A DNA stretch of 39,878 nucleotides from Sphingobacteriaceae bacterium (GTDB lineage Bacteria > Bacteroidota > Bacteroidia > Sphingobacteriales > Sphingobacteriaceae): contig JAHEGO010000012.1 in the NCBI GenBank assembly GCA_024645045.1, forward strand, positions 1 through 39,878, read 5' to 3'. The notes below the pieces were generated by a model. That model ran no database searches. It saw only the letters and a list, made by a program, of their open reading frames with translations, and was not told where the DNA came from. This document shows, one piece after another, positions 1 to 39,878 of this stretch. The stretch's first letter is position 1, and each line of letters starts with the position of its first letter. Position numbers and translations under genes: made by a program.

Positions 1-617
1 GTTGTATTTGTTCCAGATTCTTGCCAATTAGCATAAATACCATTTGTTGTTGTTACTGGTGCTGCTAAAAATCGATAAGCTCTTCTAGTAGCTGGAATAT
101 ATCTTTCAACGACAACATCGCCACTAATTGTTCCCGATGAATTGGCAACCCTAGCTGCACCTGTTGCATTTGATTTAATAATTAATTTACCATCTGAATT
201 TAAAGTGGTACCCGTTCCTAAAAGCACAGTACCTGCATTTGCACCTGCTGTAATATTTATAGTATTACCAAGTGTTGCAGTTGTACTTCCAGCTAATGTC
301 AGATTCTTCAAAACATTAGTTGTACCAAGCGTTGTTTGGTCAAAGTAATATGTACCTGTGGTACTTGTACCACCAATAATTAAATTAGAAGTGGCAGAAC
401 CCTTTATCACACCTGTTCCAGTTGCACCTCCATTGAGCGTTGCAGTTGCACCAGCAGCAATAGTTAATGTTCCAGAATTATTGACTTGCTCTGAAGTGGT
501 AAACTGTTCTGATGGAGCAATATAAAGTTCTGTACCAGATGAAATATACAATTGCGCTGAAGCATCAAGCGAACAATAGTTCAAAATAAAAAGTATACAG
601 TATTTAAATATTTTCAT
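1..617 (-). CDS. Secreted cell-surface protein, N-terminal part (gene runs off the window)
   Basis: The start codon is the ATG at 615-617 on the minus strand. The reading frame stays open to base 1, so only about 205 N-terminal residues are present. A Sec signal peptide ends near CSLDASA-Q. The mature part is rich in Thr, Gly, Ser and Asn, with regularly spaced beta-strand-like segments such as SGTLTIAAGATATLNGGA. It then reaches VERYIPATRRAYRFLAAPV, a stretch typical of large Bacteroidota surface proteins that often end in a T9SS sorting domain. The C-terminus is outside the window, so a sorting domain cannot be confirmed. It lies 43 bases downstream of the third DUF1566 gene on the same strand and may belong to that unit. 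Function is unknown; adhesin or surface-layer-like is inference. Confidence 0.7.
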   Translation of the reverse strand, partial: MKIFKYCILFILNYCSLDASAQLYISSGTELYIAPSEQFTTSEQVNNSGTLTIAAGATATLNGGATGTGVIKGSATSNLIIGGTSTTGTYYFDQTTLGTTNVLKNLTLAGSTTATLGNTINITAGANAGTVLLGTGTTLNSDGKLIIKSNATGAARVANSSGTISGDVVVERYIPATRRAYRFLAAPVTTTNGIYANWQESGTNT

Positions 618-660
618 GTTTTATTTATAAATAAATGATATAAAAATGTGTTATTAGGAT

Positions 661-1713
661 TTAGAAATACCTAATTGCCCTAACTCTTGCATTTATATTA
701 AATGCAAGTACCCTATAAATGTTTGTTGTGTTTGTATTATAACTAACAATTGCATCAAAATCATCTTCACAACTAGAACTCCAATAAAAAGTACTTGGGG
801 TAAATCCTCCAATTGCTGCACTATTAAGCATTAAAACATACAACTCTCCACTGCTTGGTAAAACCCAATCAGAATAACCTCCTTGCACTAAATCATAACA
901 AATCCTTGCTGCATTGGATTCAGCTCCATATTTTGCAACAATAGCGTTAGTATTTGTTACACCAGAACCAATTGAAGTTGCTTTAGCGCCAGATACTTCA
1001 GTGCTCCATAAAACCCTTTCAAAATGCCAAATTATACCAGCACTTTGATCAGCAGATGCTGCTATAAATCCATGAATTCCTGTATTATCTAAATATGCTA
1101 CGACTCCACCTCGATATGGTGTACCAATAGTCAGAACTAAAATAGTGGTAAAAGAAATTTCTGGACCATATGCTGTGCCTACACTTGTGGTTGCATATGC
1201 TCTTACATAATACGTTTGTTCTGCTATTAAGCCAGTTATACTACTTGTAAAACTTCCAGTACCAGAACCATCAGAAGTTTTATCATTTGCAATACTAGGA
1301 TTGTGTGATGTACTCCAGCAAACACCTCTACTAGTAACAGTAGCATCTCCTGCTGAAGATATTGTACCACCTGCTGTTGCTGTAGTACCAGTAATTAAGC
1401 TAGCCGCAGCAGTTGCACTAACTGTTGCGCCAACAGCACCAGAATTTGCACCTGAAATATGTTTCCATGAAGCTCCATTGTATATTTGCATCTCTCCAGC
1501 TGCTCCACAATTATTACACCAAATTTGCAATCCTGTTGCAGGATTCAGAATTGCAAGCTTTTCATCGTTACTCATACGAGGAGGTAATAAAACTTTATTG
1601 GTAGCACTTACTTCCAATATAGCAGAAGAATTTGGTGTACTTGTTCCTATTCCTATTTGAGCAAACAAATTACTTTGCAAAAAAATCAATACGATTAAAA
1701 TTATTTTTTTCAT
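661..1713 (-). CDS. Secreted FnIII-like/DUF1566 domain protein, array copy 3
   Basis: A protein of 350 residues. A signal peptide (residues 1-19, ending LFA-Q) is followed by the Bacteroidota head motif with VLLPPRMSNDEKLAI and a CxxC (C66, C69) in IWCNNCG. A fibronectin-III-like segment (about 110-190) carries RGVCWST and TYYVRAYATT. The C-terminal half (about 195-350) resembles DUF1566/Lcl_C, with GGYSDWVLPSSGEL, FYWSSS and the terminal VRAIRYF. DUF1566 has a C-type-lectin-like fold, so ligand binding at the cell surface is a reasonable inference. No T9SS sorting domain is visible, so export past the inner membrane is by Sec and any surface anchoring is unexplained. It is the last of three tandem paralogues, 12 bases after the second. 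Confidence 0.8.
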   Translation of the reverse strand: MKKIILIVLIFLQSNLFAQIGIGTSTPNSSAILEVSATNKVLLPPRMSNDEKLAILNPATGLQIWCNNCGAAGEMQIYNGASWKHISGANSGAVGATVSATAAASLITGTTATAGGTISSAGDATVTSRGVCWSTSHNPSIANDKTSDGSGTGSFTSSITGLIAEQTYYVRAYATTSVGTAYGPEISFTTILVLTIGTPYRGGVVAYLDNTGIHGFIAASADQSAGIIWHFERVLWSTEVSGAKATSIGSGVTNTNAIVAKYGAESNAARICYDLVQGGYSDWVLPSSGELYVLMLNSAAIGGFTPSTFYWSSSCEDDFDAIVSYNTNTTNIYRVLAFNINARVRAIRYF

Positions 1714-1725
1714 TGATATTAATTT

Positions 1726-2799
1726 TTAAAAATTCCTAGCAAATCGACAACGATGTAGGTTGTTTTTTGGTTGGTTAAATTGCACTTCATTATTATATAA
1801 ATTCATTCTAGTGGCTGTAGATATAGTATTTTCAGAAGAAGTCCAATAATAGTCACCATAAAAACCTAACAGAGTCTTACTAATTGCTATTTTTTGCAGT
1901 TCAACATAATTTGGCAAATACCAATCTGTATATCCATTTAAAGTACTTATCCTAGCTAATCTTGCTGCATATTGGCCAGAACTATATGCATTATAAATTA
2001 AAATGGAGTTTGATAAACCAGCACCAAAAGCATTTGAACTTGCTCCAGTTAAAATGGAGTTTGGCGCCCACTCAACTGGCAGTTGATCAGCAATTGCAAC
2101 AACAATCCCGTGTTTTACATTTGCATCATATCCTGGATCTGTAGCTGTTAAAATATAAGCTACTTTTCCTCCTAGACCAATTGCATTTACTGCTAATTTT
2201 TTGGTTAAGAAAAATGTTTCAGCTCCATAAACGGTAACACCTAAATTATTAGTAGCGTAAGACCTTACATAATACTTAGTCGTATCAAGCAAAGAAGTTA
2301 AATTACTTGTAAAAGTTCCAGCCCCAGAACCCTCTGTTGTTTTGGTTGACAATGCGATGGTTGGATTGGTAGATGTACTCCAACAAATTCCTTTTTGTAT
2401 AATACTCTGGCCATTATCCGAAGTTATATTACCACCTGAAGTTGCCGAAAAAAAAGAGATATTAGAGGCAGTAGATGTAGCAGCAATGGTTGGATAAACT
2501 GTACTGACAGTTGCTCCATCAAAAGCAATCCAAGCTGTGCCGTTAAAATATTCCATGGCACCTAAATTTGTTCCGCAATTCGTACACCAAACTTGCAAAC
2601 CTGAAGCAGGGGTTATAATTGCTTGCATTTGTGTATAAGTCATTCGAGGCACTAAAAAACCTTTAGAGGTAGACTGCAATTCTAATGCAGCAGTTGGCGT
2701 AGCGTTAGCATTACCTATTATCGTTTGTGCATTTGAATTAAAAAACACAAACCACAACATTAACATTAATATTATTTTTTTAAAATTCATTTTTTTCAA
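1726..2799 (-). CDS. Secreted FnIII-like/DUF1566 domain protein, array copy 2
   Basis: A protein of 357 residues, paralogous to its two neighbours. It has a signal peptide ending about residue 25 (NSNA-Q), the head motif FLVPRMTYTQMQAI and a CxxC at C72/C75 (WCTNCG). An FnIII-like segment follows with KGICWSTSTNPTIALSTKT and KYYVRSYATNN. The DUF1566-like C-terminal part contains GYTDWYLPNYVELQKI and YYWTSSEN. Its end, RCRFARNF, departs from the VRAIRYF ending of the other two copies, so this domain is the most diverged of the three. It starts one base after the stop of copy 1, which implies cotranscription. The role is unknown; extracellular recognition or adhesion is inferred from the fold family. 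Confidence 0.8.
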   Translation of the reverse strand: MKKMNFKKIILMLMLWFVFFNSNAQTIIGNANATPTAALELQSTSKGFLVPRMTYTQMQAIITPASGLQVWCTNCGTNLGAMEYFNGTAWIAFDGATVSTVYPTIAATSTASNISFFSATSGGNITSDNGQSIIQKGICWSTSTNPTIALSTKTTEGSGAGTFTSNLTSLLDTTKYYVRSYATNNLGVTVYGAETFFLTKKLAVNAIGLGGKVAYILTATDPGYDANVKHGIVVAIADQLPVEWAPNSILTGASSNAFGAGLSNSILIYNAYSSGQYAARLARISTLNGYTDWYLPNYVELQKIAISKTLLGFYGDYYWTSSENTISTATRMNLYNNEVQFNQPKNNLHRCRFARNF

Positions 2800-2800
2800 T

Positions 2801-3889
2801 TTAAAAATACCTGATTGCTCTTACAAATTCTGGAGCAACTTTAGCCGATTGATTTTGCAAACCTGAATTCGTATTAATTTGTCTCCAAGCATAATCACTG
2901 TCAATTTCAGTAGAACTCCAATAATATTCGCTATCTGTTAAGCCACCAGCACTAACAGAAATTACAGACCTCAATGCAATTAGTTTATTTAATTCGTCTT
3001 TACTAGGTAAAAACCAATCGCTATAACCTCCACCTGCATAAGATCTTGCGGCTCCAGCAGCATAAGTGGTACTTAATCCGTATCTAGTAACTAAAATATT
3101 GGTATTACTTAATCCTGTTCCTAAAATTATACCAGTTGCACCAGTTGCTTCATAAGCATTTGACCATTCTTTTCCTGGGCTCAACGCTTGATTTTCTGTT
3201 GCCATAATAAAACCATGTTGTTGACCAACAACATAACCTGGGTCTGTTGCGCTATATATGTAAGCAACTTTACCTCCTTGAAAAGCATTTCCAATTGCAA
3301 CACTTGTAGTTGTAAAAGAAATTTCAGGCCCATAGCTAGTCCCTACAGCATTTGTAGCATAGGCTCTCAGATAATAGGTAGTTATTGGAAGTAAATTAAT
3401 CAAGGAACTTGAAAAGGTTGTTGTGCCCGTTCCATCATTGGTTTTAGTACTTAAAGCGATAGTTGGATTTGTAGCAGTACTCCAACAAATTCCTTTTGCT
3501 GTTATGTTGGAACCTCCATCATTTGAAATACTACCACCAGAAGTTGCCACGTTATAACTAATAGCAGAAACAGAAATAGTTGTACTAACATCTGCTAAAG
3601 CATTTGCAGCAGCGGCACCAGAAATATGCGTCCACTGAATATTATTAAAGACTTGCATTTCACCTGTTGATCCACAATTGGTACACCAAATTTGTGCACC
3701 AATAGGCGGATTACTAATTGATAATTTTTGAGTGTAGGTTAATCTTGGAGGTAAGAAACCTTTCGTAGTTGAATTCAATGTTAATTTAGCACTCTCATTT
3801 GCAAGACCAACACCAATAAGGTTTTGAGCATGCAGTGTTTGTATTAAAAAAATGAAGCAACTAATATAAATCAGCTTTATTTTAAACAT
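2801..3889 (-). CDS. Secreted FnIII-like/DUF1566 domain protein, array copy 1
   Basis: A protein of 362 residues. Signal peptide of about 21 residues (LHA-Q), head motif GFLPPRLTYTQKLSI and CxxC at C69/C72 (IWCTNCG). An FnIII-like block carries KGICWSTATNPTIALSTKT and TYYLRAYATNAVGTSYGP. The C-terminal DUF1566/Lcl_C domain shows GGYSDWFLPSKDELNKL, YYWSSTEID and VRAIRYF. This copy keeps the domain consensus best. It is the first gene of the three-gene array and lies 107 bases downstream of the response regulator gene on the same strand; a candidate promoter sits in that gap. There is no T9SS sorting domain. Control by the adjacent two-component pair is plausible but only inferred from order and strand. 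Confidence 0.82.
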   Translation of the reverse strand: MFKIKLIYISCFIFLIQTLHAQNLIGVGLANESAKLTLNSTTKGFLPPRLTYTQKLSISNPPIGAQIWCTNCGSTGEMQVFNNIQWTHISGAAAANALADVSTTISVSAISYNVATSGGSISNDGGSNITAKGICWSTATNPTIALSTKTNDGTGTTTFSSSLINLLPITTYYLRAYATNAVGTSYGPEISFTTTSVAIGNAFQGGKVAYIYSATDPGYVVGQQHGFIMATENQALSPGKEWSNAYEATGATGIILGTGLSNTNILVTRYGLSTTYAAGAARSYAGGGYSDWFLPSKDELNKLIALRSVISVSAGGLTDSEYYWSSTEIDSDYAWRQINTNSGLQNQSAKVAPEFVRAIRYF

Positions 3890-3940
3890 TTTAATCTATT
3901 AAATTGATAAAAGTTAAGACATAATAAATCATAACGATTA

Positions 3941-3969
3941 CAATTCTAGAAAGAAAAAAATCAAACAAA
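3941..3969 (-). promoter_or_regulatory. Candidate Bacteroidota promoter for the DUF1566 array
   Basis: Read on the minus strand, TTTG (3969-3966) is followed by a 17-base spacer and TAGAATTG (3948-3941). This matches the TTTG/TAnnTTTG pattern with one mismatch in the -7 box. The predicted start lies about 45-50 bases upstream of the first DUF1566 ATG. Confidence 0.38.
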
Positions 3970-3981
3970 GAAAAATGGGTG

Positions 3982-3997
3982 GTACATGAAAGTGTAC
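3982..3997 (-). other. Small inverted repeat at the end of the response regulator gene
   Basis: GTACA and TGTAC flank a six-base loop (TGAAAG). On the minus strand the sequence reads TTAGTACACTTTCATGTACC right after the stop codon, and a T-rich stretch follows. The stem is weak and AT-rich. A related element follows the kinase gene at 4658-4678. It could be a weak terminator or an RNA-processing site. Confidence 0.3.
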
Positions 3998-4614
3998 TAA
4001 TTTTTATGATGATGGTATTTCGCAATTAATTCTCCTTTGCTATTGATCTGTAGTTTTCGATACACACTTTTAATGTATTTTCTAACCGTATCAATAGAAA
4101 CATGGTATTCTATTGCAATCAACTTATAACTTAATCCATTTACGATACCTTTTACGACTTGCTTTTCTCTGTCGTTTAAATCTTCGATTACTGTATTTTG
4201 AGAATTAAAAAAATCAAACACTTTTCTAGCAATTACTGGAGTAATGGGAGAACCTCCATTTTTTAAATCAATGATTGCTTCTTTTATTTTATCAAGTGAG
4301 GATTCTTTGCCTAAATATCCATCTGCACCGGCTTGCAATGAAAGAAAAACACTTTCATTGTCATTATTGACACTTAACATTAGAATTGAAACTTCTGGAA
4401 ACCTATTTTTAATGACAGGAATTAATTCAATTCCTGATTTGATGGGTAAATTGATATCTAATACAATAATATTAGGCTGATAAATTTGATTTGCCTTTTC
4501 AAACTCTTCTGCAGAACCATAAATTACGATGTTATCAAATTCTGGTTGTGCAAGTAAATATTGACTTAATGCCAATTGAATATTGACTTCGTCTTCTATT
4601 AAGATTAAATTCAT
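3997..4614 (-). CDS. NarL/LuxR-family response regulator
   Basis: A protein of 205 residues. The receiver domain (about 1-120) has the acidic pair E7/D8, the phosphoacceptor D53 in IIVLDINLP and a conserved K in LGKESSL. A LuxR-type helix-turn-helix follows (about 140-205) with LNDREKQVVKGIVNGLSYKLIA and TVRKYIKSVYRKLQINSKGEL. This is the standard length and layout of NarL-type DNA-binding regulators. It lies 63 bases downstream of a HisKA_3 sensor kinase on the same strand, so it is very probably that kinase's partner. The following genes on the strand are the DUF1566 array, the nearest candidate targets, although the sequence does not prove regulation. Confidence 0.93.
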   Translation of the reverse strand: MNLILIEDEVNIQLALSQYLLAQPEFDNIVIYGSAEEFEKANQIYQPNIIVLDINLPIKSGIELIPVIKNRFPEVSILMLSVNNDNESVFLSLQAGADGYLGKESSLDKIKEAIIDLKNGGSPITPVIARKVFDFFNSQNTVIEDLNDREKQVVKGIVNGLSYKLIAIEYHVSIDTVRKYIKSVYRKLQINSKGELIAKYHHHKN

Positions 4615-4657
4615 TTCGCAATTTACAGCTTTCGTGCTTGGGAAAAGGATATGTTAG

Positions 4658-4673
4658 CATACATAAGTATGTA
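4658..4673 (-). other. Small inverted repeat between kinase and response regulator genes
   Basis: CATAC-ATAA-GTATG forms a short hairpin directly after the kinase stop codon. On the minus strand the stretch reads TTAGTACATACTTATGTATG, closely resembling the element after the response regulator. Neither has a clear T-run, so termination would be weak at best. Confidence 0.3.
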
Positions 4674-4677
4674 CTAA

Positions 4678-7602
4678 TTAAATGCGCTTGATTAAAAGTA
4701 TATTATAAAAATCGTCAATACGTAAATCGGCATTCATTTTAATCGATCTTGCTTTCATATTTCTTAAGCCCATCCCCTCTTTAACTTGATATACAGTTGA
4801 TCCATCAGATTGAATCATTAATGTCATTGTTTTGTCTTTTACCGATAAACTAATCGAAACTTTTTGCACATTGGCATGTTTCACAATATTGTTCATGGCT
4901 TCTTTAAAAATAAGATAGGTGTTTTGCTTCGTGATTAAATCAATATAATTATAATTTGATGCTATTTGATGTTCAAATGTTACATCTATATTTGTGTCAT
5001 CAAAAATTACATTAACAAAATCTTTCATCCGATCTAGCAAATCTATATACCGTTCTTGTTTTGCATCAATGCTCCAAATCACATCACGCATAGTTGCTAC
5101 TGCTTCTCTACTCAAAAGTGATATCTTTTTTAATTGCGCTGCTTTATTGGTCAAATCACTATTTAAAAGTAATTCGGCCTGCATTCCAACAGCAGTCAAA
5201 ACCCCACCAACTTCATCATGTAAATCAGTAGATATTTGCATTCTTAAAAAATGAACTGTTTTAATTTTATTTATTTTTAGATAGGAATACAAGGCAATGA
5301 GTGATATAATAAGTAATGAAACCAAAACAAAAAACCATTTGGTTTGATAGAAAATCGGAGTAATTTCAAATGATATGGGAGATTTCATCTCTACCCAATT
5401 ACCATTACTTCCTGCTGCTTTTACATGTAAGGTATATTTACCAGCAGCTAGATTTATTAAACGCAAATAATTTCGATTACCAATAAAGACCCAATCTTTA
5501 TCTACTCCATCTAATTTATATGCATAAATATTTTTTTCAGGTTGATTAAAATCTGTTAATCCAAATTCAATTTCAATTACCCTGTTATCACTCGGTATTT
5601 TTTTAACTAATTGAGAAAAATCAGAATAAATTCTATTTTCAACATTACCATTCAAAGTATAAAATGAAGCTATAAATGGCGCTTTTAAATGATGCTTAAT
5701 TTGATTATTTAAATTGAAATCAATAAGGTTATAACCATTAATTCCACCCATAAACAGTTTTTTATCTGCAGTAAGATATGTAGCCCCATTATTAAATTCA
5801 TTATGCGTTAAACCTTGATCTGTATGAAAATTTGTAAACGTATTAATGGAAATATCAAAACACGAAAGCCCAAAATACGTAGCAATAAATAGCTTATTTG
5901 CATGCAATGTTAAACTTACAATTCTATTATCAGCTAAACCATCTTGGTAATTATAGTTTTTATAAATTGCATTTTCTTTAAATTGATAAAAGCCTTCACC
6001 CAATGTTCCTACCCAAAAACAGTTGTTTACACTATCAATAATAAAACTACTAATAGATTGATTTTTAAAGCTGAAAACAGCTTCAATATTCATATTGGCA
6101 TCACATTTGAAAAGTCCTTTATTACTTGCCAACCAATATTGGCTTTTCAATTTTACAATTTGAAAAATTGTTGCATCGTTATAATTTTTACCTTTAAAAT
6201 TTAATTCAAATGGTAAAATTGTTTCATTTTTCTTATTAAAAACATATAAGCCACCGTATGTTCCTAATAGTAATCGATTAGATTCATTATATAATGAAAT
6301 TACAAATCGATTGCTCCTAACATTTGCTGCTGCATTGTAAATTTTAAGTTTTTTGTTTTTTATATCAAATGAACCCAATAAACCACCTTCTGATCCAATC
6401 CATAATTTACCCTTTTCATATGCTAATGCATAGGGAATATAATTACTCACACTATCAACTAATAAAGGTTCTGGCCTGTGCCTGTCATATGGATAAGCTA
6501 ACTTATATAAGCCCATATAGGAAGCAAAATACAGGTTCTTATTTTCATCTTCTGTCATTCCCCTCACACTTGAGTTGAATTGCTTATTTCTAATTAAAGA
6601 ATGACTAAAAAATTGTTGAATCTTAAACTGGTTATAACTGGCTTTAACCAATCCATTATTAGTAGCTATCCAAAAATGATTTCTGGATTGATGAACACTA
6701 TTAATTCTTATGTTTTCTTCATTCATTTTATCAAAAACACCTTGAAATGTTAGGTCTTTTTGTGACGAATGATGCACGAAATCTAGGTTTCGCTTCAACA
6801 ACCACAAATCATTGTTCTTTTCAAAAAATAGATCAATTGCGTCATTATAAAAAGAGGGTAAATTTGGTTGTAGTTTTCTTCTTAAAGTATCAACACTTGC
6901 AAAGGTTTTTTCGGTGAGCACTAATAATCCGTAGGTATTATTAAAATATAATTTATCTAAATTCTGTTTAAACTTTTGATAATAATTGATTGCATTTTTC
7001 TTTAAACTAAAGGCATATAATTCATCAAAACTTGTAGTAAACCAAATGTTTTGATTAGCGTCTTCAACAATACTTAATACAGGTTGAAAATTATTTGATT
7101 GATTAAAAGGGTTTTTAATTGTGATGATTTCATTTTCTTTATTCACTATCCAACATAAACTTTGATTGCTACCTACAGCAATACGATCACGGCTGAGTAA
7201 CTTTAGTACATTTATTTTAATAGCGCTATTATTTATTCCAGGCAATGAAATTTTCTTAACCTGATAGGTTTGTATATTTAAAGTAAACAGCCCTTCATCT
7301 GTAGCTATCCATAATGATTGGCCAATCTCTACAATACTATTGATCGATAAATAAGCTAATTCAGATTGAGCATCAAACAATTTAAAAGGAACAAATGATT
7401 CACCGTCAAAACGACTTAAGCCTGATTGCGTGCCTAACCAAAGAAAACCATCATTTGCTTCAAAGGTGGTGTTGACATTTCTTGAAGTTAATCCTTGGTC
7501 TAGTCCGTATACTTTGATATTGCTTAATTGTTGAGCATTCAATTGAATTGTATACAATATAAAAACCAAAAAAACGCTTAAGAATACATTTATATATTTC
7601 AT
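4678..7602 (-). CDS. Beta-propeller/Y_Y_Y sensor histidine kinase (HisKA_3 type)
   Basis: A protein of 974 residues. A signal peptide (to about residue 23, LNA-Q) leads into a large sensor region of two-component-regulator propeller repeats, recognisable by units such as NDGFLWLGTQSGLSRFDG, NQNIWFTTSFDELYAF and NHFWIATNNGLVKA. A Y_Y_Y domain (roughly 680-750, YAYKLDGVDKDWV) comes next, then one membrane helix (about 757-778). The cytoplasmic part has a HisKA_3 dimerisation box with H795 in STDLHDEVGG, and an HATPase_c domain with the N-box FKEAMNNIVKHANV and GMGLRNMKARS. Unlike hybrid HTCS proteins it lacks a fused receiver and AraC domain; the receiver is the separate gene downstream. The periplasmic ligand cannot be deduced. 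Confidence 0.93.
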   Translation of the reverse strand: MKYINVFLSVFLVFILYTIQLNAQQLSNIKVYGLDQGLTSRNVNTTFEANDGFLWLGTQSGLSRFDGESFVPFKLFDAQSELAYLSINSIVEIGQSLWIATDEGLFTLNIQTYQVKKISLPGINNSAIKINVLKLLSRDRIAVGSNQSLCWIVNKENEIITIKNPFNQSNNFQPVLSIVEDANQNIWFTTSFDELYAFSLKKNAINYYQKFKQNLDKLYFNNTYGLLVLTEKTFASVDTLRRKLQPNLPSFYNDAIDLFFEKNNDLWLLKRNLDFVHHSSQKDLTFQGVFDKMNEENIRINSVHQSRNHFWIATNNGLVKASYNQFKIQQFFSHSLIRNKQFNSSVRGMTEDENKNLYFASYMGLYKLAYPYDRHRPEPLLVDSVSNYIPYALAYEKGKLWIGSEGGLLGSFDIKNKKLKIYNAAANVRSNRFVISLYNESNRLLLGTYGGLYVFNKKNETILPFELNFKGKNYNDATIFQIVKLKSQYWLASNKGLFKCDANMNIEAVFSFKNQSISSFIIDSVNNCFWVGTLGEGFYQFKENAIYKNYNYQDGLADNRIVSLTLHANKLFIATYFGLSCFDISINTFTNFHTDQGLTHNEFNNGATYLTADKKLFMGGINGYNLIDFNLNNQIKHHLKAPFIASFYTLNGNVENRIYSDFSQLVKKIPSDNRVIEIEFGLTDFNQPEKNIYAYKLDGVDKDWVFIGNRNYLRLINLAAGKYTLHVKAAGSNGNWVEMKSPISFEITPIFYQTKWFFVLVSLLIISLIALYSYLKINKIKTVHFLRMQISTDLHDEVGGVLTAVGMQAELLLNSDLTNKAAQLKKISLLSREAVATMRDVIWSIDAKQERYIDLLDRMKDFVNVIFDDTNIDVTFEHQIASNYNYIDLITKQNTYLIFKEAMNNIVKHANVQKVSISLSVKDKTMTLMIQSDGSTVYQVKEGMGLRNMKARSIKMNADLRIDDFYNILLIKRI

Positions 7603-7645
7603 TTATGCTTTATATAAATGGCAAGCTAACAATTACATTTTAATG

Positions 7646-7718
7646 TTAATCCATATTTGAAATATTATTAATCAAAGTCAATAAAATAATAATAAATAAA
7701 TATCCATTTTAATCCATA
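7646..7718. repeat. Spaced direct repeat in the kinase/HTH-gene intergenic region
   Basis: The ten-base sequence TTAATCCATA occurs at 7646-7655 and 7709-7718, 63 bases apart start to start, close to six helical turns. Both copies lie in the 152-base gap between the divergently transcribed kinase (start 7602) and HTH gene (start 7755). They are candidate operator sites for either regulator. The region is very AT-rich, so chance is possible. Confidence 0.3.
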
Positions 7719-7754
7719 CTTAGTTTTTAATACATTAAAATCATAAATTGGAGC

Positions 7755-8927
7755 ATGAATCAAGAAAAACTGAAGCAGTTAATTGAAAATAGATATGGTA
7801 AATCAATTTCATTTTCAAATGAATGTGAAGAACTATCGATGCATATCAAAAAAACAATTCATGCCATCATTAGCCCTCAAACACTAAGAAGAATTCTAGG
7901 ATTTATAAATGATGATGTGGTTCCATCTAAACGAACCATGCATTACATCAGTTTATATTGTGGATTCGAAAATATTCAACAGCTAACAGAATGTTTTTCG
8001 CAAAATTTAAAAAATTCATCTGCCGAAGCTGAAAACATGGAATTAATTAAAGAGTTTTATAATATTGAATTATATGAAAGCCTAGATATAAATTACCAAA
8101 GAGCATGTGGTAATATTGCAAAGTTGATAATCAAAAACCCGAAATTATTTCAACAATTATCTGGGTATTTAAGTAAAAATCCGGTAAGTCAAGTTTATTT
8201 TTTTGAACGCTACCCTTATATTTCGGGCTTATGCAGTGGCTACGAAATACATTTGAAAAAATATTTACAAGAAAAGAAAACCAATGAAGCAAAACTCTTT
8301 GGAAATTGTTTGCTTTTTTTAGGCGCCTATTTATCTAATAATTTAAAAGACCAAAAAAAATATTTAGATATTATAAATTCGATTGAAAAAATTGATACAA
8401 TTCACCCTTTCCCAAGGGCAAGAAAAATTATGTCTAACTTATTGTATGCTCATCAATGCAATGATTTAGACACTATCAAATTTTGGACTAAAAAATCTTT
8501 TGAAGAAGAAAAAACAATGCAAAAGGAATGGAAAAACAAGAATGTTTTTCCATTTTATCACTATTTAATGGTGGATTGTTTTAATTTAATTGGAGATTTC
8601 GAATCATCTTTTCAATTTATAAAAATAGCCGAGTTAGATTATAAAAGCTATAATGATGGCACAATTGAAATTGGATATTTTGAGAGCTTCGATTTAATGA
8701 AAGCAATTTGTTTTTATCATATTGGATTAAAAAGTGACGCAAAACGAATTTTAAGTAGAATTGAAAATAGCGCTTTCCAATTTACTTTCAGAAATTACCA
8801 TTTGATACATCGTTTAAAATTAGAAATTATGTTTTGTGCTAAAACTCAAAGCGCTAAAAAACAAAAATTACAAATGGAATTAGCAAATCTAATTTCACAA
8901 ACCGGCTTTATTAAATTAGCGCTATAA
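7755..8927 (+). CDS. Putative helix-turn-helix protein with helical C-terminal region
   Basis: A protein of 390 residues. The first 85 or so residues match a pattern that recurs at the N-terminus of many Bacteroidota proteins: a YGK start, then ISPQTLRRILGFINDD, PSKRTMHYISLYCGF and a following short helix. ISPQTLRRILG looks like the recognition part of an HTH. The remaining 300 residues are predicted helical and rich in Lys, Phe, Tyr and Asn, possibly TPR-like, with no catalytic motif. No signal peptide, so cytoplasmic. The start is the first ATG, preceded by TTGGAGC. It is divergent from the sensor kinase. A regulatory role is inference; I do not recognise a named family. Confidence 0.72.
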   Translation: MNQEKLKQLIENRYGKSISFSNECEELSMHIKKTIHAIISPQTLRRILGFINDDVVPSKRTMHYISLYCGFENIQQLTECFSQNLKNSSAEAENMELIKEFYNIELYESLDINYQRACGNIAKLIIKNPKLFQQLSGYLSKNPVSQVYFFERYPYISGLCSGYEIHLKKYLQEKKTNEAKLFGNCLLFLGAYLSNNLKDQKKYLDIINSIEKIDTIHPFPRARKIMSNLLYAHQCNDLDTIKFWTKKSFEEEKTMQKEWKNKNVFPFYHYLMVDCFNLIGDFESSFQFIKIAELDYKSYNDGTIEIGYFESFDLMKAICFYHIGLKSDAKRILSRIENSAFQFTFRNYHLIHRLKLEIMFCAKTQSAKKQKLQMELANLISQTGFIKLAL

Positions 8928-8931
8928 TTTG

Positions 8932-8960
8932 TTGATTCTATTCAGATTTTCCTACTTTTG
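8932..8960 (+). promoter_or_regulatory. Bacteroidota promoter of the S4-domain gene, likely leaderless
   Basis: TTG at 8932-8934, an 18-base spacer, then TACTTTTG at 8953-8960, an exact match to TAnnTTTG. Only four bases (TGAT) separate the box from the ATG at 8965, so the transcript should begin at or next to the start codon. Confidence 0.6.
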
Positions 8961-8964
8961 TGAT

Positions 8965-9186
8965 ATGGAAAAATTTAATATTTCTGGCGAATACATTCAT
9001 TTAAATCAATTATTAAAAGTTATTGGCTGGGTGGAAGATGGCGCACAGGCTAATCAATTAATTGATGATGGACATGTAAAAGTGAATGGCGAAGTTGAAT
9101 TCAGACGCAGAAATAAACTATTTCCAAGCTACAATGTAGCTTTTAATGGAAAAAAAGTAGAAATTTTAGCTTCAGAAGCCGAATAA
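8965..9186 (+). CDS. S4-domain RNA-binding protein (YbcJ/RlbA-like)
   Basis: A protein of 73 residues spanning one S4 RNA-binding fold: IHLNQLLKVIGWVEDGAQAN, then LIDDGHVKVNGEVEFRRR and a closing strand KVEILASEAE. This is the length and motif order of the small YbcJ-type S4 proteins, which bind structured RNA and are thought to act on ribosome or tRNA metabolism. An upstream TTG at 8929 would add twelve residues that include the promoter, so the ATG at 8965 is preferred. It follows the HTH gene by 37 bases but appears to have its own promoter. Confidence 0.85.
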   Translation: MEKFNISGEYIHLNQLLKVIGWVEDGAQANQLIDDGHVKVNGEVEFRRRNKLFPSYNVAFNGKKVEILASEAE

Positions 9187-9197
9187 TTGAATTATTT

Positions 9198-9249
9198 TGG
9201 GTTTTTAAATTTTGGCAGCAATTTTGCTGTAAATAAAGCTTAAAACCCA
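9198..9249 (+). other. Potential structured leader upstream of the first choice-of-anchor V gene
   Basis: An outer inverted repeat (TGGGTTTTTAA at 9198-9208 with TTAAAACCCA at 9240-9249, one bulged T) encloses an inner hairpin CAGCA/TGCTG (9216-9229). It ends four bases before the ATG at 9254. There is no T-run, so it is not a standard terminator for the S4 gene. Confidence 0.35.
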
Positions 9250-9253
9250 TTTT

Positions 9254-10999
9254 ATGAAGAAAATTGTACTCAGTTTATTTTTATCATTCGCTGTATTTAG
9301 CGTTTTTAACTTACTGGCACCCAATGCCATTTCAGAACCTACAGGTTCACCAGCATCAAATACAGGGTCTCCTGCAGACGGAACCACATGCGCAGAATCT
9401 TGCCACGGCGGATCAGCTGTAACTCAAGCAGGTTTAATTACTTCAAACATTCCAACAGCAGGATATACACCTGGAACCACTTATACCATTACAGCAACTA
9501 TTTCTGGGTCTGGTAAAAAAGGATTTCAAGTATCACCACAAAATACTGCTGGTACATTATTAGGCTCTTTAATTGCGGGAAGTGGAAATAAAATTGTCGG
9601 CACTAAATATGTAACACATTCATCTGCAAAAACAGCTACAACTGCAACTTGGACTTTCCAATGGATTGCTCCTGCAGCTGGAACAGGTGCTGTAACATTC
9701 TATGGTGCATTTGCAATAACTACAAATTCAACAAAGAAAAGCACTTTAGTTGTTAATGAAGCAGTTGTAATGAGTACTCCAACTATTACTTCTTTCAGTC
9801 CAACAAATGCTGCTGCCGGTACAACAGTAACAATAACTGGTACAGGATTTACTGGAGCATCGGCTGTTAGTTTTGGAGGAACAGCTGCTACTTCATTTAC
9901 TGTAGTAAACGCTACTACAATTCAAGCAATTGTAGGATCTGGAGCTTCAGGTGATGTTATCGTAACAAACCCATCAGGATCAGCAAATAAATCTGGATTT
10001 GTTTTTGTAGTACCACCAACAATTACACAATTCACGCCTACTTCGGCTAAAAGTGGCGAAACTGTTACCATATTAGGTAGCAATTTTACAAATGCAATTT
10101 CAGTAAAATTTGGTGGTGTTGTTTCAAAATCATTTACGGTACAAAATGATAACTTAATTACTGCAGTTGTTGCAGGAGGTGCATCAGGTGATGTAAATGT
10201 TGTTACACCAGATGGCACGGCATCATTAGCTGGATTTACGTTTGTTAAATCAATCAAAATAAAATCATTTACACCTGATTCTGCAAAAACAAATGATACC
10301 ATTACCATTGTAGGTGAAAATTTAACAGCAGTAATTGATGTAACATTTGGAGGAACGGCAGCATCTAGTTTCTCAGTTTTAAACGACACAATGATTGTTG
10401 CTGCTATAGGTGCAGGCTCAACCGGCGATGTAGGTATTTCTGATAAATTTGGATCTGTTTTCGCAAGTGGCTTTGTATACTTAGCAATCCCTACAATTGG
10501 ATCTTTTAGTCCAACTACAGCTAGAAGAGATGAAGTTGTTACAATTTATGGTAACGAATTAATTGATGTTAGCAATGTGCTATTTGGTGGTGTTGCAGCA
10601 AATAGCTTCAATGTGATATCTAATACTCAAATAGAGGCTCATGTTGGTAATGGCAATAGTGGAAATGTAACAGTTGTTTCACCAAATGGTAGTGATACTA
10701 AACCTGGATTTATATTTAATACAAGCATTGGAATTGAGAATCAATCTAATGCGATTAATTTATTAAATGCATATCCTAATCCGGCTAAAGATCAAATTCA
10801 AATTAAACTACCAAGAAATAGCGCTAACAGCGAAATAGCAATTTACAATATACTTGGAGAGAAAGTATTTAGTAAAGAAATTGAAAAAGACAACGAATCA
10901 ATTACCATTTCGTTAAATAATTGGAATGCTGGCAGCTACTTAATTAGATGGAATGATCAAAGTGGAACCATCACAAGTACATTTGTAAAATCGAATTAA
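9254..10999 (+). CDS. Choice-of-anchor V/IPT-repeat T9SS-exported protein
   Basis: A protein of 581 residues. Signal peptide (about 1-27), then a choice-of-anchor V type domain (about 30-170) that opens with NTGSPADGTTCAESCHGGS. C46, C50 and H51 form a CX3CH motif resembling a c-type heme site with one extra spacer residue. Four IPT/TIG immunoglobulin-like repeats follow (about 176-252, 255-331, 335-411, 412-488), each with an (F)SPTxA start and a GG turn. The end (about 500-581) is a T9SS type A sorting domain with AYPNPAKDQIQIKLP, ILGEKVFS and AGSYLIRW. The product should be surface-attached or secreted. A shorter paralogue lies at 12140-12922 on the far side of the exosortase pair. Heme binding is not established. 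Confidence 0.88.
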   Translation: MKKIVLSLFLSFAVFSVFNLLAPNAISEPTGSPASNTGSPADGTTCAESCHGGSAVTQAGLITSNIPTAGYTPGTTYTITATISGSGKKGFQVSPQNTAGTLLGSLIAGSGNKIVGTKYVTHSSAKTATTATWTFQWIAPAAGTGAVTFYGAFAITTNSTKKSTLVVNEAVVMSTPTITSFSPTNAAAGTTVTITGTGFTGASAVSFGGTAATSFTVVNATTIQAIVGSGASGDVIVTNPSGSANKSGFVFVVPPTITQFTPTSAKSGETVTILGSNFTNAISVKFGGVVSKSFTVQNDNLITAVVAGGASGDVNVVTPDGTASLAGFTFVKSIKIKSFTPDSAKTNDTITIVGENLTAVIDVTFGGTAASSFSVLNDTMIVAAIGAGSTGDVGISDKFGSVFASGFVYLAIPTIGSFSPTTARRDEVVTIYGNELIDVSNVLFGGVAANSFNVISNTQIEAHVGNGNSGNVTVVSPNGSDTKPGFIFNTSIGIENQSNAINLLNAYPNPAKDQIQIKLPRNSANSEIAIYNILGEKVFSKEIEKDNESITISLNNWNAGSYLIRWNDQSGTITSTFVKSN

Positions 11000-11019
11000 T
11001 TATAAAAAATATTAATTAT

Positions 11020-11056
11020 AAAAAAAGAGGGATGGTTTACTATCCCTCTTTTTTTT
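11020..11056. terminator. Bidirectional Rho-independent-type terminator
   Basis: GAGGGAT (11027-11033) pairs with ATCCCTC (11042-11048) across an eight-base loop, with an A-run before and eight T's after (11049-11056). It works in both directions: for the choice-of-anchor V gene on plus and for the exosortase pair on minus, whose final codons (E-G-stop) form one arm of the stem. Confidence 0.85.
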
Positions 11057-11432
11057 CTTCTAATAAAAAACGATGTAGCAAACCCATAGATACATAAAGG
11101 GTTGGTGCAATTAAAAATTCGTTTAAGTCAAATAATATAACACGAATATTTAATGCAAGTGGATGAACCAACCAATCAAATGCTCCGAAGCTAGTAATAA
11201 TAAGTATTCCAGAGATATGAACTAGATGCCAAATTGTTTGCATCCATTTTATTTGTTCTAAATGCAATTGACGCAATCCAATTAAATAGACAGTAATTAA
11301 CATCGAAAATTTTATCAAATGTCTGAGTTTGCGCGGTATTAATTCAAAGTTTGGTGACTCAAAAAAGAAGATATAATAAGCTGAGTAAAGTAGAAACAAT
11401 ACAATTAATCCAATCCAAAACTTCCTAGGCAT
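11040..11432 (-). CDS. Exosortase-associated small membrane protein
   Basis: A protein of 130 residues from the ATG at 11432 (MPRKFWIGLIV). A longer frame reaches 11486 but would overlap the exosortase by 62 bases. From 11432 the start overlaps the exosortase stop by only eight bases (ATGCCTAG), typical of translational coupling. About four hydrophobic segments are seen (near 5-22, 40-58, 70-88 and 100-118), without a signal cleavage site or catalytic motif. Size, topology and position match the exosortase F system-associated proteins that follow XrtF in Flavobacteriia, but I cannot confirm that exact family by eye. The function of such partners is unknown. Confidence 0.75.
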   Translation of the reverse strand: MPRKFWIGLIVLFLLYSAYYIFFFESPNFELIPRKLRHLIKFSMLITVYLIGLRQLHLEQIKWMQTIWHLVHISGILIITSFGAFDWLVHPLALNIRVILFDLNEFLIAPTLYVSMGLLHRFLLEEKKEG

Positions 11433-12021
11433 GATGGTTGTTTTTTTTGTTAATTTGAGTAAATCGAACCCATAAATAAAATACAATTCCGTATACCATT
11501 ACTTTGAACAAATAATGATGGGCAAAAAATAAAACTTTTGGGTTATAATAGGAAAACATGGCGAGTCCTGTACACCTTAAAATATTAACTAATACAATTA
11601 AAATTAAACCTAAAATAGCATATCTTAATTTTAATATGTTTGGTGCTGGATATGCAATTATAAAACCAATAAAAAGCATGAATAAACTTAATCCATTGCA
11701 TCCATCAGCTATTCCAATTAATTTAATTCCATCTGCAAAAATGGTGGTTTTTAAGTAATCGAATTCCATTGCTTCGACCTGTTCTTTTTGTAATACTTCT
11801 TTGACTACGATAGAATGTGATGGCATCAATTGTTTAACACACCAAGCCGTAGCTTTTCCAGTAAACATTGACAAAGGTTGATCAATGACACGATTAGGAG
11901 CTAAAAATCCTAAATATAGCACCTGCCAAATCACTAATAAAAACAGCGCCTTTGTCGCAAAAACCCTAATGGGTTTAGGAATATCTTTAATGGCTTGCAA
12001 AGCTGATTGTATGATTTTCAT
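11425..12021 (-). CDS. Exosortase/archaeosortase family protein (XrtF/XrtX-like)
   Basis: An integral membrane protein of 198 residues. It carries the three exosortase catalytic positions: C108 in IADGCNGLS, R149 in VNILRCTGL and H168/H169 in FFAHHYLFK, within several membrane helices. The family is proposed to cut and re-anchor proteins that carry short C-terminal sorting signals. The length fits the small Bacteroidota exosortases rather than the large EpsI-linked types. The start is the first ATG, at 12021. It is the first gene of a two-gene unit, antisense to and between two choice-of-anchor V proteins. No protein with a PEP-CTERM-like tail is seen in the window; neighbouring substrates carry T9SS domains. 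It may therefore be an orphan exosortase with distant targets. Confidence 0.88.
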   Translation of the reverse strand: MKIIQSALQAIKDIPKPIRVFATKALFLLVIWQVLYLGFLAPNRVIDQPLSMFTGKATAWCVKQLMPSHSIVVKEVLQKEQVEAMEFDYLKTTIFADGIKLIGIADGCNGLSLFMLFIGFIIAYPAPNILKLRYAILGLILIVLVNILRCTGLAMFSYYNPKVLFFAHHYLFKVMVYGIVFYLWVRFTQINKKNNHHA

Positions 12022-12139
12022 TAGCTAAAATTGAACGTACAATGATAAGCATTTATATCAATATGTGATTTCACCGACTGTTTGTCTATTTTATTTTAAT
12101 TTTTTTGGAAAAAATCATACTTTAGAAAAAAAACATCAA

Positions 12140-12922
12140 ATGAAAAAAATTGTAATCCTTTCAAGTTTGACTTTAATTGTAACATTTGCAATAAGTCTAT
12201 CTTCACATAAAGCTATTTCAAATCCATCAGGAGGGCCAGCAGGAAATACAGGATCACCTGCAGACGGTCAAACATGTGCTCATTCTGGATGTCATTCAGG
12301 GACTGCAACTACTGTTGCAAGTGGTATATTATCTAGCTCTGTGCCTTCGGCAGGTTATACCCCAGGAACAACATATAATATTATGGTTTCACATACAGGT
12401 ACTGGAAAAAAAGGATTTCAAGTTTCACCTCAAACAACCGCTGGCTTATTACAAGGCAGTTTAATTGCTGGAACAGGAAATAAAATAGTAAGTACAAAAT
12501 ATGTAACTCATAACGCATCTAACTCTGCAAACCCTTGCACATGGACTTTTAAATGGGTTGCTCCTGCTGCAGGAACAGGTGATGTTACTTTTTATGGTGT
12601 TGTAGTATTAGGCACAAACTCTACTAAGAAAACAACATTAGTTGTTCATGAAGCAAGTACTACTCAAGGTGTAAGCAACGAATCTTCAACAAAATTAAGC
12701 GTATACCCTAACCCAGTTATCGATCAAATTAACATTAAATTAACTGATGAAACCAATGCAGGAAAAGCAATGTTATTTGACTTAAATGGAGAGTTAATTC
12801 TAACAGAAAATTTTGAATCTAACGAATTTAGTATGAATGTAAGTAACATTTCTGCTGGAAGTTATTACCTAAGAATTAATGATGGCAAAAATCAATATTT
12901 TAAACATATTGTAATAAAATAA
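12140..12922 (+). CDS. Choice-of-anchor V T9SS-exported protein (short paralogue)
   Basis: A protein of 260 residues from the ATG at 12140; an upstream in-frame start at 12065 would precede a good signal peptide (MKKIVILSSLTLIV) and is rejected. The choice-of-anchor V type domain (about 28-175) begins NTGSPADGQTCAHSGCHSG, with C46, C51 and H52 forming a CX4CH motif. It shares long stretches with the 9254 gene, for example GKKGFQVSPQ, GSLIAG, TKYVTH and PAAGTG. No IPT repeats are present. A T9SS type A sorting domain ends the protein (LSVYPNPVIDQINIKL, AGSYYLRIND). The two paralogues surround the exosortase pair. Expected location is the cell surface; the role is unknown. Confidence 0.87.
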   Translation: MKKIVILSSLTLIVTFAISLSSHKAISNPSGGPAGNTGSPADGQTCAHSGCHSGTATTVASGILSSSVPSAGYTPGTTYNIMVSHTGTGKKGFQVSPQTTAGLLQGSLIAGTGNKIVSTKYVTHNASNSANPCTWTFKWVAPAAGTGDVTFYGVVVLGTNSTKKTTLVVHEASTTQGVSNESSTKLSVYPNPVIDQINIKLTDETNAGKAMLFDLNGELILTENFESNEFSMNVSNISAGSYYLRINDGKNQYFKHIVIK

Positions 12923-12936
12923 TTTTTCCAATAATT

Positions 12937-12968
12937 AAAAAAGACCAATCAATTGATTGGTCTTTTTT
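12937..12968. terminator. Perfect-palindrome bidirectional terminator
   Basis: Six A's, the palindrome GACCAATCAATTGATTGGTC (12943-12962) and at least six T's form a 32-base perfect inverted repeat with T-runs in both directions. It separates the short choice-of-anchor V gene (plus) from the EVE gene (minus), ending both units. Confidence 0.9.
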
Positions 12969-12973
12969 TTGCT

Positions 12974-13384
12974 TTATTTTTCTTCTGAAAGCGCAATGAT
13001 ACGATCAAATTCTGTAACTTTTAAAGGCATTACAGACAGTCGACCTTGTTTTATTAGTCCGACATCTTTTAATTGTTTATCGGCTTTTATTTGTGCCAAT
13101 GTAATGGGCTTTTTTAATGTTTTATATGGTTTAAGATCAACTACAACCCAATTTGCATCATCTGTAGTTGGATCTTGGTAAAATTCTTTATGAACAATGG
13201 CAATACCGACAACACATTTTCCTTCGTTGCTATGGTAAAACAAAACCAAATCACCTTTTTTCATGTCGCGTAAATTATTTCTTGCTTGGTAATTACGCAC
13301 TCCATCCCAAAAAGTTTTTTTGTCTTTTAAGAATTGTTCCCAAGCATATTTATGCGGTTCTGATTTTACTAACCAATAATTCAT
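12974..13384 (-). CDS. EVE domain-containing protein
   Basis: A protein of 136 residues, the usual length of a stand-alone EVE domain (PUA-like fold). Typical features are the start MNYWLVKSEPHKYAWEQF, the segment TFWDGVRNYQARNNLRDMK, KKGDLVLFYHSNEGKCVVGI and the later LIKQGRLSVMPLKVTEFDRI. EVE proteins are thought to recognise modified bases in DNA or RNA; the substrate here is unknown. It is the last gene of the valS operon, nine bases after holA and six bases before the T-run of the terminator. No restriction or toxin partner is fused or adjacent, so a general housekeeping-type EVE protein is more likely than a defence component. Confidence 0.93.
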   Translation of the reverse strand: MNYWLVKSEPHKYAWEQFLKDKKTFWDGVRNYQARNNLRDMKKGDLVLFYHSNEGKCVVGIAIVHKEFYQDPTTDDANWVVVDLKPYKTLKKPITLAQIKADKQLKDVGLIKQGRLSVMPLKVTEFDRIIALSEEK

Positions 13385-13393
13385 AGTCTATTA

Positions 13394-14416
13394 TTAATGT
13401 AATATTTGCCAAACTAACTCTTTCATCAATTCACCATCTTCTGTATTTCCAGTACTATCTACCCCTTTTGACTTTAAGTCATATGACCTTAACAATGAAA
13501 TAATCGAACATGTTTTTTCAAAAGAAAAATTTCTTCCGGCAATTTCATAATCTTGAACAAAATATGGGTTTACCTTTAAGACAGATGCTACATTAGCCCT
13601 AGATTTATCCGGCAGAAAATGATACATCAATAATTTACTAAAGTATCCATTCAAAACACCTAATACCATTACCAATGGATGGTCTTTTTTGTTTGCTGCA
13701 AAGTAATCTATGATTTTATTTGCTTTTAAGACATCTCTTTTACCTAAAGCAGCTGTTAATTCAAAACTATTGAAATCTTTACTTATGCCAATATTGCGCT
13801 CGATGTCGTCTGCTGTAATGGCTTTACCTGGAGGTGTGTTGATGGCTAATTTAGAAAGTTCATTGGCTACTTTTGATAAATCATTCCCTAAAAATTCTGG
13901 AATAAGCGCAGCCGCTTTGGGTTCAATTTTTAAATTTAATCCATGTACATATTGTTGAACCCATTCTGCAATTTGATTGTCATATAGCTTTTTAGATTCG
14001 AATAATACGCCATGTTTATCGATGAGTTTTGCAACCTTTAAACGTTTATCGAGCGAACCATGTTTATGACAAAAAACTAGAACAGTACTCCTCAAAGGAT
14101 TTTCTAAATATGCAGCAAATGGATCCTGGTCTTTTTTATCTTCTTTTCCGAATTTAATGTTTTGAGCTTCCTTTACAATAACCAATTGAAATTCGGACAT
14201 CATTGGAAAGCGTTTTGCGGCTGAAAGCAGCGTTATAATATCAGTTTCTTTTCCGTATAAAATAGTTTGATTAAACCCTTTTTCCGCTTCTGTTAAAACA
14301 GTCTTTTCTAATTCATCCGCAATTAAATCAATATAATAAGATTCATCACCATGTAAAAAATATACAGGCTGAAATTTCCTTTGCTTGATATCTGCTAAAA
14401 TTTGCGCAATCGTCAT
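13394..14416 (-). CDS. holA: DNA polymerase III subunit delta
   Basis: A protein of 340 residues, the usual size of HolA, the clamp-loader subunit that opens the sliding clamp. Recognisable parts are the N-terminal PVYFLHGDESYYIDLIADEL, the region SEFQLVIVKEAQNI, ALIPEFLGNDLSKVANELSK with the AAA+ lid helices, and the C-terminal collar domain with HPLVMVLGVLNGYFSKLL. Like other delta subunits it lacks a functional P-loop. It sits between the HsdR_N-like gene and the EVE gene. A TAACTTTG box ends four bases before its ATG, so an internal leaderless promoter is possible besides read-through from valS. Confidence 0.95.
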   Translation of the reverse strand: MTIAQILADIKQRKFQPVYFLHGDESYYIDLIADELEKTVLTEAEKGFNQTILYGKETDIITLLSAAKRFPMMSEFQLVIVKEAQNIKFGKEDKKDQDPFAAYLENPLRSTVLVFCHKHGSLDKRLKVAKLIDKHGVLFESKKLYDNQIAEWVQQYVHGLNLKIEPKAAALIPEFLGNDLSKVANELSKLAINTPPGKAITADDIERNIGISKDFNSFELTAALGKRDVLKANKIIDYFAANKKDHPLVMVLGVLNGYFSKLLMYHFLPDKSRANVASVLKVNPYFVQDYEIAGRNFSFEKTCSIISLLRSYDLKSKGVDSTGNTEDGELMKELVWQILH

Positions 14417-14420
14417 GTCT

Positions 14421-14428
14421 CAAAGTTA
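14421..14428 (-). promoter_or_regulatory. Possible internal -7 box in front of holA
   Basis: On the minus strand TAACTTTG is an exact TAnnTTTG match and ends four bases before the holA ATG. No -33 TTG lies at the normal spacing, so this is weak on its own. The four-base gap equals that of the S4 gene promoter. Confidence 0.3.
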
Positions 14429-14451
14429 AAAAGTTTAGCAAAATAATGCCA

Positions 14452-14907
14452 TTAAATTGCTTGATATTCGGGTATTTCAGAAATAAAATTAAATTGGTTG
14501 GTTTCGTAATCTACCGCACAACAAAAATGGGTTAAACCATTACTCAACACTAAATATTTGGCTTGATGCACATAATTGTAGCGGATAATTTGCTCAAATA
14601 CTGCTTGGTCTATGTTTACCGATGGCGCTTTGCATTCAACTATTAAAAGTGGTTTTGTATCTGCATTATAGACCACTATATCGGTGCGCTTATTTCGCTC
14701 ATGTAAGGTCAATCCTTTTTCAATGGCAAAAAATGCTTTAGGATATTTTTTTTGATTTATTAGAAATTGAATAAAATGTTGACGTACCCATTCTTCTGGT
14801 GTTATAAGTATGTCTTTTTTTCTTAAAGCATCGAACAAATATAAACCACTTTCCTTTTTTTTAATTTGAAAAGGAAATGGCGGTAAATTTAATGCTTGAA
14901 GTGACAT
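14452..14907 (-). CDS. HsdR_N-like PD-(D/E)XK domain protein
   Basis: A protein of 151 residues consisting of a single domain like the N-terminus of type I restriction subunit R. The PD-(D/E)XK core is visible as D76 in KRTDIVVYN and E91/K93 in LLIVECKAPS, with E63 in FFAIEKGL upstream and a Q-containing helix (IDQAVFEQIIRYNY) after it. There is no helicase part, and no HsdM or HsdS gene is nearby, so it is not a restriction enzyme remnant in any obvious sense. This small protein beside holA is a recurring arrangement in Bacteroidota. It starts three bases after the valS stop. Nuclease activity is possible from the residues but not shown. Confidence 0.88.
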   Translation of the reverse strand: MSLQALNLPPFPFQIKKKESGLYLFDALRKKDILITPEEWVRQHFIQFLINQKKYPKAFFAIEKGLTLHERNKRTDIVVYNADTKPLLIVECKAPSVNIDQAVFEQIIRYNYVHQAKYLVLSNGLTHFCCAVDYETNQFNFISEIPEYQAI

Positions 14908-14910
14908 AAC

Positions 14911-17577
14911 CTAAAGCAGTTTTTTTAACAATGCAATTTTTGTTTCTGCATCTGCTCTTTTCTTTTGCTCATTGGCAATAACTTCTGGCTTCGCATTTTG
15001 TACAAACTTTTCGTTGCTGAGTTTTTTATCTACTGAGATTAAAAACCCTTTTAAATACGCTATTTCATCTATTGCCTTTTTTCTTTCTGCTGCTGCATCT
15101 ACATTGCCTCCAAGATTAACAAAAAACTCATGAGTTGCAACCATAAAACTTATAGAGGATGCAGGATTTTCATTCACCTCTAAGAATTCAGAAAGATTTG
15201 CCAATTTCACAATAACATTTCCTGTTTCTTTGAAATAGCTCATGGTATTGGCTTTCATAGCCAAAGGCAATGAAACTTTAGGCGCAATTTGCTTGCTATT
15301 TCTGATCATTCTTATTTCAGAAATTAATAATTTCAACTGCTCAACTTTTTGCAATAATTCGTTATTGATTGCTCCTACTTTTGGATAAGAAGATACAATA
15401 CAACAATCTGAAGTTCCACGTTTACCAAACAACTCTTCGTCATGCCATAATTCCTCGGTTAAAAATGGCATGAAAGGATGTAGTAATGATAAAATTTTAC
15501 TTAATTGCAATTTCATAAAGTCGTATGTTGCAGTATCGATGGGGTCTTGCACGCCTTCACCATTTTCATTTTTAACGAAAGCAGGTTTGACCATTTCTAA
15601 ATACCAAGAACAAAAATCGTCCCATACTAATTTATAAGTTGCCATTAAAGCATCTGATAATTTATATTGCTGAAAATTATTTTCAATTTCTTTTAAAGCT
15701 TCGTTAAATCGAGACTCAAACCATTCGTTTGCAAGTGTATTTTTATTTGGTAATATTGGATCTACTCTTAATCCTTTCACCATTCTAAATGCATTCCAAA
15801 TTTTATTTGCAAAATTTCTACCTTGCTCACAATAACTTTCATCAAACATTAAATCGTTACCTGCAGGAGCGCAAAGTAGCATACCTACACGCACTCCGTC
15901 TGCACCAAACTGATCCATTAAGTCTAGTGGATCGGGTGAATTACCCAAGCTTTTCGACATTTTTCTGCCAATTTTATCTCGAACAATACCTGTTAAATAA
16001 ACATTTTTAAAAGGTATCTCTTGCTTAAATTCTTGACCTGCCATGATCATTCTAGCTACCCAGAAAAATAAAATATCTGGACCTGTAACTAGATCGTTGG
16101 TTGGATAATAATAATTTAAATCCGCATTGCCTTTTTTTTGCTTACCGTCAAATACAGTAGTGTCAAAAACAGCAATTGGCCATAACCACGATGAAAACCA
16201 GGTGTCAACCACGTCCTCATCTTGCTTGATATCTTCGATTGTTAATTGCGCAAATGCATCTCCTTTTTGATGAAATAATTGCAAAGCCAATGCTGCTGTT
16301 TTAGCTACAACTACTTCTCCATTGGGTGCATAGAATGCTGGAATTTGTTGCCCCCACCATAGCTGACGAGAGATACACCAATCCTTAACATTATCCATCC
16401 AATGCTTGTAAGTGTTGGTATATTTTTCAGGAATTAATTTTACCTCTCCATTCAAAACAACATCTAATGCAGGCTTAGCCATTTCTGTCATTTTGCAAAA
16501 CCATTGCATAGACAACTTTGGCTCAATCACCGCATCTGTTCTTTCTGAAAATCCTACTTGCGATTTATATTCTTCAATTTTAGCTAAGTGACCTGCATCT
16601 TCTAATAACTGAATGATTTTTTTTCTGGCAATAAATCGATCTTCGTTAACTAAAATAGTCGCCTTTTCGTTTAATGTGCCATTGTCATTTAAAATATCTA
16701 TTACCGGCAAATGGTGTTTTATCCCTAACTCATAATCGTTCAAATCATGTGCAGGCGTAACCTTCAAACAGCCTGTACCAAATTCAACATCAACATATTC
16801 ATCTAAAATAATTGGAATTTCTTTTTGAATCAAAGGAATGAAAACGCTTTTTCCATGTAAATCAAAATACCTTTCATCCTTAGGGTTAATACATATTGCG
16901 GCATCAGCCATAATAGTTTCAGGACGAGTGGTAGCAATTGTTAAAAATTTATTATCAGCTCCAACAATTTGATAATTGATGTAAACTAATTTTTGATTGA
17001 CTTCTTTACGAATAACTTCTTCATCGGAAACCGCAGTTAATCCTTTTGGATCCCAATTAACCATTCTCACTCCACGGTATATCAATCCCTTTTCGAATAA
17101 ATTAACAAATGCATCAATTACACCCTCAGATAGATCTGGATCCATGGTAAATTTGGTTCGATCCCAATCACATGAAGCACCTAATTTTTTCAATTGGTCT
17201 AAAATGATGCCTCCATATTTATTTTTCCAGTCGTAAGCGTGTGCTAAAAATTCTGCTCTGGTAATATCTTTTTTCTCAATTCCCTGCTCTCGCAATAAAT
17301 TAACAACCTTACTTTCAGTTGCGATCGACGCATGGTCTGTACCTGGAACCCAACAAGCATTTTTACCCATCATTCGGGCTCTGCGAATCAAAACATCTTG
17401 AATGGTATTATTTAACATATGGCCCATATGCAACATACCCGTCACGTTTGGTGGCGGAATGACAATGGTATAAGGTTCTCTGTGGTCAGGAACAGATTTA
17501 AAAAACTGCTGTTCCATCCAATAGCTATACCATTTATTTTCAAACTCTTGCGGGCTATAGGTCTTTGAGATACTCAT
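14911..17577 (-). CDS. valS: Valine--tRNA ligase
   Basis: A protein of 888 residues, the standard length for ValRS, which charges tRNA-Val in the cytoplasm. The class I signatures are both present: HMGH at 50-53 after PPPNVTG, and KMSKS at 539-543 in DKIGRKMSKSLGNS. The editing (CP1) domain contains TTRPETIMADAAICINP and GTGCLKVTPAHDLNDYELG. The anticodon-binding domain has WYLEMVKPAF and HPFMPFLTEELWH. The C-terminal coiled coil that grips the tRNA is seen at about 825-888 (ERKKAIDEIAYLKGFL to the end). It heads a four-gene minus-strand operon with the HsdR_N-like gene, holA and the EVE gene. Confidence 0.98.
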   Translation of the reverse strand: MSISKTYSPQEFENKWYSYWMEQQFFKSVPDHREPYTIVIPPPNVTGMLHMGHMLNNTIQDVLIRRARMMGKNACWVPGTDHASIATESKVVNLLREQGIEKKDITRAEFLAHAYDWKNKYGGIILDQLKKLGASCDWDRTKFTMDPDLSEGVIDAFVNLFEKGLIYRGVRMVNWDPKGLTAVSDEEVIRKEVNQKLVYINYQIVGADNKFLTIATTRPETIMADAAICINPKDERYFDLHGKSVFIPLIQKEIPIILDEYVDVEFGTGCLKVTPAHDLNDYELGIKHHLPVIDILNDNGTLNEKATILVNEDRFIARKKIIQLLEDAGHLAKIEEYKSQVGFSERTDAVIEPKLSMQWFCKMTEMAKPALDVVLNGEVKLIPEKYTNTYKHWMDNVKDWCISRQLWWGQQIPAFYAPNGEVVVAKTAALALQLFHQKGDAFAQLTIEDIKQDEDVVDTWFSSWLWPIAVFDTTVFDGKQKKGNADLNYYYPTNDLVTGPDILFFWVARMIMAGQEFKQEIPFKNVYLTGIVRDKIGRKMSKSLGNSPDPLDLMDQFGADGVRVGMLLCAPAGNDLMFDESYCEQGRNFANKIWNAFRMVKGLRVDPILPNKNTLANEWFESRFNEALKEIENNFQQYKLSDALMATYKLVWDDFCSWYLEMVKPAFVKNENGEGVQDPIDTATYDFMKLQLSKILSLLHPFMPFLTEELWHDEELFGKRGTSDCCIVSSYPKVGAINNELLQKVEQLKLLISEIRMIRNSKQIAPKVSLPLAMKANTMSYFKETGNVIVKLANLSEFLEVNENPASSISFMVATHEFFVNLGGNVDAAAERKKAIDEIAYLKGFLISVDKKLSNEKFVQNAKPEVIANEQKKRADAETKIALLKKLL

Positions 17578-17607
17578 TTAACAATTTTATTGGGGGTCGA
17601 TAAAGTT

Positions 17608-17615
17608 CAAAAATA
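17608..17615 (-). promoter_or_regulatory. Possible -7 box for the valS operon
   Basis: On the minus strand TATTTTTG matches TAnnTTTG exactly and lies 30 bases before the valS ATG. A -33 TTG at the right distance was not found, so support is partial. Confidence 0.35.
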
Positions 17616-17718
17616 ACAAAATATCGATTTCTTTCGGCATTTTAAGGATTGGATATTACCATTAAGCAAAATTAAAATGAAATTGTATGCATTTACCTTT
17701 CAAATGCTGCTAATTATA

Positions 17719-17726
17719 TATATTTG
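17719..17726 (+). promoter_or_regulatory. -7 box for the lpoB-like operon
   Basis: TATATTTG matches TAnnTTTG exactly and would give a leader of roughly 40 bases before the ATG at 17769. The -33 region has no clear TTG at normal spacing. Confidence 0.4.
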
Positions 17727-17768
17727 AGTTCCTGAAAAGGAAGAAATTTGATTTAAAATTAAAACCAT

Positions 17769-18356
17769 ATGAAAAAAATAACCTTATTGTTTGCAGCAGT
17801 ATTATTAGGCAGCATAATGACTGGCTGTAAAACTAAAAAAGTTGAACGCATCGACCCCACCCAACAAACAGATTTAAGCGGTCGTTGGAATGATACTGAC
17901 TCAAGATTAGTTTCTAACGAAATGATCAGTGACTGTATGTCTAGACCTTGGAGAACAGAGTTTACAGCTGTTAAAGGGAAAAAACCAATGGTGATTGTAG
18001 GTAACATTAAAAACAAAACAACAGAGCATATTGAGTCTGAAACTTTCATCAAGGATATCGAAAAAGCATATATCAATTCTGGTTTAGTTGGAGTGGTTCA
18101 AGCGGCTGAAGCTAGAAAAGAATTAAGAGAAGAACGCAACGACCAACAAACCTATTCTTCTGAAGAAACCAAAAAGAAATGGGGCTTAGAAAAAGGTGCC
18201 GATTACATGTTGAATGGCGTCATCACTTCTATTGTAGATCAATATGGAAAAAACAAAGTTGTTTTTTATCAAATTGATTTAGAATTAACCGATTTACAAA
18301 CCAATGAAAAGGTTTGGATTGGTGATAAAAAAATCAAAAAGGCCATTACTAATTGA
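17769..18356 (+). CDS. LpoB-like penicillin-binding protein activator lipoprotein
   Basis: A protein of 195 residues with a lipoprotein signal (MKKITLLFAAVLLGSIMTGC, lipid Cys at residue 20). The mature part resembles the LpoB/COG3417 family: DLSGRWNDTDSRLVSNEM, the segment KKPMVIVGNIKNKTTEHI and KGADYMLNGVITSIVDQYG. In Gammaproteobacteria LpoB reaches through the wall to stimulate PBP1b; whether this Bacteroidota homologue does so is unproven. It is followed by a COG3014 lipoprotein whose TTG start overlaps its stop by four bases. The same two families are commonly paired, which supports a joint cell-envelope role. First gene of a five-gene plus-strand operon. Confidence 0.88.
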   Translation: MKKITLLFAAVLLGSIMTGCKTKKVERIDPTQQTDLSGRWNDTDSRLVSNEMISDCMSRPWRTEFTAVKGKKPMVIVGNIKNKTTEHIESETFIKDIEKAYINSGLVGVVQAAEARKELREERNDQQTYSSEETKKKWGLEKGADYMLNGVITSIVDQYGKNKVVFYQIDLELTDLQTNEKVWIGDKKIKKAITN

Positions 18357-19759
18357 GCAAATTCTATCGCATTATACTGTGCATTTTAGCTGCTAATTTA
18401 TTAACGGCATGCGCTAGCTATTATCAAAAATTAGCTGCATTCAATGCCGATTTTGAAAGTGGAAATTTAATAAAAGCAAATGATTTTTTAACCAAAGACA
18501 AAAAAGGTCAAAGTGGTAAAAATGAATTATTATTTCATTTAAATAAAGGTACAATTGAACATTTATTAGGCAACTATTCTGAAAGCAACAATCAATTCAA
18601 CCAAGCAGACATGATGGTTGAAGACTATCAGAAAAAACTTGGAGACCAAGCACTTGCAATGGTTACCAACCAAATGAATACCCCTTATCAAGGTGAAGAC
18701 TTTGAAAAAGTGATGATCCATTATTATAAAGCCATTAATTATTTAAAATTGAACGACAATGAAAATGCATTAATTGAAGCGCGAAGGTTAAATTTAAAAT
18801 TGCAAAGTTTAAATGATAAATATAAAAACAAAAATAAATACCATGTAGATGCTTTTGGTTTGAATTTAATTGGCCTTATTTATCAAGCTGACCATGATTA
18901 CAACAATGCGTTTATTGCCTATAGAAATGCGCTAGAAGCCTATGAAAACAGCTATTCTAAGCAATTCAACATAAGTGCACCATTACAATTAAAAAAGGAT
19001 CTGATATATTGTGCTCACAAAAGCGGATTCCCAGAAGAAGTTTCATTTTATGAAAATAAATTTCAATTAAAATATGAGTCTAAAAATGCAGAAAACGGTG
19101 ACCTATTATTTTTCTGGAATAATGGACTGGGTCCTGTAAAATCTGAAAATAGTATCAATTTCACCAAAACGGGATCAAATGAAAATTACCTTACTTTTGT
19201 TAATCAAGAATATAACCTAAACTTCACTGTACCTTATCGATCAAATAAAAACAAAAAAGAAGAAGAGGGATTTGCTTCACTTGAATTAATTAGGGTAGCT
19301 TTTCCAAAATACATCGCTAGAATACCATACTACGAATCTAGTAGTTTAATTTATGGACAAACCACTCAAGATTTAGAATTAGCAGAAGACCTAAACGGCA
19401 TTGCATTTAAAACCTTAGAGGATAGAATGCAAAGAGAAATAGGAAATGCACTCATCAGACTTGCGACTAAGAAAGCGGCTGAATATGCCATGAGGGACCA
19501 AAATCAAAACTTAGGAGCTTTAGTGGGTGTAGTAAATGCAGTAACAGAAAAAGCAGATACCAGAAATTGGCAAACTTTGCCTTATCAAATTTCCTATACA
19601 AGAATGAGTTTGCCAGCTGGTAAACAAAGCGTTAAGTGGACAGGAAAAGCATTAAAAGGTGGTCAAAATAAAGAACAATTGTTTACCTTTGAAATAGGAA
19701 AAGGCCTTACAACATTTCAGCTTTTTCAATCGTTAGAGGTTGCAAAATCTGTTAATTAA
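18353..19759 (+). CDS. COG3014-family lipoprotein
   Basis: A protein of 468 residues. The start is a TTG that overlaps the stop of the preceding gene (TTGA), giving MSKFYRIILCILAANLLTAC with a lipobox (LTAC, Cys at about 20). The N-terminal half is helical and TPR-like: LLFHLNKGTIEHLLGNYSES, HYYKAINYLKLNDNENALIE and LNLIGLIYQADHDYNNAFIA. The C-terminal half is beta-rich, containing AFPKYIARIPYYESSS and a hydrophobic AEYAMRDQNQNLGALVGVVN segment. COG3014 proteins have no established biochemical function but frequently follow LpoB-like genes. Outer-membrane or periplasmic location is inferred from the lipobox. Confidence 0.87.
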   Translation: MSKFYRIILCILAANLLTACASYYQKLAAFNADFESGNLIKANDFLTKDKKGQSGKNELLFHLNKGTIEHLLGNYSESNNQFNQADMMVEDYQKKLGDQALAMVTNQMNTPYQGEDFEKVMIHYYKAINYLKLNDNENALIEARRLNLKLQSLNDKYKNKNKYHVDAFGLNLIGLIYQADHDYNNAFIAYRNALEAYENSYSKQFNISAPLQLKKDLIYCAHKSGFPEEVSFYENKFQLKYESKNAENGDLLFFWNNGLGPVKSENSINFTKTGSNENYLTFVNQEYNLNFTVPYRSNKNKKEEEGFASLELIRVAFPKYIARIPYYESSSLIYGQTTQDLELAEDLNGIAFKTLEDRMQREIGNALIRLATKKAAEYAMRDQNQNLGALVGVVNAVTEKADTRNWQTLPYQISYTRMSLPAGKQSVKWTGKALKGGQNKEQLFTFEIGKGLTTFQLFQSLEVAKSVN

Positions 19760-19776
19760 TTTGCGCTATTAGACTT

Positions 19777-20157
19777 ATGAAAAAATATCTACTTTTTATT
19801 GGCTTATTACTATTCGGCACAATGGTGCTAGCGCAGTCGGCTTTAAAAGTAAACTCCATTGAATTCAAAGCTAATTTCTATAAATTTAAAGGTCAACTGA
19901 TTGATGTTCGAACTCCGCAAGAATTTTCGGAGGGACATATTGAAGGCGCAAAAAACATCGATATCACCAGTGAAAATTTTGAAGCTGAAATTGAAAAAAT
20001 AGATAAAAACCAAGCCTTATTTGTGTATTGCGCCATTGGTGTTAGAAGCGGAAGAGCAGCGGCTTTGCTTCGAAAAAAAGGGTTCAAAAATGTTATTGAC
20101 CTCAATGGTGGATATGAAGACCTTTTAAAAGTTGGCATGAAAAATGCAAGTAAATGA
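19777..20157 (+). CDS. Exported rhodanese-like domain protein
   Basis: A protein of 126 residues. A signal peptide (MKKYLLFIGLLLFGTMVLA-Q) precedes a single rhodanese domain: LIDVRTPQEFSEGHIEGAKN, then the active-site loop VYCAIGVRSGRAA with the catalytic Cys, and VIDLNGGYEDLLK. Rhodaneses move sulfane sulfur or reduce related substrates; here the location should be periplasmic. The stop overlaps the mnmD start (ATGA), so the two are translationally coupled even though MnmD is cytoplasmic. The pairing hints at, but does not prove, a link to 2-thiouridine metabolism, because the signal peptide argues against a direct sulfur relay. Confidence 0.92.
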   Translation: MKKYLLFIGLLLFGTMVLAQSALKVNSIEFKANFYKFKGQLIDVRTPQEFSEGHIEGAKNIDITSENFEAEIEKIDKNQALFVYCAIGVRSGRAAALLRKKGFKNVIDLNGGYEDLLKVGMKNASK

Positions 20158-20840
20158 AAGCTGTAAACATTAGTGCTATAGCCACTTCTGATGGTTCTAC
20201 TACATTTTTTCATTCCACACTCAATGAACATTATCATTCAATCAATGGAGCCTTTCAAGAAGCAGAACATGTTTATATAAATAGTGGACTATCCTATTTT
20301 CATCACAAAGAAGCAACAACAAAAATTGCTGTTTTGGAGATAGGATTCGGAACTGGATTAAACTATTTATTAAGTATAGATTATGCAATCAAAAACAATA
20401 TCGCAATTGAGTACACTGGCATAGAGGCTTTCCCGCTTCCGCTTGATTACATTCAACAAACAAACTATCAAAACTTTTTAGCCACAGCTAATTTAACTTC
20501 AATTTTTCAGCAACAATACCTTGCAGCATTTGAAACAGAACAGCATATATCTGCTAATCAAAGTTTGAAAATTGAAGAAATAAACCTTGCAGATTTCTCA
20601 ACTGATAAAAAATTTGATATCATTTATTTTGATGCTTTTGCAGCCAGTAAACAACCTGAAATGTGGACTGCAGAAATGATCCAGCATGTTTGTCAATTTT
20701 TAAAAGATAAAGGTATATTTGTAACCTACAGTGTAACGGGTAATTTAAAAAGATGTTTACGTGACCTAGGTTTCACCATAGAACGCCCAATAGGCGCCTT
20801 AGGCAAGCGCGAAATGATGAGAGCAACATTAACTCGATAA
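20154..20840 (+). CDS. mnmD: tRNA (5-methylaminomethyl-2-thiouridine)(34)-methyltransferase MnmD
   Basis: A protein of 228 residues, matching stand-alone MnmD rather than the fused MnmC. The SAM-binding motif is [15 protein letters not shown]. The family signature [16 protein letters not shown] follows, with a Rossmann-type ending [14 protein letters not shown] and [10 protein letters not shown]. MnmD adds the methyl group that completes mnm5U at the wobble position of several tRNAs. The start ATG overlaps the rhodanese stop, and pyrD begins two bases after its own stop, so it lies inside a tight operon. Confidence 0.94.
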
Positions 20841-20842
20841 AA

Positions 20843-21880
20843 ATGTATCAATCGATTATAAGACCAATTTTATTCTGTTTCGATCCCGAAAAAATTCACC
20901 ATTTTGTTTTTGCAGGCATTAAATTAATGAACCGCATTCCAGGTGTTGCTAATTTAATTAAATTGAATTACCGCGTCACTCACCCAACCTTACACAGAAC
21001 AGTTTTTGGAATAGATTTTCCAAATCCTGTTGGATTAGCTGCAGGTTTTGACAAAGACGCAAAACTGTTCAACGAATTGAGCCATTTTGGATTTGGATTT
21101 ATTGAGGTTGGCACGCTTACTCCAGTTGCACAACCAGGAAACCCAAAACCCCGCATGTTCCGTTTGCCTCAAGATGCAGGCTTGATTAATAGAATGGGAT
21201 TCAACAATGAAGGCGTTGCTGCAGCTGCTATTCGCTTACGAAAAAGAAATGCAAATATTATCATTGGAGGAAATATTGGTAAAAATAAAATTACTGAAAA
21301 CGAAAATGCAATTCAAGACTATGAAAAATGTTTTGAGGCATTGTTCGATGTAGTAGACTATTTCGTTGTCAATGTTAGCTCGCCAAACACGCCAAATTTA
21401 AGGGCACTTCAAGAAAAAGAACCATTAAAAGCCTTACTAAATCATTTACAACAAATCAATCAATTAAAAACAAATCCAAAACCCATTGCACTAAAAATTG
21501 CTCCAGATTTAAGCAAAGAACAATTAGACGATGTGGTAGAAATAATGCTAGAAACTAAATTAGCTGGATTGATTGCAACCAACACAACCATTGATAGAAG
21601 TGGTTTAAAAACAGATTCGGCTTTGCTAGAAAAGATTGGTGCGGGCGGTTTAAGTGGAAAACCATTGCGAAATAGAGCTACGGAGGTGATCCGTTATTTA
21701 CATGAGCAAAGTAATGGTCAGTTTCCTATTATCGCAGTTGGTGGTATTCATTCGGCTGAAGACGCATTGGAAAAATTGGATGCAGGCGCCAGTTTAATTC
21801 AGTTATATACTGGATTTATTTACGAAGGACCCGGTTTAATCAAAAAAATAAACCAAGCGATTCTGAAAAAATCTAAATAA
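20843..21880 (+). CDS. pyrD: Dihydroorotate dehydrogenase (quinone), class 2
   Basis: A protein of 345 residues, the length of class 2 (membrane-associated, quinone-using) enzymes of pyrimidine synthesis. The N-terminal helical region [20 protein letters not shown] is the class 2 extension that contacts the membrane and quinone. The FMN-binding barrel shows [16 protein letters not shown] and [20 protein letters not shown]. The catalytic Ser lies in [15 protein letters not shown], and the phosphate-binding end is [20 protein letters not shown]. It is the last gene of the lpoB-like operon. The hairpin just downstream is oriented for the opposite strand, so no plus-strand terminator is obvious. 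Confidence 0.97.
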
Positions 21881-21909
21881 AAAAAGCCGTTTAAGTTTCC
21901 TTAAACAGC
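21880..21909 (-). terminator. Terminator of the tRNA-Cys/small-protein unit
   Basis: On the minus strand GCTGTTTAAG (21909-21900) and CTTAAACGGC (21895-21886) form a ten-pair stem with one G-U wobble, capped by a GAAA tetraloop and followed by seven T's. Read on the plus strand one pair becomes C-A and no T-run follows, so the element is directional. Confidence 0.82.
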
Positions 21910-21931
21910 TTCAAATATGGTATGTAATAAC

Positions 21932-22072
21932 TTATTCTGCTGAGTTATTTTCTTCCGTACGAGCAACTGGCTTCTTGATAGATTTATCTGTAGCCATTTT
22001 CTTATGTTGTACTTTCAATCTAGAAACAGTTTTATTTTTTCTGTCTTTTCTTTTTAATCTTGTAACTGCCAT
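21932..22072 (-). CDS. Small basic protein downstream of tRNA-Cys
   Basis: A protein of 46 residues (MAVTRLKRKDRKNKTVSRLK followed by VQHKKM and an acidic tail EENNSAE). The open frame extends upstream to 22138, but that part lies inside tRNA-Cys, so the ATG at 22072 is chosen. The first 35 residues are very rich in Lys and Arg, like small ribosomal or other RNA-binding proteins; the family is not one I can name with certainty. It lies 35 bases after the tRNA and 22 bases before a strong terminator, with no promoter of its own seen. That suggests it is expressed from the tRNA promoter. Confidence 0.72.
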   Translation of the reverse strand: MAVTRLKRKDRKNKTVSRLKVQHKKMATDKSIKKPVARTEENNSAE

Positions 22073-22107
22073 TTTCTTAAAATTAATTTTTTTAAATAAG
22101 TTTTTTG

Positions 22108-22178
22108 AGGTCGAGAGCGGATTCGAACCGCTGTACAAGGTTTTGCAGACCTCTGCCTAGCCACTCGGCCACTCGACC
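22108..22178 (-). tRNA. tRNA-Cys (anticodon GCA)
   Basis: On the minus strand the acceptor arms GGTCGAG and CTCGACC pair perfectly, with discriminator U73, as expected for tRNA-Cys. The anticodon loop reads CTGCAAA, giving GCA. The T arm is GCGGTTCGAATCCGC, a perfect five-pair stem with TTCGAAT loop. No CCA is encoded. A near-consensus promoter lies directly upstream. Confidence 0.96.
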
Positions 22179-22193
22179 TTTTTTTAGCGTCTG

Positions 22194-22223
22194 CAAATGT
22201 AGCAAAATATTATTTGAACACAA
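22194..22223 (-). promoter_or_regulatory. Consensus promoter of the tRNA-Cys unit
   Basis: On the minus strand TTG (22223-22221), a 19-base spacer and TACATTTG (22201-22194) match the Bacteroidota consensus exactly. The predicted start falls about ten bases before the mature tRNA 5' end. Confidence 0.72.
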
Positions 22224-22254
22224 GAATTAATGCGTTTTTTAAGCTAATCAGGTG

Positions 22255-23022
22255 TTAAAATGCTGCCCTTTTGTATTCTGAACATATAACTGCAGTTGCA
22301 ATGGCCACATTTAGGCTTTCTGCGCCTCCAAATGAAGGAATGGTAATGGGTTTGGTAATATAAGGCATCAAAGCCGCAGAAATGCCCTGAGACTCACTGC
22401 CCATCAAAATAAAACCACCTAATTGCCATTGATGCTCATAAATATTTGTTCCATCTAACATAGCACCATAAACTGGCAATTCTTGGTTTTGACTAAAAAA
22501 ATCTATTAAATTATGGGTTGTAACTCCCACCCTAGTGATCGAACCCATGGTTGCTTGCACTACCTTAGGATTGTATAAATCAACACAGTTTTCAGAACAA
22601 ATAATGTTTTTAAAGCCAAACCAATCTGCAATCCTAATAATTGTTCCCAAATTCCCTGGATCTTTAATATCATCTAAAACCAAGGTCATTTGCTTTGAAT
22701 AGTCAATTTTATCTATATTTTCTGCTTTAATCGAAGGAATCTGAACGATTGCTAAAACTTCCGAGGGAGTTTTAAGTGCCGAAATTCGTTCCATTTCTGC
22801 TTCAGAAACTAAGCCTATTTCTATATTTTTCGATACCTTTGAAAGCAAAGAAGATAACCACTGCTCTTTTGAAGCAGTACAATAGATACGATCGATATGC
22901 AATGCAGATGCAATGATTTCGGCAACCAACTTATCTCCTTCGGCAATGAATACTTGATATTCTTGTCTAAACTTTTTTTGATGGATAGACTTTATAAAAC
23001 TGATTTGTGCTTTTGAAATCAT
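22255..23022 (-). CDS. TrmH/SpoU-family RNA 2'-O-methyltransferase
   Basis: A protein of 255 residues from the ATG at 23022 (MISKAQISFIKSIHQKKFRQ), which begins the usual SpoU substrate-binding domain. A further ATG at 23049 is less typical and overlaps tamL more. The catalytic SPOUT domain has the three family motifs: LDDIKDPGNLGTIIRIADWF, GGFILMGSESQGIS and IPSFGGAESLNVAIATAVI. These enzymes methylate the 2'-O of ribose in rRNA or tRNA; the target position cannot be told. The gene is divergent from tamL with the two start regions overlapping, so each promoter must lie within the other's coding region. Confidence 0.93.
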   Translation of the reverse strand: MISKAQISFIKSIHQKKFRQEYQVFIAEGDKLVAEIIASALHIDRIYCTASKEQWLSSLLSKVSKNIEIGLVSEAEMERISALKTPSEVLAIVQIPSIKAENIDKIDYSKQMTLVLDDIKDPGNLGTIIRIADWFGFKNIICSENCVDLYNPKVVQATMGSITRVGVTTHNLIDFFSQNQELPVYGAMLDGTNIYEHQWQLGGFILMGSESQGISAALMPYITKPITIPSFGGAESLNVAIATAVICSEYKRAAF

Positions 23023-25331
23023 TGAATAAAAATACTTTTCGAAATACAATAATACTCATTTCTATTGTTTTGTTAGCAAGCAGTTGCAGTACTACGCGTA
23101 ATTTTTCTGAAGGACAAAGCTTATTAAAGAAATATGAAATAACTGGTCTGGATGCTGCTTTAAAGGAAAAAATAAATCCTTATATCAGACAAAAACCAAA
23201 CCGTAAACTTTTTGGAATTAGTAAAATTCGCTTAAATCTATACCAATTAGCTAATGTAAAGCACCCTGGTCGAATTAGTAATTTAATCCAAAATAATTTA
23301 GGAGAAGCTCCCGTATTATACGATAGCAGTATATCACGCATTTCAGCAATGCAAATTCAACAAGTTTTGAATAGTTATGGGTATTTCTTAGCAAAAGTAA
23401 ATTTCAAAGACAGCACAAGAAACCGAAAAACATCGGTTATATATCAAATTGAATTAGGAAAAGCCTATCATATCAGAAATATTCAATATAGTATTAAAGA
23501 CAGTACCATTCAATCTATTTATTTCTATAAATTAAATGAAAGTCATTTAAAGATTGGAAGCCAATACGACCAAGCTAATTTAGCTAATGAAAGGGATCGA
23601 ATAACTAAAGATTTAAGAAATTTTGGTTATTATTTTTTCAATAGAGAATACATCCACTTTGATATTGATACTGCATTAAAATCGAATCAATTAGATTTAA
23701 ATATAATCATTGAGAACCCTGAAAATACTAATAAACACCAGTCTTATAAGCTGAAAAATATTGAAGCTAAAATTTTAAGCGACCATATAAATGATAGCAC
23801 GATTCAAGATTCTGTTCTTCTCTCAAAAGTTAATTTTATTAATACCAAACATAAAATTCATCCAAAAACCTTGCGTCGGATGCTTTTTTTAGAAAAGGAA
23901 AAGAAATTCAATGAAGATGATTTAATCTTAACCTACAATCGATTAGGTGACCTTGGTATATTCAAATACATAAACATCGATTTTGAAAAAGATAGCATTG
24001 ATAGTACTTTATTAAATGCAAAAATTCAATTGAGTTTAGCCAAAAGGCAAAGTACAAACACCGAATTAGAAGGATATGTTGCTTCTGAAAATGTGGGCAC
24101 ATCTGCCAATTTTATTTATAGTAATCGAAACATTTTTAAAGGTGCAGAAGTATTTGAATTTAAAATAAGAGCAGGTATTGAAACACAAGCGTTTGTTGAT
24201 GCTGGGAGTGCTAGCATCCCGGTTTTTAATAGTAAGGAAACGAACACTTCGGCTAGTTTGACCTTCCCTGGATTTATCTTTTTTAGGGACAAACCAACAT
24301 ATGTACTATTCTCTAATCCAAAGTCAAGAATTGGCTTAAATTATATCAGTGAAAATAGGCCAGAATATAGTAGAAGTACTTTAAACAGTACGTTCAGTTA
24401 TGAATGGAAACAGAACAATTTTATTAGTCATTCCCTTTCTCCTATGACAATCAATTTTGTGAACTCAAATTTATCTTTAGAAGCCAATAATTTATTAGAT
24501 AGTTTAAATAATGTTTATTTAAGAGAAAGTTTTGAACCCCATATTACATTGGGTTTGAGGTATTCTGTTGTTATTAGCAACCAACAACTTAACCAAATCA
24601 AAAATTATTATTACCTCAAATTTAATTTGGAAATAATGGGAACTGGATTGTATGCAACCAGTAAATTATTTAACGAGAAAAAAAATAGTTTAGGACAATT
24701 CGAATTTTTCAATCTTCCCTATTATAATTATACAAGACCTGAAATTGATTTGAGGTATTTTAAAAATTTTGGCAGTAGAAATCAATTGGTTTACCGTTTC
24801 AATACAGGTATTGGATTTGCATATTGGAATTCAAAAGTATTGCCTTTTGAAAAACAATTCTTTACCGGTGGCGCTAATAGTATTAGGGCTTTCAGAGCTC
24901 GTTCTGTTGGGCCGGGTGGCTATAATAATATTGACCTTTCTTCTTTAAACTTAGACCAAACGGGAAATTTAAAAGTAGAGGGTAACGTAGAATATAGGTT
25001 CGATATATTAGAACGCTTTATTGGTGCAAAACTCAAAGGTGCGAGTTTCGTTGACTTTGGAAATGTTTGGGATATCAAAAAGAAATCAACAGAAATTGAA
25101 GGTTTTAATCCCAGTGCATTTTATAAAGAACTAGCAATTGGAACAGGTTTTGGTCTAAGATTAGATTATCGATTCCTTCTATTTAGGTTTGACCTTGGAT
25201 TAAAATTAAGAGATCCTCGATTTGAAAATTCGAATAGATGGGTTATTCAAAAAATCAATAATTCAGATTGGAAAAATACGAATGACTATAGTTTCTTCAA
25301 CTTTAATTTTGGAATAGGTTACCCATTCTAA
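23007..25331 (+). CDS. tamL: TamL-type BamA/TamA-family outer membrane lipoprotein
   Basis: Up to 774 residues. No ATG precedes the signal sequence: candidates are GTG at 23007, TTG at 23013 and TTG at 23022. All give a lipoprotein signal IILISIVLLASSC. POTRA-type domains fill the N-terminal half (EGQSLLKKYEITGLD, YQIELGKAYHIRNIQY, LILTYNRLGDLGIFKYINID). The C-terminal half is a 16-strand-type barrel with QFFTGGANSIRAFRARSVGP, the family's conserved loop region, and it ends in Phe (FNFGIGYPF) as the beta-signal requires. Lipidated TamA homologues of Bacteroidota (TamL) work with TamB in envelope biogenesis. TamB is often encoded next door, but not here. Confidence 0.9.
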   Translation: MLLKSLNKNTFRNTIILISIVLLASSCSTTRNFSEGQSLLKKYEITGLDAALKEKINPYIRQKPNRKLFGISKIRLNLYQLANVKHPGRISNLIQNNLGEAPVLYDSSISRISAMQIQQVLNSYGYFLAKVNFKDSTRNRKTSVIYQIELGKAYHIRNIQYSIKDSTIQSIYFYKLNESHLKIGSQYDQANLANERDRITKDLRNFGYYFFNREYIHFDIDTALKSNQLDLNIIIENPENTNKHQSYKLKNIEAKILSDHINDSTIQDSVLLSKVNFINTKHKIHPKTLRRMLFLEKEKKFNEDDLILTYNRLGDLGIFKYINIDFEKDSIDSTLLNAKIQLSLAKRQSTNTELEGYVASENVGTSANFIYSNRNIFKGAEVFEFKIRAGIETQAFVDAGSASIPVFNSKETNTSASLTFPGFIFFRDKPTYVLFSNPKSRIGLNYISENRPEYSRSTLNSTFSYEWKQNNFISHSLSPMTINFVNSNLSLEANNLLDSLNNVYLRESFEPHITLGLRYSVVISNQQLNQIKNYYYLKFNLEIMGTGLYATSKLFNEKKNSLGQFEFFNLPYYNYTRPEIDLRYFKNFGSRNQLVYRFNTGIGFAYWNSKVLPFEKQFFTGGANSIRAFRARSVGPGGYNNIDLSSLNLDQTGNLKVEGNVEYRFDILERFIGAKLKGASFVDFGNVWDIKKKSTEIEGFNPSAFYKELAIGTGFGLRLDYRFLLFRFDLGLKLRDPRFENSNRWVIQKINNSDWKNTNDYSFFNFNFGIGYPF

Positions 25332-25337
25332 AATAGG

Positions 25338-25877
25338 CTAAAACAAAGAGTGGTAAGCTGATGTCATTAAATTGACAAATGAAGAAAAATCAATTCCTTG
25401 AGTCATAAAAAACAAAACAAATAAGACGATAAATATTAACATAATTATTCGTTTGATAAGTAATGCAAGGATAACAATAATTAGCGGAATGATAATTAGC
25501 AACCAAAGCGGTATTGGAATTACAAAACCTGCTAATATATAATACAAATGATAGATAGACGTATTTGTGGCTTCGTGTTTAATAAATAAAATATCACTTT
25601 TCATTTCTGCTGGTAATACAGCTTTCCCATTTTTAAAATCTACTTTTTCTATAAATCCGTTAATAACAAATTCATATTTACCCTCTATACTTTTATCTAA
25701 ATTTTCATCAGACTGAATGGCTTCAATGCTTAGTTTTGATTGACCATTTTCAGTTGACTTGGTTAATTGAAAATCATGGATTGGAAAAAGCTCTGAAAGG
25801 TTAAAATACACTGTATGTTGCGCTTGCAACTGAAATGTTATCAAAAAAGTAAATAGAATTGTTAAAAATTTGCGCAT
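25338..25877 (-). CDS. Membrane protein of unknown function
   Basis: A protein of 179 residues that I do not recognise. It has a signal peptide (MRKFLTILFTFLITFQLQA-Q), an extracytoplasmic region of about 90 residues with beta-strand character (KYEFVINGFIEKVDFKNGK), and a hydrophobic stretch around 110-160 that fits two or three membrane helices (FVIPIPLWLLIIIPLIIVIL and a following segment after KR). It converges with tamL with six bases between stops, and is divergent from the FG-GAP pair, whose ATG lies only 25 bases from its own start. No catalytic motif is visible. Confidence 0.75.
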   Translation of the reverse strand: MRKFLTILFTFLITFQLQAQHTVYFNLSELFPIHDFQLTKSTENGQSKLSIEAIQSDENLDKSIEGKYEFVINGFIEKVDFKNGKAVLPAEMKSDILFIKHEATNTSIYHLYYILAGFVIPIPLWLLIIIPLIIVILALLIKRIIMLIFIVLFVLFFMTQGIDFSSFVNLMTSAYHSLF

Positions 25878-25902
25878 ATTTAGGGGTATTATAAATACAA
25901 AA

Positions 25903-28188
25903 ATGAAAAAAATATTGGGATTTCTTAGTATTCTCTTAAATCTAGCCTTTTCTGGCTATTCCCAATATATTCTTGACTTTAAACCCTATAACACACAAAA
26001 AGCAGCAATTGAAGTAACAGAAAATGGCAAAAAATTAGCCAACCCTTTTGCTGGAGGTTTAGATGCTGCACAATTTGCCAGTTGCGACATAGATTTAGAT
26101 GGGAAAAAAGACATTGTTGTTCATGATAAAGAGGGTGCAATACTTTCTTGTTTTATAAATGAAGGTGGCTATAATGAAATTAAATACCGCTATGATATTC
26201 GCTATGTAAATAAATTTCCTCCAATTGGTGAGTGGTTGTTGATGGCAGATTTCAATGGCGACGGTAAAGAGGATTTATTTTGCGATAAAAATGGTGGTAT
26301 TGCTTGTTACCAAAACATTTCAACAGATTCAACTGGTTTAAAATTTAAACTAATCATAGAAAATATATTATTTAGTACGAGCCAATTTACCATTGCTATT
26401 GGCGTACCTTCTAATGATATACCAAGCATTGCAGATGTAGATGGAGATGGTGATTTAGATATATTGAGATTTGGAACAGCAACCATTACCCCAGGTGAAC
26501 CCATTGAATGGTTTAAAAATTTAACGGTTGAGAAAACAGGTGTAGCAGGAATAGATACTTTTGTAATTTGGAAAAGATGTTGGGGCAGGTTTATCGAAGA
26601 TAATAATGGTTGCACTATTTTATTGAATTATGCAGGCACTCCTTGTAGCACAGGCAGTAAAGAAGCAAATACTTTAAGCTTGAGTGAGTATCAAAATAAT
26701 ATTTCAAATATCAATAAATCTAATAAACACTCAGGGTCAACTTGTTTGGTGTATGATTTTACAGGTGATGGTAAAAGTGATGTATTGATTGGAGATGCGG
26801 GTTGTAACCAAATGTATTTGGCGATAAATGGCACTGATAATTCAAATGCCATCATGAACCAAGTTACCAATAACTTTCCTACTTCACTTCCTATTAATTT
26901 TGCTACGTTCCCTGCTGCTTTTTTATTAGATGTAAATAACGATGGCTTAAAAGATTTAATTGCGTGCCCAAATACGCCTAATGCAAGTCTTAATTTTGGG
27001 AATGTATATTTATACCTTAACAGAGGAACCAGTACTATTCCTTATTTTGTTTTTGATAATGCAAGCTTTTTAGTTGATGAACAAATAGATGTCGGAGAGG
27101 GCGCATGTCCTAGCTTTGTCGACTACAATCAAGATGGATTAATGGACATCATAATTGGTAGTACCGGATATTTTCAAAGTAATGGGACATACTTAAGCTC
27201 CCTTACATTATATAAAAATATTGGTACAAGTAACAACCCTAAATTTGAATTACAAACAAGAGATTATGGCAATTTCTCAAGCTTAGGAATACAAAAAATG
27301 TCGCCAGTATTTTTTGATGCAGACGGAGATGCTGATATAGATATGATTTGTGGCAGTGGAGATGGTAATTTTTATTATTTTCAAAATACCGCTGGTGCAG
27401 GTCAAACATTTAATTTAACATTTATTCCAAACAGCTTTCCTAATTTAGATATTGGAAATAATGCAAGCCCAAGTGTGTATGATCTTGACAAAGATGGCAT
27501 TCAAGATTTAATTACTGGTGAAAATTTTTATAATATCAATTTCCTTAAAGGGCAATCGAATACACAACCTTCTTATGTCTTAGCCACCGATTCTCTCTAT
27601 AAAATTAATTTAAGTAAGCTTTTTAATTACCCAAGTAGCCGAGCAGCTGTATGTATAAAAAAACTATTTAAAAATGATAAAGAACGGCTTTGTTTCAGTG
27701 ATGGAAATAGCTATTTATATGTCTTAGATAGCTTATATAACGACCCAAATAATGCTAATGTAAAGGTGAGTGGTTTAGTAAATTTAATGCAAGGTGAATT
27801 TAGCTATGCCAATGGTGGATTTAAAATTGATTTAGCAGATATTGACAATGATGATAAAGCAGAATTAATTATTGGAACTCCAAGAGGTGGAATTGCGCTA
27901 TATTGGAATGCAAGCCCTCCCCCTCCTGTTGGTATTGATTATAAACGTGTACAGCAATTAAATGCTTTTCCAAATCCAAGTCATACAGAATTTTATCTAA
28001 ATTTACCATTGAACGAATATGCTTTGAACATTCGCATCACCAATTTATTTGGAGAAGCAATAGAAGCACCCGTTAAGATTGAAAGAAATTCCATTTATAT
28101 TAACAGCCTAAATTTAGCTCAAGGCTTTTATTTAGTGGATATACAGACCAATCAAAAAAATTATTCAGCAAAAATCATCAAACAATAA
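25903..28188 (+). CDS. FG-GAP/VCBS-repeat T9SS-exported protein, copy 1
   Basis: A protein of 761 residues from the ATG at 25903; a frame start at 25870 would put eleven residues before the signal peptide (MKKILGFLSILLNLAFSGYS-Q). About nine FG-GAP-like repeats follow, each with an acidic calcium-binding type loop: DIDLDGKKDIVV, DFNGDGKEDLF, DVDGDGDLDIL, DFTGDGKSDVLIG, DVNNDGLKDLIA, DYNQDGLMDIIIG, DADGDADIDMICG, DLDKDGIQDLITG and DIDNDDKAELIIG. A Cys-containing insert (around RCWGRFIEDNNGC and TPCSTG) lies between repeats 3 and 4. The C-terminus is a T9SS type A sorting domain (LNAFPNPSHTEFYLNLP, LAQGFYLVDIQ). A surface or secreted propeller is predicted; its ligand is unknown. Confidence 0.9.
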   Translation: MKKILGFLSILLNLAFSGYSQYILDFKPYNTQKAAIEVTENGKKLANPFAGGLDAAQFASCDIDLDGKKDIVVHDKEGAILSCFINEGGYNEIKYRYDIRYVNKFPPIGEWLLMADFNGDGKEDLFCDKNGGIACYQNISTDSTGLKFKLIIENILFSTSQFTIAIGVPSNDIPSIADVDGDGDLDILRFGTATITPGEPIEWFKNLTVEKTGVAGIDTFVIWKRCWGRFIEDNNGCTILLNYAGTPCSTGSKEANTLSLSEYQNNISNINKSNKHSGSTCLVYDFTGDGKSDVLIGDAGCNQMYLAINGTDNSNAIMNQVTNNFPTSLPINFATFPAAFLLDVNNDGLKDLIACPNTPNASLNFGNVYLYLNRGTSTIPYFVFDNASFLVDEQIDVGEGACPSFVDYNQDGLMDIIIGSTGYFQSNGTYLSSLTLYKNIGTSNNPKFELQTRDYGNFSSLGIQKMSPVFFDADGDADIDMICGSGDGNFYYFQNTAGAGQTFNLTFIPNSFPNLDIGNNASPSVYDLDKDGIQDLITGENFYNINFLKGQSNTQPSYVLATDSLYKINLSKLFNYPSSRAAVCIKKLFKNDKERLCFSDGNSYLYVLDSLYNDPNNANVKVSGLVNLMQGEFSYANGGFKIDLADIDNDDKAELIIGTPRGGIALYWNASPPPPVGIDYKRVQQLNAFPNPSHTEFYLNLPLNEYALNIRITNLFGEAIEAPVKIERNSIYINSLNLAQGFYLVDIQTNQKNYSAKIIKQ

Positions 28189-30471
28189 ATGAAAAAATAT
28201 TTAATTTTTACACTTTTTTTATTCAGCAAAACAGTTGATGCCCAAAATTTTACAGGCAATTTTATACCGTATCCAAATACCATTCCTGTAACTCAAACCA
28301 ATAAATCTATAAACTTAGCATTTGCTGGAGGCATTGATGTGCCGCAGTTTTCTGCATGCGACTTAGATTTTGATGGTAAAAAAGACTTAGTAATTTTTGA
28401 CAGAGAAGGTGGAAAATTTAGCTGTTTTTTAAATAAAGGTAATACTGGTCAAATTGCATATGAATATGCTCCTCAATACGCAATAAAATTTCCTAAAAAA
28501 CTATCAGAATGGGTGCTAATGGTTGATTATAATGGCGATGGCAAAGAAGATATTTTTACAGCAATTCCGGGTGGCGTTAAAATTTATAAGAATACTTCAA
28601 GTATTCAAAATGGCATTTCTTTCGAATTAGTAAACGGCGATGTACAAGCAGATTTTGGAACATTTCTAACTAGGCTTTACAGCGGCCCTGCAGACATACC
28701 AGCAATTTTAGACGTAGATGATGATGGAGATGTAGATATCTTAAGTATGGAGCTAGGAATTGATACAGCAGGCGATGGGATTTATATGTATAAAAACATG
28801 TCAATGGAAACCTATGGTGTAAAAGATTCCGTTAATAATTTTATTGTTCATAAAAGATGTTGGGGAAGATTTAGAGAATCATATCAAAATTGCAATGTGT
28901 CCTTACAATATCAAAGTGGTCCTTGTGCCACTGGTAATAGATATATTCCAGAATTCACTAAATCAGAATTTGAAACTTTAGTTAGCAATAAATTAAACGG
29001 CGGAAAACATTCTGGGTCAACATTATTGGTTTTTGACTCAAATGGTGACGGTAAAAAAGACATTCTAATTGGTGATATTGGTTGTAATAATATGTATTTA
29101 TTGGTGAATAGCGAAAGTAATTCAAACCCAATATTTACGCAATTTTTCAGGTATTACCCGGCAACAGATCCTATACTTGTGGAGAGTTTTCCTGCCGCAT
29201 TTTTCATAGACGTAAACAATGATAATAAAAGAGATTTAATTGCTGTTCCAAATACGACTGGAAATGCTGATAATTTTGAAAACATAAAATTATACTTAAA
29301 TCAAGGAACCGATGCAGCTCCAGATTTTGTGTTAACTACTAACGCATTTTTAGAAGAGGAAATGATTGAAGTTGGTGAAGGCTCCCACCCTGTTTTTGTT
29401 GACTTTGACCAAAATGGACTCATGGATTTTGTAGTCAGTACCACAGGGTATTTTCAATCAAATGGCACTTATAAATCTGGATTAACTGCTTATAAAAATG
29501 TTGGAACTATTAATAGCCCGGCATTTGAGCTCGTAAGCAGAGACATGTGGTCTTTAGCTAATTTTAACATTTCTAATATGGTTCCTACTTTTGGAGATGT
29601 AGATCATGACAATGATTTAGACATGATTACTGGTGCAAATGATGGCACCTTTTACTATTTTGAAAATACAGCAGGTGCGAATAATCCTTTTCAATTTAAT
29701 TTTAAGTCTAACTATTTAACTGGTTTAGATGTAGGCAATTTATCTACCCCATTTTTAAACAATACCTTAAGCGCAAATTCAAGACTGGCAATGATTTCGG
29801 GCGAAAGATTTGACAATATCAATTATTGGCAAGACACTTCTTCTACAGCCGAACCTAAATTTAAATTAATCACAGATTCCCTTTTTAAAATTAATATGAG
29901 AGCCGTTTCAGGATTTCCTAGTGGTAGGACAACGGCAGTGATTCAAAAATTATTTAGCGCAGACCGTGAGCGATTAGTAGTTTCAAATGCCAATGGAAAA
30001 GTTTATATTTTTAATCATATTGACCAACTTTTATTGTCATTAGGCCCTGTATTGATAGACTCTATCAATTTAATTCAAGGACAATATACTTTGAGCAATG
30101 GTGGATTTGGAATAAGCATGGCAGATATTGATGGCGATAACAAGCCAGAACTGTTAGCAGGTAACCCTCAAGGCGGTTTGGTGTTGTTTAAAAATCAAAC
30201 TATTCCTGATGGTATCCAACAAGCTGATCAATTTAAAAAACATATAATTTGTTATCCTAATCCAAGTAAAAATTTCATTAAACTATATAGTACCGAGCAT
30301 ATTAAAATCAATGCCTTCACAATATTGAATCAATTGGGGCAAATTATTTTACAAGAGCAAATAAATGCAAATGCAGTTGAGATAAATTTAACCACAATAC
30401 CTAATGGAATTTACACTTTGAGCATTTCAACAGAAGCAGGAATTCAATTTGAAAAAATAATCAAACAATAA
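28189..30471 (+). CDS. FG-GAP/VCBS-repeat T9SS-exported protein, copy 2
   Basis: A protein of 760 residues, a full-length paralogue of the gene directly before it, with start ATG touching the previous stop (TAAATG). Signal peptide MKKYLIFTLFLFSKTVDA-Q, then the same order of FG-GAP-like repeats (DLDFDGKKDLVI, DYNGDGKEDIF, DVDDDGDVDIL, DSNGDGKKDILIG, DVNNDNKRDLIA, DFDQNGLMDFVV, DVDHDNDLDMITG, DIDGDNKPELLAG). The repeat corresponding to number eight of copy 1 has lost its acidic loop (around LSANSRLAMISG). The Cys insert is conserved (RCWGRFRESYQNC, GPCATG). A T9SS sorting domain ends the protein (IICYPNPSKNFIKLY, IPNGIYTLSIS). Its stop is one base from the converging peroxidase gene. Confidence 0.9.
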   Translation: MKKYLIFTLFLFSKTVDAQNFTGNFIPYPNTIPVTQTNKSINLAFAGGIDVPQFSACDLDFDGKKDLVIFDREGGKFSCFLNKGNTGQIAYEYAPQYAIKFPKKLSEWVLMVDYNGDGKEDIFTAIPGGVKIYKNTSSIQNGISFELVNGDVQADFGTFLTRLYSGPADIPAILDVDDDGDVDILSMELGIDTAGDGIYMYKNMSMETYGVKDSVNNFIVHKRCWGRFRESYQNCNVSLQYQSGPCATGNRYIPEFTKSEFETLVSNKLNGGKHSGSTLLVFDSNGDGKKDILIGDIGCNNMYLLVNSESNSNPIFTQFFRYYPATDPILVESFPAAFFIDVNNDNKRDLIAVPNTTGNADNFENIKLYLNQGTDAAPDFVLTTNAFLEEEMIEVGEGSHPVFVDFDQNGLMDFVVSTTGYFQSNGTYKSGLTAYKNVGTINSPAFELVSRDMWSLANFNISNMVPTFGDVDHDNDLDMITGANDGTFYYFENTAGANNPFQFNFKSNYLTGLDVGNLSTPFLNNTLSANSRLAMISGERFDNINYWQDTSSTAEPKFKLITDSLFKINMRAVSGFPSGRTTAVIQKLFSADRERLVVSNANGKVYIFNHIDQLLLSLGPVLIDSINLIQGQYTLSNGGFGISMADIDGDNKPELLAGNPQGGLVLFKNQTIPDGIQQADQFKKHIICYPNPSKNFIKLYSTEHIKINAFTILNQLGQIILQEQINANAVEINLTTIPNGIYTLSISTEAGIQFEKIIKQ

Positions 30472-30472
30472 A

Positions 30473-31558
30473 TTATTTTTTGAAAGGATTTTGGTATGCT
30501 GGATTATGTGTAAAGGAAGTGTCTGTTAATGTATTTAAGAATGCAATTAATTGTTGCTTCTCAACTGTAGTTAACCCCAAGCCACCATATTGCTCTAACC
30601 TTTCAGGAGATTTAGTGAAATTGATATCTAAATTCCTGTTTTGCTTTATACCTGAACTGTAAAAATCCATCACTTGCATTAAATTCTCAAAACGGCCATC
30701 GTGCATGTATGGACCTGTAAGTGCTATATTCCTTAAAGTTGGCACTTTGAACTTTCCATCATCTGTGGTCTTCTTTGTAACAAACGAAAGTCCTTTTCCG
30801 ATCATTTCTTGATCAGTTAGTAATCCATTATTTCTAAAAATAGTATCTAGATTATGAGCGAGTAAAGTACCATTCGCTCCATGACAATGAAAGCACTGGC
30901 CTCTTTCTGTAAAGAAAATTCTAAATCCTGCATATTCATCTGCGGTAAAGGCTCGCTCTTGAATTTCATAAAACTTATCGTAGGTCGATTGATTAGAAAC
31001 AATGATTCGCTCAAATTGTGAAATTGCTTTAGCAATCATTTCTGGAGTAACAGTAGCTGTACCAAATGCCTTTTTAAATAATGGCGCGTATATTTTTGAA
31101 TGGGTTAGTTTTGCAGCCACATTTTCACTTGTCTCGTGCATTTCTAATGGATTATTAACAGGCCCCAATGCTTGCTCCTCTAAGCTTCCTGCACGTCCGT
31201 TCCAAAAGAATTTTCTTTGCCATGCTAAATTTATTATTGCCATCGCATTGACATCACCTGTAGCGCCTGCAACACCAACACTGTATTTTTTATTTTCAGC
31301 AAATGAACTCGATATGTTATGGCAACTTGCACAACTAATGGTACTGTCACTAGATAAAATTGGATCATAAAACAACATCCTTCCCAAGCTAACACCTGAT
31401 TTAGTCAAAGGATTATTAGTTGGTGAAATTAGTTGAGGGAAATAAGCAGGTGCTTGAAAATCATAAGAATCATCTGGGGCTGCAGTATGCTCTTCACAAG
31501 CCTGCATAATGAATATTGATATCAATAACAATATTACTATTGTTGTATACTTTTTCAT
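30473..31558 (-). CDS. Diheme cytochrome c peroxidase/MauG family lipoprotein, MbnH-like
   Basis: A protein of 361 residues with a lipoprotein signal (lipobox MQAC, Cys 21). Two c-type heme sites are present: CASCH at 76-80 and CFHCH at 222-226. Other family marks are LGRMLFYDPILS, FFWNGRAGSLEEQALGPVNN, and KVPTLRNIALTGPYMHDGRF (270-290). The CcpA/MauG family includes true peroxidases and enzymes such as MauG and MbnH that oxidise a partner protein. The gene directly upstream, three bases away, encodes an MbnP-family protein, which points to the MbnH role of oxidising a Trp in MbnP. That assignment rests on gene pairing; a classical peroxidase remains possible. Confidence 0.9.
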   Translation of the reverse strand: MKKYTTIVILLLISIFIMQACEEHTAAPDDSYDFQAPAYFPQLISPTNNPLTKSGVSLGRMLFYDPILSSDSTISCASCHNISSSFAENKKYSVGVAGATGDVNAMAIINLAWQRKFFWNGRAGSLEEQALGPVNNPLEMHETSENVAAKLTHSKIYAPLFKKAFGTATVTPEMIAKAISQFERIIVSNQSTYDKFYEIQERAFTADEYAGFRIFFTERGQCFHCHGANGTLLAHNLDTIFRNNGLLTDQEMIGKGLSFVTKKTTDDGKFKVPTLRNIALTGPYMHDGRFENLMQVMDFYSSGIKQNRNLDINFTKSPERLEQYGGLGLTTVEKQQLIAFLNTLTDTSFTHNPAYQNPFKK

Positions 31559-31561
31559 TTT

Positions 31562-32293
31562 TTATTTAAGTGTAAATACACCCACTCCGTTTTGTTTAAA
31601 CAATAACTGTTTTTGCTGATCTTCCATCATATATCCATAACCATCATTTAAATTAATCTGATTGATACCATTAAACCATTGGTCAATATTAGCTTGAAAT
31701 GTTATACTTTGGTCGTTTCCGTTCACATTCAAATCTAAAGGATATTCGTTATAAATCTGATTAGGTGTTTTACCCAAATGAATTGCATAACCTACCGTGT
31801 CATTAGATGAATTTTGGAAAACACCTTCCATCATCATAAAATGATACCCTCCACCTAATGTATAAGGCCATTCCATTGAATTGTTTTCAGAATTATTTGG
31901 CAAGCCAAATGGAAATATATTTCTTGCAGAATCTACACCAAATTGAAAAGATATTTTGGTGTATTTTCCTTCAGGAATATTGCTTAAAGTATAGTTTTGA
32001 TAATTAACATTTGCTTCCATTGGGTTTATCAATTTCACCATGTTTACATCATATTTAACCCCATTAGATTGATATAATGTTAATTTAGAAATGTAATATT
32101 TTAAAGTTTTAATATTGAACTTATTCCCTGTTGCAGTTGTATATATTAATTGATTGTTTTCAGAAATTACCAATGTCGAGTTTTGAAAAGTATGTTGAAA
32201 ATTAACTTGTAATGTTCCATTTGTATTTTGATTTCCCCAAGTACAACCTGCTAAACTGAAAAACAAAAAAACGAGGAATAATTGAACTTTCAT
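31562..32293 (-). CDS. MbnP family copper-binding-type lipoprotein
   Basis: A protein of 243 residues with a lipobox (SLAGC, Cys 17). The MbnP family pattern is seen in TLQVNFQHTFQNSTL, then FNIKTLKYYISKLTLYQSNG, PEGKYTKISFQFGVDSARN, and MEWPYTLGGGYHFMMMEGVF (140-159), where W142 lies in the family's conserved W...GYxF.xxEG block. Later come YAIHLG (H172) and SITFQANIDQWFNG. In the characterised system MbnH converts a Trp of MbnP to kynurenine, and MbnP binds copper; whether W142 is that residue needs alignment. It is the first gene of a two-gene unit with the diheme enzyme. No methanobactin synthesis genes are in the window. Confidence 0.88.
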   Translation of the reverse strand: MKVQLFLVFLFFSLAGCTWGNQNTNGTLQVNFQHTFQNSTLVISENNQLIYTTATGNKFNIKTLKYYISKLTLYQSNGVKYDVNMVKLINPMEANVNYQNYTLSNIPEGKYTKISFQFGVDSARNIFPFGLPNNSENNSMEWPYTLGGGYHFMMMEGVFQNSSNDTVGYAIHLGKTPNQIYNEYPLDLNVNGNDQSITFQANIDQWFNGINQINLNDGYGYMMEDQQKQLLFKQNGVGVFTLK

Positions 32294-32309
32294 GTCTTGG
32301 TATTTTAAT

Positions 32310-32317
32310 CAAATTTA
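32310..32317 (-). promoter_or_regulatory. -7 box for the mbnP-like/mbnH-like unit
   Basis: On the minus strand TAAATTTG matches TAnnTTTG exactly and lies 16 bases before the ATG of the MbnP-family gene. The expected -33 position reads TGTT rather than TTTG, so the upstream half is weak. Confidence 0.45.
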
Positions 32318-32436
32318 AACTAAAAAAAACGGATAAAACAGCGTTTTATAGGTATTTTTTAATATGTGAATAAAAAACAAAAAAAGCTCGATTTGGTTCT
32401 GATATAAATGAATATTTTTAGTTTTTAAATGCAAAT

Positions 32437-34245
32437 ATGGCTAGGGCAAGATTAAACAGCAGTAATACACCTGAGGAAGAGCTTCCTAAGGCAAAAATCA
32501 ATAAAGAATCATTAAAAAACGTCAAAGTTTTAGTTAAATACCTTCAGCCTCATCGTAGAAAATTTTTCGTTGGAATACTATTCTTGATTTTTTCTAGTGT
32601 CGCATCTTTGGCTTTTCCAAAAGCAATGGGTATGTTAATAGATGCAGCAACTAAAGGCTTTGGAAACATCAACCAAATTGCGATGTTACTTATGAGTGTT
32701 TTACTGCTCCAGGCTACGTTTTCTTTCTTTAGGGTTATATGGTTTGTAGAAGTATCAGAAAGGTCATTAGCTGGCTTAAGAAAAGATACCTATTTTAAAC
32801 TAATTACACTACCGATGACCTTCTTCTCACAAAGAAGAGTCGGCGAACTTAATTCAAGGATTTCGGCAGATTTAGCACAAATTCAAGATAGTATAACCGG
32901 TACAATTGCCGAACTGCTTCGTCAGATTATTGTTTTTATAGGAGGTGTAATTGCGCTGAGTTTAGTTTCAGGCAAACTTACTTTAATGATGTTGAGTATC
33001 TTTCCAGTATTGGTGATTGTTGCGGTTGTTTTCGGAAAATTTATTAGAACACTTTCAAAAAAAGCACAAGATAAATTAGCTGAATCAAATGTAGTGGTCG
33101 AAGAAACGCTACAAGGAATTGCAAATGTTAAAGCTTTTGTGAATGAAAGTTACGAAACCAATCGCTATGCAAATTCGGTTGACCAAGTAGTTTTACTAGC
33201 ATTAAAAGGCGCAAAATACAGAGGTGCATTTGCTTCATTTATTATTTTCTGTTTATTCGGATCTATTGTTGCAGTAGTTTGGTATGGCGCTAGCCTTGTT
33301 CAAATTGGAGAAATTACAGTAGGACAACTTACTTCCTTTATTCTGTATTCTACATTTGTTGGCGCTGCGATGGGCAGTTTTGCTGAGCTTTATGCACAAC
33401 TACAAAAAATTGTTGGCGCAAGCGAAAGAGTAGTTGAACTATTAAATGAGTCAAATGAAGATTTACCATTGTTAAAAGATGCGCATCAAGTTGATAAAAA
33501 AATTGTAGGTGCTGTTCGATTTGAAAAGTTAAGCTTCAACTACCCATCTAGAAAAGAAATTAAAGTATTAAACGAAATTTCTTTTGAAGCTAAAGTAGGC
33601 GAAAGGGTTGCAATAGTTGGGCCTAGCGGTGCTGGAAAATCTACATTAGCAGCAATGATATTAAGATTTTATGAGCCCGATTCAGGCATTATATTATTTG
33701 ACAACCAGCCTTCCACTTCCTATTCTTTAACAGACATTAGAAATCAAGTAGCCATTGTGCCTCAAGATGTATTATTATTTGGCGGTAGTATTGAAGAAAA
33801 TATTGCTTACGGTAAAATTAATGCAACAAAAGAGGAAATTAAATTAGCTGCTCAAAGAGCAAATGCCGATAGCTTTATTCAAGGATTTCCAGAAGGCTAT
33901 CAAACCATTGTTGGTGAAAGAGGTGTAAAATTGTCTGGCGGACAAAGACAAAGAATTGCCATCGCAAGGGCATTGCTTAAAAATCCTGCTATTTTAATTT
34001 TAGATGAAGCAACTAGCTCGCTTGATTCAGAATCTGAAAGATTGGTACAAGAAGCATTAGAGGAATTAATGAAAGGCAGAACCTCAATCATCATTGCACA
34101 TAGATTATCTACTATAAGAGCCGCAGACCGCATTGTTGTGATTGAGAACGGTGAAGTGATTGAAAATGGAAGCCATGAGGAACTTATGCAAACCGAAGGT
34201 GGTTTATATAAATACCTAAGTCAATTACAAACAGAAAAACAATAA
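32437..34245 (+). CDS. ABC transporter, fused permease/ATPase (MsbA/exporter type)
   Basis: A protein of 602 residues, the length of a half-size exporter that works as a dimer. The first 340 residues hold six membrane helices and coupling helices (FFSQRRVGELNSRISADLAQ is typical). The ATPase domain has Walker A GPSGAGKST, Q-loop IVPQDVLLFGGSIEENIAYG, signature LSGGQRQRIAIARALL, Walker B ILILDEATSSLD and the H-loop IIAHRLSTIRAADRI. The substrate is not deducible; lipid, peptide and drug exporters share this layout. A Ser/Thr-rich N-terminal extension of about 40 residues precedes the first helix. It heads a four-gene operon and its stop touches the next ATG. Confidence 0.96.
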   Translation: MARARLNSSNTPEEELPKAKINKESLKNVKVLVKYLQPHRRKFFVGILFLIFSSVASLAFPKAMGMLIDAATKGFGNINQIAMLLMSVLLLQATFSFFRVIWFVEVSERSLAGLRKDTYFKLITLPMTFFSQRRVGELNSRISADLAQIQDSITGTIAELLRQIIVFIGGVIALSLVSGKLTLMMLSIFPVLVIVAVVFGKFIRTLSKKAQDKLAESNVVVEETLQGIANVKAFVNESYETNRYANSVDQVVLLALKGAKYRGAFASFIIFCLFGSIVAVVWYGASLVQIGEITVGQLTSFILYSTFVGAAMGSFAELYAQLQKIVGASERVVELLNESNEDLPLLKDAHQVDKKIVGAVRFEKLSFNYPSRKEIKVLNEISFEAKVGERVAIVGPSGAGKSTLAAMILRFYEPDSGIILFDNQPSTSYSLTDIRNQVAIVPQDVLLFGGSIEENIAYGKINATKEEIKLAAQRANADSFIQGFPEGYQTIVGERGVKLSGGQRQRIAIARALLKNPAILILDEATSSLDSESERLVQEALEELMKGRTSIIIAHRLSTIRAADRIVVIENGEVIENGSHEELMQTEGGLYKYLSQLQTEKQ

Positions 34246-35640
34246 ATGAATTTCACAAGTTGGGGCGCCGCAGAACAAGTTACTGGAAGCATGCATTTGA
34301 TAGAATTGCAAGATGGCTACCGTGTGCTCATTGATTGTGGATTAGATTATGAAAAAGACAGAGCGAGTGTAGAAAATGAATTGTTTCCTTTCGAACCCAG
34401 CAGCATCGATTTAGTTATACTTACCCATGCACATATTGACCATTCAGGAAATTTACCTACCCTAGTTAAAAATGGTTATAATGGCCAAATACTATGTACA
34501 TCTGCAACTGCAGACCTAAGTCAATTATTATTAACAGATTCGGTCAATGTTTTCTTAGCAAAAAACAAAGGCGATAAAAAAAGTCGTCGACATAAAAATG
34601 AATTCAAACAAGCACCATTGTATTTACATAAGCATGTTATGGATACCATGGATCGTTTTTTCTGTATTCCATTTCATAAAAAATTTGAGGCACGCCCAAA
34701 TTTAAGCATCACACTTATACCTGCTGGTCATTTGCTTGGTGCAGCTGCTATATTACTTGAAATTAAAGAAGCGGAAAGCATTAAAAGAGTTGCTTTTTCA
34801 GGTGACATTGGTCGATACAACTACCCTATTTTAGCCGATCCAGAAACCATTCCAGATGTTGATTATTTAATTTGTGAATCAACTTATGGAGGGAGATTAC
34901 ATTCACAAGACAAAACAGTAGAGGAAGTACTCATTGAAAACATTAAACACAGTTGTATTGATACACCAGGGAGATTGATCATTCCTGCATTTAGCGTAGG
35001 TAGAACACAAGCGTTGGTTTATAGTATCAATAAAATATTTGCAAGTAAAAAACTACCACCAGTAAAAGTATTCGTCGATAGTCCTTTAGGGATGGCTGGT
35101 ACAGATGTTTATCGCAAACACCATCATTTATTGAACGACAGCGCAAAAGAATTTTACCATAGTAATGGTGATGAATTTACTTTTGACACATTAGATTATG
35201 TCGAAAACCTGAATGAAAGCAAACAAATTTCAGATTATTTTGAACCCTGTATCATCATTTCATCTGCTGGAATGCTTGAAGGTGGGCGTATTCAAGACCA
35301 CTTATATTTCAACTTACAAAATTACTATTGCACTATTTTATTCATAGGTTATTGTGCAAAAGGAACGCTTGGTAGGAAATTGTTAGATGGTATTCCGATG
35401 GTAAAAATTTATGGCCGAGAACTCTACGTTTTTGCTAGCATCAAGCAAACAGACCTTTTCAGTGCACATGCTGATCAAAATGGATTGTTAAATTTCATTG
35501 AGGCAACACCATCAACTAAATTAAAAAAAGTATTTTTGGTACATGGGGAAAAAGATTCTATGAATCAATTAGCGAACAAACTTAGAACAAAGAACTACGA
35601 AGTTACGATCCCGCAAAAAGGAGAAAAATTTATTTTATAA
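34246..35640 (+). CDS. MBL-fold beta-CASP ribonuclease-like protein
   Basis: A protein of 464 residues. The metallo-beta-lactamase signature THAHIDHSGNLP (motif 2) is preceded by WGAAEQVTGSMHLIE and followed by PAGHLLGAAAILLE and AFSGDIGRYNYPIL. The beta-CASP domain carries CESTYGG, IPAFSVGRTQALVY, SSAGMLEGGRIQDH and SAHADQNGLLNFI. This is the CPSF/YSH1-type architecture without the KH domains found in archaea. Such bacterial proteins process RNA with two zinc ions. The start ATG follows the ABC transporter stop directly. The specific RNA target is unknown. Confidence 0.93.
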   Translation: MNFTSWGAAEQVTGSMHLIELQDGYRVLIDCGLDYEKDRASVENELFPFEPSSIDLVILTHAHIDHSGNLPTLVKNGYNGQILCTSATADLSQLLLTDSVNVFLAKNKGDKKSRRHKNEFKQAPLYLHKHVMDTMDRFFCIPFHKKFEARPNLSITLIPAGHLLGAAAILLEIKEAESIKRVAFSGDIGRYNYPILADPETIPDVDYLICESTYGGRLHSQDKTVEEVLIENIKHSCIDTPGRLIIPAFSVGRTQALVYSINKIFASKKLPPVKVFVDSPLGMAGTDVYRKHHHLLNDSAKEFYHSNGDEFTFDTLDYVENLNESKQISDYFEPCIIISSAGMLEGGRIQDHLYFNLQNYYCTILFIGYCAKGTLGRKLLDGIPMVKIYGRELYVFASIKQTDLFSAHADQNGLLNFIEATPSTKLKKVFLVHGEKDSMNQLANKLRTKNYEVTIPQKGEKFIL

Positions 35641-35648
35641 ATTGCAAC

Positions 35649-36041
35649 ATGAAAACATTCAAAAAATATTACGAATTACCAACCAGTCCAGATCAAGTAT
35701 ATTTAGCACTTACGAACCCTATAACCATTCAATTATGGTCTGGAGCGGAAGCGCAAATGAGCACGGAAGAAGGCAGCGAATTTTCGTTATTTGAAGGTGA
35801 TATTTGCGGCAAAAACTTAGCATTTGAAACAAATAAAAAAATAGTACAACATTGGTATTTCGATGGTGAACCTGAAGAATCTATTGTTACCTTTAAATTA
35901 CACCCAGGGAAAAGACCAGATTCTACTTCTATTGAACTTACACAAACAAACATACCAGACGAAGCATTTGAAGACATGATTGATGGTTGGAATGATATTT
36001 ATTTTGCTTCCTTAGAAGAATTTTTCGAGGAAGAAATATAA
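35649..36041 (+). CDS. SRPBCC (START-like/AHSA1-type) domain protein
   Basis: A protein of 130 residues that fills one SRPBCC helix-grip fold: [20 protein letters not shown], then [45 protein letters not shown] and a final long helix ([20 protein letters not shown]). This resembles the activator-of-Hsp90-ATPase-homologue group. The members bind hydrophobic ligands or act in stress responses, and no specific role can be given. Cytoplasmic, third gene of the operon, eight bases after the beta-CASP gene. Confidence 0.88.
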
Positions 36042-36042
36042 A

Positions 36043-36300
36043 ATGGATACGCAAAAAAACAACCCATTACATGGCATTACGCTTGCGCAAATTCTAGAAT
36101 TTTTGGTTGCTAATTATGGCTGGGAGTACCTAGACCAAGCCATTAGCATCAATTGTTTCAAGCACGATCCAAGCATAAAATCTTCCTTGACTTTTCTTAG
36201 AAAAACACCATGGGCAAGAACTAAAGTGGAAGCGCTGTATATCGAATTGAAAGGAAAAAAAACTAAACCTTATGAACCACCAAGCCGCAAGGCATTTTAG
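36043..36300 (+). CDS. VF530 (DUF2132) family protein
   Basis: A protein of 85 residues matching the VF530 family throughout: [40 protein letters not shown] and [20 protein letters not shown]. The family's structure is a small helical domain and DNA binding has been suggested; its biological role is unknown. It starts one base after the SRPBCC gene. Its last 38 bases overlap, on the opposite strand, the end of the DUF1015 gene. Confidence 0.93.
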
Positions 36301-37495
36301 GTTCAAACCAAGTTGATTTAGGAGGCATTACAGAACCTGCATCAGAAACGGCAACTAATTCCTGAATTGACGTTGGATATAATATAAATGCTGCCTTATT
36401 TTCACCAGCATCTATCCCATTCGTTATTTCTTCAATTGGAATAATACCACCAACAAAAGAAATTCGAGGATCTCTTCTTGGATTTTCAATTCCCAAAATG
36501 GGATGCAATATTTGTTCTTGTAAAATACTCACGTCTAGCATGTCAACTGGCTCTGTAAGTGCATTATCCAATGACTTTGGCGATAGCTGATACCAATTTT
36601 TATCTAGGTATAATTTAAAAATTCTTTGCTGTGTTGGTTTTTGATCGTCACTTTTGATGACTTCAAAACCTTCAGAAAGTTTCGCTAAAAATGCATCACT
36701 TGTTAGACCATTTAAGTCTTTTAAAACTCTTTGAAATTCAAAAATATGTAATTGATCAAAGCTGAAATAGATGGTGCTGAAGAAATTATATTCTTCTGTT
36801 CCATTGTGTTTAAAATTATTTTTTCTTCGCTGTGTGCCCGCAAGTGCAGCTGCAGCAGCACGGTGATGCCCGTCTGCAATATAAGTTGCTTTAAACTTTT
36901 GAAATTCTGAAACTAAAGTTTGAATTTGCGCTGTTGAATCGATGTGCCACAATTGATGTTGTTGCTCATTGGCATGGTAATCAAAATCTGGCGTGGTCGC
37001 CATCACTTGATTTAAAATTGTTTGAATTGTTTGATTGCCTTCGTAGGTTACCAATACAGGATTCGCATCTATTCCGGTATTATCCAAATATTCTATCAAA
37101 TCTTTTTCGCGTTCGGTACGCGTCAACTCATGCTTCTTTAATGAATTATTTAGATAATCATCAATACAGGTTAAACACCATATTCCCTGTTGCCATTGGC
37201 CCCTATTTAAAGTACGGTAAGCATATATGCTTTCTGTAGGATCGCTTTGCAATACACCATCCTCCATGAATTCGTCAAAAAATTCTTTTGCCTTTTTAAA
37301 AACTATCTCTTCGCGAGAACCTTGTTGAAAAGGATTCGCTATTAAAGGCTCAATGGTATGCAAAAAAGAAATTGGATTACGCTTTAAAATCACGCTTGCT
37401 GCTTCGGTATAAAATTTTTCAAATGGTTTTGCAACCACTTGTTCTACCAAATCTTTTCTAGGTCTAATTCCTTTAAATGCTTTTATTTGAGCCAT
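36263..37495 (-). CDS. DUF1015 family protein
   Basis: A protein of 410 residues, the family's usual length. Conserved parts are [35 protein letters not shown], the central [14 protein letters not shown] and later [12 protein letters not shown]1015 proteins have no proven activity; the ADGHHR motif suggests a metal- or phosphate-binding site. In many Bacteroidota the gene follows serC and serA, as here, which suggests a link to serine or phosphopyruvate metabolism. It is the last gene of the unit, two bases after serA, and its 3' end overlaps the VF530 gene with no terminator between. Confidence 0.93.
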
Positions 37496-37497
37496 TA

Positions 37498-38448
37498 CTA
37501 TTGCTTAAAAAATTGAATAATTAAGCTAGCTAACTCAACACCAATGCGCTCTTGCGCTTCATTTGTTGCGGCACCAATATGTGGCGTTAAAGAGATTTTT
37601 GGATGATGTAAAATATTATTTGAAGGAACAGGCTCATTGTCAAAAACATCTAATCCTGCAAATGAAATATGTTGTTGATCAAGTGCTGTTATTAATGCTT
37701 GCTCATCAACTACACCACCTCTAGCACAATTTACAATTGCCGCTCCCTTTTTCATCATAGCGAATTCTGCTGCACCAATAACTGGTTTTCCATCAATAGC
37801 AGGCACGTGAAGTGTAATAAAATCAGCTGTTTGAAGCAAAACCTCTTTACTAGCTACTTGAACTGATAATGGTAATTTAATATCACCTGAAAATTGTAAT
37901 TCGACAACCGGATTAAAATCAAATAGATCGTATGCTACTACATCCATTCCCAATCCAAATGCAATTTTAGCTACTTCTCTACCAATGCGGCCGAAACCTA
38001 AAATTCCTAAAGTTTTTCCTTTTAATTCAACTCCTTTAGCATAATTTTTTTTCAATTCATTGAAATTGCTATCACCTGTCAAAGGCATTGCCCTATTAGC
38101 TTGTGCCAAAAATCGAACACCAGAAAATAAATGTGCAAATACCAATTCTGCAACGGAAATTGATGATGCTGCAGGTGTATTAATTACTGTTTTGCCAACA
38201 GATTTAGCATAGTCAACATCTATATTATCCATTCCAACTCCACCTCTACCAATCAATTTTAAATTTGGACATGCGTCTATTAATTCCTTACGAATTTTTG
38301 TAGCAGAACGAACTGTTACTGCATCGTATGCATTTAATTTACTGGATAATTGATCCTGAGGGATTGTTTCTGTATCTACTGTAAAACCTGCATCTTCGAG
38401 CATTTTTTTACCGATTGGATCAATGCCATCGTTAGCTAATATTTTCAT
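37498..38448 (-). CDS. serA: D-3-phosphoglycerate dehydrogenase (short form)
   Basis: A protein of 316 residues in the D-2-hydroxyacid dehydrogenase family. The NAD-binding site is LGILGFGRIGREVAKIAFGL. Substrate and catalytic regions are GRGGVGMDNIDVDYAKSVG, NCARGGVVDEQAL (catalytic Arg), DVFDNEPVPSNN (Glu) and LTPHIGAATNEAQERIG (His). It lacks the C-terminal ACT domain of the long, serine-inhibited enzymes, so feedback by serine through that domain is not expected. Position directly after serC, three bases apart, fixes the role as the first step of serine synthesis rather than another hydroxyacid. Confidence 0.93.
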   Translation of the reverse strand: MKILANDGIDPIGKKMLEDAGFTVDTETIPQDQLSSKLNAYDAVTVRSATKIRKELIDACPNLKLIGRGGVGMDNIDVDYAKSVGKTVINTPAASSISVAELVFAHLFSGVRFLAQANRAMPLTGDSNFNELKKNYAKGVELKGKTLGILGFGRIGREVAKIAFGLGMDVVAYDLFDFNPVVELQFSGDIKLPLSVQVASKEVLLQTADFITLHVPAIDGKPVIGAAEFAMMKKGAAIVNCARGGVVDEQALITALDQQHISFAGLDVFDNEPVPSNNILHHPKISLTPHIGAATNEAQERIGVELASLIIQFFKQ

Positions 38449-38451
38449 GTT

Positions 38452-39525
38452 TTATTTTTTTAATGCTTCGAATTGTTTCATCACATCTACTAATACTTGC
38501 ACACTTGAGAGTGGTAATGCATTGTACATCGAAGCTCTAAATCCACCCACACTTCTGTGTCCTTTTAATCCTACACACCCTGCTGCTACAGCCATTTGTA
38601 AAAACTCTTTTTCTAAATTGGCATCATTCATTACAAAACAAATATTCATTTTTGAACGGTCTTCAACCGCGCAAGTACCTTTAAATAAAGAGTTACGGTC
38701 TATTTCACTATAAAGTAAATTTGCTTTTTCGATGTTCCTTCTCTCCATTTCTTTTACGCCACCTTGTTTTTTAAGCCAACGTAAATTCAACATCGCAACA
38801 TAAATAGAAAATACTGGAGGAGTATTATACATCGAACCTCCTTCAATATGAATTTGGTAATCGAGCATCGAAGTAATTTTTCTAGTTACTTTTCCAAGAA
38901 TACTTGATTTTACAATGACCACGGTATTACCCGCAGGGCCAATGTTTTTCTGTGCTCCAGCATATATCAAATCAAAATCTGCAACATTTACTTCTCTACT
39001 TAAAATATCAGAAGACATATCACAAACCATACTTACAGGCGATTTTGGGAATGACTGCAATTGCGTTCCGTATATTGTATTATTTGATGTACAATGAAAA
39101 TATTTTAAATCTGAAGGGATATCAAAATCCTTAGGAATGAAAGAATAATTTGCATCTTTTGAACTTGCTAGCACATTCACCTGACCAAATAATTTAGCTT
39201 CTTTTAAAGCTTTATTTGCCCAAACACCAGTATCTAAATAACCAGCTGTTTCGTTGTCATTTAATAAGTTCATAGGCAACATACCAAATTGTAAACTTGC
39301 ACCACCTTGAACAAAAATTACTTCATAACCATCTGGCACCTGCATCAAATCTTTAATCAATTGCACAGACTCTGCAACAACAGATTCAAATTCTGGTGTA
39401 CGATGTGAAATTTCTAAAATAGAAAGGCCGGTATTTCCCCAGCTCAATACAGCTTGTGCTGCTTCTTCAAATACTTCTTGTGGAAGGATGCAAGGACCTG
39501 CACCGAAATTGTGTTTGTTTGGCAT
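38452..39525 (-). CDS. serC: Phosphoserine aminotransferase
   Basis: A protein of 357 residues, standard for SerC, a PLP enzyme that makes phosphoserine from 3-phosphohydroxypyruvate. The start [20 protein letters not shown] is characteristic. The PLP lysine is in [46 protein letters not shown] and [20 protein letters not shown] are further conserved blocks. It heads the serC-serA-DUF1015 operon with a near-perfect promoter 23 bases upstream. Confidence 0.97.
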
Positions 39526-39548
39526 TTTTTATAGGTTAAAATACCATA

Positions 39549-39578
39549 CAAAGTTAAAAACTATCAACTCTTAAACAA
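39549..39578 (-). promoter_or_regulatory. Consensus promoter of the serC-serA-DUF1015 operon
   Basis: On the minus strand TTG (39578-39576), a 19-base spacer and TAACTTTG (39556-39549) match the Bacteroidota consensus exactly. The predicted start is about 18-20 bases before the serC ATG. Confidence 0.7.
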
Positions 39579-39582
39579 GTAC

Positions 39583-39878
39583 TTAAAACTTACCAACCAA
39601 ACGAATGTTAATTTGCCTTGAAGTAAGGTAATTAGGCACAGCATATTGTTGCGCATTGACGTCCCTAATCCATAGATAGGATATGGTGTTGGAGCGCTTA
39701 AACAAGTTAAAAACTTCGGTATAAAGCATCAGAGATTTAAAGGGGCCAATTTGCGAATTACCCCCATTTTTCTTACTCACAAACTCTTTACTAAACCCAA
39801 CATCAGCTCTCCAATATGGTGGCATACGAAGCGTATCTTTATACCTAGCAAAATCTGGTGGACCAAAGGGTAATCTAG
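39583..39878 (-). CDS. C-terminal end of a TonB-dependent receptor-like outer membrane protein (partial)
   Basis: The reading frame is open to the window edge, so only about the last 97 residues are present. They show alternating outer-membrane barrel strands: PPYWRADVGFSKEF, KSLMLYTEVFNLFKRSNTI, SYLWIRDVNAQQYAVPNYL and the final RQINIRLVGKF, which ends in Phe as barrel proteins do. VGFSKEF with EVFNLF and a final strand of this type is the usual close of TonB-dependent receptors with a carboxypeptidase-like domain in Bacteroidota. The plug and substrate information lie outside the window. Confidence 0.78.
   Translation of the reverse strand, partial: RLPFGPPDFARYKDTLRMPPYWRADVGFSKEFVSKKNGGNSQIGPFKSLMLYTEVFNLFKRSNTISYLWIRDVNAQQYAVPNYLTSRQINIRLVGKF

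Follow-up and report, generated by a model that had tools for sequence, protein, structure and literature searches.

Does an exosortase whose gene is wedged between the genes for two T9SS-exported proteins act on these neighbors, or on substrates encoded elsewhere? This question is raised by positions 9,254-12,922 of a 39,878-nt stretch of DNA from a Sphingobacteriaceae bacterium (contig JAHEGO010000012.1, assembly GCA_024645045.1), referred to here as the window. A first-pass annotation had placed an exosortase and a membrane partner on the minus strand between two choice-of-anchor V (CoaV) T9SS genes on the plus strand, and all four open reading frames were recovered in that order (Table 1).

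Table 1. Features of the exosortase locus, in window coordinates
Feature	Coordinates	Strand	Remarks
CoaV-A	9254..10999	+	signal peptide, choice-of-anchor V domain (CAESCH), four TIG domains, T9SS type A tail; bystander in the best reading
Bidirectional intrinsic terminator, common to CoaV-A and the convergent exosortase pair	11020..11055		overlaps the partner stop codon
Membrane partner, genus-specific family	11040..11486	-	likely true start is the conserved ATG at 11432 (130 aa)
Divergent XrtX-like exosortase, 198 aa	11425..12021	-	putative catalytic C108, R149, and H168; N146 conserved
Divergent intergenic region, 121 bp, between the exosortase and CoaV-B starts	12022..12142
CoaV-B	12143..12922	+	signal peptide, choice-of-anchor V domain (CAHSGCH), T9SS type A tail; bystander in the best reading
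Bidirectional terminator, between CoaV-B and a convergent EVE-domain gene	12937..12968

The source genome is a draft of 70 contigs (completeness 95.6%). The same gene order is found there and in four further genomes of the genus (G001, G002, G004, and G005), that is, in 5/5 genus genomes that have the exosortase. Exosortase identity across these further genomes is near 80%, and the HolA-ValRS side is likewise conserved; the layout is therefore not an assembly artifact. Genome G003 (83% complete) has neither exosortase, CoaV, nor PID-CTERM. For CoaV-B, the ATG at 12143 is the likely start, whereas the listed open reading frame begins at a GTG at 12065. The strong terminators that had been said to bound the block are real and bidirectional (-20.7/-17.4 kcal/mol and z of -5.6/-5.0 on the two strands for the one at 11020-11055; z of -6 for the one at 12937-12968), but they do not bound it, as the former lies inside, between CoaV-A and the exosortase pair. 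Elsewhere in the window, positions 14452-14907 encode a lone HSDR_N-like protein (type I restriction R subunit N-terminus) between ValRS and HolA that is kept in many family relatives, and positions 25870-30471 hold two neighboring FG-GAP repeat proteins with T9SS tails, a further tandem T9SS cargo pair.

To what kind of exosortase does the 198-aa protein belong? It scored 53 bits against the exosortase/archaeosortase signature TIGR04178 (cut-off 23) and so falls within the superfamily, and it passes no other curated exosortase cut-off. The best-matching curated family is exosortase X (XrtX; NF046081), with 116 bits and an E-value of 1.6e-33, below the curated cut-off of 170; in a genome search, the remaining genus exosortases scored 104-107 bits. 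In an alignment of homologs, C108, R149, and H168 fall in columns that are invariant in 32 exosortases, and N146 is conserved too; hence, of the earlier C108/R149/H168-169 assignment, the first three residues hold and H169 does not. Phylogenetically, the window exosortase is sister to an enzyme from genome G051 (support 96/95), whose gene directly adjoins a PID-CTERM gene. Deeper forks are unresolved, and XrtF falls in the same weak group as the window exosortase (87/91). A sequence search of solved structures found no relative, and AlphaFold models of the exosortase and its partner, built from five close sequences, were too poor for fold searches (pLDDT of 46 and 51). Judged by its sequence, the window enzyme is a divergent XrtX-like exosortase with a conserved Cys-Arg-His set.

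Starting from its first conserved ATG (M19, 11432), the membrane partner has an 8-nt overlap with the exosortase stop (ATGCCTAG). This overlap makes coupling of the two genes likely, as the description of the partner as "coupled" had anticipated. Such translational coupling would suggest an exosortase-partner complex, and the partner may assist the exosortase. No NCBIfam family matched the partner, and its own family was found in the genus only. We rejected the partner as an XrtX-associated membrane protein (NF046082) on three counts: the missing NCBIfam match, an hhalign probability of 0.8%, and a non-significant BLAST comparison with the G051 partner.

We then asked whether the two CoaV proteins on either side are substrates or working partners of the exosortase, a functional link that the first-pass annotation had proposed. 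The arrangement itself speaks for it: the order is retained in every genus genome with the exosortase, the flanking pair are the only CoaV genes in the source genome, and exosortase and CoaV-B have the 121-bp divergent promoter region in common. However, the five genomes are near relatives in which the entire neighborhood is conserved. Outside the genus, 0/24 genomes holding both genes have CoaV within 70 kb of the exosortase, and with one genome per family, presence of CoaV and of an exosortase (a set that includes XrtF and XrtY matches) is independent (table 21/14/8/4, p = 0.77). CoaV genes also commonly form tandem pairs where no exosortase is present. Nor do the proteins look like substrates. 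CoaV-A and CoaV-B scored 72 and 68 bits against NCBIfam choice-of-anchor V (cut-off 42), and both exceed the T9SS type A tail cut-off. Their last 40 residues reach a maximum 17-residue hydropathy of only 0.19 and 0.34, within T9SS tails; as had been noted from the sequence, they end in T9SS domains and not in exosortase signals, and they have no membrane helix. CoaV as an exosortase substrate or functional partner was rejected on the tails, which lack the combination of a motif, a hydrophobic helix, and a basic end, and on the co-occurrence and distance results. Exosortases of this family occur in relatives without CoaV nearby, and a distant substrate set exists in the source genome (below), which is the outcome that the first-pass annotation had itself named as refuting the link; we regard action on or with the CoaV proteins as very unlikely. 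The label "heme-motif-like" for these proteins was fair, as the CoaV family has CxxCH or C-x3/x4-CH at that place. This conserved feature near the N-terminus of choice-of-anchor V domains could be where such proteins, exported by T9SS, bind heme c or a metal.

Where, then, are the substrates? We searched the source genome with patterns and family models as well as with a profile built for the genus. As for the proposed hunt for short tails with a motif, one helix, and a basic end, candidates were found: PID-CTERM proteins are encoded on two other contigs. The protein on contig C21 (105 aa; 38.9 bits against an NF046080 cut-off of 26) is intact, with a signal peptide, an acidic/Gly-rich linker, and VPIDGG followed by a hydrophobic stretch and RKKR. 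On contig C61, the genus profile found a degenerate paralog (VPINDG; stretch L182:2232-2537), which still lies behind an intact T9SS cargo gene and is orthologous to intact copies in G005 and G002. PID-CTERM orthologs are present in G002 (three proteins), G005 (two), and G004 (one), and the C21 protein is conserved in these three sister genomes; G001 (84% complete) has the exosortase and no PID-CTERM match. Among 120 genomes examined, 40 of the 41 with PID-CTERM also have an exosortase-family match, and with one genome per family and the exosortase set again including XrtF and XrtY matches, presence of the two is strongly associated (table 21/0/8/18, p = 3.4e-7). In several relatives from the same family, the exosortase that accompanies PID-CTERM is XrtY-like; the PID-CTERM signal is therefore not exclusive to XrtX.

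The PID-CTERM genes have characteristic neighbors. Both in the source genome lie directly downstream of T9SS-tailed cargo genes (C21, L175:1-697; C61, L182:2232-4499, of which the cargo gene occupies L182:2547-4499). More widely, 28 PID-CTERM genes had an upstream neighbor on the same strand that could be read, and in 24/28 that neighbor carries a T9SS type A tail. When a locally built HMM was applied to both sets, T9SS-tailed neighbors were found at 22/28 PID-CTERM loci versus 13/415 control gene pairs (p = 5e-23), a value that overstates independence because six of the 28 loci come from the window's own genus; the loci nevertheless span ~20 genera, and at many of them the exosortase gene lies elsewhere. 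Half of the PID-paired cargo proteins carry NPYxxxIDW, or a pattern close to it, at a distance of ~310-440 residues from the C-terminus, versus 0/29 of the other T9SS cargo in the source genome, where the only site for the pattern is at the C61 pair. Upstream of PID genes, the pattern occurs at 16/50 loci versus 0.01 expected. It also occurs in unpaired proteins, and 59/75 sites have no PID linkage, so the motif is enriched but not exclusive, and it does not define the unit. Taken together, exosortase processing and T9SS cargo appear to be linked through PID-CTERM/cargo pairs and not through CoaV; the suspected link between exosortases and T9SS was thus right in kind but attached to the wrong proteins. 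The open-licence literature that we searched held no description of PID-CTERM or XrtX, including the pairing with T9SS cargo.

We conclude that the exosortase and its partner probably form the processing part of an exosortase X/PID-CTERM sorting system whose genes are split, with its substrates elsewhere in the genome and the CoaV proteins as bystanders. This reading draws on XrtX as the best family, the aligned Cys-Arg-His residues, and the sister enzyme of G051 beside a PID-CTERM gene, as well as on PID-CTERM proteins in the source genome, the co-occurrence of PID-CTERM and exosortases, the T9SS upstream neighbors, and CoaV tails without a hydrophobic stretch. We counted against it the score of 116 rather than 170 bits, a partner unlike XrtX-associated proteins, the degenerate VPINDG copy, the lack of a PID-CTERM match in G001, the XrtY-like enzymes found with PID-CTERM, and the unusable structure models. 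That the window exosortase pairs with PID-CTERM proteins is what we infer from these sequence relationships. PID-CTERM small proteins would cross the inner membrane by Sec and be held in place by their C-terminal helix; the Cys-Arg-His exosortase would cut them at PIDGG or close to it, and the C-terminus formed by the cut would be joined to a lipid or glycan acceptor. Once processed, the small protein would work at the cell surface alongside the T9SS cargo encoded just upstream. Export, holding, cutting near PIDGG, and joining to an acceptor are modeled on C-terminal sorting systems, archaeosortase among them (PMC7157517, PMC11980579).

Two other readings leave the CoaV genes aside. The exosortase might be a new type with its own substrate class in the genus, the PID-CTERM proteins being processed by nothing or by another protease. 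An enzyme that passes the general signature but no other curated exosortase cut-off, a partner restricted to the genus, and one decayed PID copy would all suit such a type, yet this is the sole exosortase found in the source genome, its G051 sister adjoins a PID-CTERM gene, and PID-CTERM without an exosortase was seen in just 1/41 genomes; we consider this reading improbable. Alternatively, the pair could be a decaying orphan in a small genome that is shedding the substrates as part of streamlining. The small genomes (1.3-2.0 Mb), the degenerate VPINDG copy on C61, and the mere 0-3 PID proteins per genome point in this direction. Against decay, exosortase and partner keep ~80-85% identity among genus members, the catalytic residues are intact, and the candidate substrate on C21 is itself intact and conserved in three sister genomes. 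Of all the readings weighed here, including the one that involves CoaV, we give decay the least credence.

How did a processing pair with distant substrates come to lie between two CoaV genes? In the CoaV tree, A and B are sister clades, and the homolog from sister genome G027 falls on the A side (96/92); the A/B duplication is therefore older than the genus and predates the split from G027. That genome has an A-type CoaV and an XrtY-like enzyme (the XrtY reading being taken from the enzyme of its own sister genome) and no XrtX-type match; its CoaV copy is at a contig end, where only the upstream side is readable. These observations fit another idea of the first-pass annotation, namely that the exosortase pair was inserted into an older pair of paralogs. 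Beyond the genus, the CoaV/exosortase block is not kept beside the HolA region in any relative. The exosortase pair would have come between the CoaV genes in the genus ancestor, apparently by insertion or rearrangement, and all five genomes would have inherited the arrangement. The best reading is that the CoaV adjacency is a local accident and that the two CoaV genes are bystanders.

The window result is thus corrective, in that CoaV adjacency does not support a functional link. The substrates and purpose of Bacteroidota exosortases are a standing question on which the PID-CTERM/cargo pairs bear: PID-CTERM genes behind T9SS cargo, even with an unlinked exosortase, are a specific partner candidate for these enzymes, and the pairing offers a way to connect sorting at the inner membrane with export by T9SS. 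We tentatively propose, as a possibility that falls somewhat short of even, that a conserved two-gene unit exists throughout Bacteroidia, made up of a PID-CTERM mini-protein and T9SS cargo of one class (often with NPYxxxIDW), whose products cooperate at the cell surface and join two sorting pathways that have been regarded as separate. The window would then hold a detached enzyme half with a lineage-specific partner.

Among known systems, exosortase X/PID-CTERM (NF046081/NF046080) is closest. At class level, the canonical cassette consists of a large T9SS-tailed protein, a PID-CTERM protein (70-85 aa), XrtX, and an XrtX-associated membrane protein, and it is often near Wzz/GNVR/AAA_31 chain-length/polysaccharide genes. 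The likeness lies in the best family score, the presence of PID-CTERM in the genome, T9SS cargo beside the PID-CTERM gene, and an exosortase gene that is followed directly by one for a small membrane protein. In contrast, the window enzyme does not reach the XrtX cut-off, its substrates are unlinked with no adjacent PID-CTERM gene, and its partner falls outside NF046082; the scan of window genes also turned up no Wzz/GNVR polysaccharide gene among those it covered. Flavobacterium XrtF and the exosortase F-associated protein (TIGR04128/TIGR04127) likewise combine a Bacteroidota exosortase with a neighboring small membrane protein. In F. johnsoniae, XrtF mutants have sand colonization and biofilm defects, and no XrtF substrate is known (PMC10936215). 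We rejected XrtF as the identity of the window enzyme, which scored 62 bits against a cut-off of 90 and whose partner has no TIGR04127 match. Exosortase Y (NF046083) resembles the proposed system in accompanying PID-CTERM proteins in several family-level relatives, but it was rejected as well, as the window enzyme reached 46 bits against a cut-off of 160 and lies on a separate tree branch. Finally, archaeosortase ArtA/PGF-CTERM of Haloferax, with its tripartite C-terminal signal, Cys-Arg-His enzyme, C-terminal cut, and lipid attachment (PMC7157517, PMC11980579), serves as the working model for the window system, although it has another sorting motif and belongs to another domain of life.

Follow-up and report, generated by a model that had tools for sequence, protein, structure and literature searches.

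The window, a 39,878-nucleotide stretch of DNA from a freshwater Sphingobacteriaceae bacterium, encodes an MbnP-family lipoprotein and a diheme enzyme as adjacent genes, and this pair belongs to a little-described branch of the MbnP family. From sequence comparison, the diheme enzyme of this branch seems to be tied to a His/His/Met site on its MbnP partner (H151, H172, and M223) and not strictly to a Trp at position 140 or 142, because the site decays where the diheme is gone, and because 19 of 193 collected variant MbnPs are partnered by a diheme while lacking Trp at both positions. The two genes are:

31562..32293, minus strand: MbnP-family lipoprotein of the variant (GGGYH) subfamily, 243 aa (ORF, profile and fold matches)
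30473..31558, minus strand: MauG/MbnH-type diheme enzyme, lipoprotein, 361 aa (ORF, profile and fold matches)

The MbnP stop codon (TAA) lies at 31562-31564 and the diheme ATG three bases on, in frame and in one reading direction. The original prediction of an MbnP-family gene three bases from a diheme MauG/CcP-family gene is borne out by concordant matches to PF20243, PF03150, 7l6g, and 6e1c. The 243-residue protein scores 116.5 bits against Pfam PF20243 (MbnP; curated cut-off 27), and its AlphaFold2 model (mean pLDDT 79.7; residues 126-141 below 50) aligns to 7l6g with a Z-score of 14.0 over 205 residues (rmsd 4.1; next entry Z 5.2). The 7l6g protein is known for copper, as the PDB title of its partner also indicates. 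Matches of the single sequence to staphylococcal enterotoxins (best E 0.0076) were rejected as chance, both profile and fold searches having given 7l6g. The diheme protein scores 184.2 bits against PF03150 (CCP_MauG; cut-off 25.6), and its model (mean pLDDT 70.7) matches 6e1c (MbnH) with a Z-score of 18.2 over 287 residues (next 15.5). The families are thus as predicted, but the lipoprotein is not a standard MbnP, and both proteins miss the NCBIfam equivalog cut-offs: the best model for MbnP, TIGR04052 (MbnP_like_WxW, an equivalog), gives 27.8 bits against a cut-off of 140, and that for the diheme, TIGR04039 (MbnH family di-heme enzyme), 270.5 bits against 362.85. A chance pairing is excluded, since a diheme gene adjoins the MbnP gene in 190 of the 193 variant MbnPs, all from Bacteroidota.

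Lipoboxes had been proposed for both proteins. The lipid cysteines themselves are well conserved, C17 of MbnP in 192/193 variants (the exception being a gap in L231) and C21 of the diheme in 31/31 partner enzymes counted, but the box preceding C21 (IMQAC) departs from the textbook lipobox. In 118 of 153 variant MbnPs, two or more acidic residues come after the lipid cysteine, the window protein (CTWGNQN) not among them; such residues resemble the surface-export signal of Bacteroidota lipoproteins. The predicted absence of methanobactin genes holds for the genome (95.6% complete), in which profile searches for the MbnB-family biosynthesis gene (PF05114, TIGR04159) gave 0 matches. The pair therefore does stand alone, but this is not unusual: according to the 2013 methanobactin survey (PMC3621798), conservation of the MbnP/MbnH pair extends well past the methanobactin producers. 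Pairs outside methanobactin loci have been in print since then, and what is new here is the variant subfamily; our literature search, whose reach excluded the 2021 PNAS and 2019 JBC papers on MbnP/MbnH, found no paper describing the GGGYH clade.

The WxW motif is incomplete in the window MbnP (W142-P-Y144), in which the first Trp alone is retained. In place of the second Trp, variant MbnPs have a P-x-x-x-GGG-Y-His151 segment, so that the window reads M140-E-W142-P-Y-T-L-G-G-G-Y-H151 versus M-x-W-x-W-x-x-G-Y-(I/K/R/V) in ordinary MbnPs, while M140-x-W142, H172, and M223 are kept. The codons concerned are:

31874..31876, minus strand: M140 (M-x-W), Met in 46/48 ordinary MbnPs
31868..31870, minus strand: W142, in the column of the first WxW Trp, Trp in 48/48 ordinary MbnPs
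31841..31843, minus strand: H151, the extra His of the variant clade, in 190/192 readable variants
31778..31780, minus strand: H172, the family-wide invariant His, in 48/48 ordinary and 192/193 variant MbnPs
31625..31627, minus strand: M223, Met or His in 46/48 ordinary MbnPs (Met 34, His 12), Met in 190/192 readable variants

In MbnP, the first Trp of WxW is reportedly converted to kynurenine, and Cu(I) is said to be coordinated by a single His together with a single Met. The copper-site residues reported for MbnP are present in the window (W142, H172, and M140/M223), and crystal MbnP (7l6g) shows the same gMaWnW...HVGS pattern. The alignment of W142 with the modified Trp, on which the original prediction hinged, is confirmed by its place in the column of the first WxW Trp.

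The partner enzyme carries the signatures of MauG and MbnH, at the following positions:

31319..31333, minus strand: first heme site, CASCH (residues 76-80), from sequence; CxxCH kept in the clade
31202..31204, minus strand: W119, invariant in 152/152 partner enzymes
30881..30895, minus strand: second heme site, CFHCH (residues 222-226), from sequence; CxxCH kept in the clade
30659..30661, minus strand: Y300, in one column with MauG residue 294 and the corresponding Tyr of MbnH

W119 is presumably the Trp lying between the hemes in MauG and the peroxidases, and MauG residue 294 we take to be the axial tyrosine. Both CxxCH motifs, W119, E127, E139, and Y300 are invariant in the 152 clade partner enzymes, and the distal His at position 96 is absent from all 152, the residue being V, I, A, or S. 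As the window enzyme has V96 at the distal His position of peroxidase 1iqc and Y300 at MauG 294, its sequence places it as a MauG/MbnH-type enzyme, not a classical bacterial cytochrome c peroxidase; the distal His of the peroxidase activation loop, a feature that would have spoken against the original prediction, is missing. The dihemes beside WxW-type Bacteroidota MbnPs (e.g., L011 2175-3218) conserve a His two residues ahead of the column that holds the distal His in peroxidases, and this His is missing in the partners of variant MbnPs. Searching viral contigs with the diheme query gave no match.

Variant MbnPs were collected broadly. A scan of genome contigs returned 37 variant-type loci, all from Bacteroidota to judge by their titles; a sample of one large family had the variant in 114 of 397 genomes (E 1e-33), and an order-level sample in 59 of 395. 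The first set comprises 153 distinct proteins (leaving out two duplicates and L081, which contains a stretch of Ns) and the second a further 40 (leaving out a 131-aa fragment in L278), with a diheme adjacent in 152/153 and 38/40, respectively. In trees of 37 variant and 43 ordinary pairs taken from larger sets, variant MbnPs fall on one side of a branch when the motif is excluded from the alignment (support 40, weak), and their partner dihemes likewise (support 91), the window's diheme branch shifting towards ordinary dihemes when six further dihemes are added. MbnP and diheme tree distances correlate with r 0.87 across all pairs and 0.94 when only the clade is considered, values that shared species history alone could give.

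The explanation we find somewhat more probable than its competitors taken together is that of a copper-binding lipoprotein with a dedicated diheme maturation enzyme on the cell envelope, in which W142 of the window protein would become kynurenine. From the gene pair, folds, residues, co-inheritance, and site decay, all read from sequence, we infer copper as the metal, kynurenine at W142, and direct docking of the two proteins. MbnP and the diheme would be anchored side by side on the envelope, MbnP binding a single metal ion, in all likelihood Cu(I), through H172, M223, the clade-added H151, and the residue at W142; the diheme, using peroxide or oxygen via a charge-resonance state of MauG/MbnH type, would oxidize W142 to kynurenine and so complete or tune the site. 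The likely purpose would be to supply periplasmic enzymes with scarce copper captured at the envelope. This explanation is favored by the 7l6g fold, by the retained M140-x-W142, H172, and M223 columns, by a diheme closest to MbnH in sequence and fold, by Y300 and V96, by the diheme's adjacency in 190/193, and by the published kynurenine at a copper site of MopE/CorA. Against this explanation count the missed equivalog cut-offs and the absent second Trp of WxW.

The behavior of the Trp across the clade complicates a view centered on W142. W142 is retained in all 39 variant members with Met at 140, and since these span several families, M-x-W-P looks ancestral in the variant clade, as far as sequences can tell. 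Flavobacteriaceae variants mostly have W-x-V-P or W-x-W-P, and some F-x-V-P; in the derived members position 142 is mostly Val with Trp at 140, and which Trp is the equivalent one depends on the alignment. The 153-member tree implies six or more changes at position 140, against one at position 142. Seventeen of the 153 lack Trp at both positions, through at least five tree changes, counting both directions, and a diheme is next door in 17/17, its heme and axial residues complete (CxxCH motifs, W119, E127, E139, and Y300). The second set adds two further partnered Trp-less members (L266 and L267), for the total of 19/193. W142 is thus in the right column, but making it the center is too simple for the clade: as these members show, Trp oxidation at 140 or 142 cannot be the diheme's only task clade-wide.

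The members without an adjacent diheme are informative about what that task involves. Apart from H151, H172, and M223, no near-invariant column of variant MbnPs is a His or Met, and each of the three is present in every partnered member with a readable residue. The MbnP of L204 (genome G582) breaks, among 15 near-invariant columns, exactly H151 (Tyr) and M223 (Thr), and its 5 kb locus contains no CxxCH on the gene's strand. In G732, a sister of G582 whose genome is one contig, the gene order is unchanged except that the diheme is missing, and MbnP carries H151Y, M223T, and H172Y and a broken Trp, while other near-invariant residues are kept. Dihemes scored in these two genomes reach 186-316 bits with the clade model versus at least 447 for clade partners (a 612-aa match in G582 is unscored), and the other four genomes of the genus gave no variant MbnP at the search threshold. 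L259 (genome G756) likewise has no adjacent diheme, but an unlinked clade-type diheme elsewhere scores 464 bits, and H151, H172, and M223 are intact. By these comparisons, the residues of MbnP that are likely to bind metal seem to be lost only in the absence of the diheme; that the two members without a matching diheme break the site and L259, with an unlinked one, keeps it favors the maturation explanation. The decay is one evolutionary event in two genomes of one genus, strong in content and weak in number. Some ordinary MbnPs without an adjacent diheme keep their site (e.g., L021), so adjacency alone is not required among them.

A tentative extension, which we hold possible but short of probable, is that the copper site was rebuilt in this clade, H151 joining H172 and M223, so that kynurenine became dispensable while the diheme stayed essential, the Trp moving from 142 to 140 and then being lost in several Flavobacteriaceae.

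The same observations leave some room for a diheme that serves the His/His/Met site by electron transfer, altering no residue, with the Trp at 140/142 a bystander; it would oxidize Cu(I) to Cu(II), or MbnP would be the electron donor in peroxide removal. The 19 partnered Trp-less members, with H151, H172, and M223 intact, and the complete enzymes examined in 17/17 of their partners fit this alternative, but we consider it rather unlikely, as the diheme signatures are those of MauG/MbnH and not of a peroxidase (axial Tyr, no distal His), and W142 is conserved wherever Met occupies position 140. That the diheme modifies another MbnP residue, W206 being the best candidate (or Y150), appears improbable. 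Of 192 readable variants, 177 have Trp at position 206, where ordinary MbnPs mostly have L/V/I/M, and W206 is present in 19/19 partnered members without Trp at 140/142; however, it is lost in 15 partnered members, being F or L in 12/153 and missing in three of the 40 later ones, and was rejected as an obligatory substrate. Y150 is Tyr in 192/193 variants, but it is invariant in ordinary MbnPs too and survives in G582 and G732, whose genomes lack a matching diheme.

The genomic surroundings bear on the choice of metal. The pair converges on two FG-GAP proteins, as originally described, and both have type IX sorting tails:

28189..30471, plus strand: FG-GAP beta-propeller protein carrying a type IX sorting tail, in convergent orientation to the pair (context)
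25870..28188, plus strand: second FG-GAP protein, likewise with a type IX sorting tail (context)

The nearer gene ends one base from the diheme stop, and sister genomes show this arrangement too. The pair has no copper gene as a neighbor, and copper is not named by anything in the window or its sister loci. The variant pair of many Flavobacteriales lies directly ahead of sufA/sufB (e.g., L066 3950-10793) and is preceded by a beta-propeller lipoprotein and by a choice-of-anchor B protein, whose family (TIGR04312) and type IX tail were checked at L066; sufA (iron-sulphur assembly) is found in 22/36 scan loci and an SWGWTDP protein in 19/36. The silence on copper and the proximity of sufA would suit a pair handling another metal or a small redox ligand, which we give little credence, the His/Met site letters and the fold being those of a protein known for copper.

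A TonB-dependent receptor adjoins the MEWP pair of L233. A small, membrane-anchored-looking CxGKC protein lies upstream of some pairs (L062 5312-6801; L059 2246-3850; L064 6344-6730; L242 624-1040), followed at L062 and L059 by a 'CDLC' outer-membrane-like protein; the CxGKC and 'CDLC' proteins tested had no Pfam or NCBIfam match over cut-off. Two tandem variant MbnP genes share one downstream diheme at L253 2025-3546, and two tandem MbnP/diheme pairs, one with a WMW motif, occur at L050 4170-8150. The source genome itself (1.83 Mb) has five PF20243 matches representing four genes, namely that of the window, a WSW-type pair on contig C34, a lone WAW-type gene on C21, and one cut by the contig end on C39, together with two CCP_MauG genes. 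The lone WxW-type gene on C21 (L009 6134-6962) has no neighboring diheme and is split by a frameshift; it is intact in four sister genomes (L021, L022, L023, and L025).

Compared with MbnP/MbnH of Methylosinus trichosporium OB3b (7l6g, 6e1c), the window pair shares the folds, gene pairing, M-x-W, H-x-G, and MauG-type diheme signatures, but differs in lacking the second WxW Trp and methanobactin genes, in its GGGYH segment with H151, in its lipid anchors, and in scoring below the TIGR04052 and TIGR04039 cut-offs. Ordinary WxW pairs of Bacteroidota, including the genome's own C34 pair, likewise have an adjacent diheme, M-x-W, H172, and M223, but they carry I/K/R/V at the H151 position, the second Trp, and a separately branching diheme. 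The window diheme resembles MauG, the tryptophan tryptophylquinone enzyme, in its fold and aligned axial Tyr (Y300 with 294), but scores 178 bits with the MauG model versus 270 with the MbnH model, and no methylamine dehydrogenase gene is among the neighbors read around the pair. A copper protein next to a diheme enzyme is also found in MopE/SACCP and CorA/CorB, and in MopE/CorA of methanotrophs a Trp is converted to kynurenine at a copper site with two His, as described in PMC3912023; the CorA motif given there, W-x-H (Kyn62, H64, and H114), is unlike the window MbnP, and the 2013 survey (PMC3621798) describes MbnP as not markedly similar in sequence to MopE/CorA-type proteins.

For the role of MbnH-type enzymes outside methanobactin loci, the variant clade makes the enzyme's job testable, as its natural variants separate the candidate functions: enzyme with Trp, enzyme without Trp, and a decaying site without enzyme. 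If the site was indeed rebuilt, an MbnH-type enzyme would have a second function besides converting Trp to kynurenine at the known place. With the variant in 114 of 397 genomes of one family, any envelope copper-handling role would be widespread in Bacteroidota.
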